Of a stretch of DNA of 64,000 nucleotides, positions 1 to 64,000 are shown one piece after another. Source of the stretch: an uncultured SAR86 cluster bacterium (lineage in GTDB: Bacteria; Pseudomonadota; Gammaproteobacteria; Magnimaribacterales; AG-339-G14). Every line of letters begins with the position of its first letter. The first letter of the stretch is position 1. The translations under genes were made by a program, and so were the position numbers. Location of the stretch: the NCBI GenBank assembly GCA_902616715.1, contig CACMTR010000001.1, forward strand, positions 1-64,000, in the 5' to 3' direction. The notes under the pieces were generated by a model. The model did not search any database. It saw only the letters and a program-made list of their open reading frames with translations, and was not told the origin of the DNA.

Positions 1-26
1 CGGTTCAAGTCCGGCCCCGGGTACCA
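1..26 (+). tRNA. 3' end of a tRNA gene (isotype unknown)
   Basis: Only the last third of the gene is in the window. Positions 1-3 pair with 11-13 as the inner part of a T stem around a TTCAAGT loop (4-10). The 3' acceptor strand CCCGGGT (16-22), discriminator A and an encoded CCA (24-26) follow. The anticodon lies upstream of the window, so the amino acid cannot be named. The next gene starts only 17 nt after the CCA, so it may be transcribed by read-through from the tRNA promoter. The tRNA marks the left edge of the polysaccharide island. Confidence 0.85.
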
Positions 27-42
27 AGCTCTTGAAGGAATT

Positions 43-288
43 ATGAAATACTGGCTTGTTGCAACTTATAAAATTAACGAGACCAAAAGAGTAGAAAGCA
101 ATCTTTCAAATCAAAACTTTGATTATTATTTACCTAAAATGAAGGTGGATAGTTTTAATAATTCCAATCAAAAATTAAAACACTTATACACTTTAACGCC
201 CAAAGGCATTGAACAAAAAATAATTATAACAAAACAATATATAGCTAAAAAATTACAAGAGTACGAAAAACTCAAGAAATATATATAA
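43..288 (+). CDS. Chimeric small protein: NusG/RfaH-like N-terminus joined to EPS-associated MarR-type C-terminus
   Basis: This 81-residue protein seems to join two known regulators. Residues 1-33 read like the start of a NusG/RfaH NGN domain (WLVATYK, then VESNLSNQNFDYYLPK). The NGN domain then stops without its second half or the KOW domain. Residues 34-81 (NSNQKL, YTLTPKGIEQK, LQEYEKLKKYI) resemble the C-terminal helices of the MarR-family EPS-associated regulator, without the winged helix. Both parent families are usually encoded near polysaccharide clusters, which fits its place as first gene of the island. AAGGA at 35-39 gives a rather short spacing to the ATG. It may be a deletion remnant or a working mini-regulator. 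The frame is intact. Confidence 0.6.
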   Translation: MKYWLVATYKINETKRVESNLSNQNFDYYLPKMKVDSFNNSNQKLKHLYTLTPKGIEQKIIITKQYIAKKLQEYEKLKKYI

Positions 289-311
289 AAACAATGGATA
301 TTTTTTAATTA

Positions 312-2126
312 ATGGCAAATGTAATCGCAGAAATAGGAATAAATTTTGGTGGCAATATTGATACTGCTAAAGATTTGATTTTACAAGCATCTAGGGCTGG
401 CTGCTGGGGCGTTAAATTCCAATACCGTAATACAGAAACTTTTTATTTTGAAGATAATGAAATAGGGGATGCAATTGTCAAAAGTGAAATCCAAAAAAAT
501 AATTTGACCTTTAATCAGATTTCAAATTTACAGAAATACACAAATAGTCTTGGTTTAGAGTTTGGCATGTCATTTTTTCGAGAGGAAGACTTAGGTTTCT
601 ATTTAAGCCATATTAGCGGTCCAGATTTTTATAAGGTACCTTCAGCAGAATGCATGAATGCCATTTTGGTAGATGCAATATTGCAGCAAAATAAAACATT
701 ATTAGTTAGTACTGGTGGACACAGGTTAGAGGAAGTAATAAATCAATACAGCAATGAGAAATACAAACACATAATAATTTTACATTGTATTGCTAATTAT
801 CCTGCTGACCTAGGAATTCAGAACCTCTCAAAGATCAAGAAAATTGCAGAAACTCATCAGCCTGGATATTCAAGTCATGACGTTGATTATGAAGTTTGTA
901 TTGCAGCAATTTCAATGGGGGCTAAATGGATAGAGCGGCATTTAACAAATAATAAAGACGGAATTGGACTAGATGACTCCTCTTCTTCAACTGAAGACGA
1001 AATTAAGTCAATTTGTAAATTTGCAAAGCTTGCAGAAGAGATAATTGGAGCTCCTCATAGTCTGCCTAATCAGGGAGAAATTTTGAATATGCAAAATCTT
1101 GGTACGGGATTGTATTTAAAGCGCAATTTAGACGCAGGGAAAATTTTAAGTTTGGAAGATTGTGTAATAGCAAGTCCCAGAAAAGGCCTTTCAGTAGGCG
1201 AATTTGAGAAAAGCTTTAAGGGTAAAAAACTTAAGAGAGATTTATATGCAGGATCCCCAATAACTGAAATGAGTTTTAAAGTACCTATTAAAGCACTATC
1301 TACCGAGCAGCTTGCTAAAGCAAAACAAAAGAAGATAACAATACCTGTAAGGATTCATGACTTAGAGATAATGCGCAAGAATATTGGGACTGGTAGCTAT
1401 GAGTTTCATTTGTCGTATGAAGAAGTTTTATCAGATGATATTGATAGGGTTGAGGAAATTTGCATGGCTGAAGAAAATTATTCAATACATTTGCCTGATT
1501 ATATTCCTGGTAACCGTATCTTTGACCCACTTTCAAATGACGGACAAACAAACCAGCTTAGTAGAAAAGTGTTGCAAAGGACCGAAAGGATATCTGATAG
1601 ATTAGAACAACTTACTGGTTCCAGAGTTCCTATAGTAGGGTCATTTTCACAGCGAAATACTATGCAGCATGATGAATTCTTTGAAAGGCTAGTTTCAGAA
1701 ATTATCATTAGTTCTAAGCAATTAATCTACCCTCAATGGCTGCCTGTTAACGCTTGGTATTTTGGCGGCACTGTAAAATTAGATGTGTTCAATAATGAAA
1801 AGTATATCCAGATGATCGAAAAACATAGCATTAAAATATGTCTAGACCTCTGTCATGTTATTCTGTCTGCTAATTCACACGGCGCCAATTATAAGGACTG
1901 GGTGGCCAGATTAATGCCTTATACGGAACATCTACATTTGGCAGATGCCGTTGGAGAAAATGGTGAAGGATTGCCCTTAGGAACTGGGCTACCACTAGAT
2001 TATATGGATATTCTTGAAAACAAATATATGAAAGTAATAGAGGTTTGGCAGGGTCACTTTGATGAAGGGTATAAATTTAAACAAGCAGTAAAATATTTAC
2101 TAAACGTGGAGAAATTAAATGACTAA
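312..2126 (+). CDS. NeuB-family ulosonic acid synthase fused to a sugar isomerase/epimerase-like TIM barrel
   Basis: This 604-residue protein has three parts. Residues 1-255 are a NeuB-type PEP-dependent synthase (IAEIGINFGG near the start, KFQYRNTETF, KVPSAE, STGG, HCIANYPA, YSSHDVDYE, IERHLT). Residues about 262-321 are a SAF/antifreeze-like domain (RNLDAGKILSLED). Residues about 342-600 look like an AP-endonuclease-2 or xylose-isomerase-like barrel (DLCHVI, EHLHLADA). NeuB enzymes condense PEP with an N-acyl hexosamine to give a sialic, legionaminic or related acid, and normally end after the SAF domain. The fused barrel may make or modify the hexosamine precursor; this is inference. The gene overlaps gmd by 8 nt, and the cytidylyltransferase follows. 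The exact product cannot be read from the sequence. Confidence 0.82.
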   Translation: MANVIAEIGINFGGNIDTAKDLILQASRAGCWGVKFQYRNTETFYFEDNEIGDAIVKSEIQKNNLTFNQISNLQKYTNSLGLEFGMSFFREEDLGFYLSHISGPDFYKVPSAECMNAILVDAILQQNKTLLVSTGGHRLEEVINQYSNEKYKHIIILHCIANYPADLGIQNLSKIKKIAETHQPGYSSHDVDYEVCIAAISMGAKWIERHLTNNKDGIGLDDSSSSTEDEIKSICKFAKLAEEIIGAPHSLPNQGEILNMQNLGTGLYLKRNLDAGKILSLEDCVIASPRKGLSVGEFEKSFKGKKLKRDLYAGSPITEMSFKVPIKALSTEQLAKAKQKKITIPVRIHDLEIMRKNIGTGSYEFHLSYEEVLSDDIDRVEEICMAEENYSIHLPDYIPGNRIFDPLSNDGQTNQLSRKVLQRTERISDRLEQLTGSRVPIVGSFSQRNTMQHDEFFERLVSEIIISSKQLIYPQWLPVNAWYFGGTVKLDVFNNEKYIQMIEKHSIKICLDLCHVILSANSHGANYKDWVARLMPYTEHLHLADAVGENGEGLPLGTGLPLDYMDILENKYMKVIEVWQGHFDEGYKFKQAVKYLLNVEKLND

Positions 2127-3153
2127 AGTTTTAATTACAGGTATCACTGGACAAGATGGCGCTTTCCTAGCAGATCAGCTACTAGCTAAAGGATATGAAG
2201 TTGTTGGTACAACAAGAAGGGGAAGTACGCCAAAAATGGGTAGACTAGACAGATTAGGCATAACACATAAATTAAAATTCGTTTCTATGGAGTTAACTGA
2301 GTTTTCTAATGTTATCAATGTTTTAAGAGCTGAGAAGCCTGACTATATATACAATTTGGGCGCACAGAGTTTTGTTTTGGACAGTTTTGAGCATCCACAT
2401 TTAACTAGTGAGATAAACTATCATGGATATCTAAACATATTAGAAGCAATAAAGATTCAGGGTTTAGATTGCAGTGTTTATCAGGCAAGCACTTCAGAAA
2501 TGTATGGTGACGTTTTAAGCGATCCACAGAATGAAGATACTCCTTTCAATCCAATGAGTCCATATGCAGTATCAAAGGCAGCTGCTCATTATTTAGGTAG
2601 AAACTACAGGGCAGCTTATGGCATTAAAGCAAGTAATGGAATACTCTTCAATCATGAGTCAGAGCTAAGAGGGCGAGAATTTGTCACGAGAAAAATAACG
2701 TCTCAACTTGCCATACTACTAGAACAACAAGGAGAAGCCGTTAAGCTTGGAAATCTAGATTCAGTCCGGGACTGGGGATATGCGCCTGATTATGTGGCTG
2801 GAATGATATTGATTAATGAAGCAAAAGTTGCTTCTGATTACGTAATTGCTACAAATACTGTATCAACCGTACGAAATTTTTTTAAATCCTCAGCAATAGC
2901 TGCTGGATTTTCTCCAGTCTTTGATGGAGAAGGAATAAATGAAAGGTGTATCTGCAAAAAATCCTCTAAAGTGTTATGCGAAGTAGATGAAAAGTATTTT
3001 CGTCCTAGCGACGTAAATTATTTAAGAGGTGATTACTCTAAGATTGAAAGAGAATTAGGATGGAGTCCGACTGTATCATTGGAGGAAATGACTGAAAAAA
3101 TGATGGCTAGTGATATTGATTGGGTAAAAAAAGGCTATCCACCTAGTTTTTAA
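2119..3153 (+). CDS. gmd: GDP-mannose 4,6-dehydratase family protein
   Basis: An extended SDR of 344 residues. It has the NAD(P) loop GITGQDG (residues 7-13), the catalytic STSEMYG segment and YAVSK, and the family hallmark NHES followed by RGREFVTRKI. Gmd converts GDP-D-mannose to GDP-4-keto-6-deoxy-D-mannose in the cytoplasm. The usual NHESPRRG is changed to NHESELRG, so substrate preference could differ. No Fcl (GDP-fucose synthase) is present in the window, so the keto sugar may go to an aminotransferase (perosamine type), a reductase encoded elsewhere, or another product. It is coupled to the upstream synthase by an 8-nt overlap. Confidence 0.83.
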   Translation: MTKVLITGITGQDGAFLADQLLAKGYEVVGTTRRGSTPKMGRLDRLGITHKLKFVSMELTEFSNVINVLRAEKPDYIYNLGAQSFVLDSFEHPHLTSEINYHGYLNILEAIKIQGLDCSVYQASTSEMYGDVLSDPQNEDTPFNPMSPYAVSKAAAHYLGRNYRAAYGIKASNGILFNHESELRGREFVTRKITSQLAILLEQQGEAVKLGNLDSVRDWGYAPDYVAGMILINEAKVASDYVIATNTVSTVRNFFKSSAIAAGFSPVFDGEGINERCICKKSSKVLCEVDEKYFRPSDVNYLRGDYSKIERELGWSPTVSLEEMTEKMMASDIDWVKKGYPPSF

Positions 3154-3176
3154 AATTATTAATATAAGGTCTTTAA

Positions 3177-3854
3177 ATGGCAAAATATCTTGTAATAGTT
3201 CCTGCGAGAGCAAGTTCTAAAGGAATACGGTTTAAAAATCTATTAGAGATTGATGGGAAGTCTTTGATAGGTCATGCGATAAGCGCTGCCCGCGAAACAG
3301 AACTTGATATCGATATTGTATTATCTAGTGAGAATGATCATATTCTAAAAGAAGGACTTAAATTCGGTGCTAGAGTGCACAGGAGACCTGAACATTTATC
3401 ATCAGATACATCAACTACGATTTCAGTAGTAAAAGATGTATTAAACGCAACAAATTATATACCCGAACTAGTTGTAGTACTTCAACCTACCTCTCCATTT
3501 AGAACTAGTAAAGATATTGTAAGCTCAATTCAGTTGGCTGAAACTACAGAATGTGACAGTGTAATTTCAGTATGCGAAACATCTAATGAAATACTAAAAT
3601 CATTCTATATTAACCAAAATGGCTTCGCCGAGGGTATTTATACGGATGATGCACCTTTCTCACCTAGACAACTTTTACCAAAAGTTTATAAAGCTAACGG
3701 AGCTATATTCATAGTAACCCCCACAGTTATTGAGCAAAAAAATCGTCTATATGGAGACCAGTTAAAACCGTTTATAATGAATAAGAAAAATAGCTTAGAT
3801 ATTGATAGCCATGAGGACTTGATTGATTTGAATTATAAGTTATTTGTTAAATAG
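3177..3854 (+). CDS. Acylneuraminate cytidylyltransferase family (CMP-nonulosonate synthetase)
   Basis: 225 residues, the usual size for NeuA/PseF/LegF-type enzymes. Visible motifs are the N-terminal CTP-binding IVPARASSKGI with KN, LQPTSPFRT, the NGAIFI strand and the C-terminal SLDIDSHEDL. It should activate the acid made by the NeuB-type synthase at 312-2126 to its CMP form for a glycosyltransferase. It is the first of two CMP-sugar synthetases in the island; the other, at 9578-10312, is KdsB-like. Whether the acid is neuraminic, legionaminic, pseudaminic or another cannot be decided here. Confidence 0.88.
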   Translation: MAKYLVIVPARASSKGIRFKNLLEIDGKSLIGHAISAARETELDIDIVLSSENDHILKEGLKFGARVHRRPEHLSSDTSTTISVVKDVLNATNYIPELVVVLQPTSPFRTSKDIVSSIQLAETTECDSVISVCETSNEILKSFYINQNGFAEGIYTDDAPFSPRQLLPKVYKANGAIFIVTPTVIEQKNRLYGDQLKPFIMNKKNSLDIDSHEDLIDLNYKLFVK

Positions 3855-3979
3855 CTTTAATTAGCAGACCATTTAGAATTCGTGTCATATTGTAAATTTT
3901 ATTTAAGTTGATCAAAAGTAGAATGGACTCAGTAATTAAGTTCACGAATTAAACCAAGCGATTTTATAAGGATTCCGGC

Positions 3980-5251
3980 ATTTTTAATAATTTAATAAAA
4001 AATTCATCGATATATATTTTAGTTAATGGATTAAATGCTTTAATTCCAATTATTCTGCTTCCAGTATTAACTCGGTATCTCACTGTTACTCAGTATGGTG
4101 AATTAGCAATATTTACTATCTGGATTTCATTTATTGTAGTATTTTGCGGATTAAATGTTTTTGCTGCTTCTGATAGAAAATATTTTGAATTAAAAGAAGA
4201 TGCCAGCGATTTAGCTAAATACATTTACAATTGCATACTCATTCTTTTAATAAGCACCTCTTTTATTTTTATGATGTCAATACTTTTTATTGATTTGATA
4301 TCGGCTACTCTTGGTTTAAGCAAGGCCTTGGTTTTAATTGGTATCTTGGTTGCATTTTGTAACGTTTTGATTCAGATAAGACTAGGGCAATGGCAGGTTC
4401 GCAATAACCCATTTAAGTTTGGGATTTTTTTAATATCTCTGAGTTCAACAAATCTAATTATCTCTCTTTATCTTGTTGTGTACTCAGATATGCAAATTGA
4501 AGGGAGAGTGTTGGGCATACTTTTTGCAGCAGCATTCTTTTCCATTATTGGCTTTTTGTCGTTGATTAGAAACAAATTAGTATCACCTAAAGTTTGTAAA
4601 ATTTATTTAAAGGATGCAATTAAATTTGGGGTACCATTGATCCCTCATACTATTGGTTTTTTTCTGATATTAGGTGTAGATAGAGCATTTATTAGCCATA
4701 AACTTGGACTTGAGAGTGCTGGAATCTATATGGTCGCCGTTCAGTTCTCACTTGCAGCATCAATTATTCTCAATGGTATTAATAAGGCCTTTTCACCTTG
4801 GCTATTTAATATTTTAAATCGCGATTTATATACAGAAAAACTTAAGGTCGTGAGAATAACCTATTTGATGTATTTTTTGATTTCTTGTGCTGTTGTTCTA
4901 AGCTTTTTTATAAGCGGCCCTCTTGTTAATTTTGTTGTTGGCCCTGATTATCTTGATGCTGCTATATTTGTTCCGCTTCTGATACTAGGTCAAGGCATAA
5001 AAGGATTTTATCTTCTTGTCACAAATTATATGTTTTATGAAAAGAAAACAGAGATAATTTCATTCATAACCATTACCACAGGGGGGATTAACGTAATTTT
5101 GCTAACTTTTGCTATAGATTTGTTTGGAATCCATGGCGCCGCTTATAGTTTTATTTTTTCAATTTCTATTCAGTGGTTAACAACATGGTATTTCGCAAAT
5201 AAATACGTAAAAATGCCATGGTCAAGTATTTTATATAAATCTAATTCCTAA
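3980..5251 (+). CDS. wzx: Wzx-type polysaccharide flippase, apparent AUU start codon
   Basis: A MATE/MVF-fold polysaccharide transporter with many hydrophobic segments, which moves lipid-linked repeat units across the inner membrane. The reading frame is open from just after a stop at 3950-3952, but has no ATG, GTG or TTG until 4271, which would remove about 97 conserved residues. An ATT at 3980, seven bases after an AAGGA site (3968-3972), starts FNNLIKNSSIYILVNGLN followed by PIILLPVLTRYL, the normal N-terminus of this family. That start gives 423 residues, the expected length. A substitution of ATG to ATT or a sequencing error would look the same. The Wzy gene follows downstream. Confidence 0.8.
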   Translation: MFNNLIKNSSIYILVNGLNALIPIILLPVLTRYLTVTQYGELAIFTIWISFIVVFCGLNVFAASDRKYFELKEDASDLAKYIYNCILILLISTSFIFMMSILFIDLISATLGLSKALVLIGILVAFCNVLIQIRLGQWQVRNNPFKFGIFLISLSSTNLIISLYLVVYSDMQIEGRVLGILFAAAFFSIIGFLSLIRNKLVSPKVCKIYLKDAIKFGVPLIPHTIGFFLILGVDRAFISHKLGLESAGIYMVAVQFSLAASIILNGINKAFSPWLFNILNRDLYTEKLKVVRITYLMYFLISCAVVLSFFISGPLVNFVVGPDYLDAAIFVPLLILGQGIKGFYLLVTNYMFYEKKTEIISFITITTGGINVILLTFAIDLFGIHGAAYSFIFSISIQWLTTWYFANKYVKMPWSSILYKSNS

Positions 5252-5592
5252 TTTTTATTGAATTTTAATATACTCATTTTTGGACCAGGAAATGCAACCA
5301 ACTATAACCAATTCTCATGATATATCATCATTATTCAAATTAATAAGTTAAGATGATTTTGCAAGAAATTGGTTTATAGCTATAAAATAAACTAGATTTG
5401 GAATCTGAGGGTGGGTGTTATAAATATCCCCCGGCAGAAGAATATTGTTATTGATATCTACTCTATTTTGGATATTAATATTAATAAAGCTTCTAAATGT
5501 AAAACCTTTAAATATGGCTACGATTGAGATAAGGGTAGAAAATGATTATGAAAATATCACGAAATAACTTTTAACAAAAAAAGTACAAGAAT
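5252..5592 (+). other. 341-bp AT-rich intergenic gap without a recognised gene
   Basis: The gap between the flippase and the polymerase has no frame that I can recognise. It contains a 14-bp perfect palindrome TTTATAGCTATAAA (5373-5386) that recurs, extended to the same 15-mer, upstream of the GNAT gene at 19549-19563. The minus strand has a short open stretch without a start codon. It may be the scar of a lost gene or a promoter region. Confidence 0.5.
5373..5387. repeat. Palindromic 15-mer, copy 1
   Basis: TTTATAGCTATAAAA; the first 14 bases are a perfect inverted repeat. The identical 15-mer occurs at 19549-19563, in another gap of the same island. It could be an operator. No protein binding can be inferred from sequence alone. 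Confidence 0.4.
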
Positions 5593-6828
5593 ATGCTTAC
5601 ATACTTGATTTTTATCTTGATTTGGCTGAATGTCTGTAAATCAACCTTATCCAGATTCATACTTTTGCTTGTTGCATCCTCAATTTTACTTGGGCTTTTA
5701 ATTGAAATACCATTAGAACTTTTGGATCCTAAAACAAATTTTAACTCATTATTTTCTTGTGCAATCATTACTCTGTTATTGCTTGGCTTCAACTCACGTC
5801 CATCGTTTATACCAGAACGCGATAAATTTACTTATCTAAATACAAAGTTGATAAAGGCTTTTATTGGTCTTTCTTGTTTCGTTGGAATTATTAATATTTA
5901 TATATTCCTAAATTCTTTCTCTGAAATTTTAACGATAGGAATGCTCCCTGAAGAATTTAAGAATAGTGGTTATGGAGAAGATCTTGTTTCAAATAAATTT
6001 CCTTCATTTCTCATAAGATTAAGCTATGCGATAAGCCCAATAAGTTATTTCTGCTTAGCAGCCCATTTTTATTATTTAGTAATTTCAGATAAAAAAATGG
6101 CATTACTATGTTTTGTTGGCTCTTTGAATATTGTCATATTGCCATTGATATATTTTGCAAGGGGGGGGATAGTAATCTACGTTCTTTTATATTTAAGTAT
6201 GTTGGCTTACGTATATAGATATCTTGGTAACTATACTCAGAAGAAAACTAACTATAGGGTAATATCTATTTTAAGTCCGCTAATTTTTATTTTCTTATTT
6301 ATAACCTTAAATAGATTTGGAGATAATTATGTTGATTTTAGAGAGGGAACTTTGGTGTCGAATCATGCTGTTTTTGCACTTTTTGATTACGCATCTCAGT
6401 GGTTAGTCATTGGAAATACATTGATAGAGAATTTCAAAGACATAAATATAATGAATGGAAGTAGTGTTAATTATTTGCCAAGCAAGTTTTTAGGTATATT
6501 TGGTTTTAGCTTTCCTGATTTGCACGAATTAAGACAGCTTAATTTTGGCAATAATTGGAACTCTTTTCAGGGGTTGCCAGCAATTCTATTATATGATTTT
6601 GGTTATTACTTCTCCTTCTTTCTAGCTTTTTTGTACATGGTCACTGCAAGATTTCTATTATCTGGAAGAAAGCATTTATTGCATAGGTTGTCTTGGCTTG
6701 CAGTATTGCTGCCAGTACCTTTATATTTTTTTCAAGGAATGTTTACCGTATATGGGTTTTATAATTTAGCAATACTGTATGCAATTTTTCTATCTGTAGG
6801 ACTTCGCTTGAAGTATATTCCTTCATGA
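5593..6828 (+). CDS. wzy: Wzy-like O-antigen/polysaccharide polymerase (integral membrane)
   Basis: 411 residues, strongly hydrophobic over most of the length, with many predicted membrane segments and a large hydrophilic loop in the C-terminal half (about residues 240-340: NRFGDN, SQWLVIGNTLIENF). This layout, and its place between the flippase and a glycosyltransferase, fits a Wzy polymerase. Wzy joins lipid-linked repeat units on the periplasmic side. Wzy sequences are too diverse for a firm family match by eye, so the call rests on topology and context. Its stop overlaps the start of the next gene by 4 nt (ATGA). Confidence 0.68.
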   Translation: MLTYLIFILIWLNVCKSTLSRFILLLVASSILLGLLIEIPLELLDPKTNFNSLFSCAIITLLLLGFNSRPSFIPERDKFTYLNTKLIKAFIGLSCFVGIINIYIFLNSFSEILTIGMLPEEFKNSGYGEDLVSNKFPSFLIRLSYAISPISYFCLAAHFYYLVISDKKMALLCFVGSLNIVILPLIYFARGGIVIYVLLYLSMLAYVYRYLGNYTQKKTNYRVISILSPLIFIFLFITLNRFGDNYVDFREGTLVSNHAVFALFDYASQWLVIGNTLIENFKDINIMNGSSVNYLPSKFLGIFGFSFPDLHELRQLNFGNNWNSFQGLPAILLYDFGYYFSFFLAFLYMVTARFLLSGRKHLLHRLSWLAVLLPVPLYFFQGMFTVYGFYNLAILYAIFLSVGLRLKYIPS

Positions 6829-7886
6829 CCGATCGCTTGTTTTATGTAGAGACTCAATATCAGTTTTTACAGGCAATGATAATGCTAGTAGATTGGCGTA
6901 ATTCAGGTCATTTGCGCTTGACTGAAGACATCTTTATTGTTGACGGGACACCAGATAAAACTATTTATTCAAAGAAACATTTATTAAAGAAAAATATCAA
7001 TATTAATGTTTTGAATATCAAAGTATATCCATTCTATCTAAGTGCTATATTTTCGCTATTAACTACATATCGATTAAGAAGGTTTCGTGGCTGCAGGTTT
7101 TATATGTTCAACAATAGATCCCCTGTTGCAAGTCGACTTAGCGCAATGTTTGGAAATGGACGCAATGTAGTTCAAATCGAGGAAGGACTTTCTTTATATA
7201 GAACACCAAGAATACATAAACCTTTTAGAAACATTTTGCTGATTCTTAAAAAGATTTTCCTATCAGTCTTGACATTCTCGAACTATAAGGAGCATGTGGG
7301 CCATAGTGATTATACAGATACTGTAATGTTGCGTTATTCTAGCTTAGCCGAAAATAATAAATTTTTGTCATCGAAAAAAATAATTAAACTTCCACCATTG
7401 AAAAATTTATCATCAATATTATCAACTTTGCATTCGGTATATGATTTTGATCAGTTGTGTTTACCAAAATCTAAGGCGGGAAATGTTGTTTTTTTTGGCC
7501 AACCTTTGGGTGAGCTTGGTCTATTAGATTACCAAATAGAATTGAAAAGTGTGAAGGCAGTTGCTAATGCTGTACAGTCATTGGGGTTAAATTTTCTTAT
7601 TAAGACTCATCCAATTGAACGAGAGGGTAAATATTCCTCGCTGGGTTTTGATTTGATTGAAAGTGATACACCAGCAGAAATTATTTTTTCAAACTCTTTA
7701 AATGTGCAGTTTGTTGTAAGTTTTTATTCTACAGCAGCATTAAACGTATCTGAGATGCTTGATATCCCAGGCTATTTTATGTTTGAATCATGTGGTCTTA
7801 AAGTTGACTTTCCAAGTATAGATGGCACGAAAGTATTAGCCTCATTAGATTATGAAAGACTTCGTTCAGAATTCTTGTCTGGTTAA
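6825..7886 (+). CDS. Sialyltransferase-like glycosyltransferase (GT-B, polysialyltransferase/GT52 type)
   Basis: 353 residues. It has the paired motifs of bacterial CMP-sialic acid-dependent GT-B enzymes: an acidic-acidic-glycine motif (IEEGLSLY), an HP motif (IKTHPIE), and a serine-rich SFYSTAALN segment near the C-terminus. The N-terminal FYVETQYQFLQA resembles the start of GT52 and polysialyltransferase proteins. It most likely transfers one of the CMP-activated ulosonic acids made by this island. The neighbouring CMP-sugar synthetases support this. The donor and linkage are unknown. Translation is probably coupled to wzy through the 4-nt overlap. Confidence 0.65.
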   Translation: MTDRLFYVETQYQFLQAMIMLVDWRNSGHLRLTEDIFIVDGTPDKTIYSKKHLLKKNININVLNIKVYPFYLSAIFSLLTTYRLRRFRGCRFYMFNNRSPVASRLSAMFGNGRNVVQIEEGLSLYRTPRIHKPFRNILLILKKIFLSVLTFSNYKEHVGHSDYTDTVMLRYSSLAENNKFLSSKKIIKLPPLKNLSSILSTLHSVYDFDQLCLPKSKAGNVVFFGQPLGELGLLDYQIELKSVKAVANAVQSLGLNFLIKTHPIEREGKYSSLGFDLIESDTPAEIIFSNSLNVQFVVSFYSTAALNVSEMLDIPGYFMFESCGLKVDFPSIDGTKVLASLDYERLRSEFLSG

Positions 7887-7935
7887 TTTTTTAAAATTTA
7901 TTTAAGCCGTATTTATGGATAACAGAAATAGCTAA

Positions 7936-9570
7936 ATGATTACAAATAAGAAAATCAGTTTAGAATCTAGTCCTATTTTCTTGGACTGCACGCTAAGAGA
8001 CGGCGGTTATTACAACTCTTGGAATTTTTCTCAAGATTTAGCACAGGAATATATCGAAGCAATGCACGCAGCTTCGGTAGATGTTGTTGAGTTGGGGTTG
8101 CGTAGCTTGAAAACCAGTGGCTTTCAAGGACCTTACGCCTATACAACTGATGAATTTCTTGAAGGTTTGAGCATTCCCCCAGAATTGGTGATTGGGATAA
8201 TGGTTAATGGTAGTGAACTTGCGTCACCAGCATCTCAGGAAGCAGCGCTTAATGCTTTATTTCCTTTACCTGCTAGTGAGGCTAAGTTTCAGCTAGTTCG
8301 AATTGCATGCCATGCGCATGAGTTCCGTGACGTATTGCCTGTGGCGAGCTGGCTTAAAGAGCGTGGTTTCATGGTCGGCTTTAACCTTATGCAGGTTGCT
8401 AATAAAAGCGAGTCAGAAATAGTAGATTTGTCAAAGGCAGCCACGTGTTATCCCATTGATGTATTGTATTTTGCAGACTCAATGGGGGGTATGAGTCCTG
8501 AGGATGCTGTTCGCATTATCGGGTGGATCAGGCAGGGCTGGTCAGGATCAATTGGAATTCACACACATGATAATTTGGGACTAGCTCTCCAGAATTCACT
8601 ACGCGCGCTTGATGAAGGTGTCACTTGGGTGGATTCAACTGTCACCGGTATGGGGCGAGGCCCAGGGAATGCCAAGACAGAAGAACTCGTCATTGAAATT
8701 CAAGAACGTAGAGGCAATTCGGTTGATATGGTTCCACTAATGCAACTCATACGTAAACATTTTAAACCTATGCAGAATTTGTATGGTTGGGGAACAAACA
8801 GTTATTATTTTCTAGCTGGAAAATACAATATACATCCGACTTACATTCAAGAAATGCTTAACGATTCAAGGTACAATGAAGAAGATATATTATCTGTGAT
8901 TGAGCATCTTAGGGTTGAAGGCGGGCATAGTTTTGATTCGAATATCTTAGAGACTGCTAGACACTTTTATCGCGGTAAACCCAAAGGCAGTTGGAATCCT
9001 GAGTCTATGATGAAAGCTAAGGAGGTTCTGATATTGGGTTCAGGTCCAGGTGTTGAGTGCCACAAGAGCGCAATAGAATCCTATATTGTCCGAAAAAAAC
9101 CAATTGTATTGGCTCTGAATACCCAATGTTCAATAAGCGCAGATTTAATTGACGTTCGTGTTGCATGTCATCCAGTTCGGCTTCTTTCCGATTGCAAGGT
9201 CCATACTCAGTTACCTCAACCTTTGATAACACCAATTTCTATGTTGCCAGAAGAGATTAAAAAGTTGCTTTCGAATAAGAATACTTTGGATTTCGGTTTA
9301 AAAATTGAAAGCGGAATATTTGAGTTTGGACATCATTTTTGTACTATTCCGACTTCATTAGTAATAGCCTATGCTTTTGCTATAAGTACAAGTGGTGGAG
9401 CAACACGTCTTCTAATGGCGGGTTTTGATGGCTACGGGGCAGATGATCCAAGGAGTCTTGAAATGCAGAGTTTGTTATCGTTCTATCAGTCAAACTCTAA
9501 AGCGTTACCTCTTCTTGCGGTTACACCTAACAAATATTCAATTCCGACTCATTCAATTTACGCTTTGTAA
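7936..9570 (+). CDS. HMGL/HOA-type pyruvate aldolase fused to a MptE-like (DUF115-type) domain
   Basis: 544 residues in two parts. Residues 12-335 are a DRE-TIM metalloenzyme barrel like 4-hydroxy-2-oxovalerate aldolase: LDCTLRDGGYY (16-26), DSMGG (181-185), the metal ligands of HTHDN (His209, His211) and GMGRGPGNAKTEE (238-250). Residues about 360-544 resemble MptE/DUF115 or GT42-like Rossmann domains (VLILGSGPG, ALNTQCS, MAGFDGYGADDPR). It stands directly before a KdsB-like cytidylyltransferase and a HAD phosphatase. I infer that it makes or cleaves a 3-deoxy-ulosonic acid with pyruvate. The 5' part is richer in GC (29 of 60 bases at 8041-8100) than most of the island. Function is otherwise unproven. 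Confidence 0.72.
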   Translation: MITNKKISLESSPIFLDCTLRDGGYYNSWNFSQDLAQEYIEAMHAASVDVVELGLRSLKTSGFQGPYAYTTDEFLEGLSIPPELVIGIMVNGSELASPASQEAALNALFPLPASEAKFQLVRIACHAHEFRDVLPVASWLKERGFMVGFNLMQVANKSESEIVDLSKAATCYPIDVLYFADSMGGMSPEDAVRIIGWIRQGWSGSIGIHTHDNLGLALQNSLRALDEGVTWVDSTVTGMGRGPGNAKTEELVIEIQERRGNSVDMVPLMQLIRKHFKPMQNLYGWGTNSYYFLAGKYNIHPTYIQEMLNDSRYNEEDILSVIEHLRVEGGHSFDSNILETARHFYRGKPKGSWNPESMMKAKEVLILGSGPGVECHKSAIESYIVRKKPIVLALNTQCSISADLIDVRVACHPVRLLSDCKVHTQLPQPLITPISMLPEEIKKLLSNKNTLDFGLKIESGIFEFGHHFCTIPTSLVIAYAFAISTSGGATRLLMAGFDGYGADDPRSLEMQSLLSFYQSNSKALPLLAVTPNKYSIPTHSIYAL

Positions 9571-9577
9571 GGATGCA

Positions 9578-10312
9578 ATGAGAACAACCGTTGTTATTCC
9601 TGCACGTTATGGTTCCAGCAGATATCCGGGAAAACCTCTAGTTCCTCTTCTTGGAAAGCCTATGATAATTTGGGTTGCTGAGTTATGCGCTCGAGCTGTA
9701 GGAAGTGAAAATGTTTACATAGCCACAGAGGATGAACGCATTGCAGACATTGTGCATGCAGCACATTTTTCTCCAATTATAACTAGCATGAATGCTTTAA
9801 CCGGAACTGACAGAGTTGCGGAAGCCTCAAAGCATATTGACGCAGATATTTTTATCAATGTTCAAGGAGATGAGCCTTTGATAGACCCAATTGATATTTT
9901 AAAAATAAGGGACTCAAAGATTCAACATATCGATAAGGTCATAAACGGATTTTCTTGGATCTCAAGTCATGAAGATCCAGAAAATATTAATATTCCTAAG
10001 GTGATTACAAATGAACAAAGCGAGTTAGTTTACATGTCGCGCTTAGTATTACCAGCCTATAAAGATAAAACAAATGCTCCTTCTAACTTTAAAAAGCAGG
10101 TATGCATATATGCGTTTACTGCAGACGAATTAAAATCATTTCATATGTTTGGTCGTAAAAGCACCTTGGAGCATTCAGAAGATATAGAGATTTTACGTTT
10201 TTTTGAATTGAATAAGCGTATTTTAATGGTTGAAACTCAGCCAGGGAGCGCCGCAATTGATGTCCCAAGCGATGTTGGCCTTGTCGAGGCTGAGCTAAAA
10301 AAGAGGCTTTAA
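9578..10312 (+). CDS. KdsB-like 3-deoxy-ulosonate (CMP-Kdo type) cytidylyltransferase
   Basis: The ATG at 9578, four bases after AAGGA (9569-9573), gives a 244-residue protein that starts MRTTVVIPARYGSSRYPGKP, the classic KdsB N-terminus. An upstream frame extension into the aldolase gene is not needed. NVQGDEPLI and the C-terminal AAIDVPSDVGLVEAEL also match the family. KdsB makes CMP-Kdo for lipid A core. A second copy in a polysaccharide locus, placed between the aldolase and a phosphatase, suggests a related acid for the surface polymer. Housekeeping kdsB may be elsewhere, but this could also be the only copy. It overlaps the next gene by 1 nt. Confidence 0.85.
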   Translation: MRTTVVIPARYGSSRYPGKPLVPLLGKPMIIWVAELCARAVGSENVYIATEDERIADIVHAAHFSPIITSMNALTGTDRVAEASKHIDADIFINVQGDEPLIDPIDILKIRDSKIQHIDKVINGFSWISSHEDPENINIPKVITNEQSELVYMSRLVLPAYKDKTNAPSNFKKQVCIYAFTADELKSFHMFGRKSTLEHSEDIEILRFFELNKRILMVETQPGSAAIDVPSDVGLVEAELKKRL

Positions 10313-10965
10313 TGGTGAGATTGGATAAATATAACAGCCTTATCTTTGACTGTGATGGCGTAATCTTGAATTCAAATAAAATTAAGACAGAAGCTTTTTA
10401 CTTTGCAGCTTTGCCTTATGGAGAAGATTTAGCTCAATCTTTAAGGGGCTATCACATTGCTAACGGAGGAGTATCGCGTTATAAAAAATTTTCCTATTTT
10501 TTGGATAAAATTGTCCCAGAAGGAAAAATAGGTCCAAATCTGGAAGAGATGTTGAGGATTTACTCTAGCAAAGTCAATGAAGGTCTTATGAATTGTGAGC
10601 TGGATAGCGGGATTTTTCCATTACGCGAACTTACGTCGTCGACAAAATGGTCTATAGTCTCTGGTGGCGATCAAACTGAATTGCGCAAAGTTTTTGCAGC
10701 GAGGAAATTAGATCATTTATTTGATGGAGGTATTTTTGGAAGCCCGGATAGCAAAGATTTGATTTTGAAACGTGAGCTATCCGCAAAAAGAATAAATGAA
10801 CCAGGTCTTTTCATAGGCGATAGTCGTTATGACCATCAAGCTTCCCAGCGTGCTGGGCTTGACTTTATCTTCGTTAGCCATTGGACTGAATTTGATGACT
10901 GGGATTCCTATTGTAAAAAAAATAAAATACCAATTTTAGAAAATTTAGAAGGTCTTTCACATTAA
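10312..10965 (+). CDS. HAD-superfamily phosphatase of the ulosonic acid cassette
   Basis: 217 residues with the HAD motifs: FDCDGV (nucleophile Asp13 and Asp15), SGGD as motif II, and GDSRYD as motif IV, with a helical cap between. It starts on the last base of the KdsB-like gene (taATG), so the two are translationally coupled. By analogy with KdsC in the Kdo pathway it may remove the phosphate from a ulosonate phosphate before CMP activation. It is of the capped beta-phosphoglucomutase type rather than a true KdsC, so the role comes from context. Confidence 0.75.
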   Translation: MVRLDKYNSLIFDCDGVILNSNKIKTEAFYFAALPYGEDLAQSLRGYHIANGGVSRYKKFSYFLDKIVPEGKIGPNLEEMLRIYSSKVNEGLMNCELDSGIFPLRELTSSTKWSIVSGGDQTELRKVFAARKLDHLFDGGIFGSPDSKDLILKRELSAKRINEPGLFIGDSRYDHQASQRAGLDFIFVSHWTEFDDWDSYCKKNKIPILENLEGLSH

Positions 10966-11211
10966 AATTAAATTAATTTCTTTGGCTTTAGGTTTAAAAA
11001 TTTTTACTCTTTAGTAGATTCAATAATACATCCTAAATAAAATTAGCACTGCCTAATAAGTGTCAAAGATAGATTTAAATTTAAAAGTTATTATCAATTA
11101 AAATTTTTCAAATTACTTGATTTTTAGCTTAAGGAACTTGACTTTAAAACAGTGCGGAGTAAAAAATAAACCGTAAATTTTTTACCAAGGTTATAAATAA
11201 ACTTTGACTTG

Positions 11212-11242
11212 TTGACACAGGATTAAAAATTGTATGTAAGAT
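11212..11242 (+). promoter_or_regulatory. Possible sigma-70 promoter for the second half of the island
   Basis: A perfect -35 hexamer TTGACA (11212-11217) is followed by imperfect -10 candidates, TATGTA (11233, spacing 15) or TAAGAT (11237, spacing 19), just before the ATG at 11252. The 286-bp gap 10966-11251 holds no gene that I can see, so a new transcription unit could begin here. Confidence 0.35.
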
Positions 11243-11251
11243 AAAAAAACT

Positions 11252-12187
11252 ATGAAACAGACATATTTAGTAACCGGAGCGGCTGGATTTATAGGCTCTG
11301 CACTTTCCAAAAAAATATTAGAAATGGGGCACAGTGTAGTTACTGTCGATAACCTTTCTACCGGGAATAAAAGCAATATCCCAAAAGAAGTTGAACTTAT
11401 TGAAGGGGACTGCCAGTCTGACTTGATAATTAACAAGCTTAAGAGATATAAATTTGATGCTATTTTCCACATAGCAGGACAGAGCTCTGGAGAAATATCT
11501 TTCCAAGACCCTATCTACGATTTGCAAACTAATACACAATCCACACTTTTATTATTAAAGTTATGTGAGGAAATAAGTTGCTCCGATTTTATTTATGCTA
11601 GTTCAATGTCAGTATATGGCGATCCAGATAAGTTACCGGTTTCAGAACATGCTGATTGTAACCCAAAATCTTTTTATGCAGTTGGAAAGCTTGCTAGTGA
11701 AAATTATCTAAAAATATACTCTAATAAACACCTTAAAACTACTGCGCTTAGGTTTTTTAATGCTTATGGGCCAGGCCAAAATCTTAGTAATATGAAGCAA
11801 GGAATGGTGAGTATTTTTCTTTCGATGGCTTTAAAAAGCAATAAAATTAACGTTAGAGGTGATCCGAATAGATTTAGAGATTTTATTTATATAGATGATT
11901 TAATTAACGGTATTTGGAGCTCACTTAATCGAAAAGGATCAAATTTTGAAGCAATTAATTTATCTAGCGGTAAAAAGACTACAGTTAAAGAAGTAGTTGA
12001 TTGCATAAATAACAATGTCTTTGGAGATATAGATATCAATTACTCTCTAGGAACACCTGGTGATCAATTTGGTATTTATGGCTCTACAGAATATGCTCTA
12101 GAGCTGCTTGGTTGGAAAACTGAGGTTAATTTCATAGATGGAATGAAAAAGATGGTTCGATGGGCAAAAGAGCACCTAGATGAATAG
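11252..12187 (+). CDS. NAD-dependent epimerase/dehydratase (UDP-glucose 4-epimerase-like SDR)
   Basis: 311 residues, extended SDR. The NAD loop is TGAAGFIGS near residue 8, the catalytic segment SSMSVYGD, and the YxxxK is YAVGK. RFFNAYGPGQ and the RDFIYIDDL segment place it in the GalE/WbpP-type NDP-sugar group. It probably epimerises or dehydrates a UDP- or dTDP-hexose for one residue of the repeat unit; the substrate cannot be read by eye. The stop overlaps the start of the next gene by 8 nt. Confidence 0.78.
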   Translation: MKQTYLVTGAAGFIGSALSKKILEMGHSVVTVDNLSTGNKSNIPKEVELIEGDCQSDLIINKLKRYKFDAIFHIAGQSSGEISFQDPIYDLQTNTQSTLLLLKLCEEISCSDFIYASSMSVYGDPDKLPVSEHADCNPKSFYAVGKLASENYLKIYSNKHLKTTALRFFNAYGPGQNLSNMKQGMVSIFLSMALKSNKINVRGDPNRFRDFIYIDDLINGIWSSLNRKGSNFEAINLSSGKKTTVKEVVDCINNNVFGDIDINYSLGTPGDQFGIYGSTEYALELLGWKTEVNFIDGMKKMVRWAKEHLDE

Positions 12188-13652
12188 AGCAATTTTCTAT
12201 ACTAAATCAAATGAAATTTCTTCAGAGGTATGGGGCCAATTAATTTCTGAGAATGATGATCTAATTTTAGACATAAGGCTCGATAATAACTCTGATTTTG
12301 TTTCTATCAGTGATATGAAAAATCATGATTTAGACTTTAAAGCCGACCTTTCAGAATTTACAAATGAGTTATATCATTACTATTTTATCCCAATCATTTT
12401 CAAATTTTTACATTTTCAGGAAATACATAAGGTACAACAAATAAAATTTATCGGAGAGCACTCTGATTTTTACCTAGCAGCGGGGTATTTTCTTGAAAAA
12501 AAAATAGAAATTCATGGCTTAAAATTATCAAAGCTAAAGGGTTACAGGTACCCAATAATAAGAACCTTTTTATACTTAAAAACACAAACTATAACTGCAG
12601 CTACAATATGCCTTAAAGGTGTTCAAAATATCAAAGCATTTCCTTATAAAGCAATTGTAAAAAGTAATTTTGCTTTAATTCACTCCAAGGCTGCATTCAA
12701 AAATATAAGAAAGCTAAACCTAGAATTAATTTATTTCTATGATAGTAAAAATTTAGGAAAGTTACCCAATAAGAATTCGATACCCCTTTACAAACTAATA
12801 AGTTCTATCGAATATTTTAAATTATTCATGAAATCTTTAGTTTTAACGCATTTTATTCTAAAAAGATTATTAGCAACTAGTAAATTTATGCTTGGCGATG
12901 TTGGTGCCATGAAAGCTATGGATTTTTTTTCCACAAGAGTAGGCCATTTCATTATTATGAAAAAGGCATATGAAAATATTTTCAATGAACATCAGAAATG
13001 CAAATTTTATTCTGGAGAAAGAGAATCTAGATATGGTGTTTTGGCAATGAACTTATCAAAAAATAGTAAAAATTATGCAATAGCGATTCCTCATGGAATG
13101 GCATACTCTTATAGATATCCTCTTGGTCTTTTCGGGCAAAAATATTATTGCACTTCCGCGGTAGAGGCTAAGCATCTCAATGAATCTTATAATGAAAAAA
13201 AGTTTGTTTTTGACTCAAAAATAAGCAGCACTTTGTATAAGCGAACCTTTCTTGGGGAGGAGAATCCTAAAATTGTTTTTTTTACTGAACCAAGGAGGCC
13301 TTTAGTTAACTTACTTATTATTGAAAATATTAAAAAATCATTAACTCAAACATTATTTTTAAAATTACATCCATTGGAAAAAAAGGATTACTATAAAGAT
13401 GTTAAGGGTATTGAATTTATAGAAAACATTGATGAAGCTATTCAATCAAATATATGTATTAGTAGAAAATCAACAATTTTAGTAGAAGCTTTATATAACA
13501 ATAGTCAGTCTTTAGCACTACTAGTAGATGAACAAGATGCTTATGACTTTGCTAATACATTTCCATCTCTTTCTGATCCAAGAATTACAAAGCTATATTC
13601 TTTTCAAGATTTATTTAAATATCTAGGAGATGTTGATTATAGTGTTACTTAA
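12180..13652 (+). CDS. Unassigned protein, probable GT-B-like glycosyltransferase or surface carbohydrate protein
   Basis: 490 residues, very AT-rich, and I do not recognise the exact family. The C-terminal half has features of a GT-B domain: IPHGMAYSYRYPLG, LFLKLHPLEKKDYY (an HP motif like that of sialyl- and CDP-glycerol transferases), and SRKSTILVEAL, followed by an acidic stretch. The N-terminal 250 residues are variable and rich in Lys and Ile. No signal peptide or clear membrane anchor is seen. Its position beside NDP-sugar enzymes supports a transferase. The KLHP and SRKST pair hints at a CMP-ulosonate donor, as in the protein at 6825-7886; that is inference. Confidence 0.5.
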   Translation: MNRAIFYTKSNEISSEVWGQLISENDDLILDIRLDNNSDFVSISDMKNHDLDFKADLSEFTNELYHYYFIPIIFKFLHFQEIHKVQQIKFIGEHSDFYLAAGYFLEKKIEIHGLKLSKLKGYRYPIIRTFLYLKTQTITAATICLKGVQNIKAFPYKAIVKSNFALIHSKAAFKNIRKLNLELIYFYDSKNLGKLPNKNSIPLYKLISSIEYFKLFMKSLVLTHFILKRLLATSKFMLGDVGAMKAMDFFSTRVGHFIIMKKAYENIFNEHQKCKFYSGERESRYGVLAMNLSKNSKNYAIAIPHGMAYSYRYPLGLFGQKYYCTSAVEAKHLNESYNEKKFVFDSKISSTLYKRTFLGEENPKIVFFTEPRRPLVNLLIIENIKKSLTQTLFLKLHPLEKKDYYKDVKGIEFIENIDEAIQSNICISRKSTILVEALYNNSQSLALLVDEQDAYDFANTFPSLSDPRITKLYSFQDLFKYLGDVDYSVT

Positions 13653-13727
13653 AAACTATTAATAATGCATTTGAGCGACGTAAAAAATAGCATAGGCTAC
13701 AAATTTTAATTAATTAAGGGAAAAATT

Positions 13728-14768
13728 ATGTTCTATAAAGATCAAGTATTACTAATAACTGGAGGGACCGGATCTTTTGGAAACGCAGTTCTCCAGAGAT
13801 TTCTTGAATCAGACATTAAAGAAATTCGCATATTTAGTAGAGATGAGAAAAAGCAGGATGATATGAGAAAAAAGTATAGTCATCCAAAATTAAGGTTTTA
13901 TATCGGGGATGTTCGAGATTATAGTTCGGTTTTAAATGTAACTAGTGGAGTTGACTATATCTTTCATGCCGCAGCTTTAAAACAAGTTCCATCTTGTGAG
14001 TTTTACCCTTTAGAAGCAGTAAAAACAAATATTTTAGGTACAGAAAATGTACTGGAAGCAGCCATGATTAATAATGTTAATAGAGTTGTTTGCTTAAGTA
14101 CCGATAAAGCTGTATATCCAATAAATGCCATGGGTATATCAAAAGCGATGATGGAAAAAGTAATCGTTGGTAAATCACGGAATGCACATGATTCTGGAAC
14201 TGTTATTTGTTGTACCCGATACGGAAATGTAATGGCCTCTCGAGGCTCCGTTATACCCCTATTTCTTCGTCAAATTTTTTCTGGGAAACCAATTACTATT
14301 ACGGATCCATTGATGACGCGCTTTATGATGACGTTGGACGATGCTGTAGATTTAGTCATTCATGCCTTTAAAAAAGGCAATAACGGAGATATTTTTGTAC
14401 AAAAATCGCCTGGTGCAACAATTCAGATTTTAGTTGAAGCTCTTCTTCAAATCACTGGAAGGCCTGAACATGCAGTTGAAGTTATTGGTACGCGACATGG
14501 TGAAAAATTATATGAAACACTGTGCTCAAGAGAGGAAATGTACGTTTCTAAAGATGAAGAAAGCTATTATCGCATTCCATCCGATAATCGAGATCTAGAC
14601 TACTCAAAATATCATGAAGAAGGCGATAGAAATTTATCTGAAGTGAGTGATTACAACTCTCATAATACTCATAGACTTGATTTAGAAGAAATGGTGAAGT
14701 TACTTCAAAAGTTAGATTTTATTTCTGAAATTTCTCGTGGAGGTACTAATGTACCCGAGGGAGTCTAA
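13728..14768 (+). CDS. fnlA: UDP-GlcNAc 4,6-dehydratase/5-epimerase (FnlA/WbjB/CapE type)
   Basis: 346 residues. GGTGSFGN at about 12-19 is the NAD(P) loop; IFSRDEKKQDDMR, AAALKQVPSCE and LSTDKAVYP, followed by MGISK (Met in place of the SDR tyrosine), are typical of the CapE/FlaA1 group. It takes UDP-GlcNAc to UDP-2-acetamido-2,6-dideoxy-L-arabino-hexos-4-ulose. It is the first of three adjacent genes that together make UDP-N-acetyl-L-fucosamine. The SD AAGGGA lies before the ATG. The next gene begins on the base after its stop. Confidence 0.9.
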   Translation: MFYKDQVLLITGGTGSFGNAVLQRFLESDIKEIRIFSRDEKKQDDMRKKYSHPKLRFYIGDVRDYSSVLNVTSGVDYIFHAAALKQVPSCEFYPLEAVKTNILGTENVLEAAMINNVNRVVCLSTDKAVYPINAMGISKAMMEKVIVGKSRNAHDSGTVICCTRYGNVMASRGSVIPLFLRQIFSGKPITITDPLMTRFMMTLDDAVDLVIHAFKKGNNGDIFVQKSPGATIQILVEALLQITGRPEHAVEVIGTRHGEKLYETLCSREEMYVSKDEESYYRIPSDNRDLDYSKYHEEGDRNLSEVSDYNSHNTHRLDLEEMVKLLQKLDFISEISRGGTNVPEGV

Positions 14769-15872
14769 ATGAAAATTGTTGTAACTGGTGCAAGTGGATT
14801 TTTGGCAAAGAATCTATGTATCTTTTTAAAAGAAAGAGATCAGCATGATGTTATTGAGATAACTCGAAATACCCCAAAAAATCAATTTTTAAAACACCTG
14901 CACGATGCTGATTTTATATATCATCTTGCAGGAGTTAATCGATCAAAAAGAGTTGAAGAATTTCAAGCTGGAAATGCAGATTTAACTAAATTCATAGTTG
15001 AAAGCCTGATAAAAAATAAATCTCAAACTCCCATAGTTTATAGCTCTTCAATTCAAGCAGAGTTGAACAATCCCTATGGAAGAAGTAAATTAGAAGCCGA
15101 GGCATCTATTCGTTTTTATTCAGAAACAACTGGGGCTAATTATTACATCTATCGATTCCCTAACCTTTTTGGTAAGTGGAGTAAGCCAAACTATAATTCA
15201 TTTGTATCCACTTTTTGCCATAATGTTTCTAACGGTATTGATATTGAAATACATGATCGAACGGCTGAAGTAACCCTTGCATATATTGATGATGTTTGTG
15301 AGTCATTATTACAATTATTGGAGAATAAAGGTGAGCAAGGTCTACAAAAAATTTCTAAAGAATACTTCACTACAGTTGGTGATATTGCTGATATCATCAC
15401 TTCGTTTGAAGATGGAAGAAAGACTCTGCTTTCTGAGAGAGTTGGAACTGGTCTAATAAGAGCCCTATACTCAACTTACTTAAGTTTTATTACCCCAGAT
15501 AAATTCGCTTATGACATTCCAAGCCATGTTGATGAGCGAGGAATATTTTGTGAAATATTAAAAACTAAAGATTCAGGTCAGTTCTCATTTTTTACTGCAC
15601 ATCCTGGAGTGAAGCGAGGTGGTCATTACCACCATACTAAGAATGAAAAATTTATTGTTATCAAAGGAACAGCAAACTTTAGATTTAAGCATATAATTAC
15701 AGGTGAGACTTATGATTTAACTACCTCAGAGAAAACCTTAAAAGTTGTCGAGACAATTCCTGGATGGGCACATGACATTACGAATATTGGTGATGGAGAC
15801 TTAATAGTGATGCTATGGGCTAATGAAATTTTTGATAGAGAACGACCAGATACAATTACAAATCAATTATAG
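14769..15872 (+). CDS. fnlB: UDP-4-keto sugar reductase with C-terminal cupin (FnlB/WbjC/CapF type)
   Basis: 367 residues. The N-terminal SDR domain (VTGASGFLAKNL, YGRSK) is followed by a C-terminal cupin (RGGHYHHTKNEKFIVIKG, PGWAHDITNIG), the hallmark bi-domain layout of CapF. CapF/WbjC reduces the 4-keto group, while the cupin domain handles the C3 epimerisation, giving the L-talo intermediate. Its place directly between FnlA and FnlC confirms the assignment. Length is as expected (CapF about 369). Confidence 0.9.
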   Translation: MKIVVTGASGFLAKNLCIFLKERDQHDVIEITRNTPKNQFLKHLHDADFIYHLAGVNRSKRVEEFQAGNADLTKFIVESLIKNKSQTPIVYSSSIQAELNNPYGRSKLEAEASIRFYSETTGANYYIYRFPNLFGKWSKPNYNSFVSTFCHNVSNGIDIEIHDRTAEVTLAYIDDVCESLLQLLENKGEQGLQKISKEYFTTVGDIADIITSFEDGRKTLLSERVGTGLIRALYSTYLSFITPDKFAYDIPSHVDERGIFCEILKTKDSGQFSFFTAHPGVKRGGHYHHTKNEKFIVIKGTANFRFKHIITGETYDLTTSEKTLKVVETIPGWAHDITNIGDGDLIVMLWANEIFDRERPDTITNQL

Positions 15873-15883
15873 GACTTGTCTTT

Positions 15884-17014
15884 ATGAAAAAGTTAAAAGT
15901 TATGACTATAGTGGGGACGCGTCCTGAAATCATAAGGCTTTCACGAATAATACCTAAGTTAGATAAATATTTTAATCATATTTTGGTGCACACAGGACAG
16001 AACCATGACTATGAACTCAATGAAATCTTTTTTTCTGATTTAAAAATTCGAAAACCAGATCATTTTTTAGGAGCTGCGGGTAAAAATGCTGCTGAATCAA
16101 TTGGTCAAATCATAATAGAAGCAGACAGTATATTAGGACAAGAAGCGCCTCAAGCAGTTCTTATTTTAGGAGATACTAATTCTTGTTTATCTGCCATACC
16201 AGCTAAACGGCGCAAAATCCCAATCTTTCATATGGAGGCAGGCAATCGCTGTTTTGATCAACGTGTTCCAGAAGAGATCAACCGGCGAATAGTGGATCAT
16301 ATCGCGGATATTAATTTACCTTATACTAGCATTGCCCGAGAGTATCTTCTGGCTGAGGGCCTACCGGCGGATAGAATTATTAAAACTGGCAGCCCTTTGT
16401 TTGAGGTTATTAATTACTATCAGCCAAGTATCGACGACTCAGATATTTTAAATCGTCTTAATATTAAAAAAAATGAATTTTTTTTGGTTAGTGCCCATCG
16501 TGAAGAAAATATTGATTCTATCCCTAATCTAGTAAATCTTTCTTTGTCTTTAAATACTATTGCCAAAGAATATGATTTGCCGATCATAGTATCTACGCAT
16601 CCTAGGACTCGCAAAAGAATTGAAACTGAAGGTATGGAATTCCATAAAAATATTGTGCTTTTGAAGCCATTAGGCTTTCATGATTACAATCATCTTCAGA
16701 AGAGCGCTAAGGCAGTATTGTCTGATAGCGGGTCTATCAATGAAGAATCTTCAATTATGAACTTCCCTGCTTTAAATATTAGGGAAGCTCATGAACGCCC
16801 TGAGGGTATGGAAGAAGCCGTCGTTATGATGGTCGGCTTAGACACAGATCGCATATTACAGGCATTGCAAATATTGGAAACTCAGCCATCTGGTGAAGAG
16901 AGGGTTTTGGAGCTAGTAAAAGATTACAGTATGCCTAACGTCTCAGATAAGATAGTTAGAATCATTATTTCACACATAGATTATATAAAAAGAAATGTTT
17001 GGCATGAAAGCTAA
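15884..17014 (+). CDS. fnlC: UDP-N-acetyl hexosamine 2-epimerase (FnlC/WbjD/CapG type)
   Basis: 376 residues of the WecB-like non-hydrolysing 2-epimerase family: GTRPEIIRLSRI, VHTGQNHDYELN, HMEAGNRCFDQRVPEE, SAHREENI, SDSGSINEESS. It completes UDP-L-FucNAc from the L-talo intermediate. Codons here are somewhat more GC-rich than in the flanking genes (27 of 60 at 16201-16260). That may reflect conservation or a separate origin. The next gene starts inside its last codons. Confidence 0.9.
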   Translation: MKKLKVMTIVGTRPEIIRLSRIIPKLDKYFNHILVHTGQNHDYELNEIFFSDLKIRKPDHFLGAAGKNAAESIGQIIIEADSILGQEAPQAVLILGDTNSCLSAIPAKRRKIPIFHMEAGNRCFDQRVPEEINRRIVDHIADINLPYTSIAREYLLAEGLPADRIIKTGSPLFEVINYYQPSIDDSDILNRLNIKKNEFFLVSAHREENIDSIPNLVNLSLSLNTIAKEYDLPIIVSTHPRTRKRIETEGMEFHKNIVLLKPLGFHDYNHLQKSAKAVLSDSGSINEESSIMNFPALNIREAHERPEGMEEAVVMMVGLDTDRILQALQILETQPSGEERVLELVKDYSMPNVSDKIVRIIISHIDYIKRNVWHES

Positions 17015-18203
17015 AAAAATATTGATAGTAAGTTGTGTTTTTCCTCCAGAGCCAGTAGTGTCAGGGATTTTATCGTATGACATTGCAATTGAATTAGCGT
17101 TAAAAAATAATGTTACAGTAATTTCTCCCTTACCAACGAGACCTTTTGGAGTAGATTATAGCCACCATACCAATCAAAATCAGCCGCCGTTTACACATGA
17201 AATTTTAACGTCTTTTACTAGCCCTAAATCTAATCTAATAGCAAGAATAAAAGAGAGTTTTAGTTTTGGAAGAGAGTCGTCTAAATTCTTATATGCTAAC
17301 AAGAATAACATTGAGATAATATATGCAAATACTTGGCCTATTTTTGCTCAATTTCTTTTAGTAAAAACAGCAAAGAAATTAAAGATTCCAATTATATTAA
17401 ATGTTCAAGATATATATCCCGAATCACTTATTACAAAACTACCTAAAATGATTGGCAGCGTGGTTCGATTTTTAACATTACCGATTGACAGATTTGTATT
17501 AAATAACGTTCAAAAAGTGATAGCTATTTCTCAAAATATGAAAGATTACTTAGTTTCAAAACGACATTTAAATCATTCTGATATAAAAGTAATTCGAAAT
17601 TGGCAAAATGATGAACTTTTCACTAACCATTGTCAACAAAACGTAAACAGATCAGATAAATTCACTTTTATGTATTTGGGAAGCATAAACCCAAGCGCAG
17701 GAGTCGACTTACTAATCAAATCATTCGCCTCCGCAAATATCAATAACTCGAAACTAATTATAGCGGGGGATGGTTCAGACAAGATTAAATGTATTAAATT
17801 GTCAGAAAATTATTTATGTGACATTGAATTTATAGAAGTAAATGTAAAAGATGTACCAAAAATTCAGGCTAAAGCCGATGTTTTATTATTATCATTAAAA
17901 AAAGGGGTCGGAAAAACTGCAAGTCCTTCAAAATTACTTGCTTACATGTTTTCCAAAAAAACTATCATAGCATCAGTAGATATTGATAGTGATTCTGCAA
18001 GAATAATAAATGAATCCAAGGCAGGCTGGGTTGTAGAGCCTGGTGATATAGATATGTTGGCAAGTGTAATGAGCGAAACCTCTTTAATTGCAAAATCAGA
18101 ATTAGAATTAAAAGGTGAAAGCGGATTTAATTATGCAAAGAAGAACTTATCAAAAAAAAAGAACTTAGATCAAATGGTAGATTTAATCTTAAATATACAT
18201 TAA
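16995..18203 (+). CDS. WbuB-like GT4 glycosyltransferase, probably an L-FucNAc transferase
   Basis: 402 residues, GT-B fold. It begins with a MKAKKILIVSCVFPPEPVVSG-type start and has LNVQDIYPESL, KVIAISQNMKDYL, MYLGSINPSAGVDLLI and KTASPSKLLAYMFS. This matches WbuB, which follows FnlABC in several O-antigen clusters and transfers L-FucNAc. The frame allows a start at 16995 or at 17004 (the latter gives the shorter, more usual N-terminus); no strong SD decides. It overlaps fnlC by 20 or 11 nt. The acceptor is unknown. Confidence 0.78.
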   Translation: MFGMKAKKILIVSCVFPPEPVVSGILSYDIAIELALKNNVTVISPLPTRPFGVDYSHHTNQNQPPFTHEILTSFTSPKSNLIARIKESFSFGRESSKFLYANKNNIEIIYANTWPIFAQFLLVKTAKKLKIPIILNVQDIYPESLITKLPKMIGSVVRFLTLPIDRFVLNNVQKVIAISQNMKDYLVSKRHLNHSDIKVIRNWQNDELFTNHCQQNVNRSDKFTFMYLGSINPSAGVDLLIKSFASANINNSKLIIAGDGSDKIKCIKLSENYLCDIEFIEVNVKDVPKIQAKADVLLLSLKKGVGKTASPSKLLAYMFSKKTIIASVDIDSDSARIINESKAGWVVEPGDIDMLASVMSETSLIAKSELELKGESGFNYAKKNLSKKKNLDQMVDLILNIH

Positions 18204-18223
18204 AAAAATATAAAAAATAAATT

Positions 18224-19330
18224 ATGAAAAGCAAACTCAACAACAAAGTTGGATGGACAATAATTTCTTATGATCAAAATGAATTTCCATTTGATAAGAT
18301 AATAGAAAAAAAAATATTAGAATTCTTAAATCGTGAACACGGAAGTCGAATAGATCGACTTGAGGATCTTCATTTAGATAAATTAGTAATTCAAAACTTA
18401 GAAATTATCAGACAAAAGATGTTTTCTATATTTAGAGAAGAGGAATTCCAAAATTGCTATAAATTATTTGGTAAGTTTTTAATGGACACTTGTTTAAATA
18501 AATCTGCTTTGATTCAAAAAACCCCTACAGCTAGAATACAACCCCCTTGTTTTACAACAACTAGCTTCCATTCTGACGCTTGGTATGGGCATAGTAGAAG
18601 TACTAATAGTTTTTGGGTACCAATTACCAATCTAACTTCAAATAATACTTTAAATATGGCTCCATCAAGAGAATCGTCTGAAATTACTATGAATAAGTTA
18701 TTGAAAGGAAATTATTCCCTAAATGAAATTAACGATATTTGTGCAAACACCACATACCCATCAATAGTCAAAAAAGGTCAAATTCTTTCATTTAGCCCAG
18801 ATATGATACATGGGGCCAAGATGAATACATCAGATTCTACAAGAGTATCATTTGATTTCCGTATCGTTAATTCGGATAACGATCTTGGATACAAACCTAT
18901 TTCAAATTATTATCGTTACAGCGATTTAACAAGAGATGAAAAAGAAACTAAAAACACAAATAAATTAAAAAAAACAACAGATGGCTTTTTATTATATTCT
19001 AATAAATGTTTAGGAGTTAACCCAAAATCACAATTAATGCTTTGTACAAGCGTAGCAAAAGATAAAAATCTTGTAATACAAAGAAATGAGTCTGAAATTT
19101 ATGTATTCGATTATCTTCCCGTTTTAAGACATTACTTGGGAAGCGATACACCAACATTTGATGGAGTCATCGTTTTTAGTTTAGGAATATTTAATGGACA
19201 AAAAGATCTTGCAGAGAAAATTTTAAATTTAGCTAAACAAAATTGTAAAAAAATACTCTTCGCAGCTGAAGATATCCTATTTACTCATAGGACTGACAAT
19301 AGCGTAATACTTAATAAATTAGGTAATTAA
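18224..19330 (+). CDS. 2OG-Fe(II) oxygenase fused to a LIC12192-like sporadic carbohydrate cluster domain
   Basis: 368 residues. Residues 1-220 contain a 2OG-Fe(II) dioxygenase core: His116 and Asp118 in FHSDAWYGH, His196 in MIHGAKM, and Arg207 and Arg213 downstream. Residues about 250-368 (NPKSQLMLC, VFDYLPVLRHYL, FDGVIVFSLGIF, KKILFAAEDILF) resemble the LIC12192 family of the 'sporadic carbohydrate cluster' proteins. In other genomes these two families are, as I recall, separate neighbouring genes. Here they are one chain. It may hydroxylate or otherwise oxidise a sugar residue or a polymer end; the chemistry is not known. Confidence 0.65.
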   Translation: MKSKLNNKVGWTIISYDQNEFPFDKIIEKKILEFLNREHGSRIDRLEDLHLDKLVIQNLEIIRQKMFSIFREEEFQNCYKLFGKFLMDTCLNKSALIQKTPTARIQPPCFTTTSFHSDAWYGHSRSTNSFWVPITNLTSNNTLNMAPSRESSEITMNKLLKGNYSLNEINDICANTTYPSIVKKGQILSFSPDMIHGAKMNTSDSTRVSFDFRIVNSDNDLGYKPISNYYRYSDLTRDEKETKNTNKLKKTTDGFLLYSNKCLGVNPKSQLMLCTSVAKDKNLVIQRNESEIYVFDYLPVLRHYLGSDTPTFDGVIVFSLGIFNGQKDLAEKILNLAKQNCKKILFAAEDILFTHRTDNSVILNKLGN

Positions 19331-19548
19331 TTTTTATTTTAATTGACAAAAGCAAAGCTGTATTAGAAACAATTTTTAACATTTATTGATATAACCAGCG
19401 AAATGCTTAATAAAGTAAAATATCTATTGCTCTAAAGTTCTTTTTTTTCAACTTTTCAGTAAGCAATTTTTATTAAAATTTGGATGTTCCTTCAACATAA
19501 TTTGAAAATCTATTGAAACCAAATCAATTTAGGTCATAAAATATTTTC

Positions 19549-19563
19549 TTTATAGCTATAAAA
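19549..19563. repeat. Palindromic 15-mer, copy 2
   Basis: TTTATAGCTATAAAA, identical to 5373-5387, located 11 nt before the GNAT start codon at 19575. The position, just upstream of a gene, would suit an operator or a promoter element. The rest of the 244-bp gap (19331-19574) shows no gene. Confidence 0.4.
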
Positions 19564-19574
19564 GAGACCCAATT

Positions 19575-20207
19575 ATGCCAAACATCCATTCACAAGCTAG
19601 AAGAGCCACATTAGGGGATATCGATCAAATTTTGTCCATTCATAGAAAGGCATTTTCAGGTTTTTACCTTGATGAGATGGGGCCCGCATTTCTAAGAGTA
19701 TATTATGAATGCGCTCTAGCTAATAAAGGAGTTATTAGTTTAGTAGCTGTTGAGGAATCAGGTGATGTCGAGGGTTTCGTGGTTGGTTTTAAATCTCCAA
19801 AGTTATTTTATACTGAATTTAGATCCTCCAAAAGTCGATTACTTTTTCCGATAATTTTTGCAATTCTTCGTCGCCCGTCGCTTTTAATACCTAGTCTAGC
19901 TAATATTTTTAGAGTTAATAAGGACTTAATTAATGAAACTGATGATACCCATACTGAGCTTGTTTCAATTGGAGTTATTAGCAAAGGTAGAGGTATTGGT
20001 AGTCAGCTGTTACGAAAATTTGTAGAATTTGCTTGGCAGTCAGATGCTAACGAAATTCGTTTAACAACGAATAGGGATGATAATGATAGTGTCAATCAAT
20101 TCTACCTAAAGCATGGATTTCAGAATATTGGTGTAGAATACCGCAATAAACGCGCATTAAACATATATTCATTAAAAAGATCTGATTTAGTCGGTAAGGA
20201 AATATGA
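19575..20207 (+). CDS. GNAT-family N-acetyltransferase
   Basis: 210 residues. The N-terminal ARRATLGDIDQILSIHRKAF and the acetyl-CoA loop GVISKGRGIGSQLL, followed by VNQFYLKHGFQNIG, are typical GNAT motifs. It ends one base before the DegT aminotransferase gene, which suggests a pair: the aminotransferase puts an amine on an NDP-4-keto sugar and this enzyme acetylates it. The sugar product is not defined. Confidence 0.85.
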   Translation: MPNIHSQARRATLGDIDQILSIHRKAFSGFYLDEMGPAFLRVYYECALANKGVISLVAVEESGDVEGFVVGFKSPKLFYTEFRSSKSRLLFPIIFAILRRPSLLIPSLANIFRVNKDLINETDDTHTELVSIGVISKGRGIGSQLLRKFVEFAWQSDANEIRLTTNRDDNDSVNQFYLKHGFQNIGVEYRNKRALNIYSLKRSDLVGKEI

Positions 20208-20208
20208 T

Positions 20209-21348
20209 ATGAACTGGGATATACAGCTATTTAAGTTAAATTTTGACGAAAAAGAAACTACTGCAGTTTCTAACGTTGTGAAAGGTGGCTGGTTATCTAT
20301 GGGTGAAAAAATTAAAGAGTTTGAAAACTCCTTTTCACGTTTTTTGGGTAAAGATATTTTCTGTAGCGCCGTTACAAATTGTACAGCTGCGCTTCATTTA
20401 TCTCTTTTAGCACTTGGAGTAAAAAAAGGCGATGAAGTTATCATTCCAGCGCTTACATTTGTGGCTAATGCAAATGTAGTAAAAGTTTTGGGTGCTATAC
20501 CCGTATTAGCTGATTGCAAATCTACTGACGATTGGAACATGTCAATCAAAAGCTTAGAGTCGAAGATAACGGCTCGAACAAAAGCTATTATTGTAGTTCA
20601 TTACGCTGGCTACCCATGTAGTGACATATCAAAAATTGCTCAGTTTTGTAAATCACGAAAGATAGGATTGATTGAGGATGTTGCCCATGCACCTGGTGCT
20701 TTCGTTTCCAATAAAGCCTGTGGCGTATGGGGTGATATTGGTTGTTTCTCTTTCTTTAGCAATAAGAATCTTTCTATTGGAGAAGGCGGAATGGTGTCTA
20801 CTTCTGATCAGGAACTAAATGATAAGATTCGTTTTCTTAGATCTCATGGTATGACTTCGTTGACTTTAGATAGGCATAAAGGACGATCTATTAGTTATGA
20901 CGTGGCTCATCCTGGTCTAAATTATAGGATGGATGAGATTCGAGCATCTCTTGGGTTAGTTCAACTCGCAAAGCTAAAAGAAGGCAATCAAAAAAGGAAA
21001 ATATTAACAGAAAGATATCGCTCTAATTTGAGTAAATCTTCCATTGTTATACCTTTTACAAAACAGCCAATTAATTCTTCTTCAGCGTATCATATATTAC
21101 CAATTTTATTGCCTAAAGATACTGATCGAGAGTCAATAATAAAAACTCTTAAAGAAGAAAGGATTCAATCAAGCATTCATTATCCTCCTTTTTGGAATTT
21201 TTCTGCCTATGCGGGTCAATTTTCGCCAAAAGATGCTCCTGTGGTTGCCCAAATATGCAATCATCAGTTGACACTACCTTTATTCCCATCAATGACTGAA
21301 AAAGAAGTTGATAAAGTAACTAATACCTTATTAAGAGCGCTGAGATAA
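20209..21348 (+). CDS. DegT/DnrJ/EryC1/StrS-family sugar aminotransferase
   Basis: 379 residues, PLP fold type I. The Schiff-base lysine is Lys186 in SFFSNKNLS; EDVAHAPGA (Asp157, His160) and the later NYRMDEIRASLGL segment are family hallmarks. It converts an NDP-4-keto-6-deoxy sugar to the 4-amino sugar. The GDP-4-keto product of the gmd gene or a UDP-4-keto sugar are both possible substrates. Its close neighbour, a GNAT, suggests that the amine is acetylated. Confidence 0.9.
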   Translation: MNWDIQLFKLNFDEKETTAVSNVVKGGWLSMGEKIKEFENSFSRFLGKDIFCSAVTNCTAALHLSLLALGVKKGDEVIIPALTFVANANVVKVLGAIPVLADCKSTDDWNMSIKSLESKITARTKAIIVVHYAGYPCSDISKIAQFCKSRKIGLIEDVAHAPGAFVSNKACGVWGDIGCFSFFSNKNLSIGEGGMVSTSDQELNDKIRFLRSHGMTSLTLDRHKGRSISYDVAHPGLNYRMDEIRASLGLVQLAKLKEGNQKRKILTERYRSNLSKSSIVIPFTKQPINSSSAYHILPILLPKDTDRESIIKTLKEERIQSSIHYPPFWNFSAYAGQFSPKDAPVVAQICNHQLTLPLFPSMTEKEVDKVTNTLLRALR

Positions 21349-21444
21349 GGATTTATAATCTACTAGATAATAAATTTACGTAAATCAAAAAATTAATGGG
21401 TTTTTAGATTTTTCAATATTCATGGCTATTTTTTAAAACTCTCA

Positions 21445-22077
21445 ATGCAACGTTTTTTTGATTTATTGTTTTCATCCATAGCTATTTTAGCGCTTTTACC
21501 TTTATTAATTTTTGTAATGATAATATTGAGGTTAACAGGCGAGGGTGAGATTTTTTTTCGTCAGATACGAGTAGGAAAGGAAAGAAAGAATTTTAATTTA
21601 TTAAAGTTTGCGACAATGATGAAAAATAGTGATCAAATTGGCGCTGGCACCGTTACCTTAAAAGATGATTACCGTGTTTTGCCGGTTGGCAAATTCTTAA
21701 GAAAGACAAAAATCAATGAGCTTCCACAATTATTCAATATCTTATTAGGAGAAATGAGCATTATTGGCCCGAGACCACTTCATAAAAAGCAGTTTTCTTT
21801 TTATCCCGAGGAAGATCAGATAATTATAACTTCAACGTTGCCTGGTTTGTCAGGTGTGGGTTCTATTGTTTTTAGAGACGAAGAAAAGATATTACAAAAA
21901 AGCAATGATCCTGAAAAAACTTATAAAGAAAAAATTAGTCCAGAAAAAGCAAAATTAGAAAAATGGTATATCGAGCATAAGTCTTTACATCTTTACTTTA
22001 AATTAATTTTTTTGACTGTTATAGCAGTTTTTCTTCCTAAAAAAGATATGAAAAAATACTTTAATGATTTTCGATAA
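21445..22077 (+). CDS. Initiating phosphoglycosyl transferase (PglC/WcaJ-type), copy 1
   Basis: 210 residues, a monotopic phosphoglycosyl transferase. It has an N-terminal membrane re-entrant helix (SSIAILALLPLLIFVMIILRL), then GEIFFRQIRVGKE, FATMMKNSD, RKTKINELPQLFNILLG and MSIIGPRPL. It moves a sugar-1-phosphate from a UDP-sugar to undecaprenyl phosphate, starting each repeat unit at the inner membrane. A diverged paralogue is at 22955-23632, with one gene between. UDP-FucNAc, UDP-bacillosamine or UDP-GlcNAc are possible donors. Confidence 0.88.
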   Translation: MQRFFDLLFSSIAILALLPLLIFVMIILRLTGEGEIFFRQIRVGKERKNFNLLKFATMMKNSDQIGAGTVTLKDDYRVLPVGKFLRKTKINELPQLFNILLGEMSIIGPRPLHKKQFSFYPEEDQIIITSTLPGLSGVGSIVFRDEEKILQKSNDPEKTYKEKISPEKAKLEKWYIEHKSLHLYFKLIFLTVIAVFLPKKDMKKYFNDFR

Positions 22078-22111
22078 ACGTATTAATATTAATTTAAAGG
22101 AGTGATGTAAT

Positions 22112-22819
22112 ATGAACCCTATTCAATATTGGAACGATATTGATTTAAGGCTAGAGAAATTGATTAAAGAAGGTCATGTAAAATTACCTTCTTTGAATTC
22201 TTTTAATCTCAGTGCTATTTCCGAAAACATCAATAAAGAAATGAATGGAAAAACTTTTTCTGAGTTAAGTAAAAGTCATAAAGCTTTTTTGAAAGAACTT
22301 GATCTTGAACAGTACCTCACACCAAAGTTATATGAGATTGCTTTTAAACTTTTTGATTATAAAGGTGAACTCTCCAACCAATATCATATTGCTCGTTGCG
22401 TAGAACCAGGTAATATAAAAGAGCATTTCCGAGCCCACTTTGATTCACATTTATTTACTTTAGTATTACCTTTAAAAATACCTTTGGCTCAGAAAGGAGG
22501 GACAATAGGCGACTTAATTTATTTTCCTAATGCTCGGGGAAGACCCAAAAATGAGTTTAGTAACCTTTTAGGAAAAATTACTTATAAGAAATACGCTTCA
22601 AAAAAAGGTTTGGATTTTCTTGCTCTTAATCATGAAAAAATTATTGATGATTTTCAAGATTATTGCCCGTTATTGTTTATGGGCAACACCACTTTGCATA
22701 CTAATATGCAGGTCTCGCCAGATTGTTCAAGTTATCGACTTACGCTTTTGGCACATTTTTTTGATCCAAGCCCCAAATATGGAGTTGGTGGTTTGTTAAG
22801 ATCTCTAAGATCTAGATAA
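22112..22819 (+). CDS. Probable 2OG-Fe(II) oxygenase-like protein
   Basis: 235 residues. A jelly-roll core is suggested by His109 and Asp111 in HFDSHLFTLVLPL, His196 in TLHTNMQVSPD and Arg209 in SSYRLTLLAHFFDPS. This HxD, then H, then R order fits Fe(II)/2-oxoglutarate dioxygenases. No name can be given. It stands between two initiating transferases, 34 nt after the first, with SD AAGGAG. It may hydroxylate a sugar or the lipid carrier; this is inference. It is not closely similar to the oxygenase at 18224-19330. Confidence 0.6.
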   Translation: MNPIQYWNDIDLRLEKLIKEGHVKLPSLNSFNLSAISENINKEMNGKTFSELSKSHKAFLKELDLEQYLTPKLYEIAFKLFDYKGELSNQYHIARCVEPGNIKEHFRAHFDSHLFTLVLPLKIPLAQKGGTIGDLIYFPNARGRPKNEFSNLLGKITYKKYASKKGLDFLALNHEKIIDDFQDYCPLLFMGNTTLHTNMQVSPDCSSYRLTLLAHFFDPSPKYGVGGLLRSLRSR

Positions 22820-22954
22820 CTTAATAATAGATTTGATTAAAAGTTCAATAAAATAAATAAAGCTTAAGTGGATAAAATTTTGTTAAAAATATTCGATACT
22901 TCAAAGTTTTTAAGGATAATTCACTAAGTTATTACTTATTTTGAAAATATAATC

Positions 22955-23632
22955 ATGATTAGGTTTTTCGATATTTTTTTTTCTAGCCTAGCTATCCTAA
23001 CTCTTATACCTTTATTCATATTAGTAATGTTGTTATTAAAGTTTACTGGCGAAGGAGAAGTTTTTTTTCTGCAAGACAGGATTGGAAAAAATAGAAAAAT
23101 TTTTAGACTTTTTAAATTTGTCACTATGATTAATAACAGCTCTAATCTTGGCACAGGTACGATCACGATTAAGGATGATCCCAGAGTTCTTCCTATAGGT
23201 AAATTTTTGAGAAAAACAAAAATAAACGAACTTCCTCAGTTAATTAACGTTTTTCTTGGAAATATGAGCCTTATTGGTCCAAGGCCTCAGACACCGCGGT
23301 GTTTTGAAGCTTTTCCGATAACTGCTCAGGATGTTTTAATCAAAGTAAAACCGGGACTAAGTGGAATTGGCTCGATAATATTCCGTGATGAAAATGAAAT
23401 ACTTGATTTACATAATAGAGCGTTGGAATTTTATGACAATGTAATTGGACCATATAAAGCCGATGTAGAAGCTTGGTATGTAGGAAAAGAGAGCTTGTTT
23501 TCTTATTTTTCCATTATATTAATCACTGTCTGGGTTATCATTTCTCCTAAGTCAGATATCATTTGGAAAGTATTTAAGGACTTGCCTGCTCCACCAGAAG
23601 ATTTGAAAACTGACTTAAATTTCCCATTTTAG
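22955..23632 (+). CDS. Initiating phosphoglycosyl transferase (PglC/WcaJ-type), copy 2
   Basis: 225 residues, clearly paralogous to the protein at 21445-22077: the same N-terminal helix, GEVFFLQDRIGK, KFVTMINNSSN, RKTKINELPQLINVFLG and MSLIGPRPQTPR. The two DNA sequences have diverged considerably, so the duplication or joint acquisition is not recent. Two initiating enzymes in one island suggest two repeat units, two polymers, or one redundant copy. The C-terminal extension (PPEDLKTDLN) is absent from copy 1. Confidence 0.87.
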   Translation: MIRFFDIFFSSLAILTLIPLFILVMLLLKFTGEGEVFFLQDRIGKNRKIFRLFKFVTMINNSSNLGTGTITIKDDPRVLPIGKFLRKTKINELPQLINVFLGNMSLIGPRPQTPRCFEAFPITAQDVLIKVKPGLSGIGSIIFRDENEILDLHNRALEFYDNVIGPYKADVEAWYVGKESLFSYFSIILITVWVIISPKSDIIWKVFKDLPAPPEDLKTDLNFPF

Positions 23633-23727
23633 TGGAAAAGTAACTTCATGGTCTTATGAATTTTTATTTAATCTTCTAAAGATAGTTTCAATAAATTATT
23701 ATTTATAAATAAACTGCCTTTTAGAAA

Positions 23728-24600
23728 ATGAAAAAGTTAAAGAAAGTGATTATTCCAGCAGCTGGTCTAGGTACCAGAATGCTTCCTGCAACTAAGGTAA
23801 TACAAAAAGAAATGCTTCCTTTGGCAGGTAAACCGATTATTCACTATATTGTAAATGAGGCAATAAAAGCAGGATTTACGGAGATAATTTTAGTTACTAA
23901 TGAAAATAAAATTTCTTCAGAAAGTTATTTTGAAACTAGTTTTGAACTAGAGACTGCTTTGAGCAAAATTTCAAATAAAACTCTTCTAAAAGAAATGAGA
24001 GAAATCTCTAATTTAAAAGCCAAAATAATAAATGTGAAACAAAATAAGCCAAAAGGCCTGGGACATGCAATTTTAACTGCAGAGTCTTTAATTTTGGATG
24101 AACCTTTTGCAGTCATTCTTCCTGATATGATTATAGACTCAAACTATAATCTGAAAAATTTAGCATTAATGAAAAAAAATTTTGAAAAAACTCAGGTCTC
24201 ATCAATTCTTCTTGGAAAGTGTAAAAAATCAGAGACTCAAAATTATGGAATAGTAAAGGTAAAGAATAAAAACTCAAAAAATAATTTTTTAGAAATAAAT
24301 GACGTAATAGAAAAACCTAATCCAAAAAAAGCTCCTTCAAATCTTTTTGTTGCTGGTCGATATGTTTTTAGTAACGAAATTTTAAGATACTTAAATAAAG
24401 AAAAACCTGATCTATCCGGAGAAATACAACTCACGGGAGCTCTTTATAACTTTTTAAAAGATTCGAAAACATTAAAGGGATTGCTACTTGAAGGAGATAT
24501 ACATGACTGTGGAAATAAATTAGGATACTTAATTGCAAATCTGGCTTTTTCTTTTAAAGATAAAAAAATTAAAAGAGAAGTTTTAAAATTTATAAAATAG
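23728..24600 (+). CDS. galU: UTP-glucose-1-phosphate uridylyltransferase
   Basis: 290 residues. The N-terminal IIPAAGLGTRMLPATKVIQKEMLP signature (in part), KGLGHAIL, FAVILPDMIID and GRYVF are GalU hallmarks. It makes UDP-glucose from glucose-1-phosphate and UTP, feeding polysaccharide and cell-envelope synthesis. It closes the island on the right; from the next gene on the content is housekeeping. Length is normal. Confidence 0.93.
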   Translation: MKKLKKVIIPAAGLGTRMLPATKVIQKEMLPLAGKPIIHYIVNEAIKAGFTEIILVTNENKISSESYFETSFELETALSKISNKTLLKEMREISNLKAKIINVKQNKPKGLGHAILTAESLILDEPFAVILPDMIIDSNYNLKNLALMKKNFEKTQVSSILLGKCKKSETQNYGIVKVKNKNSKNNFLEINDVIEKPNPKKAPSNLFVAGRYVFSNEILRYLNKEKPDLSGEIQLTGALYNFLKDSKTLKGLLLEGDIHDCGNKLGYLIANLAFSFKDKKIKREVLKFIK

Positions 24601-24604
24601 TAAT

Positions 24605-25453
24605 TTGCTAAATAAACTTAAACATTTCCTATTAAAAAGAAATCCTATAATCTTTGTAGATTCTGAAATTAAGTTTATCGAAATCTTAGAGGAAATTTCT
24701 GAAGAAAAAATTATCGGCATTGATACAGAATTTGATTGGCGAAATACCTATTATCCAAAGTTGTCTTTGTTACAAATTTCAACGAATAAAAAAATTTTTT
24801 TAATTGACTGTTTAAAAATAAATTCTTTATCCAAATTGCAGTATATTTTGGAAGATAAAGATATAGTTAAAGTTTTCCATGCGGTTAGAAGCGATATTAC
24901 TGTGTTGTCTTGCTCATCAGGTTTGAAGGTATTCAATTGTTTTGATGTTCAGATTGCAGAAAAATTTCTTTCCAAAGACGATCTCAAGAGTTACAAGAAA
25001 ATAGTTTTGAAATATTTAGGTCTTAATATCGATAAGTCAGAAACTAACTCAAATTGGATGAGAAGACCGTTTACAAAAAATCAAATAATTTATGCGGCTA
25101 ATGATGTTAGGTTCTTGATTAAAATATATAAAAAACAAAAAAGGATTCTTGAAAAAAAGAATGCTTTTCTTGCTGTTAGAGACTTAACAAAAAGAGAAGT
25201 TAGTTTAGGGTCGCAAAAATTGCATGTTCCTAGATTAAAAAAGTTTAAATCGCATACAAAAACTGCAAAAGACTTATTTATGTGGAGAGAAAATATGGCC
25301 ATGGAAAGAAATGTACCTCCATCTTATATATTTAAAGATAAATATTTTAAAAAAATCTTAAAAATCTATGATGAAAATATTTCAAAGGATAGTCTCTACG
25401 ATATTTTGAAAAATGAAAAACTTGCAATTAATTTAATCGAGAGCCTTAACTGA
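24605..25453 (+). CDS. rnd: Ribonuclease D (short form)
   Basis: 282 residues with a TTG start. The DEDD exonuclease motifs are visible: Asp40 and Glu42 in GIDTEFDW, HAVRSDITVL, and YAANDVRFL. A C-terminal HRDC-like domain follows (KTAKDLFMWRENMAMERNVP). RNase D trims the 3' ends of tRNA precursors. It is about 90 residues shorter than the E. coli enzyme, with room for only one HRDC-like domain. It starts 4 bases after galU ends and overlaps the next gene by 1 nt. Confidence 0.88.
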   Translation: MLNKLKHFLLKRNPIIFVDSEIKFIEILEEISEEKIIGIDTEFDWRNTYYPKLSLLQISTNKKIFLIDCLKINSLSKLQYILEDKDIVKVFHAVRSDITVLSCSSGLKVFNCFDVQIAEKFLSKDDLKSYKKIVLKYLGLNIDKSETNSNWMRRPFTKNQIIYAANDVRFLIKIYKKQKRILEKKNAFLAVRDLTKREVSLGSQKLHVPRLKKFKSHTKTAKDLFMWRENMAMERNVPPSYIFKDKYFKKILKIYDENISKDSLYDILKNEKLAINLIESLN

Positions 25454-25776
25454 TGGTAATCTTTTGGATTTCATACTTCTTTTTGTCTTTTTTGATATCT
25501 TTTGCTTTTTACAAGCTTTTCACTTACCAAACTTTAGGATTTATCTTCTCAATAATAATATTTGGGCTTTTATCTGGAGTTTGGTTTATCTATCCAGGAA
25601 GTCAGGAGTTGGCTCCTATTACTTCAATACTCTTTTTGGAGAACACAATTGTTGAAAGTAACGGATATTTGAGATTGTTTAGACCCTTTTTGATATCCTT
25701 ATTTATAGGATTATTTTTTGGTCTTTCATACGTCTTTTTAAGAAAAAGATTATCTTTTAGAAAGAGAGAAGATTGA
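25453..25776 (+). CDS. Small membrane protein of unknown function
   Basis: 107 residues, about three hydrophobic segments: residues 3-18, 27-48 and 80-96, the last followed by a basic end (RKRLSFRKRED). I do not recognise a family. It is coupled to rnd by a 1-nt overlap, and its last 27 bases overlap the convergent methyltransferase gene. It is likely a real gene given the coupling, but its function is unknown. Confidence 0.5.
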   Translation: MVIFWISYFFLSFLISFAFYKLFTYQTLGFIFSIIIFGLLSGVWFIYPGSQELAPITSILFLENTIVESNGYLRLFRPFLISLFIGLFFGLSYVFLRKRLSFRKRED

Positions 25777-26418
25777 AAATCTCCAATAATTGATCCCGTT
25801 TTTTTCGTTAAAAGAATCTCGATCCAAAATATCAATGTTTTGATTTAGTCTCTTTGAAAAAGGCACTTCTTCTGAGTATATTTCTTGATAAGAATTAGGA
25901 TAAAACTGTTCGAAAGCGGCAAAGATAGATTTTTGATCGGAAAAAGATGTGGTACAAATAACTAATTCGCCACTGTCTTTTAAAAATTCCTTTGAATTAG
26001 CTATTACGTTTAATATTAAATTTGCTCCAGAACCATCGGCTTTAGGAACTTCCTCTGGAAACCAGCCTGTCAGTTTTGCTACTTCCTCTCTTACCCCAGA
26101 TACATCACAACATATCAGATCATACTTTTTTGAAACATTCTGGAATAAATTAGATTCAAAAATGTTAATTTCAGTTTTATTGAGATCTGCATTTCTTTTT
26201 GCAAATTTTAAATGTTCTTCATAAATATCTATAGCATCGACGCTTAAAGCTCCGTTTTTAGCAAAATAAACAGCCAAAGGACCTATTCCACATCCTAAAT
26301 CTAAAATATTTTTACCTTTAAAGTTTGTATTTAGGGCACATTTTTCGCTTAACAGTGTCGGTCTAAAAACTTTCTCATTATATTCAAGCTCTATGTTCAA
26401 AAAATTTATTTTATTCAT
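25750..26418 (-). CDS. Class I SAM-dependent methyltransferase
   Basis: 222 residues. Motif I is ILDLGCGIGPLAVYFA (residues 38-53) and motif II DAIDIYEEHL. The order resembles the N5-glutamine/RNA methyltransferases, but the NPPY-type catalytic motif is replaced by CCDVSGVREE. The substrate is not known. It overlaps the phosphodiesterase gene by 1 nt and the convergent small membrane protein gene by 27 nt. Confidence 0.7.
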   Translation of the reverse strand: MNKINFLNIELEYNEKVFRPTLLSEKCALNTNFKGKNILDLGCGIGPLAVYFAKNGALSVDAIDIYEEHLKFAKRNADLNKTEINIFESNLFQNVSKKYDLICCDVSGVREEVAKLTGWFPEEVPKADGSGANLILNVIANSKEFLKDSGELVICTTSFSDQKSIFAAFEQFYPNSYQEIYSEEVPFSKRLNQNIDILDRDSFNEKNGINYWRFSIFSLSKR

Positions 26419-26906
26419 CAGAAATTTATTACTATTGGAGGAGGATTTTCAATATCTACGATACCTATTTGGTTTTTTCCTTTCAGAAACCCTGCACATT
26501 CTCCAGGGTTAAAAATTATTGTGTTATTTATTACCTCGTTTCTATATCTATGAGTATGACCATGAAATATAAAATCGGCTTGTTCAATTAAATTTTCATT
26601 TATTAACTCTGGATGATGCACTATACAAATTCTTTTATTATTTAAATCACAAAAAAATGGTTCTTCATGTATGTTACATTGAAACTCTTTTGAAGTTTTT
26701 ATTAAGTCATTTTTCTCATCAATGTCGTTATTTCCGAAAACTCCTAAGAAATTACAATTAAGCTCTTCAAAAGCTTTTAATGATTTAGGTAGAGTTATAT
26801 CACCGGTATGAATAACCAAGTCTACTTTTTTCTCATTAAAAATTTCGCAAATTTTAGAGATATTCTTTAGGTTGTTGTGAGTATCCCCAACAATTCCGAC
26901 TATCAA
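26418..26906 (-). CDS. YfcE/MJ0936-family metallophosphoesterase
   Basis: 162 residues. Metal-binding motifs of calcineurin-like phosphodiesterases are in order: GDTHNN, HTGDI, GNND, HHPE and FHGHTHRYR, then NPGEC. It probably hydrolyses a phosphodiester. The physiological substrate is unknown, as for E. coli YfcE. It directly follows the thiolase gene on the minus strand (adjacent bases), so they may share a transcript. Confidence 0.85.
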   Translation of the reverse strand: MIVGIVGDTHNNLKNISKICEIFNEKKVDLVIHTGDITLPKSLKAFEELNCNFLGVFGNNDIDEKNDLIKTSKEFQCNIHEEPFFCDLNNKRICIVHHPELINENLIEQADFIFHGHTHRYRNEVINNTIIFNPGECAGFLKGKNQIGIVDIENPPPIVINF

Positions 26907-28049
26907 TTATGAAGTTTTTTCAAGAATATGAATGCCACAAGCAGTACCAAGACCAATGACATGAGTCATTCCAATCTTCGCACCTTCAACCTGTCTTTTT
27001 CCAGCTTCACCTCTCAAATGAGTACAAATTTCATAAATGTTTGCAATACCAGTAGCTCCTAAAGGGTGGCCTTTTGAGAGAAGCCCTCCAGAAACATTTA
27101 CCGGTACTTTTCCTCCTAGCTCCACATGACCTTCATCAATCATTTTACCTGCCTCGCCATCCTTACAAAGACCTAGGTTTTCATAATGCAACATCTCAGC
27201 AGTTGCAAAGCAATCATGCAATTCTACAAGGTTAACATCCTCTGGGCCTATGCCTGCTTGCTCGTAAGCATCTTTAGCAGCTAGTCTAGTGCAAGCATTA
27301 ACGTCTGGCATGACTAGATCTCTATCGGTATAAGGGTCACTTGCCATAGCCGAAGCCCTTACTTTAACTGCTCTTGCCATGCCAAGCTCTCTAGCTTTTT
27401 TTTCTGAAACTAATACAGCAGCTGCAGAGCCATCAACATTAACGGAGCACATTAGCTTAGTGTTTGGGTAAGAAATCATTTCTGCATTCATGACGTCATC
27501 TAAAGGAGTCTCAATTTGATACATCGCTTTAGGATTCATTGTTGAATGATGGTGATTTTTAACAGAAATTTTTGCAAACTGCTCGAAAGTAGTTCCATAT
27601 TCTTTGGCATGCTCCATTCCTGCTTCAGCAAATACGCACGGCATTGTACCGGAACCTAAAAGGCCTTCCTTGGGAATTCCATCACCTGTGCCAGCGCCAC
27701 CAAGCAACCCTTTGCCCATTTGTTCTACCCCGACAGCTAAGACGACATCATACATGCCAGCTTTTATAGACATCCAAGCTTCTCTAAAAGCGGTAGCACC
27801 AGTAGCGCAGGCGTTTGCGACGTTAACAACGGGCATTCCAGTTTGACCAATTTCTTGAAGAATTCTTTGACCGACCATTCCACTCGCCTGTCCTAAATTT
27901 CCGCAATAAAGCGCTTGCATGTCTTGAATGCCTAGACCAGCATCGTCAAGTGCCATCAAAGCTGCTTCGGCACCTATGTTAGGAACGCTTCGGTCAGGAA
28001 ACCTTCCAAATTTAATCATATCCACTCCCATTACATATACATCGCTCAT
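26907..28049 (-). CDS. Thiolase-like acetyl-CoA acetyltransferase (SCP-x type)
   Basis: 380 residues. The thiolase nucleophile Cys is in NVANACATGATAF and the C-terminal catalytic region is GGLLSKGHPLGATG and IGLGTACG. It belongs to the thiolase families that act with a separate Zn-ribbon/OB-fold protein. It probably cleaves or condenses a 3-ketoacyl-CoA, for example in sterol, branched-chain or fatty acid metabolism. The partner gene lies 12 bp upstream on the same strand. The exact substrate is unknown. Confidence 0.88.
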   Translation of the reverse strand: MSDVYVMGVDMIKFGRFPDRSVPNIGAEAALMALDDAGLGIQDMQALYCGNLGQASGMVGQRILQEIGQTGMPVVNVANACATGATAFREAWMSIKAGMYDVVLAVGVEQMGKGLLGGAGTGDGIPKEGLLGSGTMPCVFAEAGMEHAKEYGTTFEQFAKISVKNHHHSTMNPKAMYQIETPLDDVMNAEMISYPNTKLMCSVNVDGSAAAVLVSEKKARELGMARAVKVRASAMASDPYTDRDLVMPDVNACTRLAAKDAYEQAGIGPEDVNLVELHDCFATAEMLHYENLGLCKDGEAGKMIDEGHVELGGKVPVNVSGGLLSKGHPLGATGIANIYEICTHLRGEAGKRQVEGAKIGMTHVIGLGTACGIHILEKTS

Positions 28050-28061
28050 ATTTTTACCTCA

Positions 28062-28472
28062 TTAAATTGGTTCAAAAAAATAACTTAAATAAGAATTACC
28101 TTCTTTATCTTTTCTGCCTAGTGCATCCCCAAAAGTTACCTTTACTGGCATACTGAATTTAATTTTATCAGGATCTGGCTCAATGTTGATAAGATTTCCT
28201 TTAATTGTGCCGCCACCTTCCAAGTCAACAATTGCTGATACGTAGGGAACATCTATTCCAGGAAAAGACCTATACACTATAGCAAAGCTGTGAAGGGTGC
28301 CTTTATCTGAAAGCCTAATAACTTCCATTTCGTCTCTAGCAAAACACTTAGAACAAACATTTCTTTCTCCTAAGTAAGTAGCTCCGCATTTTTTACAACG
28401 GTAACCTTCAAGATAAGGCTCACCTTTCTCAGGAATTTTTAGGTAATCAACTACCGGTAGCGGTTTACTCAT
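28062..28472 (-). CDS. Zn-ribbon OB-fold (DUF35-type) partner of the thiolase
   Basis: 136 residues. A rubredoxin-like Zn ribbon (CKKCG at 26-30 and CSKC at 37-40) is followed by an OB fold (TLHSFAIVYRSFPGIDVPYV, GGTIKGNL). DUF35 proteins form complexes with thiolase-type acyl-CoA enzymes and are thought to bind acyl-CoA. It is the first gene of the minus-strand operon with the thiolase (12-bp gap). The divergent DjlA-like gene begins 69 bp away. Confidence 0.9.
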   Translation of the reverse strand: MSKPLPVVDYLKIPEKGEPYLEGYRCKKCGATYLGERNVCSKCFARDEMEVIRLSDKGTLHSFAIVYRSFPGIDVPYVSAIVDLEGGGTIKGNLINIEPDPDKIKFSMPVKVTFGDALGRKDKEGNSYLSYFFEPI

Positions 28473-28540
28473 AATTCTCCCAATAAACTCAATTATGTAA
28501 GATAATTAAAACACAGCAACATAAAAAATTTAATAAAAAT

Positions 28541-29275
28541 ATGAGTTTAATTGGCGGATTAGTAGGGGGTATGATTGGATTTACATTTTTAGGGCCTCTT
28601 GGCGCATTAATAGGCAGTGTCATAGGATCTAGAATGTCTGGAAATTCAGTTCGAAGAAAAAATCCAAATAACTTTGACCATCAATTGGCTTTTTTTGCCG
28701 CTCTTTTTGCTTGCCTAGCAAAAATCGCAAAAGCAGATGGTCAGGTAACTTCTGATGAAATAAAAAAAATTGAAGATTTTATCTCTCATAAATTTAATCT
28801 GGATGGCGAACAGAGAGATTTTGCGATTAATATTTTTCAAAAAGCAAAAGACGATAAGGTTAGTTTTGATGCTTATGCAAAACAATTAGCTAACTTACTT
28901 AAAAGTAGTCCAAATTCTTTGGTTATTTTTTATGAGCTGTTATTTGAGTTAGCAATGGCTGATGGAGTCTTACATCCAAACGAAGAAAGATTATTAAAAA
29001 GAGTCCCTAGAATTTTTGGGTTTTCTGATGCTATCTACGACCAGTTATTTCAAAAGTATGGGCTCAAAACAAGTAATTTTTATCAAGTTCTCGGGGCCAC
29101 TAAAGAGATGAAATTTGATGAGATCAGAAAAATATACTTAAAAAAACGAAGAGAATTTCACCCAGACAAATTAATTTCCAAAGGCTTGCCGGAAGAGCTT
29201 ATTGAAAAAGCAAAAGAAAAGTTTATCGAAATTCAAGAAGCCTACGAAGAATTGGAAAAAATCCATAAAAAATGA
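28541..29275 (+). CDS. DjlA-like co-chaperone: TerB-like domain plus J domain
   Basis: 244 residues. A short glycine-rich N-terminal membrane anchor (GGLVGGMIGFTFLGPLGALIG) is followed by a TerB-like helical domain (KADGQVTSDEIKKIEDF, AMADGVLHPNEERLL) and a C-terminal J domain with HPD in EFHPDKLI. This matches DjlA, a membrane-anchored DnaK co-chaperone. It is shorter than E. coli DjlA (271). The DoxX gene follows after 11 bp. Confidence 0.88.
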   Translation: MSLIGGLVGGMIGFTFLGPLGALIGSVIGSRMSGNSVRRKNPNNFDHQLAFFAALFACLAKIAKADGQVTSDEIKKIEDFISHKFNLDGEQRDFAINIFQKAKDDKVSFDAYAKQLANLLKSSPNSLVIFYELLFELAMADGVLHPNEERLLKRVPRIFGFSDAIYDQLFQKYGLKTSNFYQVLGATKEMKFDEIRKIYLKKRREFHPDKLISKGLPEELIEKAKEKFIEIQEAYEELEKIHKK

Positions 29276-29286
29276 TAATTTGAATT

Positions 29287-29754
29287 ATGAATTTTTTTTC
29301 TTCTTTTAATCAGAAGTTAATGCAACTCAACGGTCTTGATTTTCTTATTTTATTTACCTTAAGAATTTACTTGGCTTATATTTTTTGGACTGCTGGAGTA
29401 AGAAAAATAGTCTGGGACAACGGCGCTCCTAATATAGATAGATTTGCAGAGTTTCTTGGTTCAGGCGGTAGCGATAATTTAAATTTATTTTTACCTCATT
29501 TTTTTGGATGGCTTGCTGTGCTTGCTGAAGCGGGAGGCGCAGTATTACTTTTAGTTGGGCTTTTTTCTAGGTGGGCTGTAATACCTTTAATTATTACTAT
29601 GTTAGTTGCTTTTTACTACCACCTGCCAAATGGCTGGAGTATTGATTCTGGAGGGGTAGAGATGACAGTAACTTACCTAATAATGTTGGTTTTAATTTTA
29701 ATTTTTGGTCCTGGAAAGTATTTATCCTTGGATTATTGGGTTTTAAGAAAATAA
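29287..29754 (+). CDS. DoxX-family membrane protein
   Basis: 155 residues, four hydrophobic segments. RIYLAYIFWTAGVRKI and the acidic ...AVLAEAGGAVLLLVGLFSRW layout are typical of DoxX. Functions in this family are varied and mostly unclear (quinone-linked redox, thiosulfate oxidation). It sits between djlA-like and pdxH, with 1 base to the pdxH start. Confidence 0.85.
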   Translation: MNFFSSFNQKLMQLNGLDFLILFTLRIYLAYIFWTAGVRKIVWDNGAPNIDRFAEFLGSGGSDNLNLFLPHFFGWLAVLAEAGGAVLLLVGLFSRWAVIPLIITMLVAFYYHLPNGWSIDSGGVEMTVTYLIMLVLILIFGPGKYLSLDYWVLRK

Positions 29755-29755
29755 A

Positions 29756-30361
29756 TTGCTTATTCATACCGATATAACTGTTGAGCCGCTTCTAAGAGTT
29801 GCTGAAATTCTAAATAAGGCTATGACCAGAAATTTAGTTGATTGGAATGCAATGAACATTGCAACTGTGAATTCTGATGGCCAGCCTTCTTCAAGAATGG
29901 TGTTATTAAAAAAAATTGATGACAGAGGTTTTGTATTTTATTCAAATTTTAATAGTCAAAAAGGCCAAGAAATAGAATTAAATAATTTAGTCGCTTTAAA
30001 TTTTTGGTGGAGAGAACTTAAGGAGCAAATAAGAGTTGAGGGCTCTATTGAAAAATTATCGTCAGAAGAGTCTGATGAATACTTTAATTCTAGACCTTTG
30101 CAATCAAGAGTAGCCGCAATTGTCTCCAAACAAAGTGAAAAAATAGAATCTTATGAAAAATTAAATGAAGAGATTCAAAATCTAACTGAAAAATTTAAAG
30201 AATCAGGAGAAGAGCCTGCAAGACCCGAGCACTGTGGTCTTTATTTGATTAGTCCTAAAACTATAGAAATATGGAAAGAAGGAGATTTCAGAACGCATTT
30301 GAGAGAAAAATTTACAAAAAAAAATAACAATAAATGGGAAAGTTGTTTTTTATCTCCTTGA
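29756..30361 (+). CDS. pdxH: Pyridoxamine 5'-phosphate oxidase
   Basis: 201 residues with a TTG start at 29756; the alternative ATG at 29822 would remove conserved residues. NIATVNSDGQPSSRMVLLKK, FVFYSNFNSQKGQE, FWWRELKEQIRVEG and the C-terminal WKEGDFRTH segment are PdxH-type. It is an FMN enzyme that makes pyridoxal 5'-phosphate. PdxB (46350-47450), from the same pathway, is also in the window. Confidence 0.93.
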   Translation: MLIHTDITVEPLLRVAEILNKAMTRNLVDWNAMNIATVNSDGQPSSRMVLLKKIDDRGFVFYSNFNSQKGQEIELNNLVALNFWWRELKEQIRVEGSIEKLSSEESDEYFNSRPLQSRVAAIVSKQSEKIESYEKLNEEIQNLTEKFKESGEEPARPEHCGLYLISPKTIEIWKEGDFRTHLREKFTKKNNNKWESCFLSP

Positions 30362-30371
30362 AAACTTAGGT

Positions 30372-30377
30372 TATAAT
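30372..30377 (+). promoter_or_regulatory. -10 element upstream of thrS
   Basis: A perfect TATAAT lies 32 nt before the thrS ATG at 30410, giving a leader of about 25 nt. No good -35 hexamer is seen at the right distance. This is the likely promoter of the thrS-to-merR translation operon. Confidence 0.45.
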
Positions 30378-30409
30378 ATTTTCTTGGACCGTTCGTATAG
30401 GTCAAAAAA

Positions 30410-32338
30410 ATGATTGAAATCACTCTTCCTGACAATTCAGTAAAAAAATTTGACAACCCAGTTACCGTGATGGAAGTTGCTGAATCTATTGGATCTGGTT
30501 TAGCTAAAGCTACTATCGCTGGCAGAGTTAATGGCGAGCTAAAAGATGCCTGTGATTTGATAGAAGAAAATGCTTCTTTAGAAATTATTCGTGCTCAAGA
30601 TCAAGAAGGCTTAGAAATAATTAGGCACAGTTGTGCTCATTTATTTGGACATGCCCTAAAACAGATTTATCCCGATGCAAAAATGGCAATAGGCCCTGTC
30701 ATTAAAAATGGCTTTTACTACGATATCGATTTTGATAAATCTTTATCTGTGGAAGACCTTGAAAAGATAGAAAAAAGAATGAAGAAACTGGCTTCTTCGG
30801 AGTATGAAGTTATAAAAAAAGTTGTCTCAAAAAAAGAAGCGGTAGAAGTTTTCAAGAAAAGAAAGGAGCCTTATAAGCTAGAAATTTTAAACGACATTAG
30901 CGAGCACGAGACAGTTGGTTTGTATAACCATGAAGAGTATATCGATATGTGTAGAGGACCTCATGTAAATTCGATGAAGCATTTGAAAGCGTTTAAATTG
31001 TCTCATACTGCTGGAGCCTATTGGCGTGGCGATTCAAAAAATAAAATGCTTCAAAGAGTTTATGGAACTCTATGGAATTCAGAAAAAGATTTAAGAAAAC
31101 ATTTAAATAATTTAGAGGAAGCCTCAAAAAGAGATCATAGAAAGCTGGGGCAAAAATTTGATCTTTTTCACTTTCAAGAAGAGGCTCCTGGAATGGTATT
31201 TTGGCATCCTAAAGGTTGGACAATCTTCAGACTACTGGAGGACTTTATTAGAGATAAGCAATTGAAAGCAGGTTATGAAGAAATTAAAACTCCTCAAGTG
31301 TTGGATAGAAAGTTGTGGGAAAAATCCGGGCATTGGGAAAAATATAGAGAAAATATGTACATAACCGAAATCGATGAAGAACATGCAAATGAGAAAAGAG
31401 TAAATGCTCTTAAACCGATGAGTTGCCCAGCACATGTTCAAATATATAATCAAGGCATTAAGTCTTACAGAGATCTCCCGGTCCGACTGGCTGAATTTGG
31501 TTGTTGTCATCGTTATGAGGCATCTGGAACTTTGCATGGTTTGATGAGAGTAAGACAGTTAACTCAAGATGATGGACATATTTTTTGTACCGAAGATCAA
31601 ATTGAATCTGAAACACAAAATTTTATTGAAGTTCTCTCAGAAGTTTATGATGAATTGGGGTTCAAAAATTTTAAAATTAATTTATCCACTCGACCCGATG
31701 TTAGAGTAGGTTCAGACAAAGTTTGGGACAAAGCAGAAAGCGCCCTTGAAAAAGCAATAACTAAACTTAATTTAGAATTCGAAGTTTCAGAAGGAGACGG
31801 GGCATTTTATGGCCCGAAACTAGATTTTATTTTAACGGACGCTATCGATAGAGAATGGCAATGCGGCACTTTGCAGTTAGATTTTAATTTACCTGAAAGA
31901 CTGGATGCTCAATTTGTTGGCGAGGACGGCGAAAGACATCAGCCTGTAATGATGCATCGAGCCATACTTGGTTCAGTAGAAAGATTTATCGGAATTTTAA
32001 TAGAAGAATTCGATGGAAATTTTCCTGTCTGGCTTGCCCCAATTCAAGCAGTCGTGATGAATATTTCACAAAAACACGAGAAAAAAGCAACAGAATTTGC
32101 AAAAAAACTAGAATCTAAAGGTTTTAGGGTCAAATTAGACTTGAGGAATGAGAAAATCACTTATAAAATCCGCGATCACTCTATGCAAAGAGTGCCTTAC
32201 CAATTAGTAATTGGGGATAAAGAAGAAAAATCTGATACTTTATCTGTAAGAGCTAGAAAAGGTGAGGATTTGGGAAGTATGAAATTGGATGAATTTTCAA
32301 AAATGCTTTCAGAAAAAGTAAAATCAAAGGAGGTTTGA
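30410..32338 (+). CDS. thrS: Threonyl-tRNA synthetase
   Basis: 642 residues, the full bacterial length: TGS domain (residues 1-60), editing domain with [10 protein letters not shown], then the class II catalytic core ([34 protein letters not shown]) and the C-terminal anticodon-binding domain. It charges tRNA-Thr. It heads the conserved thrS-infC-rpmI-rplT-pheS-pheT-ihfA block. An AAGGAGG close to its end (32327-32333) is discussed at the infC entry. Confidence 0.97.
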
Positions 32339-32368
32339 TTGGTTAAATTTTTTAAAGTTTCAGTCTAG
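32327..32368 (+). promoter_or_regulatory. Strong SD plus 9-codon upstream frame before infC
   Basis: AAGGAGG at 32327-32333 is followed after five bases by TTG (32339), which opens a nine-codon frame (MVKFFKVSV) ending in TAG at 32366-32368, three bases before the infC ATG. infC itself has no SD. The small frame is in the same reading frame as infC. It may couple thrS, the leader and infC. Confidence 0.4.
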
Positions 32369-32371
32369 TTT

Positions 32372-32911
32372 ATGGCTCAGGCAAGAAGGGCATTTGTAAA
32401 AAAAAATAAACAGCCCATAAACCAATTTATTAAAGCTGCAAAAGTAAGACTAATATCTCAAACCGGAGAACAATTAGGAGTTCTGAACTTAGATGAAGCT
32501 TTAGCAAAAGCTAAAGAACAAGATCTTGATTTAGTTCAAATGAATAGCGATACAGACACACCAGTCTGTAAGTTAATGAACTACGGAAAACATTTGTTTG
32601 ACCAAAAAAAACAAAAAGCCGCTTCCAAGAAAAAAACTAAAAAAACACAACTTAAAGAAATCAAATTTCGACCTGGCACTGATGAGAATGATTACCAAAT
32701 AAAAATGAGAAACATTGTGAAATTTTTAAATGAAGGCGACAAAACCAAAATAACGATGAGATTTAGAGGGAGAGAATTAGCTCACAAAGATATCGGTCTT
32801 AGGCTTTTAAAACGAGTCGAATCAGATCTTGCTGACATTGCTAGTGTTGAGCAAGAGCCCATTGCTGAAGGAAGACAATTTGTTATGCTTCTCAGTCCAA
32901 ATAAAAAATAG
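32372..32911 (+). CDS. infC: Translation initiation factor IF-3
   Basis: 179 residues, the full length of E. coli IF3: QINF-like N-domain ([20 protein letters not shown]), lysine-rich linker, then [17 protein letters not shown] and [13 protein letters not shown]. The start is ATG; a TAG at 32366 in the same frame rules out any upstream start, including the AUU known from E. coli infC. There is no Shine-Dalgarno sequence at the right distance, so initiation may rely on coupling to the upstream frame. rpmI follows after 2 bp. Confidence 0.95.
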
Positions 32912-32913
32912 AT

Positions 32914-33111
32914 ATGCCAAAAATTAAAGTTCACAGTGGCGCGGCCAAAAGATTTAAAAAAACAGGTAGCGGCATCAAAAGGAAGCATGCTAATAAGAGT
33001 CATATTTTGACTAAGATGACCACTAAATCAAAAAGGCAATTACGAGGAACTGTATCCTTAGCAGCCGGTGATGAGAAATTAGTAAAAAGAATGTTTAAGG
33101 AGAAATCTTAA
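32914..33111 (+). CDS. rpmI: Ribosomal protein bL35
   Basis: 65 residues with the basic bL35 pattern: [20 protein letters not shown], followed by [20 protein letters not shown]. It is part of the large ribosomal subunit. Its stop overlaps the rplT start by 1 nt, as is usual in the infC-rpmI-rplT operon. Confidence 0.97.
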
Positions 33112-33467
33112 TGGCCAGAGTAAAAAGAGGTGTTGAGGCAAGAAGGAAGCATAAAAAAGTCTTAAAACTTGCTAAAGGCTATCGTGGAGCTAGAAGTAGA
33201 ACTTTTAAAGTTGCTAAACAGGCGGTTACAAGAGCTGGACAATATGCTTACCGAGATCGAAAAGTTAAAAAAAGAACTTTTCGTTCTTTATGGATTGTTA
33301 GAATTAATGCGGCGGTTAGAGAACATGGCATGTCATACAGCGTTTTTATGAATAGTTTAAAAAGGGCTAACATTAGCCTTGACCGAAGAGTTTTAGCAAA
33401 CATTGCTGCGGAGGATTCAGAATCTTTTGCAGATTTAGTCGAAATTGCTAAACAAAATGCAGCATAA
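33111..33467 (+). CDS. rplT: Ribosomal protein bL20
   Basis: 118 residues, normal length: [20 protein letters not shown], followed by [15 protein letters not shown] and [18 protein letters not shown]. bL20 binds 23S rRNA early in assembly and can repress its own operon in other gammaproteobacteria; I cannot see the regulatory fold here. pheS follows after 8 bp. Confidence 0.97.
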
Positions 33468-33475
33468 TATGCTGT

Positions 33476-34450
33476 ATGGACTTAGCAAAACTTAAAGCAG
33501 GTTTAAAAAAAGATTTTATCTCATCTTCGTCTTCTGAAGATCTTCAAAAATTAAAAGTTAAGTATCTTGGAAAAAAGGGAAAAATCACCAATTTATCTAA
33601 GCAACTTGGTAAATTAGATATAAAGCAGAGACCCAAGGCTGGAAAAAAAATCAATGAGTTAAAACTTCTTTTTGAAGAATTAAATCAATCAGTAAGTCAA
33701 AAAATTGAGAAAAAAGAACTTGAGACGGCTATTTCTAAAGAACAGATCGACGTCTCTCTACCAGTAGATTCTAATTATATCGGCGGGTTGCATCCAATCA
33801 CACGCACAATAGAAAAAATCTGTTCTTACTTTTCCGCTAAAGGTTACTTAATTGAAGACGGGCCTGAAATAGAAAGTGAATATTACAACTTTGATGCTTT
33901 AAATATTCCTCAAGATCATCCGGCAAGAGACATGCATGATACTTTTTATCTTGATTCAGGGAAATTATTAAGAACCCATACTTCTCCAGTACAAATCCAT
34001 GCAATAGAAAAACATAAAGTTCCTCTAAAAATACTTTGTCCAGGAAAAGTTTATAGGAGTGACTCAGACCCGACTCATACCCCTATGTTTCATCAAGTAG
34101 AAGGACTGTTAATTGATGAAAATGTAAATTTTGGTAATTTAAAAAAAGAATTAACAGATTTTCTAAATTACTTTTTTGAAAAAAATCTCCAAGTAAGATT
34201 TAGGCCTTCTTATTTTCCCTTCACTGAACCATCCGCTGAGGTAGACATTATGGATAAGAAAGGTTGGCTTGAAATTATGGGTTGTGGCATGGTGCATCCT
34301 AATGTTCTGGAGATGTCAGGCATTGATTCTAAAAAGTATTCAGGCTTCGCTTTCGGTTTAGGAATCGAAAGAATGGCAAAGTTAGATTTTTCAATTAATG
34401 ACATGCGTGTTTTGTTTGAAAATGATTTGAAGGCAATTTCAGGAAAATAA
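33476..34450 (+). CDS. pheS: Phenylalanyl-tRNA synthetase alpha subunit
   Basis: 324 residues. The N-terminal coiled coil is followed by the class II core: GGLHPITRTIEKI, ARDMHDTFYL, LLRTHTSPVQIHA, FHQVEGLLID and FAFGLGIERMAKL. It forms an alpha2-beta2 enzyme with PheT. pheT starts on the base after the stop codon. Slightly shorter than the E. coli subunit (327). Confidence 0.97.
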   Translation: MDLAKLKAGLKKDFISSSSSEDLQKLKVKYLGKKGKITNLSKQLGKLDIKQRPKAGKKINELKLLFEELNQSVSQKIEKKELETAISKEQIDVSLPVDSNYIGGLHPITRTIEKICSYFSAKGYLIEDGPEIESEYYNFDALNIPQDHPARDMHDTFYLDSGKLLRTHTSPVQIHAIEKHKVPLKILCPGKVYRSDSDPTHTPMFHQVEGLLIDENVNFGNLKKELTDFLNYFFEKNLQVRFRPSYFPFTEPSAEVDIMDKKGWLEIMGCGMVHPNVLEMSGIDSKKYSGFAFGLGIERMAKLDFSINDMRVLFENDLKAISGK

Positions 34451-36484
34451 ATGAAATTTCTTAAGTCTCACCTTTTAGAAAAAGTACCAATGAAAATTGA
34501 TACTTCAAAACTTGAATCTGAATTGACAAGACTTGGATTAGAGGTTGATTCAATAGAAAAATTCAAAAATAAGTCTGATGTTTTATTTGATCTAGACTTG
34601 ACGCCAAATAGAGGAGATTGCTTTAGTGTTCTTGGCATTGCAAGAGAGCTGGCAGCTGTAAGTAACAAAAAAATTAAAAAGGAAAGCAATGGCTTAATAG
34701 CTTCTAAACTTACACCAAACTCAAAGGTTAAAATCTCCGCAAAAGGGGCCTGTCCAAGATACTGTTTTATTGAAATATACAATTTAGACAATACAAAAAA
34801 GTTACCTAGTTTTATTAAAGAAAGACTTGAGGCGGGTGGAATTAACTCTATAAATCCAGTTGTGGATATTTTGAATTATGTAATGTTGGATTTAGGACAA
34901 CCAATGCACGCCTTTGATTTAAATAAAATTGGAAAGCAGATAAATGTAAGGTTCGCTAAATCAAAAGAAAAAATTCATCTTTTAGACGAATCTTCTAAAG
35001 TCTTAAATGATAAATGCCTCCTAATATCAGATGAGAGAGAGCCTTTAGCTTTCGCTGGCATAATGGGAGGCATTAAATCTTCGGTGTCCGCAACTACTAA
35101 TTCAGTTTTTATTGAATCTGCTTTTTTTGCTCCAAAAATTATCCGAGGTAAGGCAAGAAACTTTAATATTCAAACGGATTCTTCGCAGAGGTTTGAAAGA
35201 GGAGTTGATTACAATATACAGTCACTTGCTTTAGTCAAAGCAACTAATTTAATCAAAGAGTACTTGTCAGGAACTTACTCAAAAATTTCGACAGTTGAAA
35301 TTAAGAGCAATCTCCCACGTCAAAAACTTATAGATTTAGATCTAAATCATTTGAATAAAAAGCTAGGTTTTGAAATTAAATTATCTAAATTAAAGAAATA
35401 CTTTGAAGCTCTAGAATTTAAAATTGAACACAATAAAAAGAACTCCTTAAAAATAAAGATTCCTAGTCATAGATTTGATATTGAAATCGAGGAAGATTTA
35501 GTTGAAGAAATCGCTCGTTTAGAGGGGTACGACAATATCCCTAGTATTGATCTTAAAACGTCAAGTTCAACATTTAGAAGTTCAAATTACATACAGACTC
35601 TTAATCTTAAAAAGTATATTGCGAATCAAGGTTTCCAGGAAGTAATTAACTATTCCTTTGTAAATAAAAAAAGTTTAATAGAATTAGGCATTTCGGAAGA
35701 ACTTATAGAACTCAAAAATCCTTTGAACGAAAATCTTGAGGTCATGAGAACAAGTTTATTTCCTGGTTTATTAAAAACTCTAAAAAGTAATTTAAATCGT
35801 GGTGAGAATTTCATGAAAATATTTGAGGAGGGAAAAGTTTTCAAAAAAACTTTTTCAGCACGTGAACAAAATATGCTCTCGGGTTTAATATTTGATCAAG
35901 ATAAAAAGAAAAATTGGAGTAGCAAGAAGCAATTTAGTTTTTTTGATTTGAAGAAGTTCGTTGTAGATTTGTTAAATCATCTTTCTGCAAAAGAGATAGT
36001 GTTCCAGCAAAGTAAAAATGCTTTTCTTCATCCAAATATTTCTATTGATGTAATTAAAAATAAACAAATTATTGGATCCTTTGGAAGAATTCATCCAAAA
36101 ATAAATAAGTCGATTGGTCTGAAAAAAAATTTCTTCTATTATGAATTCTTAACAGATGCTTTGAATTTTAAAAACAAATACAAGATTTCAGAATCTTCCA
36201 AATATCCGTCAGTACAAAGAGACTTGTCTTTTGTAATTCCAGGCGAAACTCAATTTGATAATTTAGATAAACTGGCTAGAAAGTTAGCTGGACCTAATTT
36301 GGTAAATCTAAAATTATTTGATCTTTATGAAAGCTCAGAAATTAAAAATAAGGGGTCTAGTTTTGCATTTAATTTTACTTGGCAGTCTAAATTTAAGACC
36401 TTAGAGGATAAGGATATTGATGTATTAGTTAAGTCTATAGTGGAAGGGTTTAAAGAGAAGTTTAATGCAACTCTAAGAAGTTAA
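34451..36484 (+). CDS. pheT: Phenylalanyl-tRNA synthetase beta subunit lacking the B2 tRNA-binding (OB) domain
   Basis: 677 residues against about 795 in E. coli. The first 35 residues (MKFLKSHLLEK, LTRLGLEVDSIE) match the start of domain B1 and run straight into its second half (LFDLDLTPNRGDCFSVLGIAREL). The roughly 110-residue EMAP/OB-type B2 domain normally inserted there is missing. The B5, catalytic-like and C-terminal FDX-ACB (SSKYPSVQRDLSFVIPG) parts are present. The sequence is in frame with no damage, so this is a real domain loss and the enzyme is probably active. ihfA follows after 1 bp. Confidence 0.95.
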   Translation: MKFLKSHLLEKVPMKIDTSKLESELTRLGLEVDSIEKFKNKSDVLFDLDLTPNRGDCFSVLGIARELAAVSNKKIKKESNGLIASKLTPNSKVKISAKGACPRYCFIEIYNLDNTKKLPSFIKERLEAGGINSINPVVDILNYVMLDLGQPMHAFDLNKIGKQINVRFAKSKEKIHLLDESSKVLNDKCLLISDEREPLAFAGIMGGIKSSVSATTNSVFIESAFFAPKIIRGKARNFNIQTDSSQRFERGVDYNIQSLALVKATNLIKEYLSGTYSKISTVEIKSNLPRQKLIDLDLNHLNKKLGFEIKLSKLKKYFEALEFKIEHNKKNSLKIKIPSHRFDIEIEEDLVEEIARLEGYDNIPSIDLKTSSSTFRSSNYIQTLNLKKYIANQGFQEVINYSFVNKKSLIELGISEELIELKNPLNENLEVMRTSLFPGLLKTLKSNLNRGENFMKIFEEGKVFKKTFSAREQNMLSGLIFDQDKKKNWSSKKQFSFFDLKKFVVDLLNHLSAKEIVFQQSKNAFLHPNISIDVIKNKQIIGSFGRIHPKINKSIGLKKNFFYYEFLTDALNFKNKYKISESSKYPSVQRDLSFVIPGETQFDNLDKLARKLAGPNLVNLKLFDLYESSEIKNKGSSFAFNFTWQSKFKTLEDKDIDVLVKSIVEGFKEKFNATLRS

Positions 36485-36485
36485 G

Positions 36486-36761
36486 ATGTCTATCACTAAA
36501 GCTGATTTAGTAAATCTTTTAAATCAAAAGCTAGGCTTGCCGAAAAAGGATTGTATTCAAATCGTTGAGAATTTTTTTTCTGAAATTTCTGAAGCTCTTG
36601 CCAAAGGAGAGGAGGTAAAGCTACCTGGATTGGGAAATTTTTCGACTTCTTATAAAAAAAGCCGTCCTGGAAGAAACCCGAAAACTGGTGAGAAGCATCA
36701 AATCAAGGCTAGAAACGTTATTAATTTTAAAGCAGGAAAAAAGTTAAGAGAACAACTTTAA
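36486..36761 (+). CDS. ihfA: Integration host factor alpha subunit
   Basis: 91 residues, HU/IHF fold: ITKADLVNLLNQKLGL, EVKLPGLGNFSTSYKKSRPG, RNPKTGEKHQIKARNVINF. The arm motif RPGRNPKTG is intact. Its place after pheT is the standard gammaproteobacterial location of ihfA. It is slightly shorter than the E. coli protein (99). Confidence 0.95.
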   Translation: MSITKADLVNLLNQKLGLPKKDCIQIVENFFSEISEALAKGEEVKLPGLGNFSTSYKKSRPGRNPKTGEKHQIKARNVINFKAGKKLREQL

Positions 36762-36764
36762 CGG

Positions 36765-37088
36765 ATGGAAATTGAATTAGAAAAAATTCCTAACAAAAAA
36801 TATTTTTCTACCTCTGAAGTTTCAAAAATAGTAGGCGTTAAGGCTCATACTTTAAGATATTGGGAAAAAGAATTTGAGAATCTATTTGAGGTAAAGAAAA
36901 CAGCAAATAAAAGAATTTTTTTAAAAAAAGACATTATTAATTTATTAAAAATTAAGAATTTGTTAAAAAAAGAAGGCATGACTGTTAAAGGCGCAAAGAC
37001 TAAAATTAAGAATTTTAAGATTGATACCAAAACTTCAATTGACTTATTACCCGCATTGAAGAAAATCTTAAAAGAATTAAAAAAATAA
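36765..37088 (+). CDS. MerR-family regulator (small)
   Basis: 107 residues. The winged-helix MerR start is clear: KYFSTSEVSKIVGVKAHTLR followed by YWEKEFENLFEVKKTANKRIFLKKDI. No effector domain or cysteine cluster is seen after residue 85. A MerR-like gene after ihfA is usual in many gammaproteobacteria; its targets are not known. The gap to ihfA is 3 bp, so it belongs to the same operon. Confidence 0.9.
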   Translation: MEIELEKIPNKKYFSTSEVSKIVGVKAHTLRYWEKEFENLFEVKKTANKRIFLKKDIINLLKIKNLLKKEGMTVKGAKTKIKNFKIDTKTSIDLLPALKKILKELKK

Positions 37089-37102
37089 TTTGGGAGAGAA
37101 AC

Positions 37103-37627
37103 ATGAGAAGAATTGTTACAGGGCACAATAAAGAAGGTAAGTCGATTATCAATATTGATGGTCCACCTGCAAGAACCTTAGGAGAAGACGTTGGCGGTCT
37201 TTATGAACTTTGGAATACCGACGGTAAAGACGTGAATTCTTTAGATACTATCGACAGAGCAGATTCTGAAGTAATTCTGTCACCACCTAGTGGAGGTACT
37301 AAGTTTAGGTATTTTCAGATTAACCCGATACCTGAAGGGGTTTCCGCTGAATTTATTGAACAAGCTACTGCTGAAGCCTTTGAAAAAATGGGTGCTGCGC
37401 ATCATCGAGTAGATACTTCTAGGCATCCAGCAATGCACAAAACCGAGACTGTAGATTATATAATTTTGCTAAAAGGCGAAGTTACTTTGATCCTAGACGA
37501 AGAAGAAGTTGCACTAAAACCTCATGATGTTGTCGTGCAAAGAGGAACTAATCATGCATGGGCAAATCATGGAGCTGAGCCAGCTCTTTTGATAGCAGTA
37601 TTAATTGATAGCAACGTAAGAGAGTGA
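37103..37627 (+). CDS. Cupin-domain protein
   Basis: 174 residues with a C-terminal cupin_2 barrel: metal-binding-type HPAMHKTETVDYIILLKGEV and the second motif PHDVVVQRGTNHAWANHG. The N-terminal part has no recognised domain. It could be a dioxygenase or a small-molecule isomerase. It is separated from the carboxyltransferase gene by no gap (adjacent bases), so the two are probably expressed together. Confidence 0.8.
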   Translation: MRRIVTGHNKEGKSIINIDGPPARTLGEDVGGLYELWNTDGKDVNSLDTIDRADSEVILSPPSGGTKFRYFQINPIPEGVSAEFIEQATAEAFEKMGAAHHRVDTSRHPAMHKTETVDYIILLKGEVTLILDEEEVALKPHDVVVQRGTNHAWANHGAEPALLIAVLIDSNVRE

Positions 37628-39221
<1,594 letters not shown>

Positions 39222-39269
39222 ATTTCATAATTTATTGCACACCATCTAAAATTTGATAAGGTTTAAAAC

Positions 39270-39785
39270 ATGAAATTTCTAATACCGATTACACTTTTAC
39301 TTGCTGGTTTGAGTCCTTTGCTTAATTCAAATGAAGGATTAGATGCAAAGGATTTGTTGCTTGAAGATTCTTACTTAAATTGTGGAAGTAGAGAAGGCAG
39401 GTTTAAATCTTTTGAGATTGGTAGATCAGGAAATGTAAAAGCAAAATCAGGGTTATTTAGTAATTACAAAATTACAAGAAAAGGAGAATTCTTTTTTTTA
39501 AACGGCGAGAAGTATCCTGAAACTAAGGAAAACTTCAGTTATAAAAATATTTTGACGTTAAATGAGAAGACTTTCGAAGAGGAAAGTGGAAAACTTAAAC
39601 TAAAAAATACAACTAAAATAGCTTCAAGTGAAAAAATAATCTCAATAAACTATTTTATTATTGATATAAATGAGCTCACTTTTAACAGAGCCCAAGAAAA
39701 TTATATTGAGGGAGAGATCGATAAGATTATTTTCGATCCCAAAGTAAAAGCCTTCGGTAAATGTACAAAAAAAACAATCTCATAA
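39270..39785 (+). CDS. Hypothetical secreted protein
   Basis: 171 residues with an N-terminal signal peptide (KFLIPITLLLAGLSPLL), cleaved perhaps near residue 20. The mature part is beta-rich with two cysteines (SYLNCGSRE, FGKCTKKT). I do not recognise a family. It lies 48 bp after the tRNA-Pro gene; TTGCAC and GATAAG in that gap may be a weak promoter. It is a short monocistronic gene that converges with the CoA transferase gene. Confidence 0.65.
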   Translation: MKFLIPITLLLAGLSPLLNSNEGLDAKDLLLEDSYLNCGSREGRFKSFEIGRSGNVKAKSGLFSNYKITRKGEFFFLNGEKYPETKENFSYKNILTLNEKTFEEESGKLKLKNTTKIASSEKIISINYFIIDINELTFNRAQENYIEGEIDKIIFDPKVKAFGKCTKKTIS

Positions 39786-39797
39786 AACTTCAATACT

Positions 39798-40982
39798 TTA
39801 AGAAGTTGCTACAACCTTTTTTTTAATAAAGTTTTCAATGATTGCATCATCGAAACCTAAAGAAGACAAAATTTCAAAGCTATGTTCGCCTAATTTTGGC
39901 GCAGGCCTTGAAAGCTCACTTGGAGTTTTACTAAACCTTGCGGCAGGTCTGGCTTGCCTTACTTCGCCGAAACCATCTATGTTAACTCTTAAAATAGACT
40001 CATTTGCTAAAATTTGATCATTATCCAAAAGCTCCATTCGGTCTAATAGCGGAGCGCTAGGCACTCCTTCTTCTTGTAGTCTTTTTAAAATTTCTGAACT
40101 TTTCCATTTGGAGATTTCTTCCCCAGTGATCTCTTTTCTAATTTGGGCATTGGCTACTCTTCCTGCGGGTGTCGCAAACCTCTCATCATCTATTAAGTCT
40201 TCTCTTTTGAGGGCTTTGCACATTCCTTTCCACTCCGCATCAGAAACAGCGCCAGCGGTAATATATTTATCTTCAGCTTGATAAATAAGATCTTGACTAC
40301 CTTGAAGTTTTCTAACATCAATTTCATTTTCAGCATAAACAATTCCTGCCATTCCTTCCGGCCAGAAAAAGGAAATCATGCAATCCAGCATAGATAATTC
40401 TATGTGTTGAGCGGTGCCATGTTTTTCTCTGGCATAAAGGGCTGAAGATATGGCTTGCGCAGTCGTTAAAGCTGTTACTTTATCGGCGATAATAATTCGA
40501 AACATTTTTGGTTTTCCTGTTTCTCTATCTGCTTGAATGTCTGTTGCTCCAGATAGCGCTTGGATGACGGGATCGTAAACCCTTGAATTAGCGTAAGGGC
40601 CTCTGTTTCCAAATCCACTAATCGAGACATAAATAATCTTTTCATTGAGCTTTCTAATAACATCTTCTCCAAAACCCATTCTTTCAATTGCACCTGGACG
40701 GAAGTTTTGCATGAAAATATCAGCCTCAGATGCTAACTTGAGCAAGATTTTCTTTCCTTCCTCAGATTTAAGATCAAGAGCAATAGATTTTTTACCTCTA
40801 TTGCAAGAAAAGAAAACTGGATTGACGCCATTGTGGGGCGCAGCCATATGTCTGACAAGCTCTCCGTTAACTGGTTCTACTTTAATGACCTCAGCACCTT
40901 GGTCGGCTAACATCATTGCCGCTACTGGGCCCGATACCATGCCTGTTAAATCTAATACTTTTAAACCTGTAAGTGGACCCAT
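39798..40982 (-). CDS. CaiB/BaiF-family CoA transferase
   Basis: 394 residues. The N-terminal PLTGLKVLDLTGMVSGPVAAMMLADQGAEVIKVEP and NRGKKSIALDLKSEEGK segments are typical family III CoA transferases, with an active-site acidic residue later. These enzymes move CoA between organic acids. The substrate cannot be assigned. The GST-like gene precedes it, with 3 bp between on the same strand, so they are probably co-expressed. Confidence 0.88.
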   Translation of the reverse strand: MGPLTGLKVLDLTGMVSGPVAAMMLADQGAEVIKVEPVNGELVRHMAAPHNGVNPVFFSCNRGKKSIALDLKSEEGKKILLKLASEADIFMQNFRPGAIERMGFGEDVIRKLNEKIIYVSISGFGNRGPYANSRVYDPVIQALSGATDIQADRETGKPKMFRIIIADKVTALTTAQAISSALYAREKHGTAQHIELSMLDCMISFFWPEGMAGIVYAENEIDVRKLQGSQDLIYQAEDKYITAGAVSDAEWKGMCKALKREDLIDDERFATPAGRVANAQIRKEITGEEISKWKSSEILKRLQEEGVPSAPLLDRMELLDNDQILANESILRVNIDGFGEVRQARPAARFSKTPSELSRPAPKLGEHSFEILSSLGFDDAIIENFIKKKVVATS

Positions 40983-40985
40983 AAG

Positions 40986-41618
40986 TTAACTCGAATAATT
41001 TATTTCCATAGCTTTAGTGTAAGCAGCTCTCTGAGAAATTCTTTCACGATAGATTGTAATATTTTTTGGCAGATCAAACTCATAAAAAATAGCCCAATCA
41101 AGACATGACATTAACAAAATATCAACTATTCCAAAACCACCAGTCATGATTGTTTGATTTTTCTCTAGATGTTTGTCGATAACTTTTAGATGTCTTTGTA
41201 GATATTGTCTACAAGAATTAACTACTTCAGGAGCCTCCCCATAGATCTCTTTGAGATCGTAATGGCGACGCATGACATACAAACTTGTTTCATCCACTTC
41301 TCCATAAATAAAGTTACACCACTCGTCTTCTTTAGCTTTGTCTTGCGAATTAGAAGGGATAAAAATATTTTTACTAGGAAAAGTATTTTGTAAATATCTA
41401 CAAATTGCCACGCTTTCAGAAAGACTGAAGTTTCCATGTTCCATCATAGGAATTTTTTGCTTGGGGTTTAAAGCAGTATATTCTTTTGAAAGAGTCTCAC
41501 CCGTTCTTGGACCGATTGGGTTTAATTTGTATTTCAATTCTAATTCTTCAGCCATCCAAATTAGCCTAAAAGTTCGAGCTGTGCCCGCCCCCCAAAATAT
41601 TAAATTTTCTTTAGTCAA
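40986..41618 (-). CDS. Glutathione S-transferase family protein
   Basis: 210 residues. A thioredoxin-like N-terminus (LIFWGAGTARTFRLIWMAEEL, NPKQKIPMMEHGNFSLSESVAICRYL) is followed by an all-helical C-terminal domain. It probably conjugates or reduces small molecules with glutathione. The specific substrate is unknown. It sits at the start of the operon with the CoA transferase, next to a bidirectional terminator. Confidence 0.88.
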   Translation of the reverse strand: MTKENLIFWGAGTARTFRLIWMAEELELKYKLNPIGPRTGETLSKEYTALNPKQKIPMMEHGNFSLSESVAICRYLQNTFPSKNIFIPSNSQDKAKEDEWCNFIYGEVDETSLYVMRRHYDLKEIYGEAPEVVNSCRQYLQRHLKVIDKHLEKNQTIMTGGFGIVDILLMSCLDWAIFYEFDLPKNITIYRERISQRAAYTKAMEINYSS

Positions 41619-41634
41619 CTTAACAATATCTTAT

Positions 41635-41665
41635 AAAAAAAGGGGCTTGTAAGCCCCTTTTTTTT
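41635..41665. terminator. Bidirectional intrinsic terminator
   Basis: GGGGCTT (41642-41648) and AAGCCCC (41651-41657) form a strong stem; flanking A and T runs (41635-41641, 41658-41665) extend it and serve as U-tracts on either strand. It ends the minus-strand ibpA transcript. Only a minus-strand gene arrives here, since the GST gene starts just to the left, also on the minus strand. Confidence 0.85.
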
Positions 41666-42110
41666 AACCTAAAAGTTTACTTTTTGATGTAAAACTTATT
41701 TTTCTTGGTTTTTGGTCTTCAGGAATTACTCTTTCTAAGCCTATGTAAAGCATTCCATTATTCAAAGCAGCCCCTTTGATGACCATGTCGTCAGAGAGCA
41801 CAAACTTTTTCACAAAGTCTCTAGCTGCGAGGCCTTGGTGCACAATGCCTTCACTTGCGTCTTTTGCTTTGGATCCAGTTATTGTTAGATTTTCAGCAAC
41901 AGCTTCAATATCAATTTCGCTTTCTTCGAAACCAGCTACTGCAACCTCAATTGTGTATTGTTCTTCACTAATCTTTCTTATGTTGTAAGGCGGATAGTTA
42001 GACGTTTGTTTGGAATTAGCCAGTAATGACAAGGTGTCAATCGTACGGTCAAATCCCACCGAAAAAGGAGAGATGTCTCTCCACAATAGTTCAAATGTAT
42101 TATTTATCAT
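41664..42110 (-). CDS. ibpA: Small heat-shock protein (IbpA type)
   Basis: 148 residues. The N-terminal ELLWRDISPFSVGFDRTIDTL and NYPPYNIRKISEEQYTIEVAVAGF, then LERVIPEDQKPRKI, are those of IbpA-like alpha-crystallin-domain holdases. It keeps unfolding proteins soluble after heat shock. The 5' region carries a sigma-32-like promoter (42174-42199) and a candidate ROSE RNA thermometer. A strong terminator follows the stop codon. Confidence 0.93.
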   Translation of the reverse strand: MINNTFELLWRDISPFSVGFDRTIDTLSLLANSKQTSNYPPYNIRKISEEQYTIEVAVAGFEESEIDIEAVAENLTITGSKAKDASEGIVHQGLAARDFVKKFVLSDDMVIKGAALNNGMLYIGLERVIPEDQKPRKISFTSKSKLLG

Positions 42111-42165
42111 TTTTTACTCCTATATAAAGCAAGTTAAAATTACGCCGACCCCAAAGGCATCAGCT
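42111..42165 (-). promoter_or_regulatory. Candidate ROSE-type RNA thermometer in the ibpA leader
   Basis: Read on the minus strand, TTGCT (42128-42132) lies six bases before the SD AGGAG (42117-42121), matching the conserved ROSE pairing of UUGCU with the SD. A second possible stem (GCC/GGC around 42139-42157) lies upstream. ROSE elements of ibpA genes melt on heating and free the SD. Pairing was judged by eye only. Confidence 0.5.
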
Positions 42166-42173
42166 ATATTTAT

Positions 42174-42199
42174 TTATGGTTCTTTTTGAAAAATTCAAT
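42174..42199 (-). promoter_or_regulatory. Sigma-32-like heat-shock promoter for ibpA
   Basis: On the minus strand, ATTGAAT (42193-42199) and ACCATAA (42174-42180) with 12 bp between resemble the RpoH consensus (CTTGAA and CCAT). The transcript would have a leader of about 55-60 nt that contains the candidate ROSE element. A similar pair precedes groES. Confidence 0.4.
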
Positions 42200-42212
42200 A
42201 GCGAGGTATAAT
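42186..42212 (+). promoter_or_regulatory. Sigma-70-like promoter for the Coq4-like gene
   Basis: TTGAAA (42186-42191) and a perfect TATAAT (42207-42212) are separated by 15 bp. The expected start point falls at or next to the ATG at 42220, so the transcript could be leaderless. This promoter overlaps the divergent ibpA promoter. Confidence 0.45.
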
Positions 42213-42219
42213 TTCTAGG

Positions 42220-42738
42220 ATGCTGTCTTTCAAAGAGCAAAACTGTGATTTCACTCTAGGAGAAGGAATCAAAGAATATAATGAATATTTAGTCTTGAAC
42301 GATAAAGAGGTACTACCTCAATTAAAAGACTCCTCTATTGTTATGGATCACGATGCGACTCATGTGATTTTTGGACTTGATACGACATTAGAAGAAGAAA
42401 GTTTACTTGATACCTGGGTTTTGTGGTGCTGCTCCTATAGGCTAAGTCATCTCATGTCGTATTCAAAACAACCAGAAATAAAAGATTTGTATAAAAAATT
42501 ATTTAAGGAGGTAGGAATTTTTAAATTTCTGCAACTTTTGTTCAATGTATTTCCAATAAAACTTAAGATTATCTTTGAACGAAAAAAAATTATGAATAAA
42601 AAATGGCCTTTTCAATTTCCGGAAGAATATTTAAATAGGAAAATTTGCGACCTGAGAAAAGAATATGGAATAGAAATTTTGAAAGAAGAAGATAAAAAAA
42701 TTAAAAAATTAATTTGGTCTGGAGCAATTAAAAATTAG
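42220..42738 (+). CDS. Coq4-like protein (HDxxHx11E motif)
   Basis: 172 residues. His44, Asp45, His48 and Glu60 (VMDHDATHVIFGLDTTLEEE) form the HDxxHx11E metal motif of Coq4, a ubiquinone biosynthesis organising protein or decarboxylase. The rest of the sequence is divergent; there is a hydrophobic patch (LLFNVFPIKLKII). The gene stands alone between ibpA and the PsiE-like gene. Coq4 in the strict sense is known from eukaryotes and many proteobacteria. The exact role here is not shown. Confidence 0.55.
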   Translation: MLSFKEQNCDFTLGEGIKEYNEYLVLNDKEVLPQLKDSSIVMDHDATHVIFGLDTTLEEESLLDTWVLWCCSYRLSHLMSYSKQPEIKDLYKKLFKEVGIFKFLQLLFNVFPIKLKIIFERKKIMNKKWPFQFPEEYLNRKICDLRKEYGIEILKEEDKKIKKLIWSGAIKN

Positions 42739-42770
42739 ACTGCATACTTAGAATCAAAAAGGGAGGAAAA

Positions 42771-43157
42771 ATGGATAAAACCCATATCATCACTGTGGTA
42801 AGTGAAAAAGTTCTATTGGCAATTATTGGAATAGCAACTTGTTTAGCTGCACTTCAGCATTTGTACAACATGTACTTGGCGATGGAAATTATGTTGGCTG
42901 ACTTATTTTTGCTATTCATATTTACTGAGATTCTTGCAATGGTCGCTGCATTTTATAGTTCAAAACGAATCCCAGTCACTTTGCCAATTATTATCGCAAT
43001 TACTGCTTTATGCAGATTAATCGTGATGCAAAATAAAGATATGGACGCTTTGATCATAATAGCTGAGGCAAGTGCTGTGATCATTTTAGCGGGAGCGGCT
43101 TATATCATGAGTCTCAAGGACAAGATGAGCCTTGAAAAACTAAAAGACAGAGATTAA
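42771..43157 (+). CDS. PsiE-like membrane protein
   Basis: 128 residues with four hydrophobic segments (VLLAIIGIATCLAAL, LADLFLLFIFTEIL, TLPIIIAITAL, ASAVIILAGAAYIM). The layout and the IPVTLPIIIAITALCRLIV segment are those of the PsiE (phosphate-starvation-inducible) family, whose function is not well known. It has a good SD (GGGAGGA) and converges with the TusA-type gene with a 4-nt overlap. Confidence 0.78.
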   Translation: MDKTHIITVVSEKVLLAIIGIATCLAALQHLYNMYLAMEIMLADLFLLFIFTEILAMVAAFYSSKRIPVTLPIIIAITALCRLIVMQNKDMDALIIIAEASAVIILAGAAYIMSLKDKMSLEKLKDRD

Positions 43158-43384
43158 GTTTCAGAATTTTTTTTTACTTTAAATTTCAATATCTCAGCTG
43201 AGATATCTTTAGAAATTAATTCATGATTTAAATATTCACAGAATTTTTCGACATCTTTTTCAGAAGTGGGATCAGTTGCGACTAACTCGACAATCTCGCC
43301 TGGGCTTGCTTCGTGAATTGCTCGATGCAACAGCATGATTGGTTCAGGACAAATCAATCCCGTGGCGTCAATCTTTTGTGCCAT
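43154..43384 (-). CDS. TusA/SirA-family sulfur carrier protein
   Basis: 76 residues. The active-site CPEP (Cys12) in ATGLICPEPIMLLH is the family hallmark. TusA relays persulfide sulfur for tRNA thiolation and other cofactors. The gene overlaps the upstream nucleotidyltransferase-cupin gene by 17 nt and the convergent PsiE-like gene by 4 nt. Confidence 0.93.
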   Translation of the reverse strand: MAQKIDATGLICPEPIMLLHRAIHEASPGEIVELVATDPTSEKDVEKFCEYLNHELISKDISAEILKFKVKKNSET

Positions 43385-44144
43385 AGTACCTTAGTCTTTC
43401 AATGTCGTTTTCATCAGTTTTCTCGCCATATTGAATTTCAATGATATGGCAAGGCTCTTCAAAGGGATTAGTTATTTGATGCCAAGCTTTCTTTTGAACA
43501 TGAAACACTTGCTCGGTTTTCAGTTCAATAGCTTCGTAAGTCGCAGCATCTTTTTCACTAAAATTTACGACGCAAGCACCTTTTGAAACAAACCAAATTT
43601 CATCTCGATGAAAGTGTCTTTGAAAACTCATGCCGTTATTGGGCGAAATTATTAACTCTTTAAGTTTTAAATTCTTGTCTTCAAATAAATTAAAAAATTT
43701 TCCCCAAACTCTCTCTTCAGAGGAGTACTCAAAATTCTTCAAGATCCAACTGGAAGAATTTTTTTTATCGTTGCCACCTATGCCAAAATGAAAACTTACT
43801 CCTTCAACTTCCATCTCGGGGATATTTCCTTCGTTCCTGTCACCACCATTGCAAAATAAAATTTCATCATTTGGGAATTTTAATTTTGTTTTTTCTAATG
43901 CATCTTTACAACTTCCAATATCATCGTCAGCAAAGGAAATCACTTCATCTACAGATTTGATGTTAGACAGGATGATCTTTCTTTCTTCAAAAGGCATAAA
44001 AAATTTTCCTTTCTTTTGAATCAACCAATCGTCACTATTTAAGGCAACAATTAGTTTATCTCCCATTTTTTTTGCGCTATTCAAATAAGAGATATGACCA
44101 GAATGTATTGGATCAAATCCACCGCTAACTAAGACAATTTTCAT
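43368..44144 (-). CDS. Nucleotidyltransferase (cytidylyltransferase family) fused to a cupin
   Basis: 258 residues. Residues 1-130 are a TagD/RfaE-type nucleotidyltransferase (GGFDPIHSGH with His14 and His17, FEERKIIL). Residues about 145-250 are a cupin (GMSFQRHFHRDEIWFVSKG, AWHQITNPF) similar to the cupin of type II phosphomannose isomerase. A nucleotidyltransferase joined to a sugar-isomerase-like cupin suggests the synthesis of an NDP-sugar or an activated polyol for the cell envelope. I do not know a named enzyme of this build. Confidence 0.75.
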   Translation of the reverse strand: MKIVLVSGGFDPIHSGHISYLNSAKKMGDKLIVALNSDDWLIQKKGKFFMPFEERKIILSNIKSVDEVISFADDDIGSCKDALEKTKLKFPNDEILFCNGGDRNEGNIPEMEVEGVSFHFGIGGNDKKNSSSWILKNFEYSSEERVWGKFFNLFEDKNLKLKELIISPNNGMSFQRHFHRDEIWFVSKGACVVNFSEKDAATYEAIELKTEQVFHVQKKAWHQITNPFEEPCHIIEIQYGEKTDENDIERLRYYGTKD

Positions 44145-44167
44145 TTTTAAATTTTAATCTATCTTCT

Positions 44168-45580
44168 TTAAAAAACTTTGAAGTTTTTGTCGTTTATTGC
44201 TCTTTTAGTTGTTTTATCTAATCTTAAGAAAACTAGTAGCGAAGCTAATAACACGCCAAAACATAAGCCAATCCACATTCCTTTAGCCCCTTGGCTAGGT
44301 ATTAATATGTCTGTGAGACCCAATATATATCCGATTGGTAATCCAAAGCACCAAAAAGCAATAATCATTATGTACAAAGGGGCCAAAGTATCTTTATAAC
44401 CTCTCAAAGCACCTTGACCTGTGAAACTTATGCCATCTGAAATTTGCATAAATGCTGCAATAAAGATCAGAGAGCCAGACAATGTAATGACAGCGGGATC
44501 TGTGTTGAAGTAAGAAGCAAAAAGTGTTCCAAAGTTATACAGCAATACAAAGTTAAAACAAGCTAGGGTGACAGCAATAATAATTGCAAAAAAAGAAGAG
44601 AATCTTGCTCGAATAAATTCTCCTGCACCTAATAAATTTCCTGATCTCACTGCTGCAGCTAAGCCTATCGAAAGTGGCAACATAAAAGTTACCGTAGTAA
44701 CTTGCATTGCAATGGCATGAGATGCAATAGTATTTTCTCCTAAGTTACTTAGCAAAAGACCACTGCCACTAAACAGACCAAACTCCACAAAGATACATGC
44801 ACCTATAGGAAAGCCAAGTTTAAAAATTTCTTTAATTTTGTTCAGGTCAGGACTGTGATAATTTTTAAACAAATTTGCTTTTTTGTAAGGCTTTGAAAAA
44901 TATATGTAGATGGTTAAAGCTATCAAAGCAGACCAAGCCGATACCGCGAAAGAAATACCGCAGCCAGTTCCACCCAGTTCAGGAAATCCAAATTTTCCAA
45001 ATATCAAAACATAATTTAAGAATGCGCTAAGTGTGACCATGCCTAGATTAATTATTGTAATTGGCAGCGGTCTTGTAATGCCTTCACTGAAAGATTTTAA
45101 AGGTTGAAATAAAAACAATGCAGGGGTGCCAACCATTAGACCCAGTAAATAATTTTTTGTAATTTTTTGAACTTCCATAGGAGTTTTAAAAAAATTTAAT
45201 AAGTTATCTGCAAAGGCTAGGTATAGAGATACTAAAATGATCAGAGGTATGCAAAGCCAAAATGCTTGTTTCAAGAGAGGACCAATCTGGTCATGTTTTT
45301 TGGCTCCGTAATATTGAGCCACATAAGCTGTGACTATAAAAAGGCTCCCACCCAATCCGAAAAAAACTGGCCAAAAAAGCATATTTCCCGTGGCGACAGC
45401 TGCCTGGTCTACAGTACTGTAATTTCCTGTCATCATTGCTGCAATAACACCAGTAGCGTGTGTTGCTAACTGGGAGAAATAAATAGGAATGGCAAGACTA
45501 ATGAAAACTTTTAATTCAAAAGCTATTTTATTAGAACTACCAATAGGCTCGATGATTCTTTTGTCTTCCGTTGCGCTCAT
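44168..45580 (-). CDS. MATE-family efflux transporter
   Basis: 470 residues with twelve hydrophobic segments in two similar halves, as in NorM-type transporters (ISLAIPIYFSQLATHATGVIAAMMTGNYS, SHAIAMQVTTVTFMLPLSIGLAAAVR). These export drugs or metabolites with Na+ or H+. Its natural substrate is unknown. The gene is divergent from the acyltransferase gene. Confidence 0.93.
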   Translation of the reverse strand: MSATEDKRIIEPIGSSNKIAFELKVFISLAIPIYFSQLATHATGVIAAMMTGNYSTVDQAAVATGNMLFWPVFFGLGGSLFIVTAYVAQYYGAKKHDQIGPLLKQAFWLCIPLIILVSLYLAFADNLLNFFKTPMEVQKITKNYLLGLMVGTPALFLFQPLKSFSEGITRPLPITIINLGMVTLSAFLNYVLIFGKFGFPELGGTGCGISFAVSAWSALIALTIYIYFSKPYKKANLFKNYHSPDLNKIKEIFKLGFPIGACIFVEFGLFSGSGLLLSNLGENTIASHAIAMQVTTVTFMLPLSIGLAAAVRSGNLLGAGEFIRARFSSFFAIIIAVTLACFNFVLLYNFGTLFASYFNTDPAVITLSGSLIFIAAFMQISDGISFTGQGALRGYKDTLAPLYIMIIAFWCFGLPIGYILGLTDILIPSQGAKGMWIGLCFGVLLASLLVFLRLDKTTKRAINDKNFKVF

Positions 45581-45627
45581 AAAGGTAGGGTATGATACTA
45601 CTTGAAAATTAATATTGGAGATAAAAA

Positions 45628-46350
45628 ATTAGAAAAGACAATAGACCTTTCTGGTTGAAACGAATTAATTGGTGGTTTGATCAGAAATATATTAAGCACA
45701 AAATTAATCCGCAATTTGAAAAAATAGGCAAAGGCCCATTAATTCTCGGCGTAAAATATTTACACATAAATGGCAAAGGTATTTCGGTAGGAGATTTTGC
45801 TACTTTTATTTCGGCACCAGACTCTCATATTCATTTGACAACTTGGAATGCAGATAAACATCAGGGAAAAATTGAAATAGGTGATTTTTGTCTATTCAGC
45901 CCAGGGGTAAGAATTTCTGCTGCAACACATATTGAAATTGGAAATTCATGTATGTTTGCTAACAGCGCATATATTTCTGATTCCGACTGGCATGGAATTT
46001 ATGACCGAGCTTTACCAGTTGGCAAATCTAAAAAAGTTATTCTTGAAGATAATGTCTGGATTGGTGATGGCTCAATAGTTAGTAAAGGAGTAACGATAGG
46101 AAAAAACTCTATAGTGGGGGCGAGATCGGTGGTAATCAAAGATGTTCCTGAAAATGTAATTGTCGCAGGAAATCCTGCAACCATTGTTAAAGAACTAGAT
46201 GAATCAGAAAAAATGATTTCTAGGGCAGATATGTTTTCATCCCCCGAAGAATTGGATGCACTATATTTAAAAATTGATCGAATAAGCCTTAAAGAAAACT
46301 CCTTTTTAGGTTGGGTTAAGAGCAAGTTTTTACCTGGAAAGAAAAACTAA
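45628..46350 (+). CDS. LbH-type acyltransferase (WbbJ/CatB-like), apparent AUU start codon
   Basis: The hexapeptide-repeat acyltransferase runs to 46350 (VGDFATFISAPDSHIHLTTW, IGDGSIVSKGVTIGKNSIVGA, VAGNPATIVKEL). The first ordinary start is a TTG at 45655. But ATT at 45628, six bases after a good SD (GGAGA, 45617-45621), starts RKDNRPFWLKRINWWFDQKY, a conserved N-terminal block of this family; upstream is only a stop at 45622. With it the protein has 240 residues. It probably O- or N-acylates a lipid or sugar. pdxB starts on its last base. Confidence 0.8.
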   Translation: MRKDNRPFWLKRINWWFDQKYIKHKINPQFEKIGKGPLILGVKYLHINGKGISVGDFATFISAPDSHIHLTTWNADKHQGKIEIGDFCLFSPGVRISAATHIEIGNSCMFANSAYISDSDWHGIYDRALPVGKSKKVILEDNVWIGDGSIVSKGVTIGKNSIVGARSVVIKDVPENVIVAGNPATIVKELDESEKMISRADMFSSPEELDALYLKIDRISLKENSFLGWVKSKFLPGKKN

Positions 46351-47450
46351 TGAACATTGTTGTCGATAAAGATTTGCAAGAGTTAAGTTGTATTTTTGAT
46401 AACCTTGAAAATTTCAATCTCCTTAGCCTTTCACCAGAAGATATTAAACGAGAAAACATAAAACTTACCGATGCAATATTTTTAAGGTCAGTCACCAAAA
46501 TCGATGCACATCTTCTAAAAGATACAAACGTAAAGTTTGTCGCGTCTTTAACATCTGGCGAAGATCACATTGATCATGCAATGTTAGAAGATGCCGCAAT
46601 ATCCTTATCAACTGGAAAAGGCGGAAACACATCAGCTGTAGTTGAATATTTTTTTAGTGCCTTATCAATATTATTGATAGAAAAAAAAATAATTCCATAC
46701 AAAAGTAAAATTGGAATTATCGGTTATGGAAGAATTGGAAAAAAAATAAAATCCATTTTAGATTTAATTGAGTTTCCTAATACTGTTTACGATCCTTATC
46801 TTCCAGAATGTACTTCTAGTCTTGAGGATGTATTAGATTGCGACTTAATTTCTTTACATTGTTCTTACTCGATGAATGGAAAATATCCTTCGCACCACCT
46901 ACTAAATAAATCGCATTTCAATAAAATTGAAGAAAAAAAATATTTAATTAATACTTCCAGGGGTGAGGTTCTCAGCGATGAGTATTTCCAAACAAAAGGG
47001 GAGAAATTTATTTTTGATGTCTGGCCAAAAGAGAATGATATGGATTTCACTTTAATTCAGAAACCTTTTATTGCTACTCCGCATACTGCAGGTAAATCAA
47101 TCAGCGCGGAAAACAATTTTTCAAGAAATGCCATCAAAGACTTTAATAGCTTTTTTGGTCAAAAAATAGAATTACCCAAGTCAGACGCAATAGAAGATCT
47201 TAAAATCGATAAATCAATAGCAGAAGAAATGAAAGTCTTTGGGATTCCTGCAGCTTTGATATTAAAAATTTATAACATTAAAGAAGATGATTTAAGTTTT
47301 CAAAAATTCTTTGAGAGTCGACAAGTTTCTAAATCTTTTCAAGATTTGAGAATTTCTCTTAAAAGGAAAGGTTTTGATAATTACAGATTGTCTGGAGAAT
47401 TAAATTCAAAATCAAAAGCTATCATAGAGCTTCTTGGATTTAGACTTTAA
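46350..47450 (+). CDS. pdxB: Erythronate-4-phosphate dehydrogenase
   Basis: 366 residues of the D-2-hydroxyacid dehydrogenase family. VDKDL at the start, SGEDHIDHAMLEDA, KIGIIGYGRIGKKI (NAD loop), LINTSRGEVL, FDVWPKE and ATPHTAG are PdxB-like. It performs the second step of the DXP-independent PLP pathway. Its start overlaps the acyltransferase stop by 1 nt. Confidence 0.93.
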   Translation: MNIVVDKDLQELSCIFDNLENFNLLSLSPEDIKRENIKLTDAIFLRSVTKIDAHLLKDTNVKFVASLTSGEDHIDHAMLEDAAISLSTGKGGNTSAVVEYFFSALSILLIEKKIIPYKSKIGIIGYGRIGKKIKSILDLIEFPNTVYDPYLPECTSSLEDVLDCDLISLHCSYSMNGKYPSHHLLNKSHFNKIEEKKYLINTSRGEVLSDEYFQTKGEKFIFDVWPKENDMDFTLIQKPFIATPHTAGKSISAENNFSRNAIKDFNSFFGQKIELPKSDAIEDLKIDKSIAEEMKVFGIPAALILKIYNIKEDDLSFQKFFESRQVSKSFQDLRISLKRKGFDNYRLSGELNSKSKAIIELLGFRL

Positions 47451-47470
47451 GAAACGTTTAAATTGTCTTG

Positions 47471-47476
47471 TATAAT
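47471..47476 (+). promoter_or_regulatory. TATAAT box directly before the desaturase start
   Basis: TATAAT at 47471-47476 lies seven bases before the ATG at 47483, so the expected transcript would begin at or near the first codon (leaderless). No clear -35 is seen. It resembles the arrangement before 42220. Confidence 0.35.
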
Positions 47477-47482
47477 ATATTT

Positions 47483-48394
47483 ATGATTAACCCGAATACA
47501 CTTTTGTCTCCAGAAGAAATTGCGTTATTAAAACAATCAAAGGATTGGAAAAATTACTTAGCTATTTTAAGTATTTGGACTCAGATTGTTTTGAGTTTTA
47601 TTCTTTTTGCAATTTGGCCGAATGTGTTCACTTTTTTAATCTCTACTCTAATCATAGGGACTAGGCAGTTTGCTCTTGTAATTTTGATGCATGATGGAGC
47701 TCATAATTTAATATCTAAAAATAAAAAAGTTAATGATTTCATTTCGCAGTGGCTTTGTGCCTATCCAATGATGACGGAAACCAATACTTATAGAAGCTAT
47801 CATTTGAAGCATCATAAACATACCGAAACAAATCAAGATCCAGATAAAATTTTGACTGATCCATTCCCTGTTTCTAAGGCAAGTTTTTCTAGAAAAGTTT
47901 TAAGAGATTTACTGGGAATTTCGGGTCTAAGGCGATACATAGGTTATTTTGCTTCTGCATGGGGGCCAAATGAAAAAAATTTATTTGGGAATTTAAAACA
48001 TTTTTTTTCTAAGCTTTATGGCTTTTTAATTTGCCAATTAGTCATTCTTACGGCTTTAACTTTTTTTGGTCAAACTTGGCTTTATTTATTATTGTGGTGG
48101 GTTCCAAAATTAACTGTATTTAGTCTATTTTATAGGTTAAGAAATATCGCTGAGCATGCATGTACTTCAGGGAAAGAGGATTTTACTAATACTAGAACTA
48201 CATTATCTTCTAAGTGGTTTAAATATTTTATTGCCCCTTTGAATGTAAATTACCACTTGGAACATCATTTATTTATGTTTTGTCCTTGGTACAACTTGCC
48301 TCAGGCGCACCTAATGCTAAGAGAGAAAGATTTTTATAAAGATTTAGAAATTGAAAATGGCTATTTGAATGTTTTTAGGAAAGTGATCATTTGA
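47483..48394 (+). CDS. Fatty acid desaturase family protein
   Basis: From the ATG at 47483 the protein has 303 residues (a TTG at 47468 would add five; the TATAAT box lies inside that extension). The three His boxes are HDGAH, HLKHHKH and HLEHHLF, with hydrophobic segments between, typical of membrane-bound diiron desaturases. It should introduce a double bond into an acyl chain in the inner membrane. Such desaturases help membrane fluidity in cold water. The msrB gene begins one base after its stop. Confidence 0.88.
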   Translation: MINPNTLLSPEEIALLKQSKDWKNYLAILSIWTQIVLSFILFAIWPNVFTFLISTLIIGTRQFALVILMHDGAHNLISKNKKVNDFISQWLCAYPMMTETNTYRSYHLKHHKHTETNQDPDKILTDPFPVSKASFSRKVLRDLLGISGLRRYIGYFASAWGPNEKNLFGNLKHFFSKLYGFLICQLVILTALTFFGQTWLYLLLWWVPKLTVFSLFYRLRNIAEHACTSGKEDFTNTRTTLSSKWFKYFIAPLNVNYHLEHHLFMFCPWYNLPQAHLMLREKDFYKDLEIENGYLNVFRKVII

Positions 48395-48395
48395 A

Positions 48396-48779
48396 ATGAA
48401 TAAAAAAGATCTTAAAAATAAATTATCTGAAGCTTCTTACATTGTTACCCAAGAACATGGAACAGAAGCTCCTTTCTCTGGCGAGCTTTTAGATATTAAA
48501 GATGAAGGAACGTTTTCCTGCGTTTGCTGTGGAAATAAATTATTCTCTTCCAAGGCGAAATATGATTCTGGAACAGGTTGGCCAAGTTTTTGGCAACCTT
48601 ACAGTGAAGGAGCCGTGAAAAACTTTGAAGATAGAAGCCATGGAATGGTTAGAGTTGAAGTAAAATGTGGTACCTGCGAGGCTCACTTGGGCCATGTTTT
48701 TCCAGACGGTCCTGAGCCAACAGGTTTGAGATATTGTATGAATTCAGTAGCAATGATCTTCGAGCCGAAAAGTGAATAG
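48396..48779 (+). CDS. msrB: Peptide methionine (R)-S-oxide reductase
   Basis: 127 residues. Zn-binding pairs VCCGNKLF and CGTCEAHLGH, and the catalytic cysteine in RYCMNSVAM, are those of MsrB. GTGWPSFWQP matches the substrate-binding loop. It repairs oxidised methionine in proteins. murJ begins 8 nt before its stop. Confidence 0.95.
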   Translation: MNKKDLKNKLSEASYIVTQEHGTEAPFSGELLDIKDEGTFSCVCCGNKLFSSKAKYDSGTGWPSFWQPYSEGAVKNFEDRSHGMVRVEVKCGTCEAHLGHVFPDGPEPTGLRYCMNSVAMIFEPKSE

Positions 48780-50070
48780 TTTTTGGAAGTCGTCTTTAAC
48801 TTTTTCTTTTTTTACGTTCATTTCAAGAGTATTTGGCTATTTGAGAGATCTTACTTTGGCTGCTTTTTTGGGAGCAGGTCAAATTTACGACATCTTTGTT
48901 GTAATTTTCAGAATACCTAACGTTTTTAGGAGTTTTTTTGGTGAAGGAGCAATGGCTCAGTCATTGGTACCTAGTATTATTGAAGCAAAAGAAAATATAA
49001 ATTTATTTTTAAATCAAATCTTTTCGCTATTATTTTTCTCATTAATACTTTTTGTTGTCTTAGCTGAAATATTTCCTGAATTCTTTGTTTCTATTTTTGC
49101 TCCAGGATTTTTACAAGATAAGTCAAAATTCAACGATGCAACTTATTTCTTAAGAATCGCTTTTCCATATATTCTCTTGATATCTTTGACTGCATATTTT
49201 GGCGCAATACAAAATTCAAAAAAGGTTTTTCAATTCGTTGCTGCCACACCAATTTTCTTTAATTTGAGCTTAATTTGTTTTGCTTTTTCATTTTCAGAGC
49301 TTACGCTGAAAATTCTTGGCATTGCAGTTTTGACTGCAGGGTTTGCACAGCTTCTATTAAATTTTTTTGTGGTTCTTTATTTGGGCGTCCTACCAAAACT
49401 AACCGTTAATTTTGATCGCAGCACTTTAAAATCTTTTTTTAATAAATTCATTCCTGCAATTTTTGCTGCGGGTGTTTATCAGCTGAATGTTCTTGTAGAT
49501 ACTATCTTTGCCTCATTTTTAGTTACAGGTAGTCCCACGTGGTTATATTTATCTGAAAGACTAATTCAGTTCCCCTTAGGATTGTTTGGAGTTGCAGTTG
49601 CTTTAGTTTCGTTACCGAATCTTACTGAGCTTTTTTTAAAAAATGAAATGAAACAGATAAGTTCTCTTAGTTTTAAAATTTTGGGGCTTTTATTCGCAAT
49701 GGGAATAGGATGTTTTTTAGGTGCTTATTTTTTAGGAGACTTGATCATACAATTACTTTTTAAGAGAGGAGAGTTTACTTTTTTTGATGTTGAAATGACG
49801 TATTTAGCACTTCAAGGATATGCAATTTCACTAGTCTTTCTTTTGCCACAAAAATATTTTAATAGCCTTTTTTTCGCGATTTCTAGAACTTCAATGGTGG
49901 TCCTAACAGGAGTGCTTGCACTGATGACAAATTTAATTCTAAATTATTATTTTATTTTTGAATTAGATTTAGGTCACTATGGCTTAGCTTTGGCAACATC
50001 AGTTAGCAGTATTATTGTTTTTTTTGTAAGTATTTTTTGGCTTTTTAGACAAAAAATATTAGTGGTATAG
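48772..50070 (+). CDS. murJ: Lipid II flippase MurJ (C-terminally short)
   Basis: 432 residues with GTG start at 48772, overlapping msrB by 8 nt. The N-terminal ISRVFGYLRDLTLAAFLGAG, FRIPNVFRSFFGEGAMAQS and ERLIQFPLGLFGVAVALVSLP are strong MurJ signatures. E. coli MurJ has about 511 residues and 14 membrane helices; this protein appears to lack the last two helices, which are not part of the core transport fold. It moves lipid II to the periplasm. Confidence 0.93.
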   Translation: MNSFWKSSLTFSFFTFISRVFGYLRDLTLAAFLGAGQIYDIFVVIFRIPNVFRSFFGEGAMAQSLVPSIIEAKENINLFLNQIFSLLFFSLILFVVLAEIFPEFFVSIFAPGFLQDKSKFNDATYFLRIAFPYILLISLTAYFGAIQNSKKVFQFVAATPIFFNLSLICFAFSFSELTLKILGIAVLTAGFAQLLLNFFVVLYLGVLPKLTVNFDRSTLKSFFNKFIPAIFAAGVYQLNVLVDTIFASFLVTGSPTWLYLSERLIQFPLGLFGVAVALVSLPNLTELFLKNEMKQISSLSFKILGLLFAMGIGCFLGAYFLGDLIIQLLFKRGEFTFFDVEMTYLALQGYAISLVFLLPQKYFNSLFFAISRTSMVVLTGVLALMTNLILNYYFIFELDLGHYGLALATSVSSIIVFFVSIFWLFRQKILVV

Positions 50071-50074
50071 CGAT

Positions 50075-51022
50075 ATGTATTTGATAAGAGGTCTTCAAAA
50101 TATTAAGTTGTTTAAAAACAGATTTCCAGAATCTAAAATTATTGCAACGATAGGAAATTTTGACGGTCTTCATTTAGGACACCAAAAAATAATTTCTGAT
50201 ATGAAAGAAATCGCATTAGAAAAAAATTTAAAAACTTTAGTAATATTCACCGAACCTCATGCAAAAGAGTTTTTCGCAGAAAATTCAGAACTTATTGAAG
50301 AACCTAAAAGGATATCTCCTTGGCGAGATAAATTTGAAAGATTAAAAACCCAAGATGTAGATTTTGCTTTTTATTTAAAATTTAACGCAAAACTTCAATC
50401 CATGACACCAGAAGATTTCATAGAAATTGTCCTAAACAATCTAAATATTAAGCAACTGACAATAGGTGATGATTTTAAATTTGGGTATCAAAGGAAGGGA
50501 GATTATGAAATGCTACAAGATTGGGGAAAAACAAATAAGATAATTGTTGAAAAGACACCTACCTTTTCTAAAGATGATAGAAGATGCAGTAGTTCGTGGA
50601 TAAGAGAAGCGTTATCAAAAGATGATTTCGAGTTAGCAGCAGATTTATTAGGAAGAAGGTATACCTATTCTGGCAAAGTAGTTAATGGAAACAGCTTAGG
50701 AAGAACAATAGGAGTGCCTACAGCAAATTTATGGTTGCCTAAAAGCAACCTGCCAATTAAAGGCGTTTATGCAGTTAGAGTTAAATTTGAAACCGAAAGT
50801 TATCAAGGTATTGCAAATATGGGAATAAGACCTACTATTGGCGGAGAAAATCCTGTCTTAGAAGTTCATATTTTTGACTTTGATAAAAATATATACGGAA
50901 AAAGAATTGAAGTTGAATTTTGTAATAAAATAAGAGAAGAAAAAAAATTTTCAGGCCTAGAAGAATTGAAATCTCAAATATTAAAGGACATAAAATTGTC
51001 AAAAAAACTCCTAAATACGTGA
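50075..51022 (+). CDS. ribF: Bifunctional riboflavin kinase/FAD synthetase
   Basis: 315 residues. The N-terminal adenylyltransferase has GNFDGLHLGHQKII, and IGDDFKFGYQRKGD; the C-terminal riboflavin kinase has NGNSLGRTIGVPTANL and GIANMGIRPTIGG. It makes FMN and FAD. The gene lies 4 bp after murJ, in the usual order before ileS, and its stop overlaps the ileS start by 4 nt. Confidence 0.96.
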   Translation: MYLIRGLQNIKLFKNRFPESKIIATIGNFDGLHLGHQKIISDMKEIALEKNLKTLVIFTEPHAKEFFAENSELIEEPKRISPWRDKFERLKTQDVDFAFYLKFNAKLQSMTPEDFIEIVLNNLNIKQLTIGDDFKFGYQRKGDYEMLQDWGKTNKIIVEKTPTFSKDDRRCSSSWIREALSKDDFELAADLLGRRYTYSGKVVNGNSLGRTIGVPTANLWLPKSNLPIKGVYAVRVKFETESYQGIANMGIRPTIGGENPVLEVHIFDFDKNIYGKRIEVEFCNKIREEKKFSGLEELKSQILKDIKLSKKLLNT

Positions 51023-53808
51023 AGCAGCTTAAAGACACCTTAAACTTGCCATCCACTAAGTTTTCAATGAAAGCCAATTTGGCCCAAAAAGAACCTGGTT
51101 TGCTGGATTATTGGAAAAATTTAAATCTTTATCAGTTAATTCAAGAAAAAAACAAAGACAAACCGCTATTTAATTTGCATGACGGACCTCCTTACGCAAA
51201 TGGACCGATTCATTTAGGACATACTGTTAACAAAATTTTGAAAGATATTATTGTAAAGACAAAAAACTTATCTGGTTTTTACGCTCCTTATGTTCCAGGC
51301 TGGGACTGTCATGGACTTCCAATCGAGTTAAATGTTGAACAAAAGCATGGAAAACCAAACAAGGATATTTCAGTTGAGGAATTTAGACTTAGATGCAGAG
51401 AGTATGCCAAACAACAAATTGCAATTCAAAAAAAAGATTTTGTGAGGCTTGGAGTTTTGGGAGATTGGGAAAATCCCTATAAATCTATGGATTATAAGTT
51501 TGAGGCAAATATTGTAAGAGCTTTAGGGAAAATAATCGAAGCGGGGCATTTATCTAGAGGTTTTAAGCCAGTTTATTGGTGTGAAAATTGTCTTTCGGCT
51601 CTCGCTGAAGCTGAAGTAGAGTATCTTGAAAAAGAATCCACCGCGATAGATTTATTATTTCCTATTGAATCTGAAATTATAGAAAGTCTTTTTAATACAA
51701 GGCTCACATCTGAAGTCTTTATTGCTACTTGGACAACAACCCCCTGGACATTGCCAGGTAATAAAGCAATGTCTATAAATCCAGATTTTGATTACGATCT
51801 GATTGAAATAGAAATCAACTCGTCTAAGAAATCTTTAGTTATTTCTTCAAAGTTATTACAGAAAACTCTAGAGCGATACAAATTAGAAAAATTTAATTCT
51901 TTAGGCCAAGTTAAGGGCAAAGAGTTAGTCGGACTTAATTGTAAACATCCTTTTTTAGATCAAGAATCGTTAATAATTTCTTCTTCGCATGTAACAGACG
52001 AAATAGGAACAGGATTTGTTCATACCGCTCCTGCACACGGATTGGAGGATTATGAAGCATGTAGAGATTATGACTTTGATAACTCTAGTTTGGTCCAAGC
52101 AGATGGAAAATTTTTAGATGGTGTGCCATACGTTGGGGGGAAAAAAATTTCCGAAGCAAATCAAGTTGTTGTGGATACGTTGAATTCTAAAAATTTACTA
52201 ATGTCTAAAAACAAATATAGGCATAGCTTTCCTCATTGCTGGAGGCATAAAACTCCACTTTTCTTCAGAGCAACTCCTCAATGGTTTATCTCAATGGATA
52301 AAAATGATTTATTAGATAGCTGTTTAAAAAAAATTGATGAAATAAATTGGCTACCTGAATGGGGTAAATCAAGGATTAATTCAATGTTATCGGATAGGCC
52401 AGATTGGTGTATTTCTAGACAGAGACATTGGGGAGCTCCCATTCCACTATTCATTAATAAAGAAACAGGGAAATTGCATAAAGACACACTAAAAATTATT
52501 GAAAAAGTTGCAGAAAAAATTGAAAAGGGTGGAGCTGAAAGCTGGTTTTCATCAGATCCTATTGATTTTTTAGGGGCAGAAGCTAATGAATATGAAAAAA
52601 TAACTGATACTTTAGATGTTTGGTTTGATTCTGGAGTTACTCATTTCTGTGCGCCAGATCAACAAAATAAAGAAGGTACTCCTGCTGATCTTTACTTAGA
52701 AGGCTCAGACCAGCATAGGGGGTGGTTTCAATCCTCGTTATTGACGGGACTTGCTATTAAAGACCAATCACCCTATAGAAATGTTTTAACACACGGTTTT
52801 GTTGTGGATGCCGATGGTAGAAAAATGTCTAAATCCCTGGGAAATGTAATTTCTCCGCAATCAGTATGGAATAAAAAAGGAGCAGATATTTTACGAGCTT
52901 GGACAGCCTCAACTGATTTCAGAAATGAAATGAACTTCTCTGAAGAGTCTCTCGAACGAACCACAGATGCTTATAGAAGAATAAGAAATACTTTAAGGTT
53001 TTTAATGGGAAATCTTAATGACTTTGACTTTAAAAAAGATAAGGTTGCCCCGAAAGACTATACCGAGCTTGATAAGTGGATCACTTTAAAAGCAAAGAAT
53101 TTACAAGAAGAAGTTATCAAGGATTATGAAAATTTTGAAATACATCTGGCTTTTCAAAAAGTTTTAAATTTTTGTACAAATGAATTAGGTGGGTTTTATC
53201 TAGACATCATCAAAGATAGGCTCTACACATCAAAAAAAGAAGGTGCAGCAAGAAGATCCGCTCAATCTTCTATGTACCAAGTTTACTCTTCCTTATTAAC
53301 TTTAATATCTCCAATTCTTTCTTTCACAGCTGAAGAAGCCTACCTAGAAAAAAATGGTGAGGGGTCTTCAATTTTTTTATCTTCTTGGTTTGATGGCTGG
53401 GAAGAATTTGACCAAAAGATTGAAGATGATTTATGGGAGCAACTAGTTTCTTTAAAAAATAACGTAAATAAAGAAATAGAAGAAAAAAGAAACCTCGGCA
53501 AATTAGGGTCTTCTCTTGAGGCTACAGTGAGTCTTAAATGTAATGATAAATCTTTCATGCAACTTAACGATCTGAAAAATGAATTGAAATTTTTATTTAT
53601 ATCTTCTGATGTAGATCTTCATTTAGACGATCGAGCTACTGATCCTCAAAACAACGCAATAAAAATTGATGTTTCAAAAAGTGATAATTCAAAGTGTGAC
53701 AGATGTTGGCATTTTGTAGACAATCTAATTCCGTATCAGGATGAAAAAATTTGCTCAAGATGCAAAGACAACATAGATGGCTCAGGAGAAATTAGGTTAT
53801 TTTTTTAA
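51019..53808 (+). CDS. ileS: Isoleucyl-tRNA synthetase
   Basis: 929 residues, GTG start. The HIGH-type motif (GPIHLGHTVNKIL), the WCISRQRHWGAPIP segment, the KMSKS motif (DGRKMSKSLGN) and a C-terminal Zn-binding region (CDRCWHFVDN, CSRCKDN) are all present. It also has the CP1 editing domain (TWTTTPWTLPGNKA). It charges tRNA-Ile. It overlaps lspA by 32 nt, with ribF before it. Confidence 0.97.
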   Translation: MKQLKDTLNLPSTKFSMKANLAQKEPGLLDYWKNLNLYQLIQEKNKDKPLFNLHDGPPYANGPIHLGHTVNKILKDIIVKTKNLSGFYAPYVPGWDCHGLPIELNVEQKHGKPNKDISVEEFRLRCREYAKQQIAIQKKDFVRLGVLGDWENPYKSMDYKFEANIVRALGKIIEAGHLSRGFKPVYWCENCLSALAEAEVEYLEKESTAIDLLFPIESEIIESLFNTRLTSEVFIATWTTTPWTLPGNKAMSINPDFDYDLIEIEINSSKKSLVISSKLLQKTLERYKLEKFNSLGQVKGKELVGLNCKHPFLDQESLIISSSHVTDEIGTGFVHTAPAHGLEDYEACRDYDFDNSSLVQADGKFLDGVPYVGGKKISEANQVVVDTLNSKNLLMSKNKYRHSFPHCWRHKTPLFFRATPQWFISMDKNDLLDSCLKKIDEINWLPEWGKSRINSMLSDRPDWCISRQRHWGAPIPLFINKETGKLHKDTLKIIEKVAEKIEKGGAESWFSSDPIDFLGAEANEYEKITDTLDVWFDSGVTHFCAPDQQNKEGTPADLYLEGSDQHRGWFQSSLLTGLAIKDQSPYRNVLTHGFVVDADGRKMSKSLGNVISPQSVWNKKGADILRAWTASTDFRNEMNFSEESLERTTDAYRRIRNTLRFLMGNLNDFDFKKDKVAPKDYTELDKWITLKAKNLQEEVIKDYENFEIHLAFQKVLNFCTNELGGFYLDIIKDRLYTSKKEGAARRSAQSSMYQVYSSLLTLISPILSFTAEEAYLEKNGEGSSIFLSSWFDGWEEFDQKIEDDLWEQLVSLKNNVNKEIEEKRNLGKLGSSLEATVSLKCNDKSFMQLNDLKNELKFLFISSDVDLHLDDRATDPQNNAIKIDVSKSDNSKCDRCWHFVDNLIPYQDEKICSRCKDNIDGSGEIRLFF

Positions 53809-54277
53809 AGAAAATAAAGTTTGGCTAATTAGCATTTTAAGCTTTTTAATCTATCTTGATTTTTTTTCCAAATCTTGGATTTATAAAAATTTAGAATTGT
53901 ACGAATCGATTGAAATCTCAAATTTTTTGAATTTCACTTTCATAAAAAATTATGGAATTGCTTTCAGTATTTTTAATAACCCGTCTTTAAATTTAAATAT
54001 TTTTCTGAGTGTTCTAATTTTCTTAATTTGTAGTTTCCTTTTTTATTTGGTTTTTATAAAAATTGATAATCGGCAAAAGTTTGACTTTCAAAAATTAGTT
54101 TACGTATTCATATTAGCCGGCGGAATAGGAAATTTGTTGGATAGATTGCTTTACGGATATGTTGTTGATTTTATTGATATAACATTCAACCCTTACGTGT
54201 TCAATTTAGCTGATTCTTATGTCACTATAGGTTTGGTTATGTATGTAATATTTTCTTTAAAAAAAAGGATTAAATGA
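53777..54277 (+). CDS. lspA: Lipoprotein signal peptidase (SPase II)
   Basis: 166 residues with four membrane helices. The catalytic aspartates are Asp122 in GNLLDR and Asp146 in FNLADS. It cleaves prolipoproteins in the inner membrane. The ATG lies 32 nt inside ileS and no other start fits. ispH begins 4 nt before its stop. Confidence 0.95.
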   Translation: MAQEKLGYFFKENKVWLISILSFLIYLDFFSKSWIYKNLELYESIEISNFLNFTFIKNYGIAFSIFNNPSLNLNIFLSVLIFLICSFLFYLVFIKIDNRQKFDFQKLVYVFILAGGIGNLLDRLLYGYVVDFIDITFNPYVFNLADSYVTIGLVMYVIFSLKKRIK

Positions 54278-55209
54278 AAGTTATAAAACTTGCAAATCCA
54301 AGGGGCTTTTGTGCTGGTGTTGATAGAGCCATCGATATAGTTTCTAAAGCGTTAGAAATTCATGGACCCCCAATTTATGTGAGACATGAAGTTGTGCATA
54401 ACAGAAAAGTTGTAGAGGACTTGAAATCACGTGGAGCAAAATTTGTCGACGAACTTTCAGAGATTCCGGATGACGGCATTACAATTTTCTCAGCTCATGG
54501 AATCTCAGATAAAGTAGAAAAAGAAGCAAAATTAAGAAATTTAAAATTTTTTGATGCTACTTGTCCCTTAGTTTCGAAGGTCCACAAGGAAGTCATCAGA
54601 TTTGCACAAACTGGTAAAGATATAATTATGATAGGACATAAAAATCATCCTGAAGTTGAAGGAACTTTGGGCAGATTTCCAGAAGGTTCAAGAGGAAATA
54701 TGTACCTAGTAGAAAATTTATCACAAGCAGAAAATATTGAAATCAATCAACCTGAAAACCTCTGTTTAGTTACCCAAACAACTCTATCAGTTTCCGATAC
54801 AGAAGAAATTGTTTTAAAACTTAAAGAGAGATTTCCATTAATTTTAGAACCAAAATCCGAAGATATTTGTTACGCAACTCAAAACAGGCAAGATGCAGTA
54901 AAACAATTAGCTTTAGAAGCAGACTTAATAATAGTAGTTGGTTCTGAAAATAGTTCAAATTCTAATAGGTTAAGAGAGTTAGCAGAGAATTGCGGAGTTG
55001 AGTCTTTCTTGATAGACGATCCAAAAAAAATTAGTTCTTTAAACTTAGATAACGTGAATGTTATGGGCATAACTGCTGGTGCTTCTGCCCCCGAAGAGCT
55101 TGTACAGCAAATGGTTCAAAAATGTAATTTATTAGGTTACAAAGTTAATGAAGAGATTTCTGGACTGAAGGAAGAAGTATATTTCAAATTGCCCGCTGAG
55201 CTTAGATGA
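54274..55209 (+). CDS. ispH: 4-hydroxy-3-methylbut-2-enyl diphosphate reductase
   Basis: 311 residues. The three iron-sulfur cysteines are in GFCAGVDRAI, DATCPLVSKVH and EDICYATQNRQ, with TAGASAPEELVQ near the C-terminus. It performs the last step of the MEP isoprenoid pathway. Its stop overlaps the dadA start by 4 nt. Confidence 0.97.
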   Translation: MKVIKLANPRGFCAGVDRAIDIVSKALEIHGPPIYVRHEVVHNRKVVEDLKSRGAKFVDELSEIPDDGITIFSAHGISDKVEKEAKLRNLKFFDATCPLVSKVHKEVIRFAQTGKDIIMIGHKNHPEVEGTLGRFPEGSRGNMYLVENLSQAENIEINQPENLCLVTQTTLSVSDTEEIVLKLKERFPLILEPKSEDICYATQNRQDAVKQLALEADLIIVVGSENSSNSNRLRELAENCGVESFLIDDPKKISSLNLDNVNVMGITAGASAPEELVQQMVQKCNLLGYKVNEEISGLKEEVYFKLPAELR

Positions 55210-56447
55210 TACAAAAAGTTGCGATCATTGGTGCAGGTATAGCTGGAACAACTACCGCATATTCTTTAGCTAAAAATGGTATAGACGTGACCCTCATTGA
55301 TTCACGTAGATACCCAGCTATGGCAACCAGTTATGCTAATGGAGGGCAACTGAGCGCGAGTAATTCAGAAGTTTGGAATACTCCAAAAAATATTATTAAC
55401 GGTATGAAGTGGATGTTCAAAAAAGACGCTCCTCTATTATTTAACCCTTCCCCTAGTTTAGAAAAATATAAGTGGATCATAGGTTTTTTAGCGGCTTCTT
55501 TTGATGGAAAACACAAAACTAAAACTCAAGAAACCATTGAGCTTGCGAAGAGAGCCCGTGAATTGTATTACAAAATATCAGATGAAGAGGGTTTGGAGTT
55601 TGATTTATTAAAAAAAGGGATTTTGCATTTTTATGATACTCAAAAAGAACTGGATTTAGCTGCGGCCAAAGCATCTTGGCTTGATCAGGAAGGGATGGAA
55701 TGGGAAGTTTTAGACACCGACCAAGTTGAAGATTTGGAGCCAGCTCTTAAGAGTTCAAATAATGAAAAAAAATTAGTTGGGGGCATATATACAAAATCAG
55801 ACGCTAGTGGAGACATTCATAAGTTTTGTAAAAATATGCATAAACTTTTGGAGGACAAATACGAAGTAAAATCCTTATTTAATACTGAAATAGAAAGTAT
55901 TTATAAAGATAAGGATAAAGTTATTTTATCTGCAGCTACAGATTCAGAAACAACCGGCTATCATTTTGATAAGGTGGCAATTTGCGCAGGTATAGATACA
56001 CAAAAATTTGCAGATATTCTTGGCGACAAAATGAGAGTTTATCCGGTTAAAGGATATAGCGTAACTATCCACTTAGATGACGAAAAATCTAGGAAATCTG
56101 CGCCACAGGTTTCTCTTTTAGACGATCCAAAAAAAATTGTGTCAAGTCGACTTGGAGATCGATTAAGAGTGGCTGGGACAGCTGAATTGGCTGGAAAAAA
56201 TAAAGATATCAGACAGGATAGAATAAGACCTTTATTAGGCTGGGTACGTGAATATTTTCCAGACGTAAGCACAGAAAATTATACTCCTTGGGCAGGCTTG
56301 AGGCCCATGACTCCAAACATGATGCCTTTAGTTTTTGAAAGCAAAGCTAAAGGAATATTTTATAATACTGGACACGGTCACTTAGGATGGACTTTAGGTG
56401 CTGCAACAGGAGATCTCTTGGCAGCAAAAATTATTAATGCTGATTAA
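55206..56447 (+). CDS. dadA: D-amino acid dehydrogenase small subunit family
   Basis: 413 residues. The FAD-binding loop is VAIIGAGIAGTTTAYSLAKNG; YANGGQLSASNSEVW and WAGLRPMTPNMMPLV, and the C-terminal YNTGHGHLGWTLGAA are DadA-like. It oxidises D-amino acids, often D-Ala from the cell wall. The ampD gene begins inside its last codons. Role in alanine use is inferred from the family. Confidence 0.9.
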   Translation: MIQKVAIIGAGIAGTTTAYSLAKNGIDVTLIDSRRYPAMATSYANGGQLSASNSEVWNTPKNIINGMKWMFKKDAPLLFNPSPSLEKYKWIIGFLAASFDGKHKTKTQETIELAKRARELYYKISDEEGLEFDLLKKGILHFYDTQKELDLAAAKASWLDQEGMEWEVLDTDQVEDLEPALKSSNNEKKLVGGIYTKSDASGDIHKFCKNMHKLLEDKYEVKSLFNTEIESIYKDKDKVILSAATDSETTGYHFDKVAICAGIDTQKFADILGDKMRVYPVKGYSVTIHLDDEKSRKSAPQVSLLDDPKKIVSSRLGDRLRVAGTAELAGKNKDIRQDRIRPLLGWVREYFPDVSTENYTPWAGLRPMTPNMMPLVFESKAKGIFYNTGHGHLGWTLGAATGDLLAAKIINAD

Positions 56448-56976
56448 TTCAGGATGGGTTGAAGAAGCTCAAAAAATATCTTCTCCAAATTTTAATGATA
56501 GGCCGAAAGATGTAACTATCAATTTGGTAGTAATCCATTGCATTAGTTTGCCTCCAGGAAAATATGGATCAAATGACATTGATAATTTTTTTCAAAATAA
56601 TCTAGATGTTACGAAACATGAATATTTCAAAAGTATTGCCTCTTTAAAAGTTTCTTCTCATTTTTTAATACAGAGAACAGGTAATCTAAAGCAGTATGTA
56701 TCTACAGAGAAAAGAGCCTGGCATGCAGGCGTATCGAAATATGGTGATCAAGAAAACTGCAATGATTTTTCAATAGGAATAGAGCTTGAGGGTTCAGAAA
56801 ACTCTGAATATGAAAAACTCCAATACCTAACTTTAATAAAATTAATTCATGCTTTGATGAACGAATATCCGAGTATAACTAGAGAAAGTATTGTGGGACA
56901 TTCTGATATAGCGCCAGATAGAAAAAAAGATCCAGGAATAAAATTTGACTGGGAGTTTTTAAAATCTAAAATCTAG
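56437..56976 (+). CDS. ampD: 1,6-anhydro-N-acetylmuramyl-L-alanine amidase AmpD
   Basis: 179 residues. The start at 56437 gives MLINSGWVEEAQKISSPNF, the usual AmpD N-terminus; a longer frame beginning at 56398 would overlap dadA by 50 nt. The Zn ligands are His34 in VVIHCISLPPG, the AWHAGVSKYG region, and GHSDIAPDRKKDPG. It recycles cell-wall muropeptides in the cytoplasm, working with AmpG (57464-58744). Confidence 0.93.
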   Translation: MLINSGWVEEAQKISSPNFNDRPKDVTINLVVIHCISLPPGKYGSNDIDNFFQNNLDVTKHEYFKSIASLKVSSHFLIQRTGNLKQYVSTEKRAWHAGVSKYGDQENCNDFSIGIELEGSENSEYEKLQYLTLIKLIHALMNEYPSITRESIVGHSDIAPDRKKDPGIKFDWEFLKSKI

Positions 56977-56978
56977 AC

Positions 56979-57461
56979 ATGCCATCTTTCGATATAGAGT
57001 CCAAAATCGATTCTCATGAATTAACCAATGCTGTAGACCAATCAAATAGAGTGATTTCAAATAGATTTGATTTTAAAAGTGCTGATGCTATTTATGAAAT
57101 AAGAGAAAATAAACTAGCTTTAACAGCTAATGAAGCCTTCCAATTAGATCAAATGATACCTATTTTGAAAGAAAATTTAGCTAAACGTTCTATAGATCTA
57201 AAAGCTTTAAAATTTGGAGAGAAAATATCAAACAATAATAAGGCTCATCTAGAAGCAGAGATAATTCAAGGGGTGGATCAAGAAACTTCAAAAAAAATTA
57301 TCAGAATTGTGAAAGATTCAAAAATAAAAGTTCAAAGCTCCATACAAGGAGAAAGCGTAAGAGTTTCTGGAAAAAAAAGAGATCAATTGCAAGAAATTAT
57401 AAGTTTGATCAAAAAACAAGAATTGGAGATTCCCCTTCAATTTGTAAATTTTAGAGATTAA
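56979..57461 (+). CDS. yajQ: YajQ-family protein
   Basis: 160 residues. MPSFDIESKIDSHELTNAVD, EAEIIQGVDQETSKKI, and VQSSIQGESVRVSGKKRDQL are classic YajQ. Family members bind cyclic di-GMP or nucleic acid; the exact function varies. It lies 2 bp after ampD and 2 bp before ampG, a common gammaproteobacterial cluster. Confidence 0.95.
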   Translation: MPSFDIESKIDSHELTNAVDQSNRVISNRFDFKSADAIYEIRENKLALTANEAFQLDQMIPILKENLAKRSIDLKALKFGEKISNNNKAHLEAEIIQGVDQETSKKIIRIVKDSKIKVQSSIQGESVRVSGKKRDQLQEIISLIKKQELEIPLQFVNFRD

Positions 57462-57463
57462 TT

Positions 57464-58744
57464 ATGTCTTGGCTCTTATCAATTAGGAGTTATTTTCAAC
57501 CCAGAGTTCTCCTAATTTCCGCATTAGGGGTTTTATCAGGGTTACCTTTGGGACTGTTGATTGATCCCTTAAGGTATTGGCTTTCTGAAATAGGAATAGA
57601 AAAATCTACTATAGGCTTACTTTCTTTAGTAATGCTTTCATACTCTTTGAAGATGTTTTGGGCTCCTTTAGTTGATCGTTTAAGAATTCCATTTTTATTT
57701 AAGATTGGGCAAAGAAAAAGTTGGTTAATTCTTTCACAATTTTTAACCTTCTTATGTATTTTAATTGTGGGATTTTTAGATCCGTCGAAAGAACTCAATA
57801 TATTTATTTTATTTGTTTTAGCACTGAGTTTTTTTTCTGCTACTCAAGACATTTGTGTGGATGCTATAAGAATAGAGTTAGTTGATAAAAAATCAATAGG
57901 TGAAGCTTCCGCGGTATATATTATTGGGTACAGATTGGGAGCAATCTTTTTATCCCAAGTTATCACATTCTACATAGCTGATTCTTATGGATGGGACATT
58001 GCTTATTTTAGCATCGGTATAATTTTTATCATTTCATCTCTTATTTTGATTATGGTTTTACCAGAGCCTCATCGATCTGAAAAACCTTATTTGTCTATCT
58101 TAGAGAAACCAGGTTTGTGGTTTAAGGATTCTTTCATATTGCCATTAACTGATTTGGTCTCAAGATATAAAGAACATTTACTTCTTTTATTATTTTTAAC
58201 TTTTACTTATAGACTTAGCGACATGTTTTTAGGGCCAATGGCAATGCCTTTCTATCAAGAAATAGGTTTCTCAAAAATTGAAGTTGCTCAAATTACAAAT
58301 TTTTATGGCATGTGGATGACTATATTAGGTGGGCTCTTTGCAGGTTTGACTCTTCATAGGTATGGGCTTGTCAGAAATATGATTGCAGGAGCAATTTTTG
58401 TGCCTTTGGCTAATATTCCTTTTATCTTTCTTAATATATTAGGTAAAGATATTAATTTTTTAATTTTGACTATTACTATCGATAACTTCTCCCAGGGATT
58501 TATTTCAGTTGTCGGAATTACTTTTCTCTCAAACTTGGTCTCAAAAACATATACCGCAACTCAATACGCTCTACTTTTTGGTTTGGTTGTGATTCCTCCA
58601 AATGTTATTTCAAGTGGATCAGGCTTTGTTGTTGAGGCATATGGCTTTCAGAACTTCTTTATATTGTGTGCTTTGTTAGGCTTACCAGCGATAATTTTAT
58701 CTTTAATGGTATGGCGAAAAAGATCAATTTTTGGATTCGATTAA
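57464..58744 (+). CDS. ampG: Muropeptide permease AmpG
   Basis: 426 residues, twelve or so membrane segments of the MFS. The N-terminal RVLLISALGVLSGLPLGLLI and FFSATQDICVDAIRIE are typical AmpG. It imports anhydro-muropeptides for recycling; ampD lies two genes upstream. The stop codon overlaps the next ATG by one base. Confidence 0.93.
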   Translation: MSWLLSIRSYFQPRVLLISALGVLSGLPLGLLIDPLRYWLSEIGIEKSTIGLLSLVMLSYSLKMFWAPLVDRLRIPFLFKIGQRKSWLILSQFLTFLCILIVGFLDPSKELNIFILFVLALSFFSATQDICVDAIRIELVDKKSIGEASAVYIIGYRLGAIFLSQVITFYIADSYGWDIAYFSIGIIFIISSLILIMVLPEPHRSEKPYLSILEKPGLWFKDSFILPLTDLVSRYKEHLLLLLFLTFTYRLSDMFLGPMAMPFYQEIGFSKIEVAQITNFYGMWMTILGGLFAGLTLHRYGLVRNMIAGAIFVPLANIPFIFLNILGKDINFLILTITIDNFSQGFISVVGITFLSNLVSKTYTATQYALLFGLVVIPPNVISSGSGFVVEAYGFQNFFILCALLGLPAIILSLMVWRKRSIFGFD

Positions 58745-59094
58745 TGAAATCTTTTTCTTGGTTCTGGGGGGCTCAGTTTTTAATAGCTATATTTTTAGTA
58801 AGTTATGGTTTATTTAGCTTACCCTCAGGGGAAACATCCTTAAATATTCCCGATAAAATTCTTCATTTTTTAGCCTTTTTTGTTTTATCTTTGACTTTAT
58901 ACAATGCTTTTAAAAATATATTTTTACTTTTTATACTATTTTTTTATGCTGTAATTTCAGAGTTTATTCAATATTATTTGCCTTATAGAGAAATGGAACT
59001 CATGGACGTGATGTCCAATTTCTTGGGAATTTTTGTTTTTTTATTTTCTATTTTTTTTCTTAAAACACTTGAAAAAAAAGAATCTAGAACATAA
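58744..59094 (+). CDS. VanZ-like membrane protein
   Basis: 116 residues with four hydrophobic segments; PDKILHFLAFFVLSLTLYNAF, and SEFIQYYLPYREMELMDVMSNFLG match the VanZ-like family. The ATG at 58744 follows the ampG stop with a 1-nt overlap, preferred to longer starts inside ampG. VanZ-type proteins lie in glycopeptide resistance clusters and in many genomes; the function here is unknown. Confidence 0.85.
   Translation: MKSFSWFWGAQFLIAIFLVSYGLFSLPSGETSLNIPDKILHFLAFFVLSLTLYNAFKNIFLLFILFFYAVISEFIQYYLPYREMELMDVMSNFLGIFVFLFSIFFLKTLEKKESRT
59068..59094 (+). promoter_or_regulatory. Sigma-32-like promoter before groES
   Basis: CTTGAAA (59068-59074) and AACATAA (59088-59094), 13 bp apart, lie within the 3' end of the VanZ-like gene. 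They resemble the heat-shock consensus and the pair before ibpA (CATAAAT shared). The leader would be about 75-80 nt. Confidence 0.4.
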
Positions 59095-59175
59095 ATACTT
59101 TTTAGTTGTGTATTTAGCTAGTCTTATCTAGAATGCGCAATCTTAGTAACTATTAAGTTTAAGAAGGAGAATTGA

Positions 59176-59469
59176 ATGAAATTTAATCCACTAGGTGACA
59201 AGCTTCTCGTAAGGAGGGGCGAAGAAGAAGAGACTACAGCCGGAGGTATTGTTTTACCTGGTTCTGCTGCAGAAAAACCATCACAAGGCGAAGTGCTTGC
59301 TATAGGCCCGGGAAGAGTTTTAGATAATGGTGATGTAAGTGAAATTCCTGTCAAGGTTGGCGATACTGTCGTTTTTGGTCAATATGCCGGCAGCAACACT
59401 ATAAAAGTTGATGGCGAAGAACTTTTGATTCTTTCAGAAAGTGATTTGCTTGGAACAGTTTCAAAATAA
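59176..59469 (+). CDS. groES: Co-chaperonin GroES
   Basis: 97 residues. [30 protein letters not shown], and the C-terminal [11 protein letters not shown] are GroES hallmarks. It forms the heptameric lid of GroEL. SD AAGGAG lies 6 nt before the ATG. groEL follows after 29 bp. Confidence 0.98.
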
Positions 59470-59486
59470 TTAATTAATTAAATTAA

Positions 59487-61142
<1,656 letters not shown>

Positions 61143-61160
61143 TAAACTGTCATTATAAAA

Positions 61161-61187
61161 AAAGGGCTCATCGGAGCCCTTTTTTTT
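61161..61187 (+). terminator. Intrinsic terminator after groEL
   Basis: AAAGGGCTC (61161-61169) and GAGCCCTTT (61174-61182) form a 9-bp stem with an ATCG loop and a T run to 61187. It ends the groES-groEL transcript before the PuuD-like gene. Confidence 0.93.
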
Positions 61188-61229
61188 GGAAATTTATACA
61201 ATATAATATAGTTTAAAGAGGGACATATT

Positions 61230-61880
61230 ATGGAAGCTTATTTATACAACGTTTTATTTAGATGGGGCCACATTGTAGTTGGTATTGCTTGGATAGGGCT
61301 ACTTTACTATTTCAATTTTGTTCAAACTGAATACGTTAAAAAAGCTGATCCAGATGCAAAAAAAGATGTAATGACAAAATTAGCGCCCAATGCTTTATGG
61401 TGGTTTAGATGGGCTGCTTTTTTTACATTTCTTACAGGTTTGTATCTTCTTTATGTTCAAGAAAGAATGATTACCACTGCTATAACTTTAGGAACCCTGA
61501 TGGGCACTATCATGATGTTAAATGTATGGGGTATTATTTGGAGAAATCAAAAAGTAGTCATTGGCCTTAAAGAAGGCGATGCAGTTTCTGCAGGAGCAAA
61601 AGCTGCTCTAGCTTCAAGAACCAATACATTATTGTCTCTGCCAATGCTTTATTTTATGGTCTCCTCAGCTCATGGAGGCAGTGCAGCTTATCCTAAATCT
61701 TATTTATTAATAGATGGATATTTGAGTACCGGTTTTTGGATAGTATTTATTGCTGTCCTATTAATTGAAATGAACGCGATTTTTGGAAAAATGTTTCCGG
61801 TAATAACATCTGTCAGAAGTGTAATTACTTCGAGCTTAGTACTAACAATTATCTGCTCTGGTTTAGTTTTTTATCTTTAA
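61230..61880 (+). CDS. PuuD-like (urate oxidase N-type) membrane protein
   Basis: 216 residues with six or so hydrophobic segments. NVLFRWGHIVVGIAWIGLLYY and the tail with HGGSAAYPKSY fit the N-terminal membrane domain of the urate hydroxylase PuuD. PuuD usually ends in a cytochrome c domain with CxxCH; none is found here. It may not oxidise urate. The gene is single, between the groEL terminator and a convergent CorC-type gene. Confidence 0.7.
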   Translation: MEAYLYNVLFRWGHIVVGIAWIGLLYYFNFVQTEYVKKADPDAKKDVMTKLAPNALWWFRWAAFFTFLTGLYLLYVQERMITTAITLGTLMGTIMMLNVWGIIWRNQKVVIGLKEGDAVSAGAKAALASRTNTLLSLPMLYFMVSSAHGGSAAYPKSYLLIDGYLSTGFWIVFIAVLLIEMNAIFGKMFPVITSVRSVITSSLVLTIICSGLVFYL

Positions 61881-63157
61881 GTTGAATCGTTTTCGATTTC
61901 TTTAGGAGCAATTTTTAAAATTTTTGCAAATTTAATCATGTTATCTTTGATTAGAACTGTTTCAATTATGTAATTATTTAAATTAATAGATATATTAGAT
62001 TCAGGAATTGTCTCTATTTTTTCTAAAATAAGACCATTAAGTGTCACGGGTCCCTCCAAAGGTAAATCCCAGGAGAGTTTTTTATTTATTTCCCTTATAG
62101 ATACACTTCCATCTATTAAAAAACTTCCATCTTTTTGTTCTTGAAAGTCTATTCTATTTGAGGATTGATCAGATGATAACTCTCCAACAATTTCTTCTAA
62201 AATATCATTGATACTAACAATTCCTTTTACATTTCCATACTCGTCTACAACAACAGCTGAAGTTTTATTATCTTTTTGAAAATTAAATAGTTGGTTACTT
62301 AAAGAGGTATTTTCTAAAGCGACATAAACTTCTTCAACATATTCCATAAAAGCATCAAAAGATTCCCTTTTGTCCAATAGAAAACTTTTAATGTTGTTTA
62401 AGTCTATTACACCTTTTAAGTTATCAAGATTTTGTTCATAAATTGGAATAATTTCTTCAGAATTCTTAGAAACTTTTTTCATAAGCTCTTCAAAATCATC
62501 GTCTAAATCTATTCCAATTATTTCATTTCTTGGCGTCATAATTTCATCTACTAAGATCGCGTCTAAATCAAGGATGCTTATCAACATATCTTGATATCTT
62601 TTTGGGATTAAATCACCAGAGTTTTCTAATACACTTTTTAATTCTTCAGTTGTAATATCTTCGTTAGAATCTTTTTCGTTTGCTTTTAGCAAACTCAACA
62701 AAGAGTTTGAAAAAAAGTTAACAATCCAAATTAAAGGATATAGGATTTTTTGAAGTATTTTTAAAATACCTGATGCAGGTAAAGCTATAGCTTCTGCGTT
62801 TTTAGCAGCAAAAGTTTTGGGAGTAACTTCGGCAAAAATCAATATTATTATTGTTAATATTATTGAACCAATAAAAACCCCGCTATTACCGAAAAGCTCT
62901 AAACACAATATGGTTGTTAACGCCGCAGCTAAAATATTTACAAAATTATTTCCTATTAAAATAACTCCAAGCAGCCTATCTGGGCGTTGAAGAAGTTTAT
63001 CTGCTCTTTTTGCTGAACGACTGTTTTGTTTGATTAGGTGCTTTAATCTGTACTTGTTAAGCGCCATCATGCCTGTCTCAGCACTAGAAAAAAATGCAGA
63101 CAATACAAGAAGAATTGAAATACTGGAAAGAAGTAACCAGATAGGAATTTCGTTCAA
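61877..63157 (-). CDS. HlyC/CorC-family transporter (DUF21-CBS-CorC_HlyC)
   Basis: 426 residues. An N-terminal DUF21/CNNM membrane domain (residues 1-180, ALSRAFFSSAETG-like SAFFSSAETGMMALN) is followed by paired CBS domains (EIMTPRNEIIGIDL, VVDEYGNVKGIVSINDILEEIVGEL) and a CorC_HlyC domain (DGSFLIDGSVSIREIN). It is related to Mg2+/Co2+ efflux proteins. It converges with the PuuD-like gene with a 4-nt overlap. Confidence 0.9.
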   Translation of the reverse strand: MNEIPIWLLLSSISILLVLSAFFSSAETGMMALNKYRLKHLIKQNSRSAKRADKLLQRPDRLLGVILIGNNFVNILAAALTTILCLELFGNSGVFIGSIILTIIILIFAEVTPKTFAAKNAEAIALPASGILKILQKILYPLIWIVNFFSNSLLSLLKANEKDSNEDITTEELKSVLENSGDLIPKRYQDMLISILDLDAILVDEIMTPRNEIIGIDLDDDFEELMKKVSKNSEEIIPIYEQNLDNLKGVIDLNNIKSFLLDKRESFDAFMEYVEEVYVALENTSLSNQLFNFQKDNKTSAVVVDEYGNVKGIVSINDILEEIVGELSSDQSSNRIDFQEQKDGSFLIDGSVSIREINKKLSWDLPLEGPVTLNGLILEKIETIPESNISINLNNYIIETVLIKDNMIKFAKILKIAPKEIENDST

Positions 63158-63261
63158 ATTAGATAAAGAGTTGTTTATTCATTTAACTGATTAAATTATA
63201 GAATGTTTTACTTGAATACCAAATCAATTTAAATAGAATAGCCTCTTTAAATATTAATTTT

Positions 63262-63741
63262 ATGGTTACTATTAGATTATCTAGATCAGGCGCAAAGAAA
63301 AAACCTTTTTTTCATATTACGGTAACTGATTCAAGAAAGCCAAGAGATGGGCGTTTTATTGAAAGAGTTGGCTATTTTAATCCTATTGCTAAGGGAAAAG
63401 AGCTAAGACTTAAAGTTGACCATGAAAGAATAGATTATTGGCTAGGAGTTGGTGCGTCATTAAGTGATAGAGTTGCACTTTTGGTTAAACAGTCCAAATT
63501 TTCGCCTGAGGAAGAAGAAAAGTACCTTAAGTCAAAAGAAGATAAAAGAATAAAAATTCTTGCCAAAAAGAAAGAGAAAGCTTTACAAGACTCAGATGCT
63601 GAAGCTACTGAATCATCTGAAATAGACCCGAGTCAAGTAACCGAAGCTGCACCAGCAGAAGAAACTCCTGAAGCCGAAGCTGCACCAGCAGAAGAAGCAC
63701 CAGCAGAAGAAACTCCTGAAGCCGAACAAAAAAAAGATTAA
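63262..63741 (+). CDS. rpsP: Ribosomal protein bS16 with a long repetitive acidic tail
   Basis: 159 residues. The first 80 are a normal bS16 ([34 protein letters not shown]). The remaining residues form a Lys-rich then Ala/Glu/Pro-rich tail ([20 protein letters not shown]). bS16 usually ends near residue 82-90. The tail is encoded by a 48-nt repeat (a perfect 30-nt match at 63649-63678 and 63697-63726). rimM begins 15 bp after the stop, the usual rpsP-rimM order. Confidence 0.95.
63649..63726 (+). repeat. Direct repeat in the rpsP tail
   Basis: A 30-nt block at 63649-63678 is repeated exactly at 63697-63726, with an 18-nt partial copy between (63679-63696). It encodes [10 protein letters not shown] units and is in frame. 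The unit could grow or shrink by replication slippage. Confidence 0.85.
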
Positions 63742-63756
63742 TAAAATTCTCAATTA

Positions 63757-64000
63757 ATGAAATCCCAAAATGACGAATACATTTTGGTTGGTAAAATTGG
63801 TAAACCTGTTGGTTTAAAGGGATGGGCAAAAATTAATTCTTATACAAGACCCGAAGAAAACATTGGGAATTATGGAACATTCTTCCAGAGTTCAGAAAAA
63901 AATTTAATTATTTTTGAAAGTTTAAAAAAATCAGGCAAAAACTTAATTGTTAAGTTTCAAGACATAAATTCGAGAGAAGAAATTGAAACTCTAAAAAATA
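63757..64000 (+). CDS. rimM: Ribosome maturation factor RimM (5' part)
   Basis: The gene runs off the right end. 81 codons are present from the ATG at 63757: EYILVGKIGKPVGLKGWAKI, then SYTRPEENI, the RimM N-terminal domain, followed by further residues that end in EEIETLKN. RimM helps 30S assembly. It follows rpsP as in most gammaproteobacteria; trmD and rplS would be expected beyond. Confidence 0.9.
   Translation, partial: MKSQNDEYILVGKIGKPVGLKGWAKINSYTRPEENIGNYGTFFQSSEKNLIIFESLKKSGKNLIVKFQDINSREEIETLKN

Follow-up and report, generated by a model that had tools for sequence, protein, structure and literature searches.

The NeuB/NeuA and KdsA/KdsC/KdsB routes to CMP-activated acid sugars use PEP-dependent synthases, and, to our knowledge, the pathways to CMP-activated Kdo and to the sialic, pseudaminic and legionaminic acids all rely on PEP for their carbon-carbon bond and are thereby driven in the forward direction. 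Together with the KdnA/KdnB route, they share an expected logic of carbon-carbon bond formation, a phosphatase step and CMP activation. The aldolase of the locus described here is closest to the DmpG/BphI 4-hydroxy-2-oxovalerate aldolases (HOA) and to BVU_2661, an uncharacterised HOA-like protein, with which it shares the DRE-TIM barrel and its Arg, Asp and His-x-His. By its title, the BVU_2661 structure (3dxi) covers the N-terminal domain of a putative aldolase, so this protein, too, seems to extend beyond the barrel.

Three adjacent genes in a SAR86 contig

The window, a stretch of 64,000 nucleotides from an uncultured SAR86 cluster bacterium (contig CACMTR010000001.1, assembly GCA_902616715.1), had been read from its letters alone as carrying three adjacent genes for a fused aldolase, a KdsB-like cytidylyltransferase and a HAD phosphatase, and the open reading frames and Pfam matches agree with this arrangement and with the domain types. 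The fusion gene (7936–9570, 544 aa) encodes an HMGL/HOA-like (DRE-TIM) aldolase domain (7936–8967, residues ∼1–344) followed by a C-terminal domain (8968–9570, residues ∼345–544). Seven bases separate it from the gene for the KdsB-like protein, which has a listed TTG start at 9425 and a likely ATG start at 9578 and ends at 10312 (244 aa), overlapping by 1 base the HAD gene (10312–10965, 217 aa). Upstream of the fusion gene, across a gap of 49 bases, stands a gene for a polysialyltransferase-like glycosyltransferase (6825–7886; PF07388, E 7.2e-14), a candidate user of the CMP-acid of the module that could equally serve the product of a NeuB/NeuA pair. Such a pair, which the sequence-only reading had also placed in the island, is present: the NeuB-type synthase (312–2126; PF03102, E 6.5e-39; PF08666), fused to a xylose-isomerase-like barrel (PF01261, E 1.4e-7), represents a separate acid route beside the module, and the NeuA/PseF-type cytidylyltransferase (3177–3854; PF02348, E 6.2e-19), which our tree places outside the clade of module NeuA-type enzymes, is its probable partner. 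All of these genes lie on the forward strand.

Residues 14–259 of the fusion match the HMGL-like family PF00682 (E 3.6e-27; 95.8 bits, above the gathering score of 29), which is the only Pfam match at E ≤ 0.001, with no NeuB or DAHP_synth_1 domain. The closest solved structure is 3dxi (E 3.4e-49), followed by DmpG (1nvm). R21, D22, H209 and H211, the Arg, Asp and His-x-His of the DRE-TIM barrel that we take to bind metal and pyruvate, are kept in 29/29 aldolases compared. However, the catalytic His of HOA, present in the aligned 1nvm (H21 in DmpG, after LRDGS), is replaced by Tyr25 in 13/13 bacterial fused and 7/7 viral rows, and because of this replacement pyruvate aldolase activity of the fusion is not assured. 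The grouping of all bacterial fusions is weakly supported in the tree of aldolases (77/48), which places two unfused proteins from nodule plasmids close by. The AF2 model of the full-length fusion is weak (pLDDT 59.6), and its fold search gave titles of relatives of the barrel.

The C-terminal domain had been labelled MptE/DUF115-like, and this label holds for the predicted fold but not at the level of Pfam: PF01973 (MptE-like/DUF115, gathering score 34.6) gave no match for the window's domain and reached E 0.048 in 1 of 12 copies. A Foldseek search with the AF2 model of the domain (pLDDT 66, pTM 0.70) gave a single match at E ≤ 0.001, namely MptE (8sd5). Alignment of this model with VIA-align, a tool for which Z 7 to 8 is typical of models that have no relatives, gave Z 9.8 for MptE (8sd5), 9.7 for Cst-I (2p56), 9.5 for CstII (1ro8), 8.5 for Maf (5mu5) and 10.3 for SteA (9hmz), the similarity to GT42, Maf and MptE extending over 155–171 residues. 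The domain is thus predicted from its model to have an MptE/Maf/GT42-like fold. Twenty columns are invariant among the 12 copies, and this alignment shows no conserved His in the domain's C-terminal half, including the stretch that follows the GFDGY motif, which is where the catalytic His of CstII lies.

Recurrence in bacteria and fusion in viral contigs

A search for the same three-gene set elsewhere, which the sequence-only reading had suggested, was successful: among the 20 bacterial copies of the fusion found, a cytidylyltransferase lies beside or near the fusion in all 20 (called by the PF02348 profile above cut-off in 11 loci and, in the remaining 9, from BLAST hits or the annotation of the record) and the HAD phosphatase in 19, the exception (G158) being cut by the contig end. 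These loci span several families of the window's class as well as Leisingera (Alphaproteobacteria). Over 19 loci, aldolase identity followed HAD identity closely (r = 0.96; 0/1000 label shuffles as high), whereas aldolase and cytidylyltransferase identity gave r = 0.17 (126/1000 shuffles as high); in one pair of loci (G053/G809) the aldolases are 88%, the HADs 89% and the cytidylyltransferases 22% identical. The cytidylyltransferase is KdsB-type at 13 loci, and 7 have a NeuA-type enzyme only. That one aldolase/HAD pair occurs with two classes of CMP-acid synthetase points to an acid sugar as the product. Nine loci with unfused HOA-like proteins had no convincing cytidylyltransferase nearby, and E. 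coli genomes gave no DNA match to the single module copy used as query. Overall, these comparisons support the view that the three genes form one functional unit and a conserved module.

In 16 IMG/VR contigs, the aldolase and KdsB are encoded as a single open reading frame, and Pfam confirmed both domains in 5/5 of the viral fusions scanned. The KdsB part joins the clade of module KdsBs (support 100/96) and carries the signature residues Q, C, I and I in 8/8 cases checked; two viral stand-alone KdsBs fall just outside this clade and share the signature only partly. Profile comparison of the viral small HAD with the module HAD gave a probability of 4%, so that it is no clear relative, and hhalign gave 12% for the bacterial C-terminal domain against viral stand-alone MptE-like proteins, which identifies no clear viral counterpart of this domain. 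Among INPHARED phage records nothing matched either query over 80% of its length, and two viral fusions scanned against PHROGs had no hit to a family at E ≤ 0.001.

Cytidylyltransferase, phosphatase and competing explanations

The KdsB-like protein (9578–10312) matches PF02348 (E 1e-34). R10, S/T14, R15, K19, D98 and D228 are kept in the 7 module and 8 viral-fusion rows of the alignment, and by alignment the two aspartates are the metal-binding ones. The other four residues belong to the CTP-binding loop (PMC3149649). The module KdsBs form a clade apart from other KdsBs, and V, H, G and Q of the C-terminal domain, which are invariant in 12/12 other KdsBs, are replaced by P, Q, C and I/L in 13/13 module KdsBs; the altered residues in the window's enzyme are P140, M153, Q174, C176, I203 and I205. 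Nine of the 13 discriminating columns fall in the C-terminal half, which the same source links to dimerisation and Kdo binding (PMC3149649). Against the KdsB equivalog TIGR00466 (cut-off 155.2), the module enzymes of the window, Halomonas and a virus score 136.8, 127.3 and 128.3 bits, respectively, all below the cut-off, whereas the subfamily model for Kdo cytidylyltransferase NF003952 (cut-off 193) is passed by all three (216.6, 217.1 and 220.3) and a second one, NF009905, by the Halomonas and viral enzymes but not the window's. The sequence-only reading would have been undermined had this gene been the only Kdo cytidylyltransferase of the genome. This is not the case: the genome encodes, outside the module, a KdsB (TIGR00466, 169.4 bits) and a KdsA (TIGR01362, 335.2 bits; cut-off 314). 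Because a separate KdsB and KdsA exist, the equivalog cut-off is missed and invariant residues are replaced, it is unlikely that the module enzyme is the one for Kdo.

The HAD protein (10312–10965) matches HAD_2 (PF13419, E 7.8e-10), and DCDGV, S117, K148 and GDS are invariant in 12 copies. Its NCBIfam search listed TIGR02009 alone, at 19.7 bits, without a match to TIGR01670 (KdsC), and the window's genome likewise had no TIGR01670 match at E ≤ 0.001. A recognisable KdsC is absent from 59 of the 61 genomes of the window's order, this one included, whereas the module is rare in that order (3/101); the idea that the HAD is present because KdsC is missing was therefore rejected. Plasmid relatives of the HAD (∼24–31% identity in 14/17 records) were also rejected as module members, since of the 5 regions examined the 4 that are annotated list no cytidylyltransferase.

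One competing explanation is that the module provides no more than a second source of CMP-Kdo for a polymer that contains Kdo, in which pyruvate and arabinose 5-phosphate would give Kdo 8-phosphate, the HAD would release Kdo and the KdsB-like enzyme would activate it. The NF003952 and NF009905 scores are in its favour, and with KdsC not recognisable across the order an extra phosphatase could be useful. However, KdsC is absent throughout the order irrespective of the module, 11/11 module genomes searched retain a KdsB elsewhere than in the module, the scores against TIGR00466 and the replaced residues set the module KdsBs apart, and a NeuA-type enzyme takes the place of the KdsB-type at some loci, so that we regard a Kdo product as quite unlikely.

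Alternatively, the fused aldolase might make or break another compound, for example by supplying the aldehyde or adding a pyruvate-derived group, while the CMP-acid would come from an HpcH/HpaI-like or housekeeping synthase. Three of the 20 loci (G249, G053 and G813) do carry an extra HpcH/HpaI aldolase together with a NeuA-type enzyme, which means that the fused aldolase there may not make the activated acid, and the Tyr in place of the catalytic His of HOA is in line with this. Yet the fetched flanks of 17/20 loci contain no relative of that HpcH/HpaI protein, in those of 19/20 tblastn searches with two NeuBs and the genome's own KdsA likewise detected no relative, and viruses fuse the aldolase directly to KdsB; we consider this explanation unlikely. 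O-antigen islands are generally known to shuffle genes freely, and the three genes could in principle be chance neighbours with unrelated functions, but their co-occurrence across several families and Leisingera, the correlated divergence of aldolase and HAD, and the viral fusion make this highly improbable.

A proposed route and its relation to known systems

We favor, with a probability of roughly 0.6, the reading that the module is a dedicated, PEP-independent pathway whose product is a CMP-activated, non-Kdo ulosonic (2-keto-3-deoxy) acid, built via a pyruvate aldolase. The metal-dependent aldolase domain would enolise pyruvate, the donor suggested by its enzyme superfamily, and add it to an aldehyde acceptor, which is probably an aldose phosphate. 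After removal of the phosphate by the HAD, the KdsB-like enzyme (NeuA-type in other organisms) would couple the free acid to CMP, and the nearby polysialyltransferase-like or another glycosyltransferase would place the CMP-acid into a surface polysaccharide. The direction of the reaction, the aldehyde, the order of dephosphorylation and the product are as we infer them. Maf and GT42 enzymes use CMP-ulosonic acids as donors (PMC11339370). The probable role of the GT42/MptE-like C-terminal domain is to bind the nucleotide-activated acid or some related nucleotide. The sequence-only reading is thus supported in its gene calls and, through the 20 bacterial loci and the viral fusions, in the three genes acting as one unit; its non-PEP route to a CMP-ulosonic acid is supported more weakly, and its suggestion that two CMP-acids enter the same polymer is no more than a possibility. 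It did not predict the HpcH/HpaI aldolase at three loci.

More tentatively, and at somewhat short of even odds, the module may exemplify a whole class of CMP-ulosonic acid synthesis, common to bacteria and tailed viruses, in which a metal-dependent DRE-TIM pyruvate aldolase replaces the PEP-dependent synthase, is fused to a GT42/Maf-like domain in bacteria or to the CMP-synthetase in viruses, and leads to an unrecognised non-Kdo acid. The open-access literature searched, at the level of abstracts, contained no description of this route. If the proposal is true, it would suggest that bacteria, and perhaps viruses, bear acid sugars on their surfaces that have yet to be described, and it would supply a new set of enzymes with which to make them, the viral fusion being a single protein that joins the aldol and activation steps. 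Annotation would also change: Leisingera records give the module KdsB the name 3-deoxy-manno-octulosonate cytidylyltransferase, yet it is probably no Kdo enzyme.

Compared with DmpG/BphI, the module aldolase falls far below the 4-hydroxy-2-oxovalerate aldolase cut-off (TIGR03217, 96.2 bits against 286), has Tyr for the catalytic His and carries a C-terminal domain of another fold, and, unlike in the DmpG/BphI setting, no aldehyde dehydrogenase was found among the ten window proteins scanned. That C-terminal domain shares its fold, as known from the model, with Maf, the GT42 sialyltransferases and MptE, but is only 14–20% identical to them and fused to an aldolase, and it differs from CstII in the residue after GFDGY. 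The cytidylyltransferase shares with the CMP-Kdo synthetases KdsB/KpsU its family, the CTP-loop residues and the two aspartates, but differs in clade, in C-terminal-half columns and in its TIGR00466 score. Finally, whereas NeuB/NeuA and KdsA/KdsC/KdsB depend on synthases whose relatives were not found beside 19/20 loci, the module has a member of the pyruvate-aldolase superfamily, and a route through such an aldolase would be reversible and would need a pull from the phosphatase and CMP steps.

The module in the window and at other loci

As the sequence-only reading had described, ORF listing and domain scans confirmed three genes at 7936-10965, all on the forward strand: an HMGL/HOA-like aldolase (residues ~1-344) fused to a C-terminal domain (residues ~345-544) at 7936-9570, a KdsB-like cytidylyltransferase at 9578-10312 and a HAD phosphatase at 10312-10965. 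The probable start of the KdsB-like gene, ATG 9578, lies 7 bases past the aldolase stop, and its own stop shares one base with the HAD start. The N-terminal part of the fusion matched PF00682 (Pfam, E 3.6e-27); its nearest solved structure is 3dxi, the 'N-terminal domain of a putative aldolase (BVU_2661)' (E 3.4e-49), followed by HOA aldolases, e.g. DmpG. R21, D22, H209 and H211 were unchanged in 29/29 aldolases aligned. However, where HOA aldolases have their catalytic His, the module aldolases have Tyr25 (13 bacterial fusions and 7 viral sequences in the alignment). In the HAD protein, DCDGV, S117, K148 and GDS were invariant among 12 copies.

The MptE/DUF115-like label given earlier to the C-terminal domain can be retained as a likely fold rather than as a family, because Pfam returned no significant family for these 200 residues, whereas an AlphaFold2 model of moderate confidence aligned with MptE-type folds: MptE was the single Foldseek match at E <= 0.001, and comparison with MptE, Cst-I, CstII (GT42 sialyltransferases), Maf and SteA gave Z 8.5 to 10.3. 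Twelve copies of the domain share N395, H412, D504, R506, E509 and T530-P531. The domain may bind the CMP-acid; its Maf relatives transfer acids of this kind (PMC11339370).

Directly upstream of the module is a polysialyltransferase-like gene (PF07388; 6825-7886), a candidate user of the module product that could equally be supplied by the NeuB/NeuA pair of the window (312-2126 and 3177-3854). The 312-2126 gene joins NeuB and SAF domains to a TIM barrel resembling xylose isomerase (PF01261), an architecture that we know of in no other ulosonate synthase.

Full-length copies of the fusion are sporadic: with the window's own counted, they were found in 6/274 genomes of the class (12/274 at E <= 1e-20 when partial matches, which are unfused relatives, are included), 2/398 of the phylum and 3/101 of the order (one copy broken); one family had them in 8/62 genomes. 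Halomonas sp. S3-1-1, Pseudomonas ullengensis and three Leisingera plasmids are further hosts, and the total came to 20 different bacterial loci. The gene set recurs at these loci: a cytidylyltransferase adjoins the fusion or sits in the same short gene run at 20/20 (called by PF02348 above cut-off in 11, and in the remaining 9 from BLAST matches or the annotation of the record), and the HAD gene is present at 19/20, the remaining locus (genome G158) ending at a contig edge. The cytidylyltransferase is KdsB-type in 13 loci and NeuA-type alone in 7. By comparison, no convincing cytidylyltransferase or module HAD turned up in the 8.7 to 20 kb fetched for each of nine control loci with an unfused HOA-like aldolase; the best matches covered 110 residues (E 4e-4) and 70 residues (E 8e-4). 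A Paraburkholderia symbiosis plasmid and a root-nodule Mesorhizobium plasmid also carry unfused HOA-like aldolases from this broad family, with SDR and HAD-IA genes nearby (stretches L033, 7980-9005, and L034, 7971-8993).

Individual loci vary. Genome G672 has the order aldolase, HAD, KdsB, and G249, G053 and G813 encode an HpcH/HpaI aldolase in addition. This aldolase and a NeuA-type gene form a pair inside the module in the fetched stretches L019 (8368-9129), L020 (8384-9148) and L111 (1458-2189); in G813 the pair comes on top of a KdsB-type enzyme. The module copies of G158 (L007/L018; internal stop) and G672 (L039-L040; 5' part disrupted) look broken, and G814 has two HAD copies (L107, 3668-4324 and 6081-6761), each ~89% identical to that of G053.

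Co-inheritance and viral fusions

Across 19 loci (G158 omitted), pairwise identities of aldolase and HAD correlated at r = 0.96 (0/1000 label shuffles equally high), but those of aldolase and cytidylyltransferase at r = 0.17 (126/1000); species kinship may raise such correlations, yet would raise the cytidylyltransferase value as well. For example, G809 is 87-88% identical to G053 and G814 in the aldolase and 89-93% in the HAD, but merely 15-22% in the cytidylyltransferase. Aldolase and HAD therefore behave as a fixed pair, whose product would go to either of two cytidylyltransferase classes, KdsB-type or NeuA-type. Known members of both classes activate ulosonic acids.

A first scan of IMG/VR returned a single contig with a direct fusion of aldolase and module-type KdsB; a second returned 16, including the first, in about seven groups by similarity, one fusion running off its contig end. 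Pfam confirmed both domains in 5/5 scanned. The viral KdsB parts nest within the module clade (100/96) and carry its altered residues Q174, C176, I203 and I205 in 8/8 checked, with P140 too in 7/8; of these residues, only Q174 is found in two viral KdsBs that stand alone and branch immediately outside the clade. A stand-alone MptE-like protein (BLAST) was found on 12/16 contigs and a small HAD nearby on 13/16; profile comparison did not establish that these are homologous to the C-terminal domain and HAD of the bacterial module. Among nine contigs tested, the longest, of 177 and 181 kb, encode a T4-type gp23 capsid protein, and therefore at least those two are tailed-phage sequences. In the aldolase tree, bacterial and viral forms fell into separate, weakly supported groups (77/48 and 78/79), with two unfused nodule-plasmid aldolases close to the bacterial fusions.

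Four viral stretches (L121, L122, L123 and L127; ~9716-11887) encode NeuB and a NeuA-type cytidylyltransferase beside the aldolase-KdsB fusion, and their viruses may make two CMP-acids. In L121, the only one of the four scanned, Pfam added an RraA-like (PF03737) protein.

Substrate of the KdsB-like enzyme

Our first tree, with the 7 module KdsBs and 6 module NeuA-type enzymes known at that stage, placed the former in a single clade (100/99), separate from the non-module KdsBs of their genomes, and the latter in another (100/96). A non-module KdsB, canonical by tree position, was present in 11/11 module genomes searched. That the module enzyme is the only Kdo cytidylyltransferase of its genome is excluded, as the window genome encodes a separate KdsB and a KdsA above equivalog cut-offs. 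The module KdsB of the window scored 136.8, below the equivalog cut-off of 155.2, and passed that of the looser subfamily NF003952. Module KdsBs retain the CTP-loop residues and aspartates, and V140P, H174Q, G176C and Q205I/L (window numbering, canonical residue first) split 13/13 module from 12/12 canonical enzymes; 9 of 13 discriminating alignment columns sit in the part to which PMC3149649, on the KdsB structure, assigns dimerisation and Kdo binding. Because of the separate KdsB, the missed cut-off and these residue changes, there is good evidence, although not proof, that the module KdsB would use a substrate other than Kdo.

KdsC (TIGR01670) was below detection (E <= 0.001) in 59/61 genomes of the order, some incomplete; the window genome has KdsA and KdsB with KdsC not detectable. 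Another phosphatase probably performs the KdsC step there and in the order.

A putative route to a CMP-activated acid

Overall, the aldolase, a phosphatase-family protein and a CMP-acid synthetase-family protein form a conserved unit, and aldolase and synthetase are fused in viruses. Using tblastn with two NeuBs and the genome's own KdsA, we found no NeuB or KdsA relative in the fetched flanks (uneven, 4.5 to 30 kb) of 19/20 bacterial loci, a search that distant synthases may escape; the exception is the window itself. We give a probability of about 0.6 to the aldolase being the enzyme that makes the acid to be activated. The nucleophile would be a metal-bound pyruvate enolate, as in the aldolase superfamily, which would add to an aldose or aldose phosphate; the HAD protein would then remove the phosphate, and the resulting acid would be activated with CMP. 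Clustering of 13 neighbourhoods revealed no family common to all beyond the module (SDR epimerases in 8), and the aldehyde is therefore probably drawn from central metabolism. We found no description of the aldolase/cytidylyltransferase/HAD combination in the open-access papers searched, and PHROGs gave no family (E <= 0.001) for the two viral fusions scanned: the parts are of known kinds, and what appears new is their combination within CMP-ulosonic acid synthesis.
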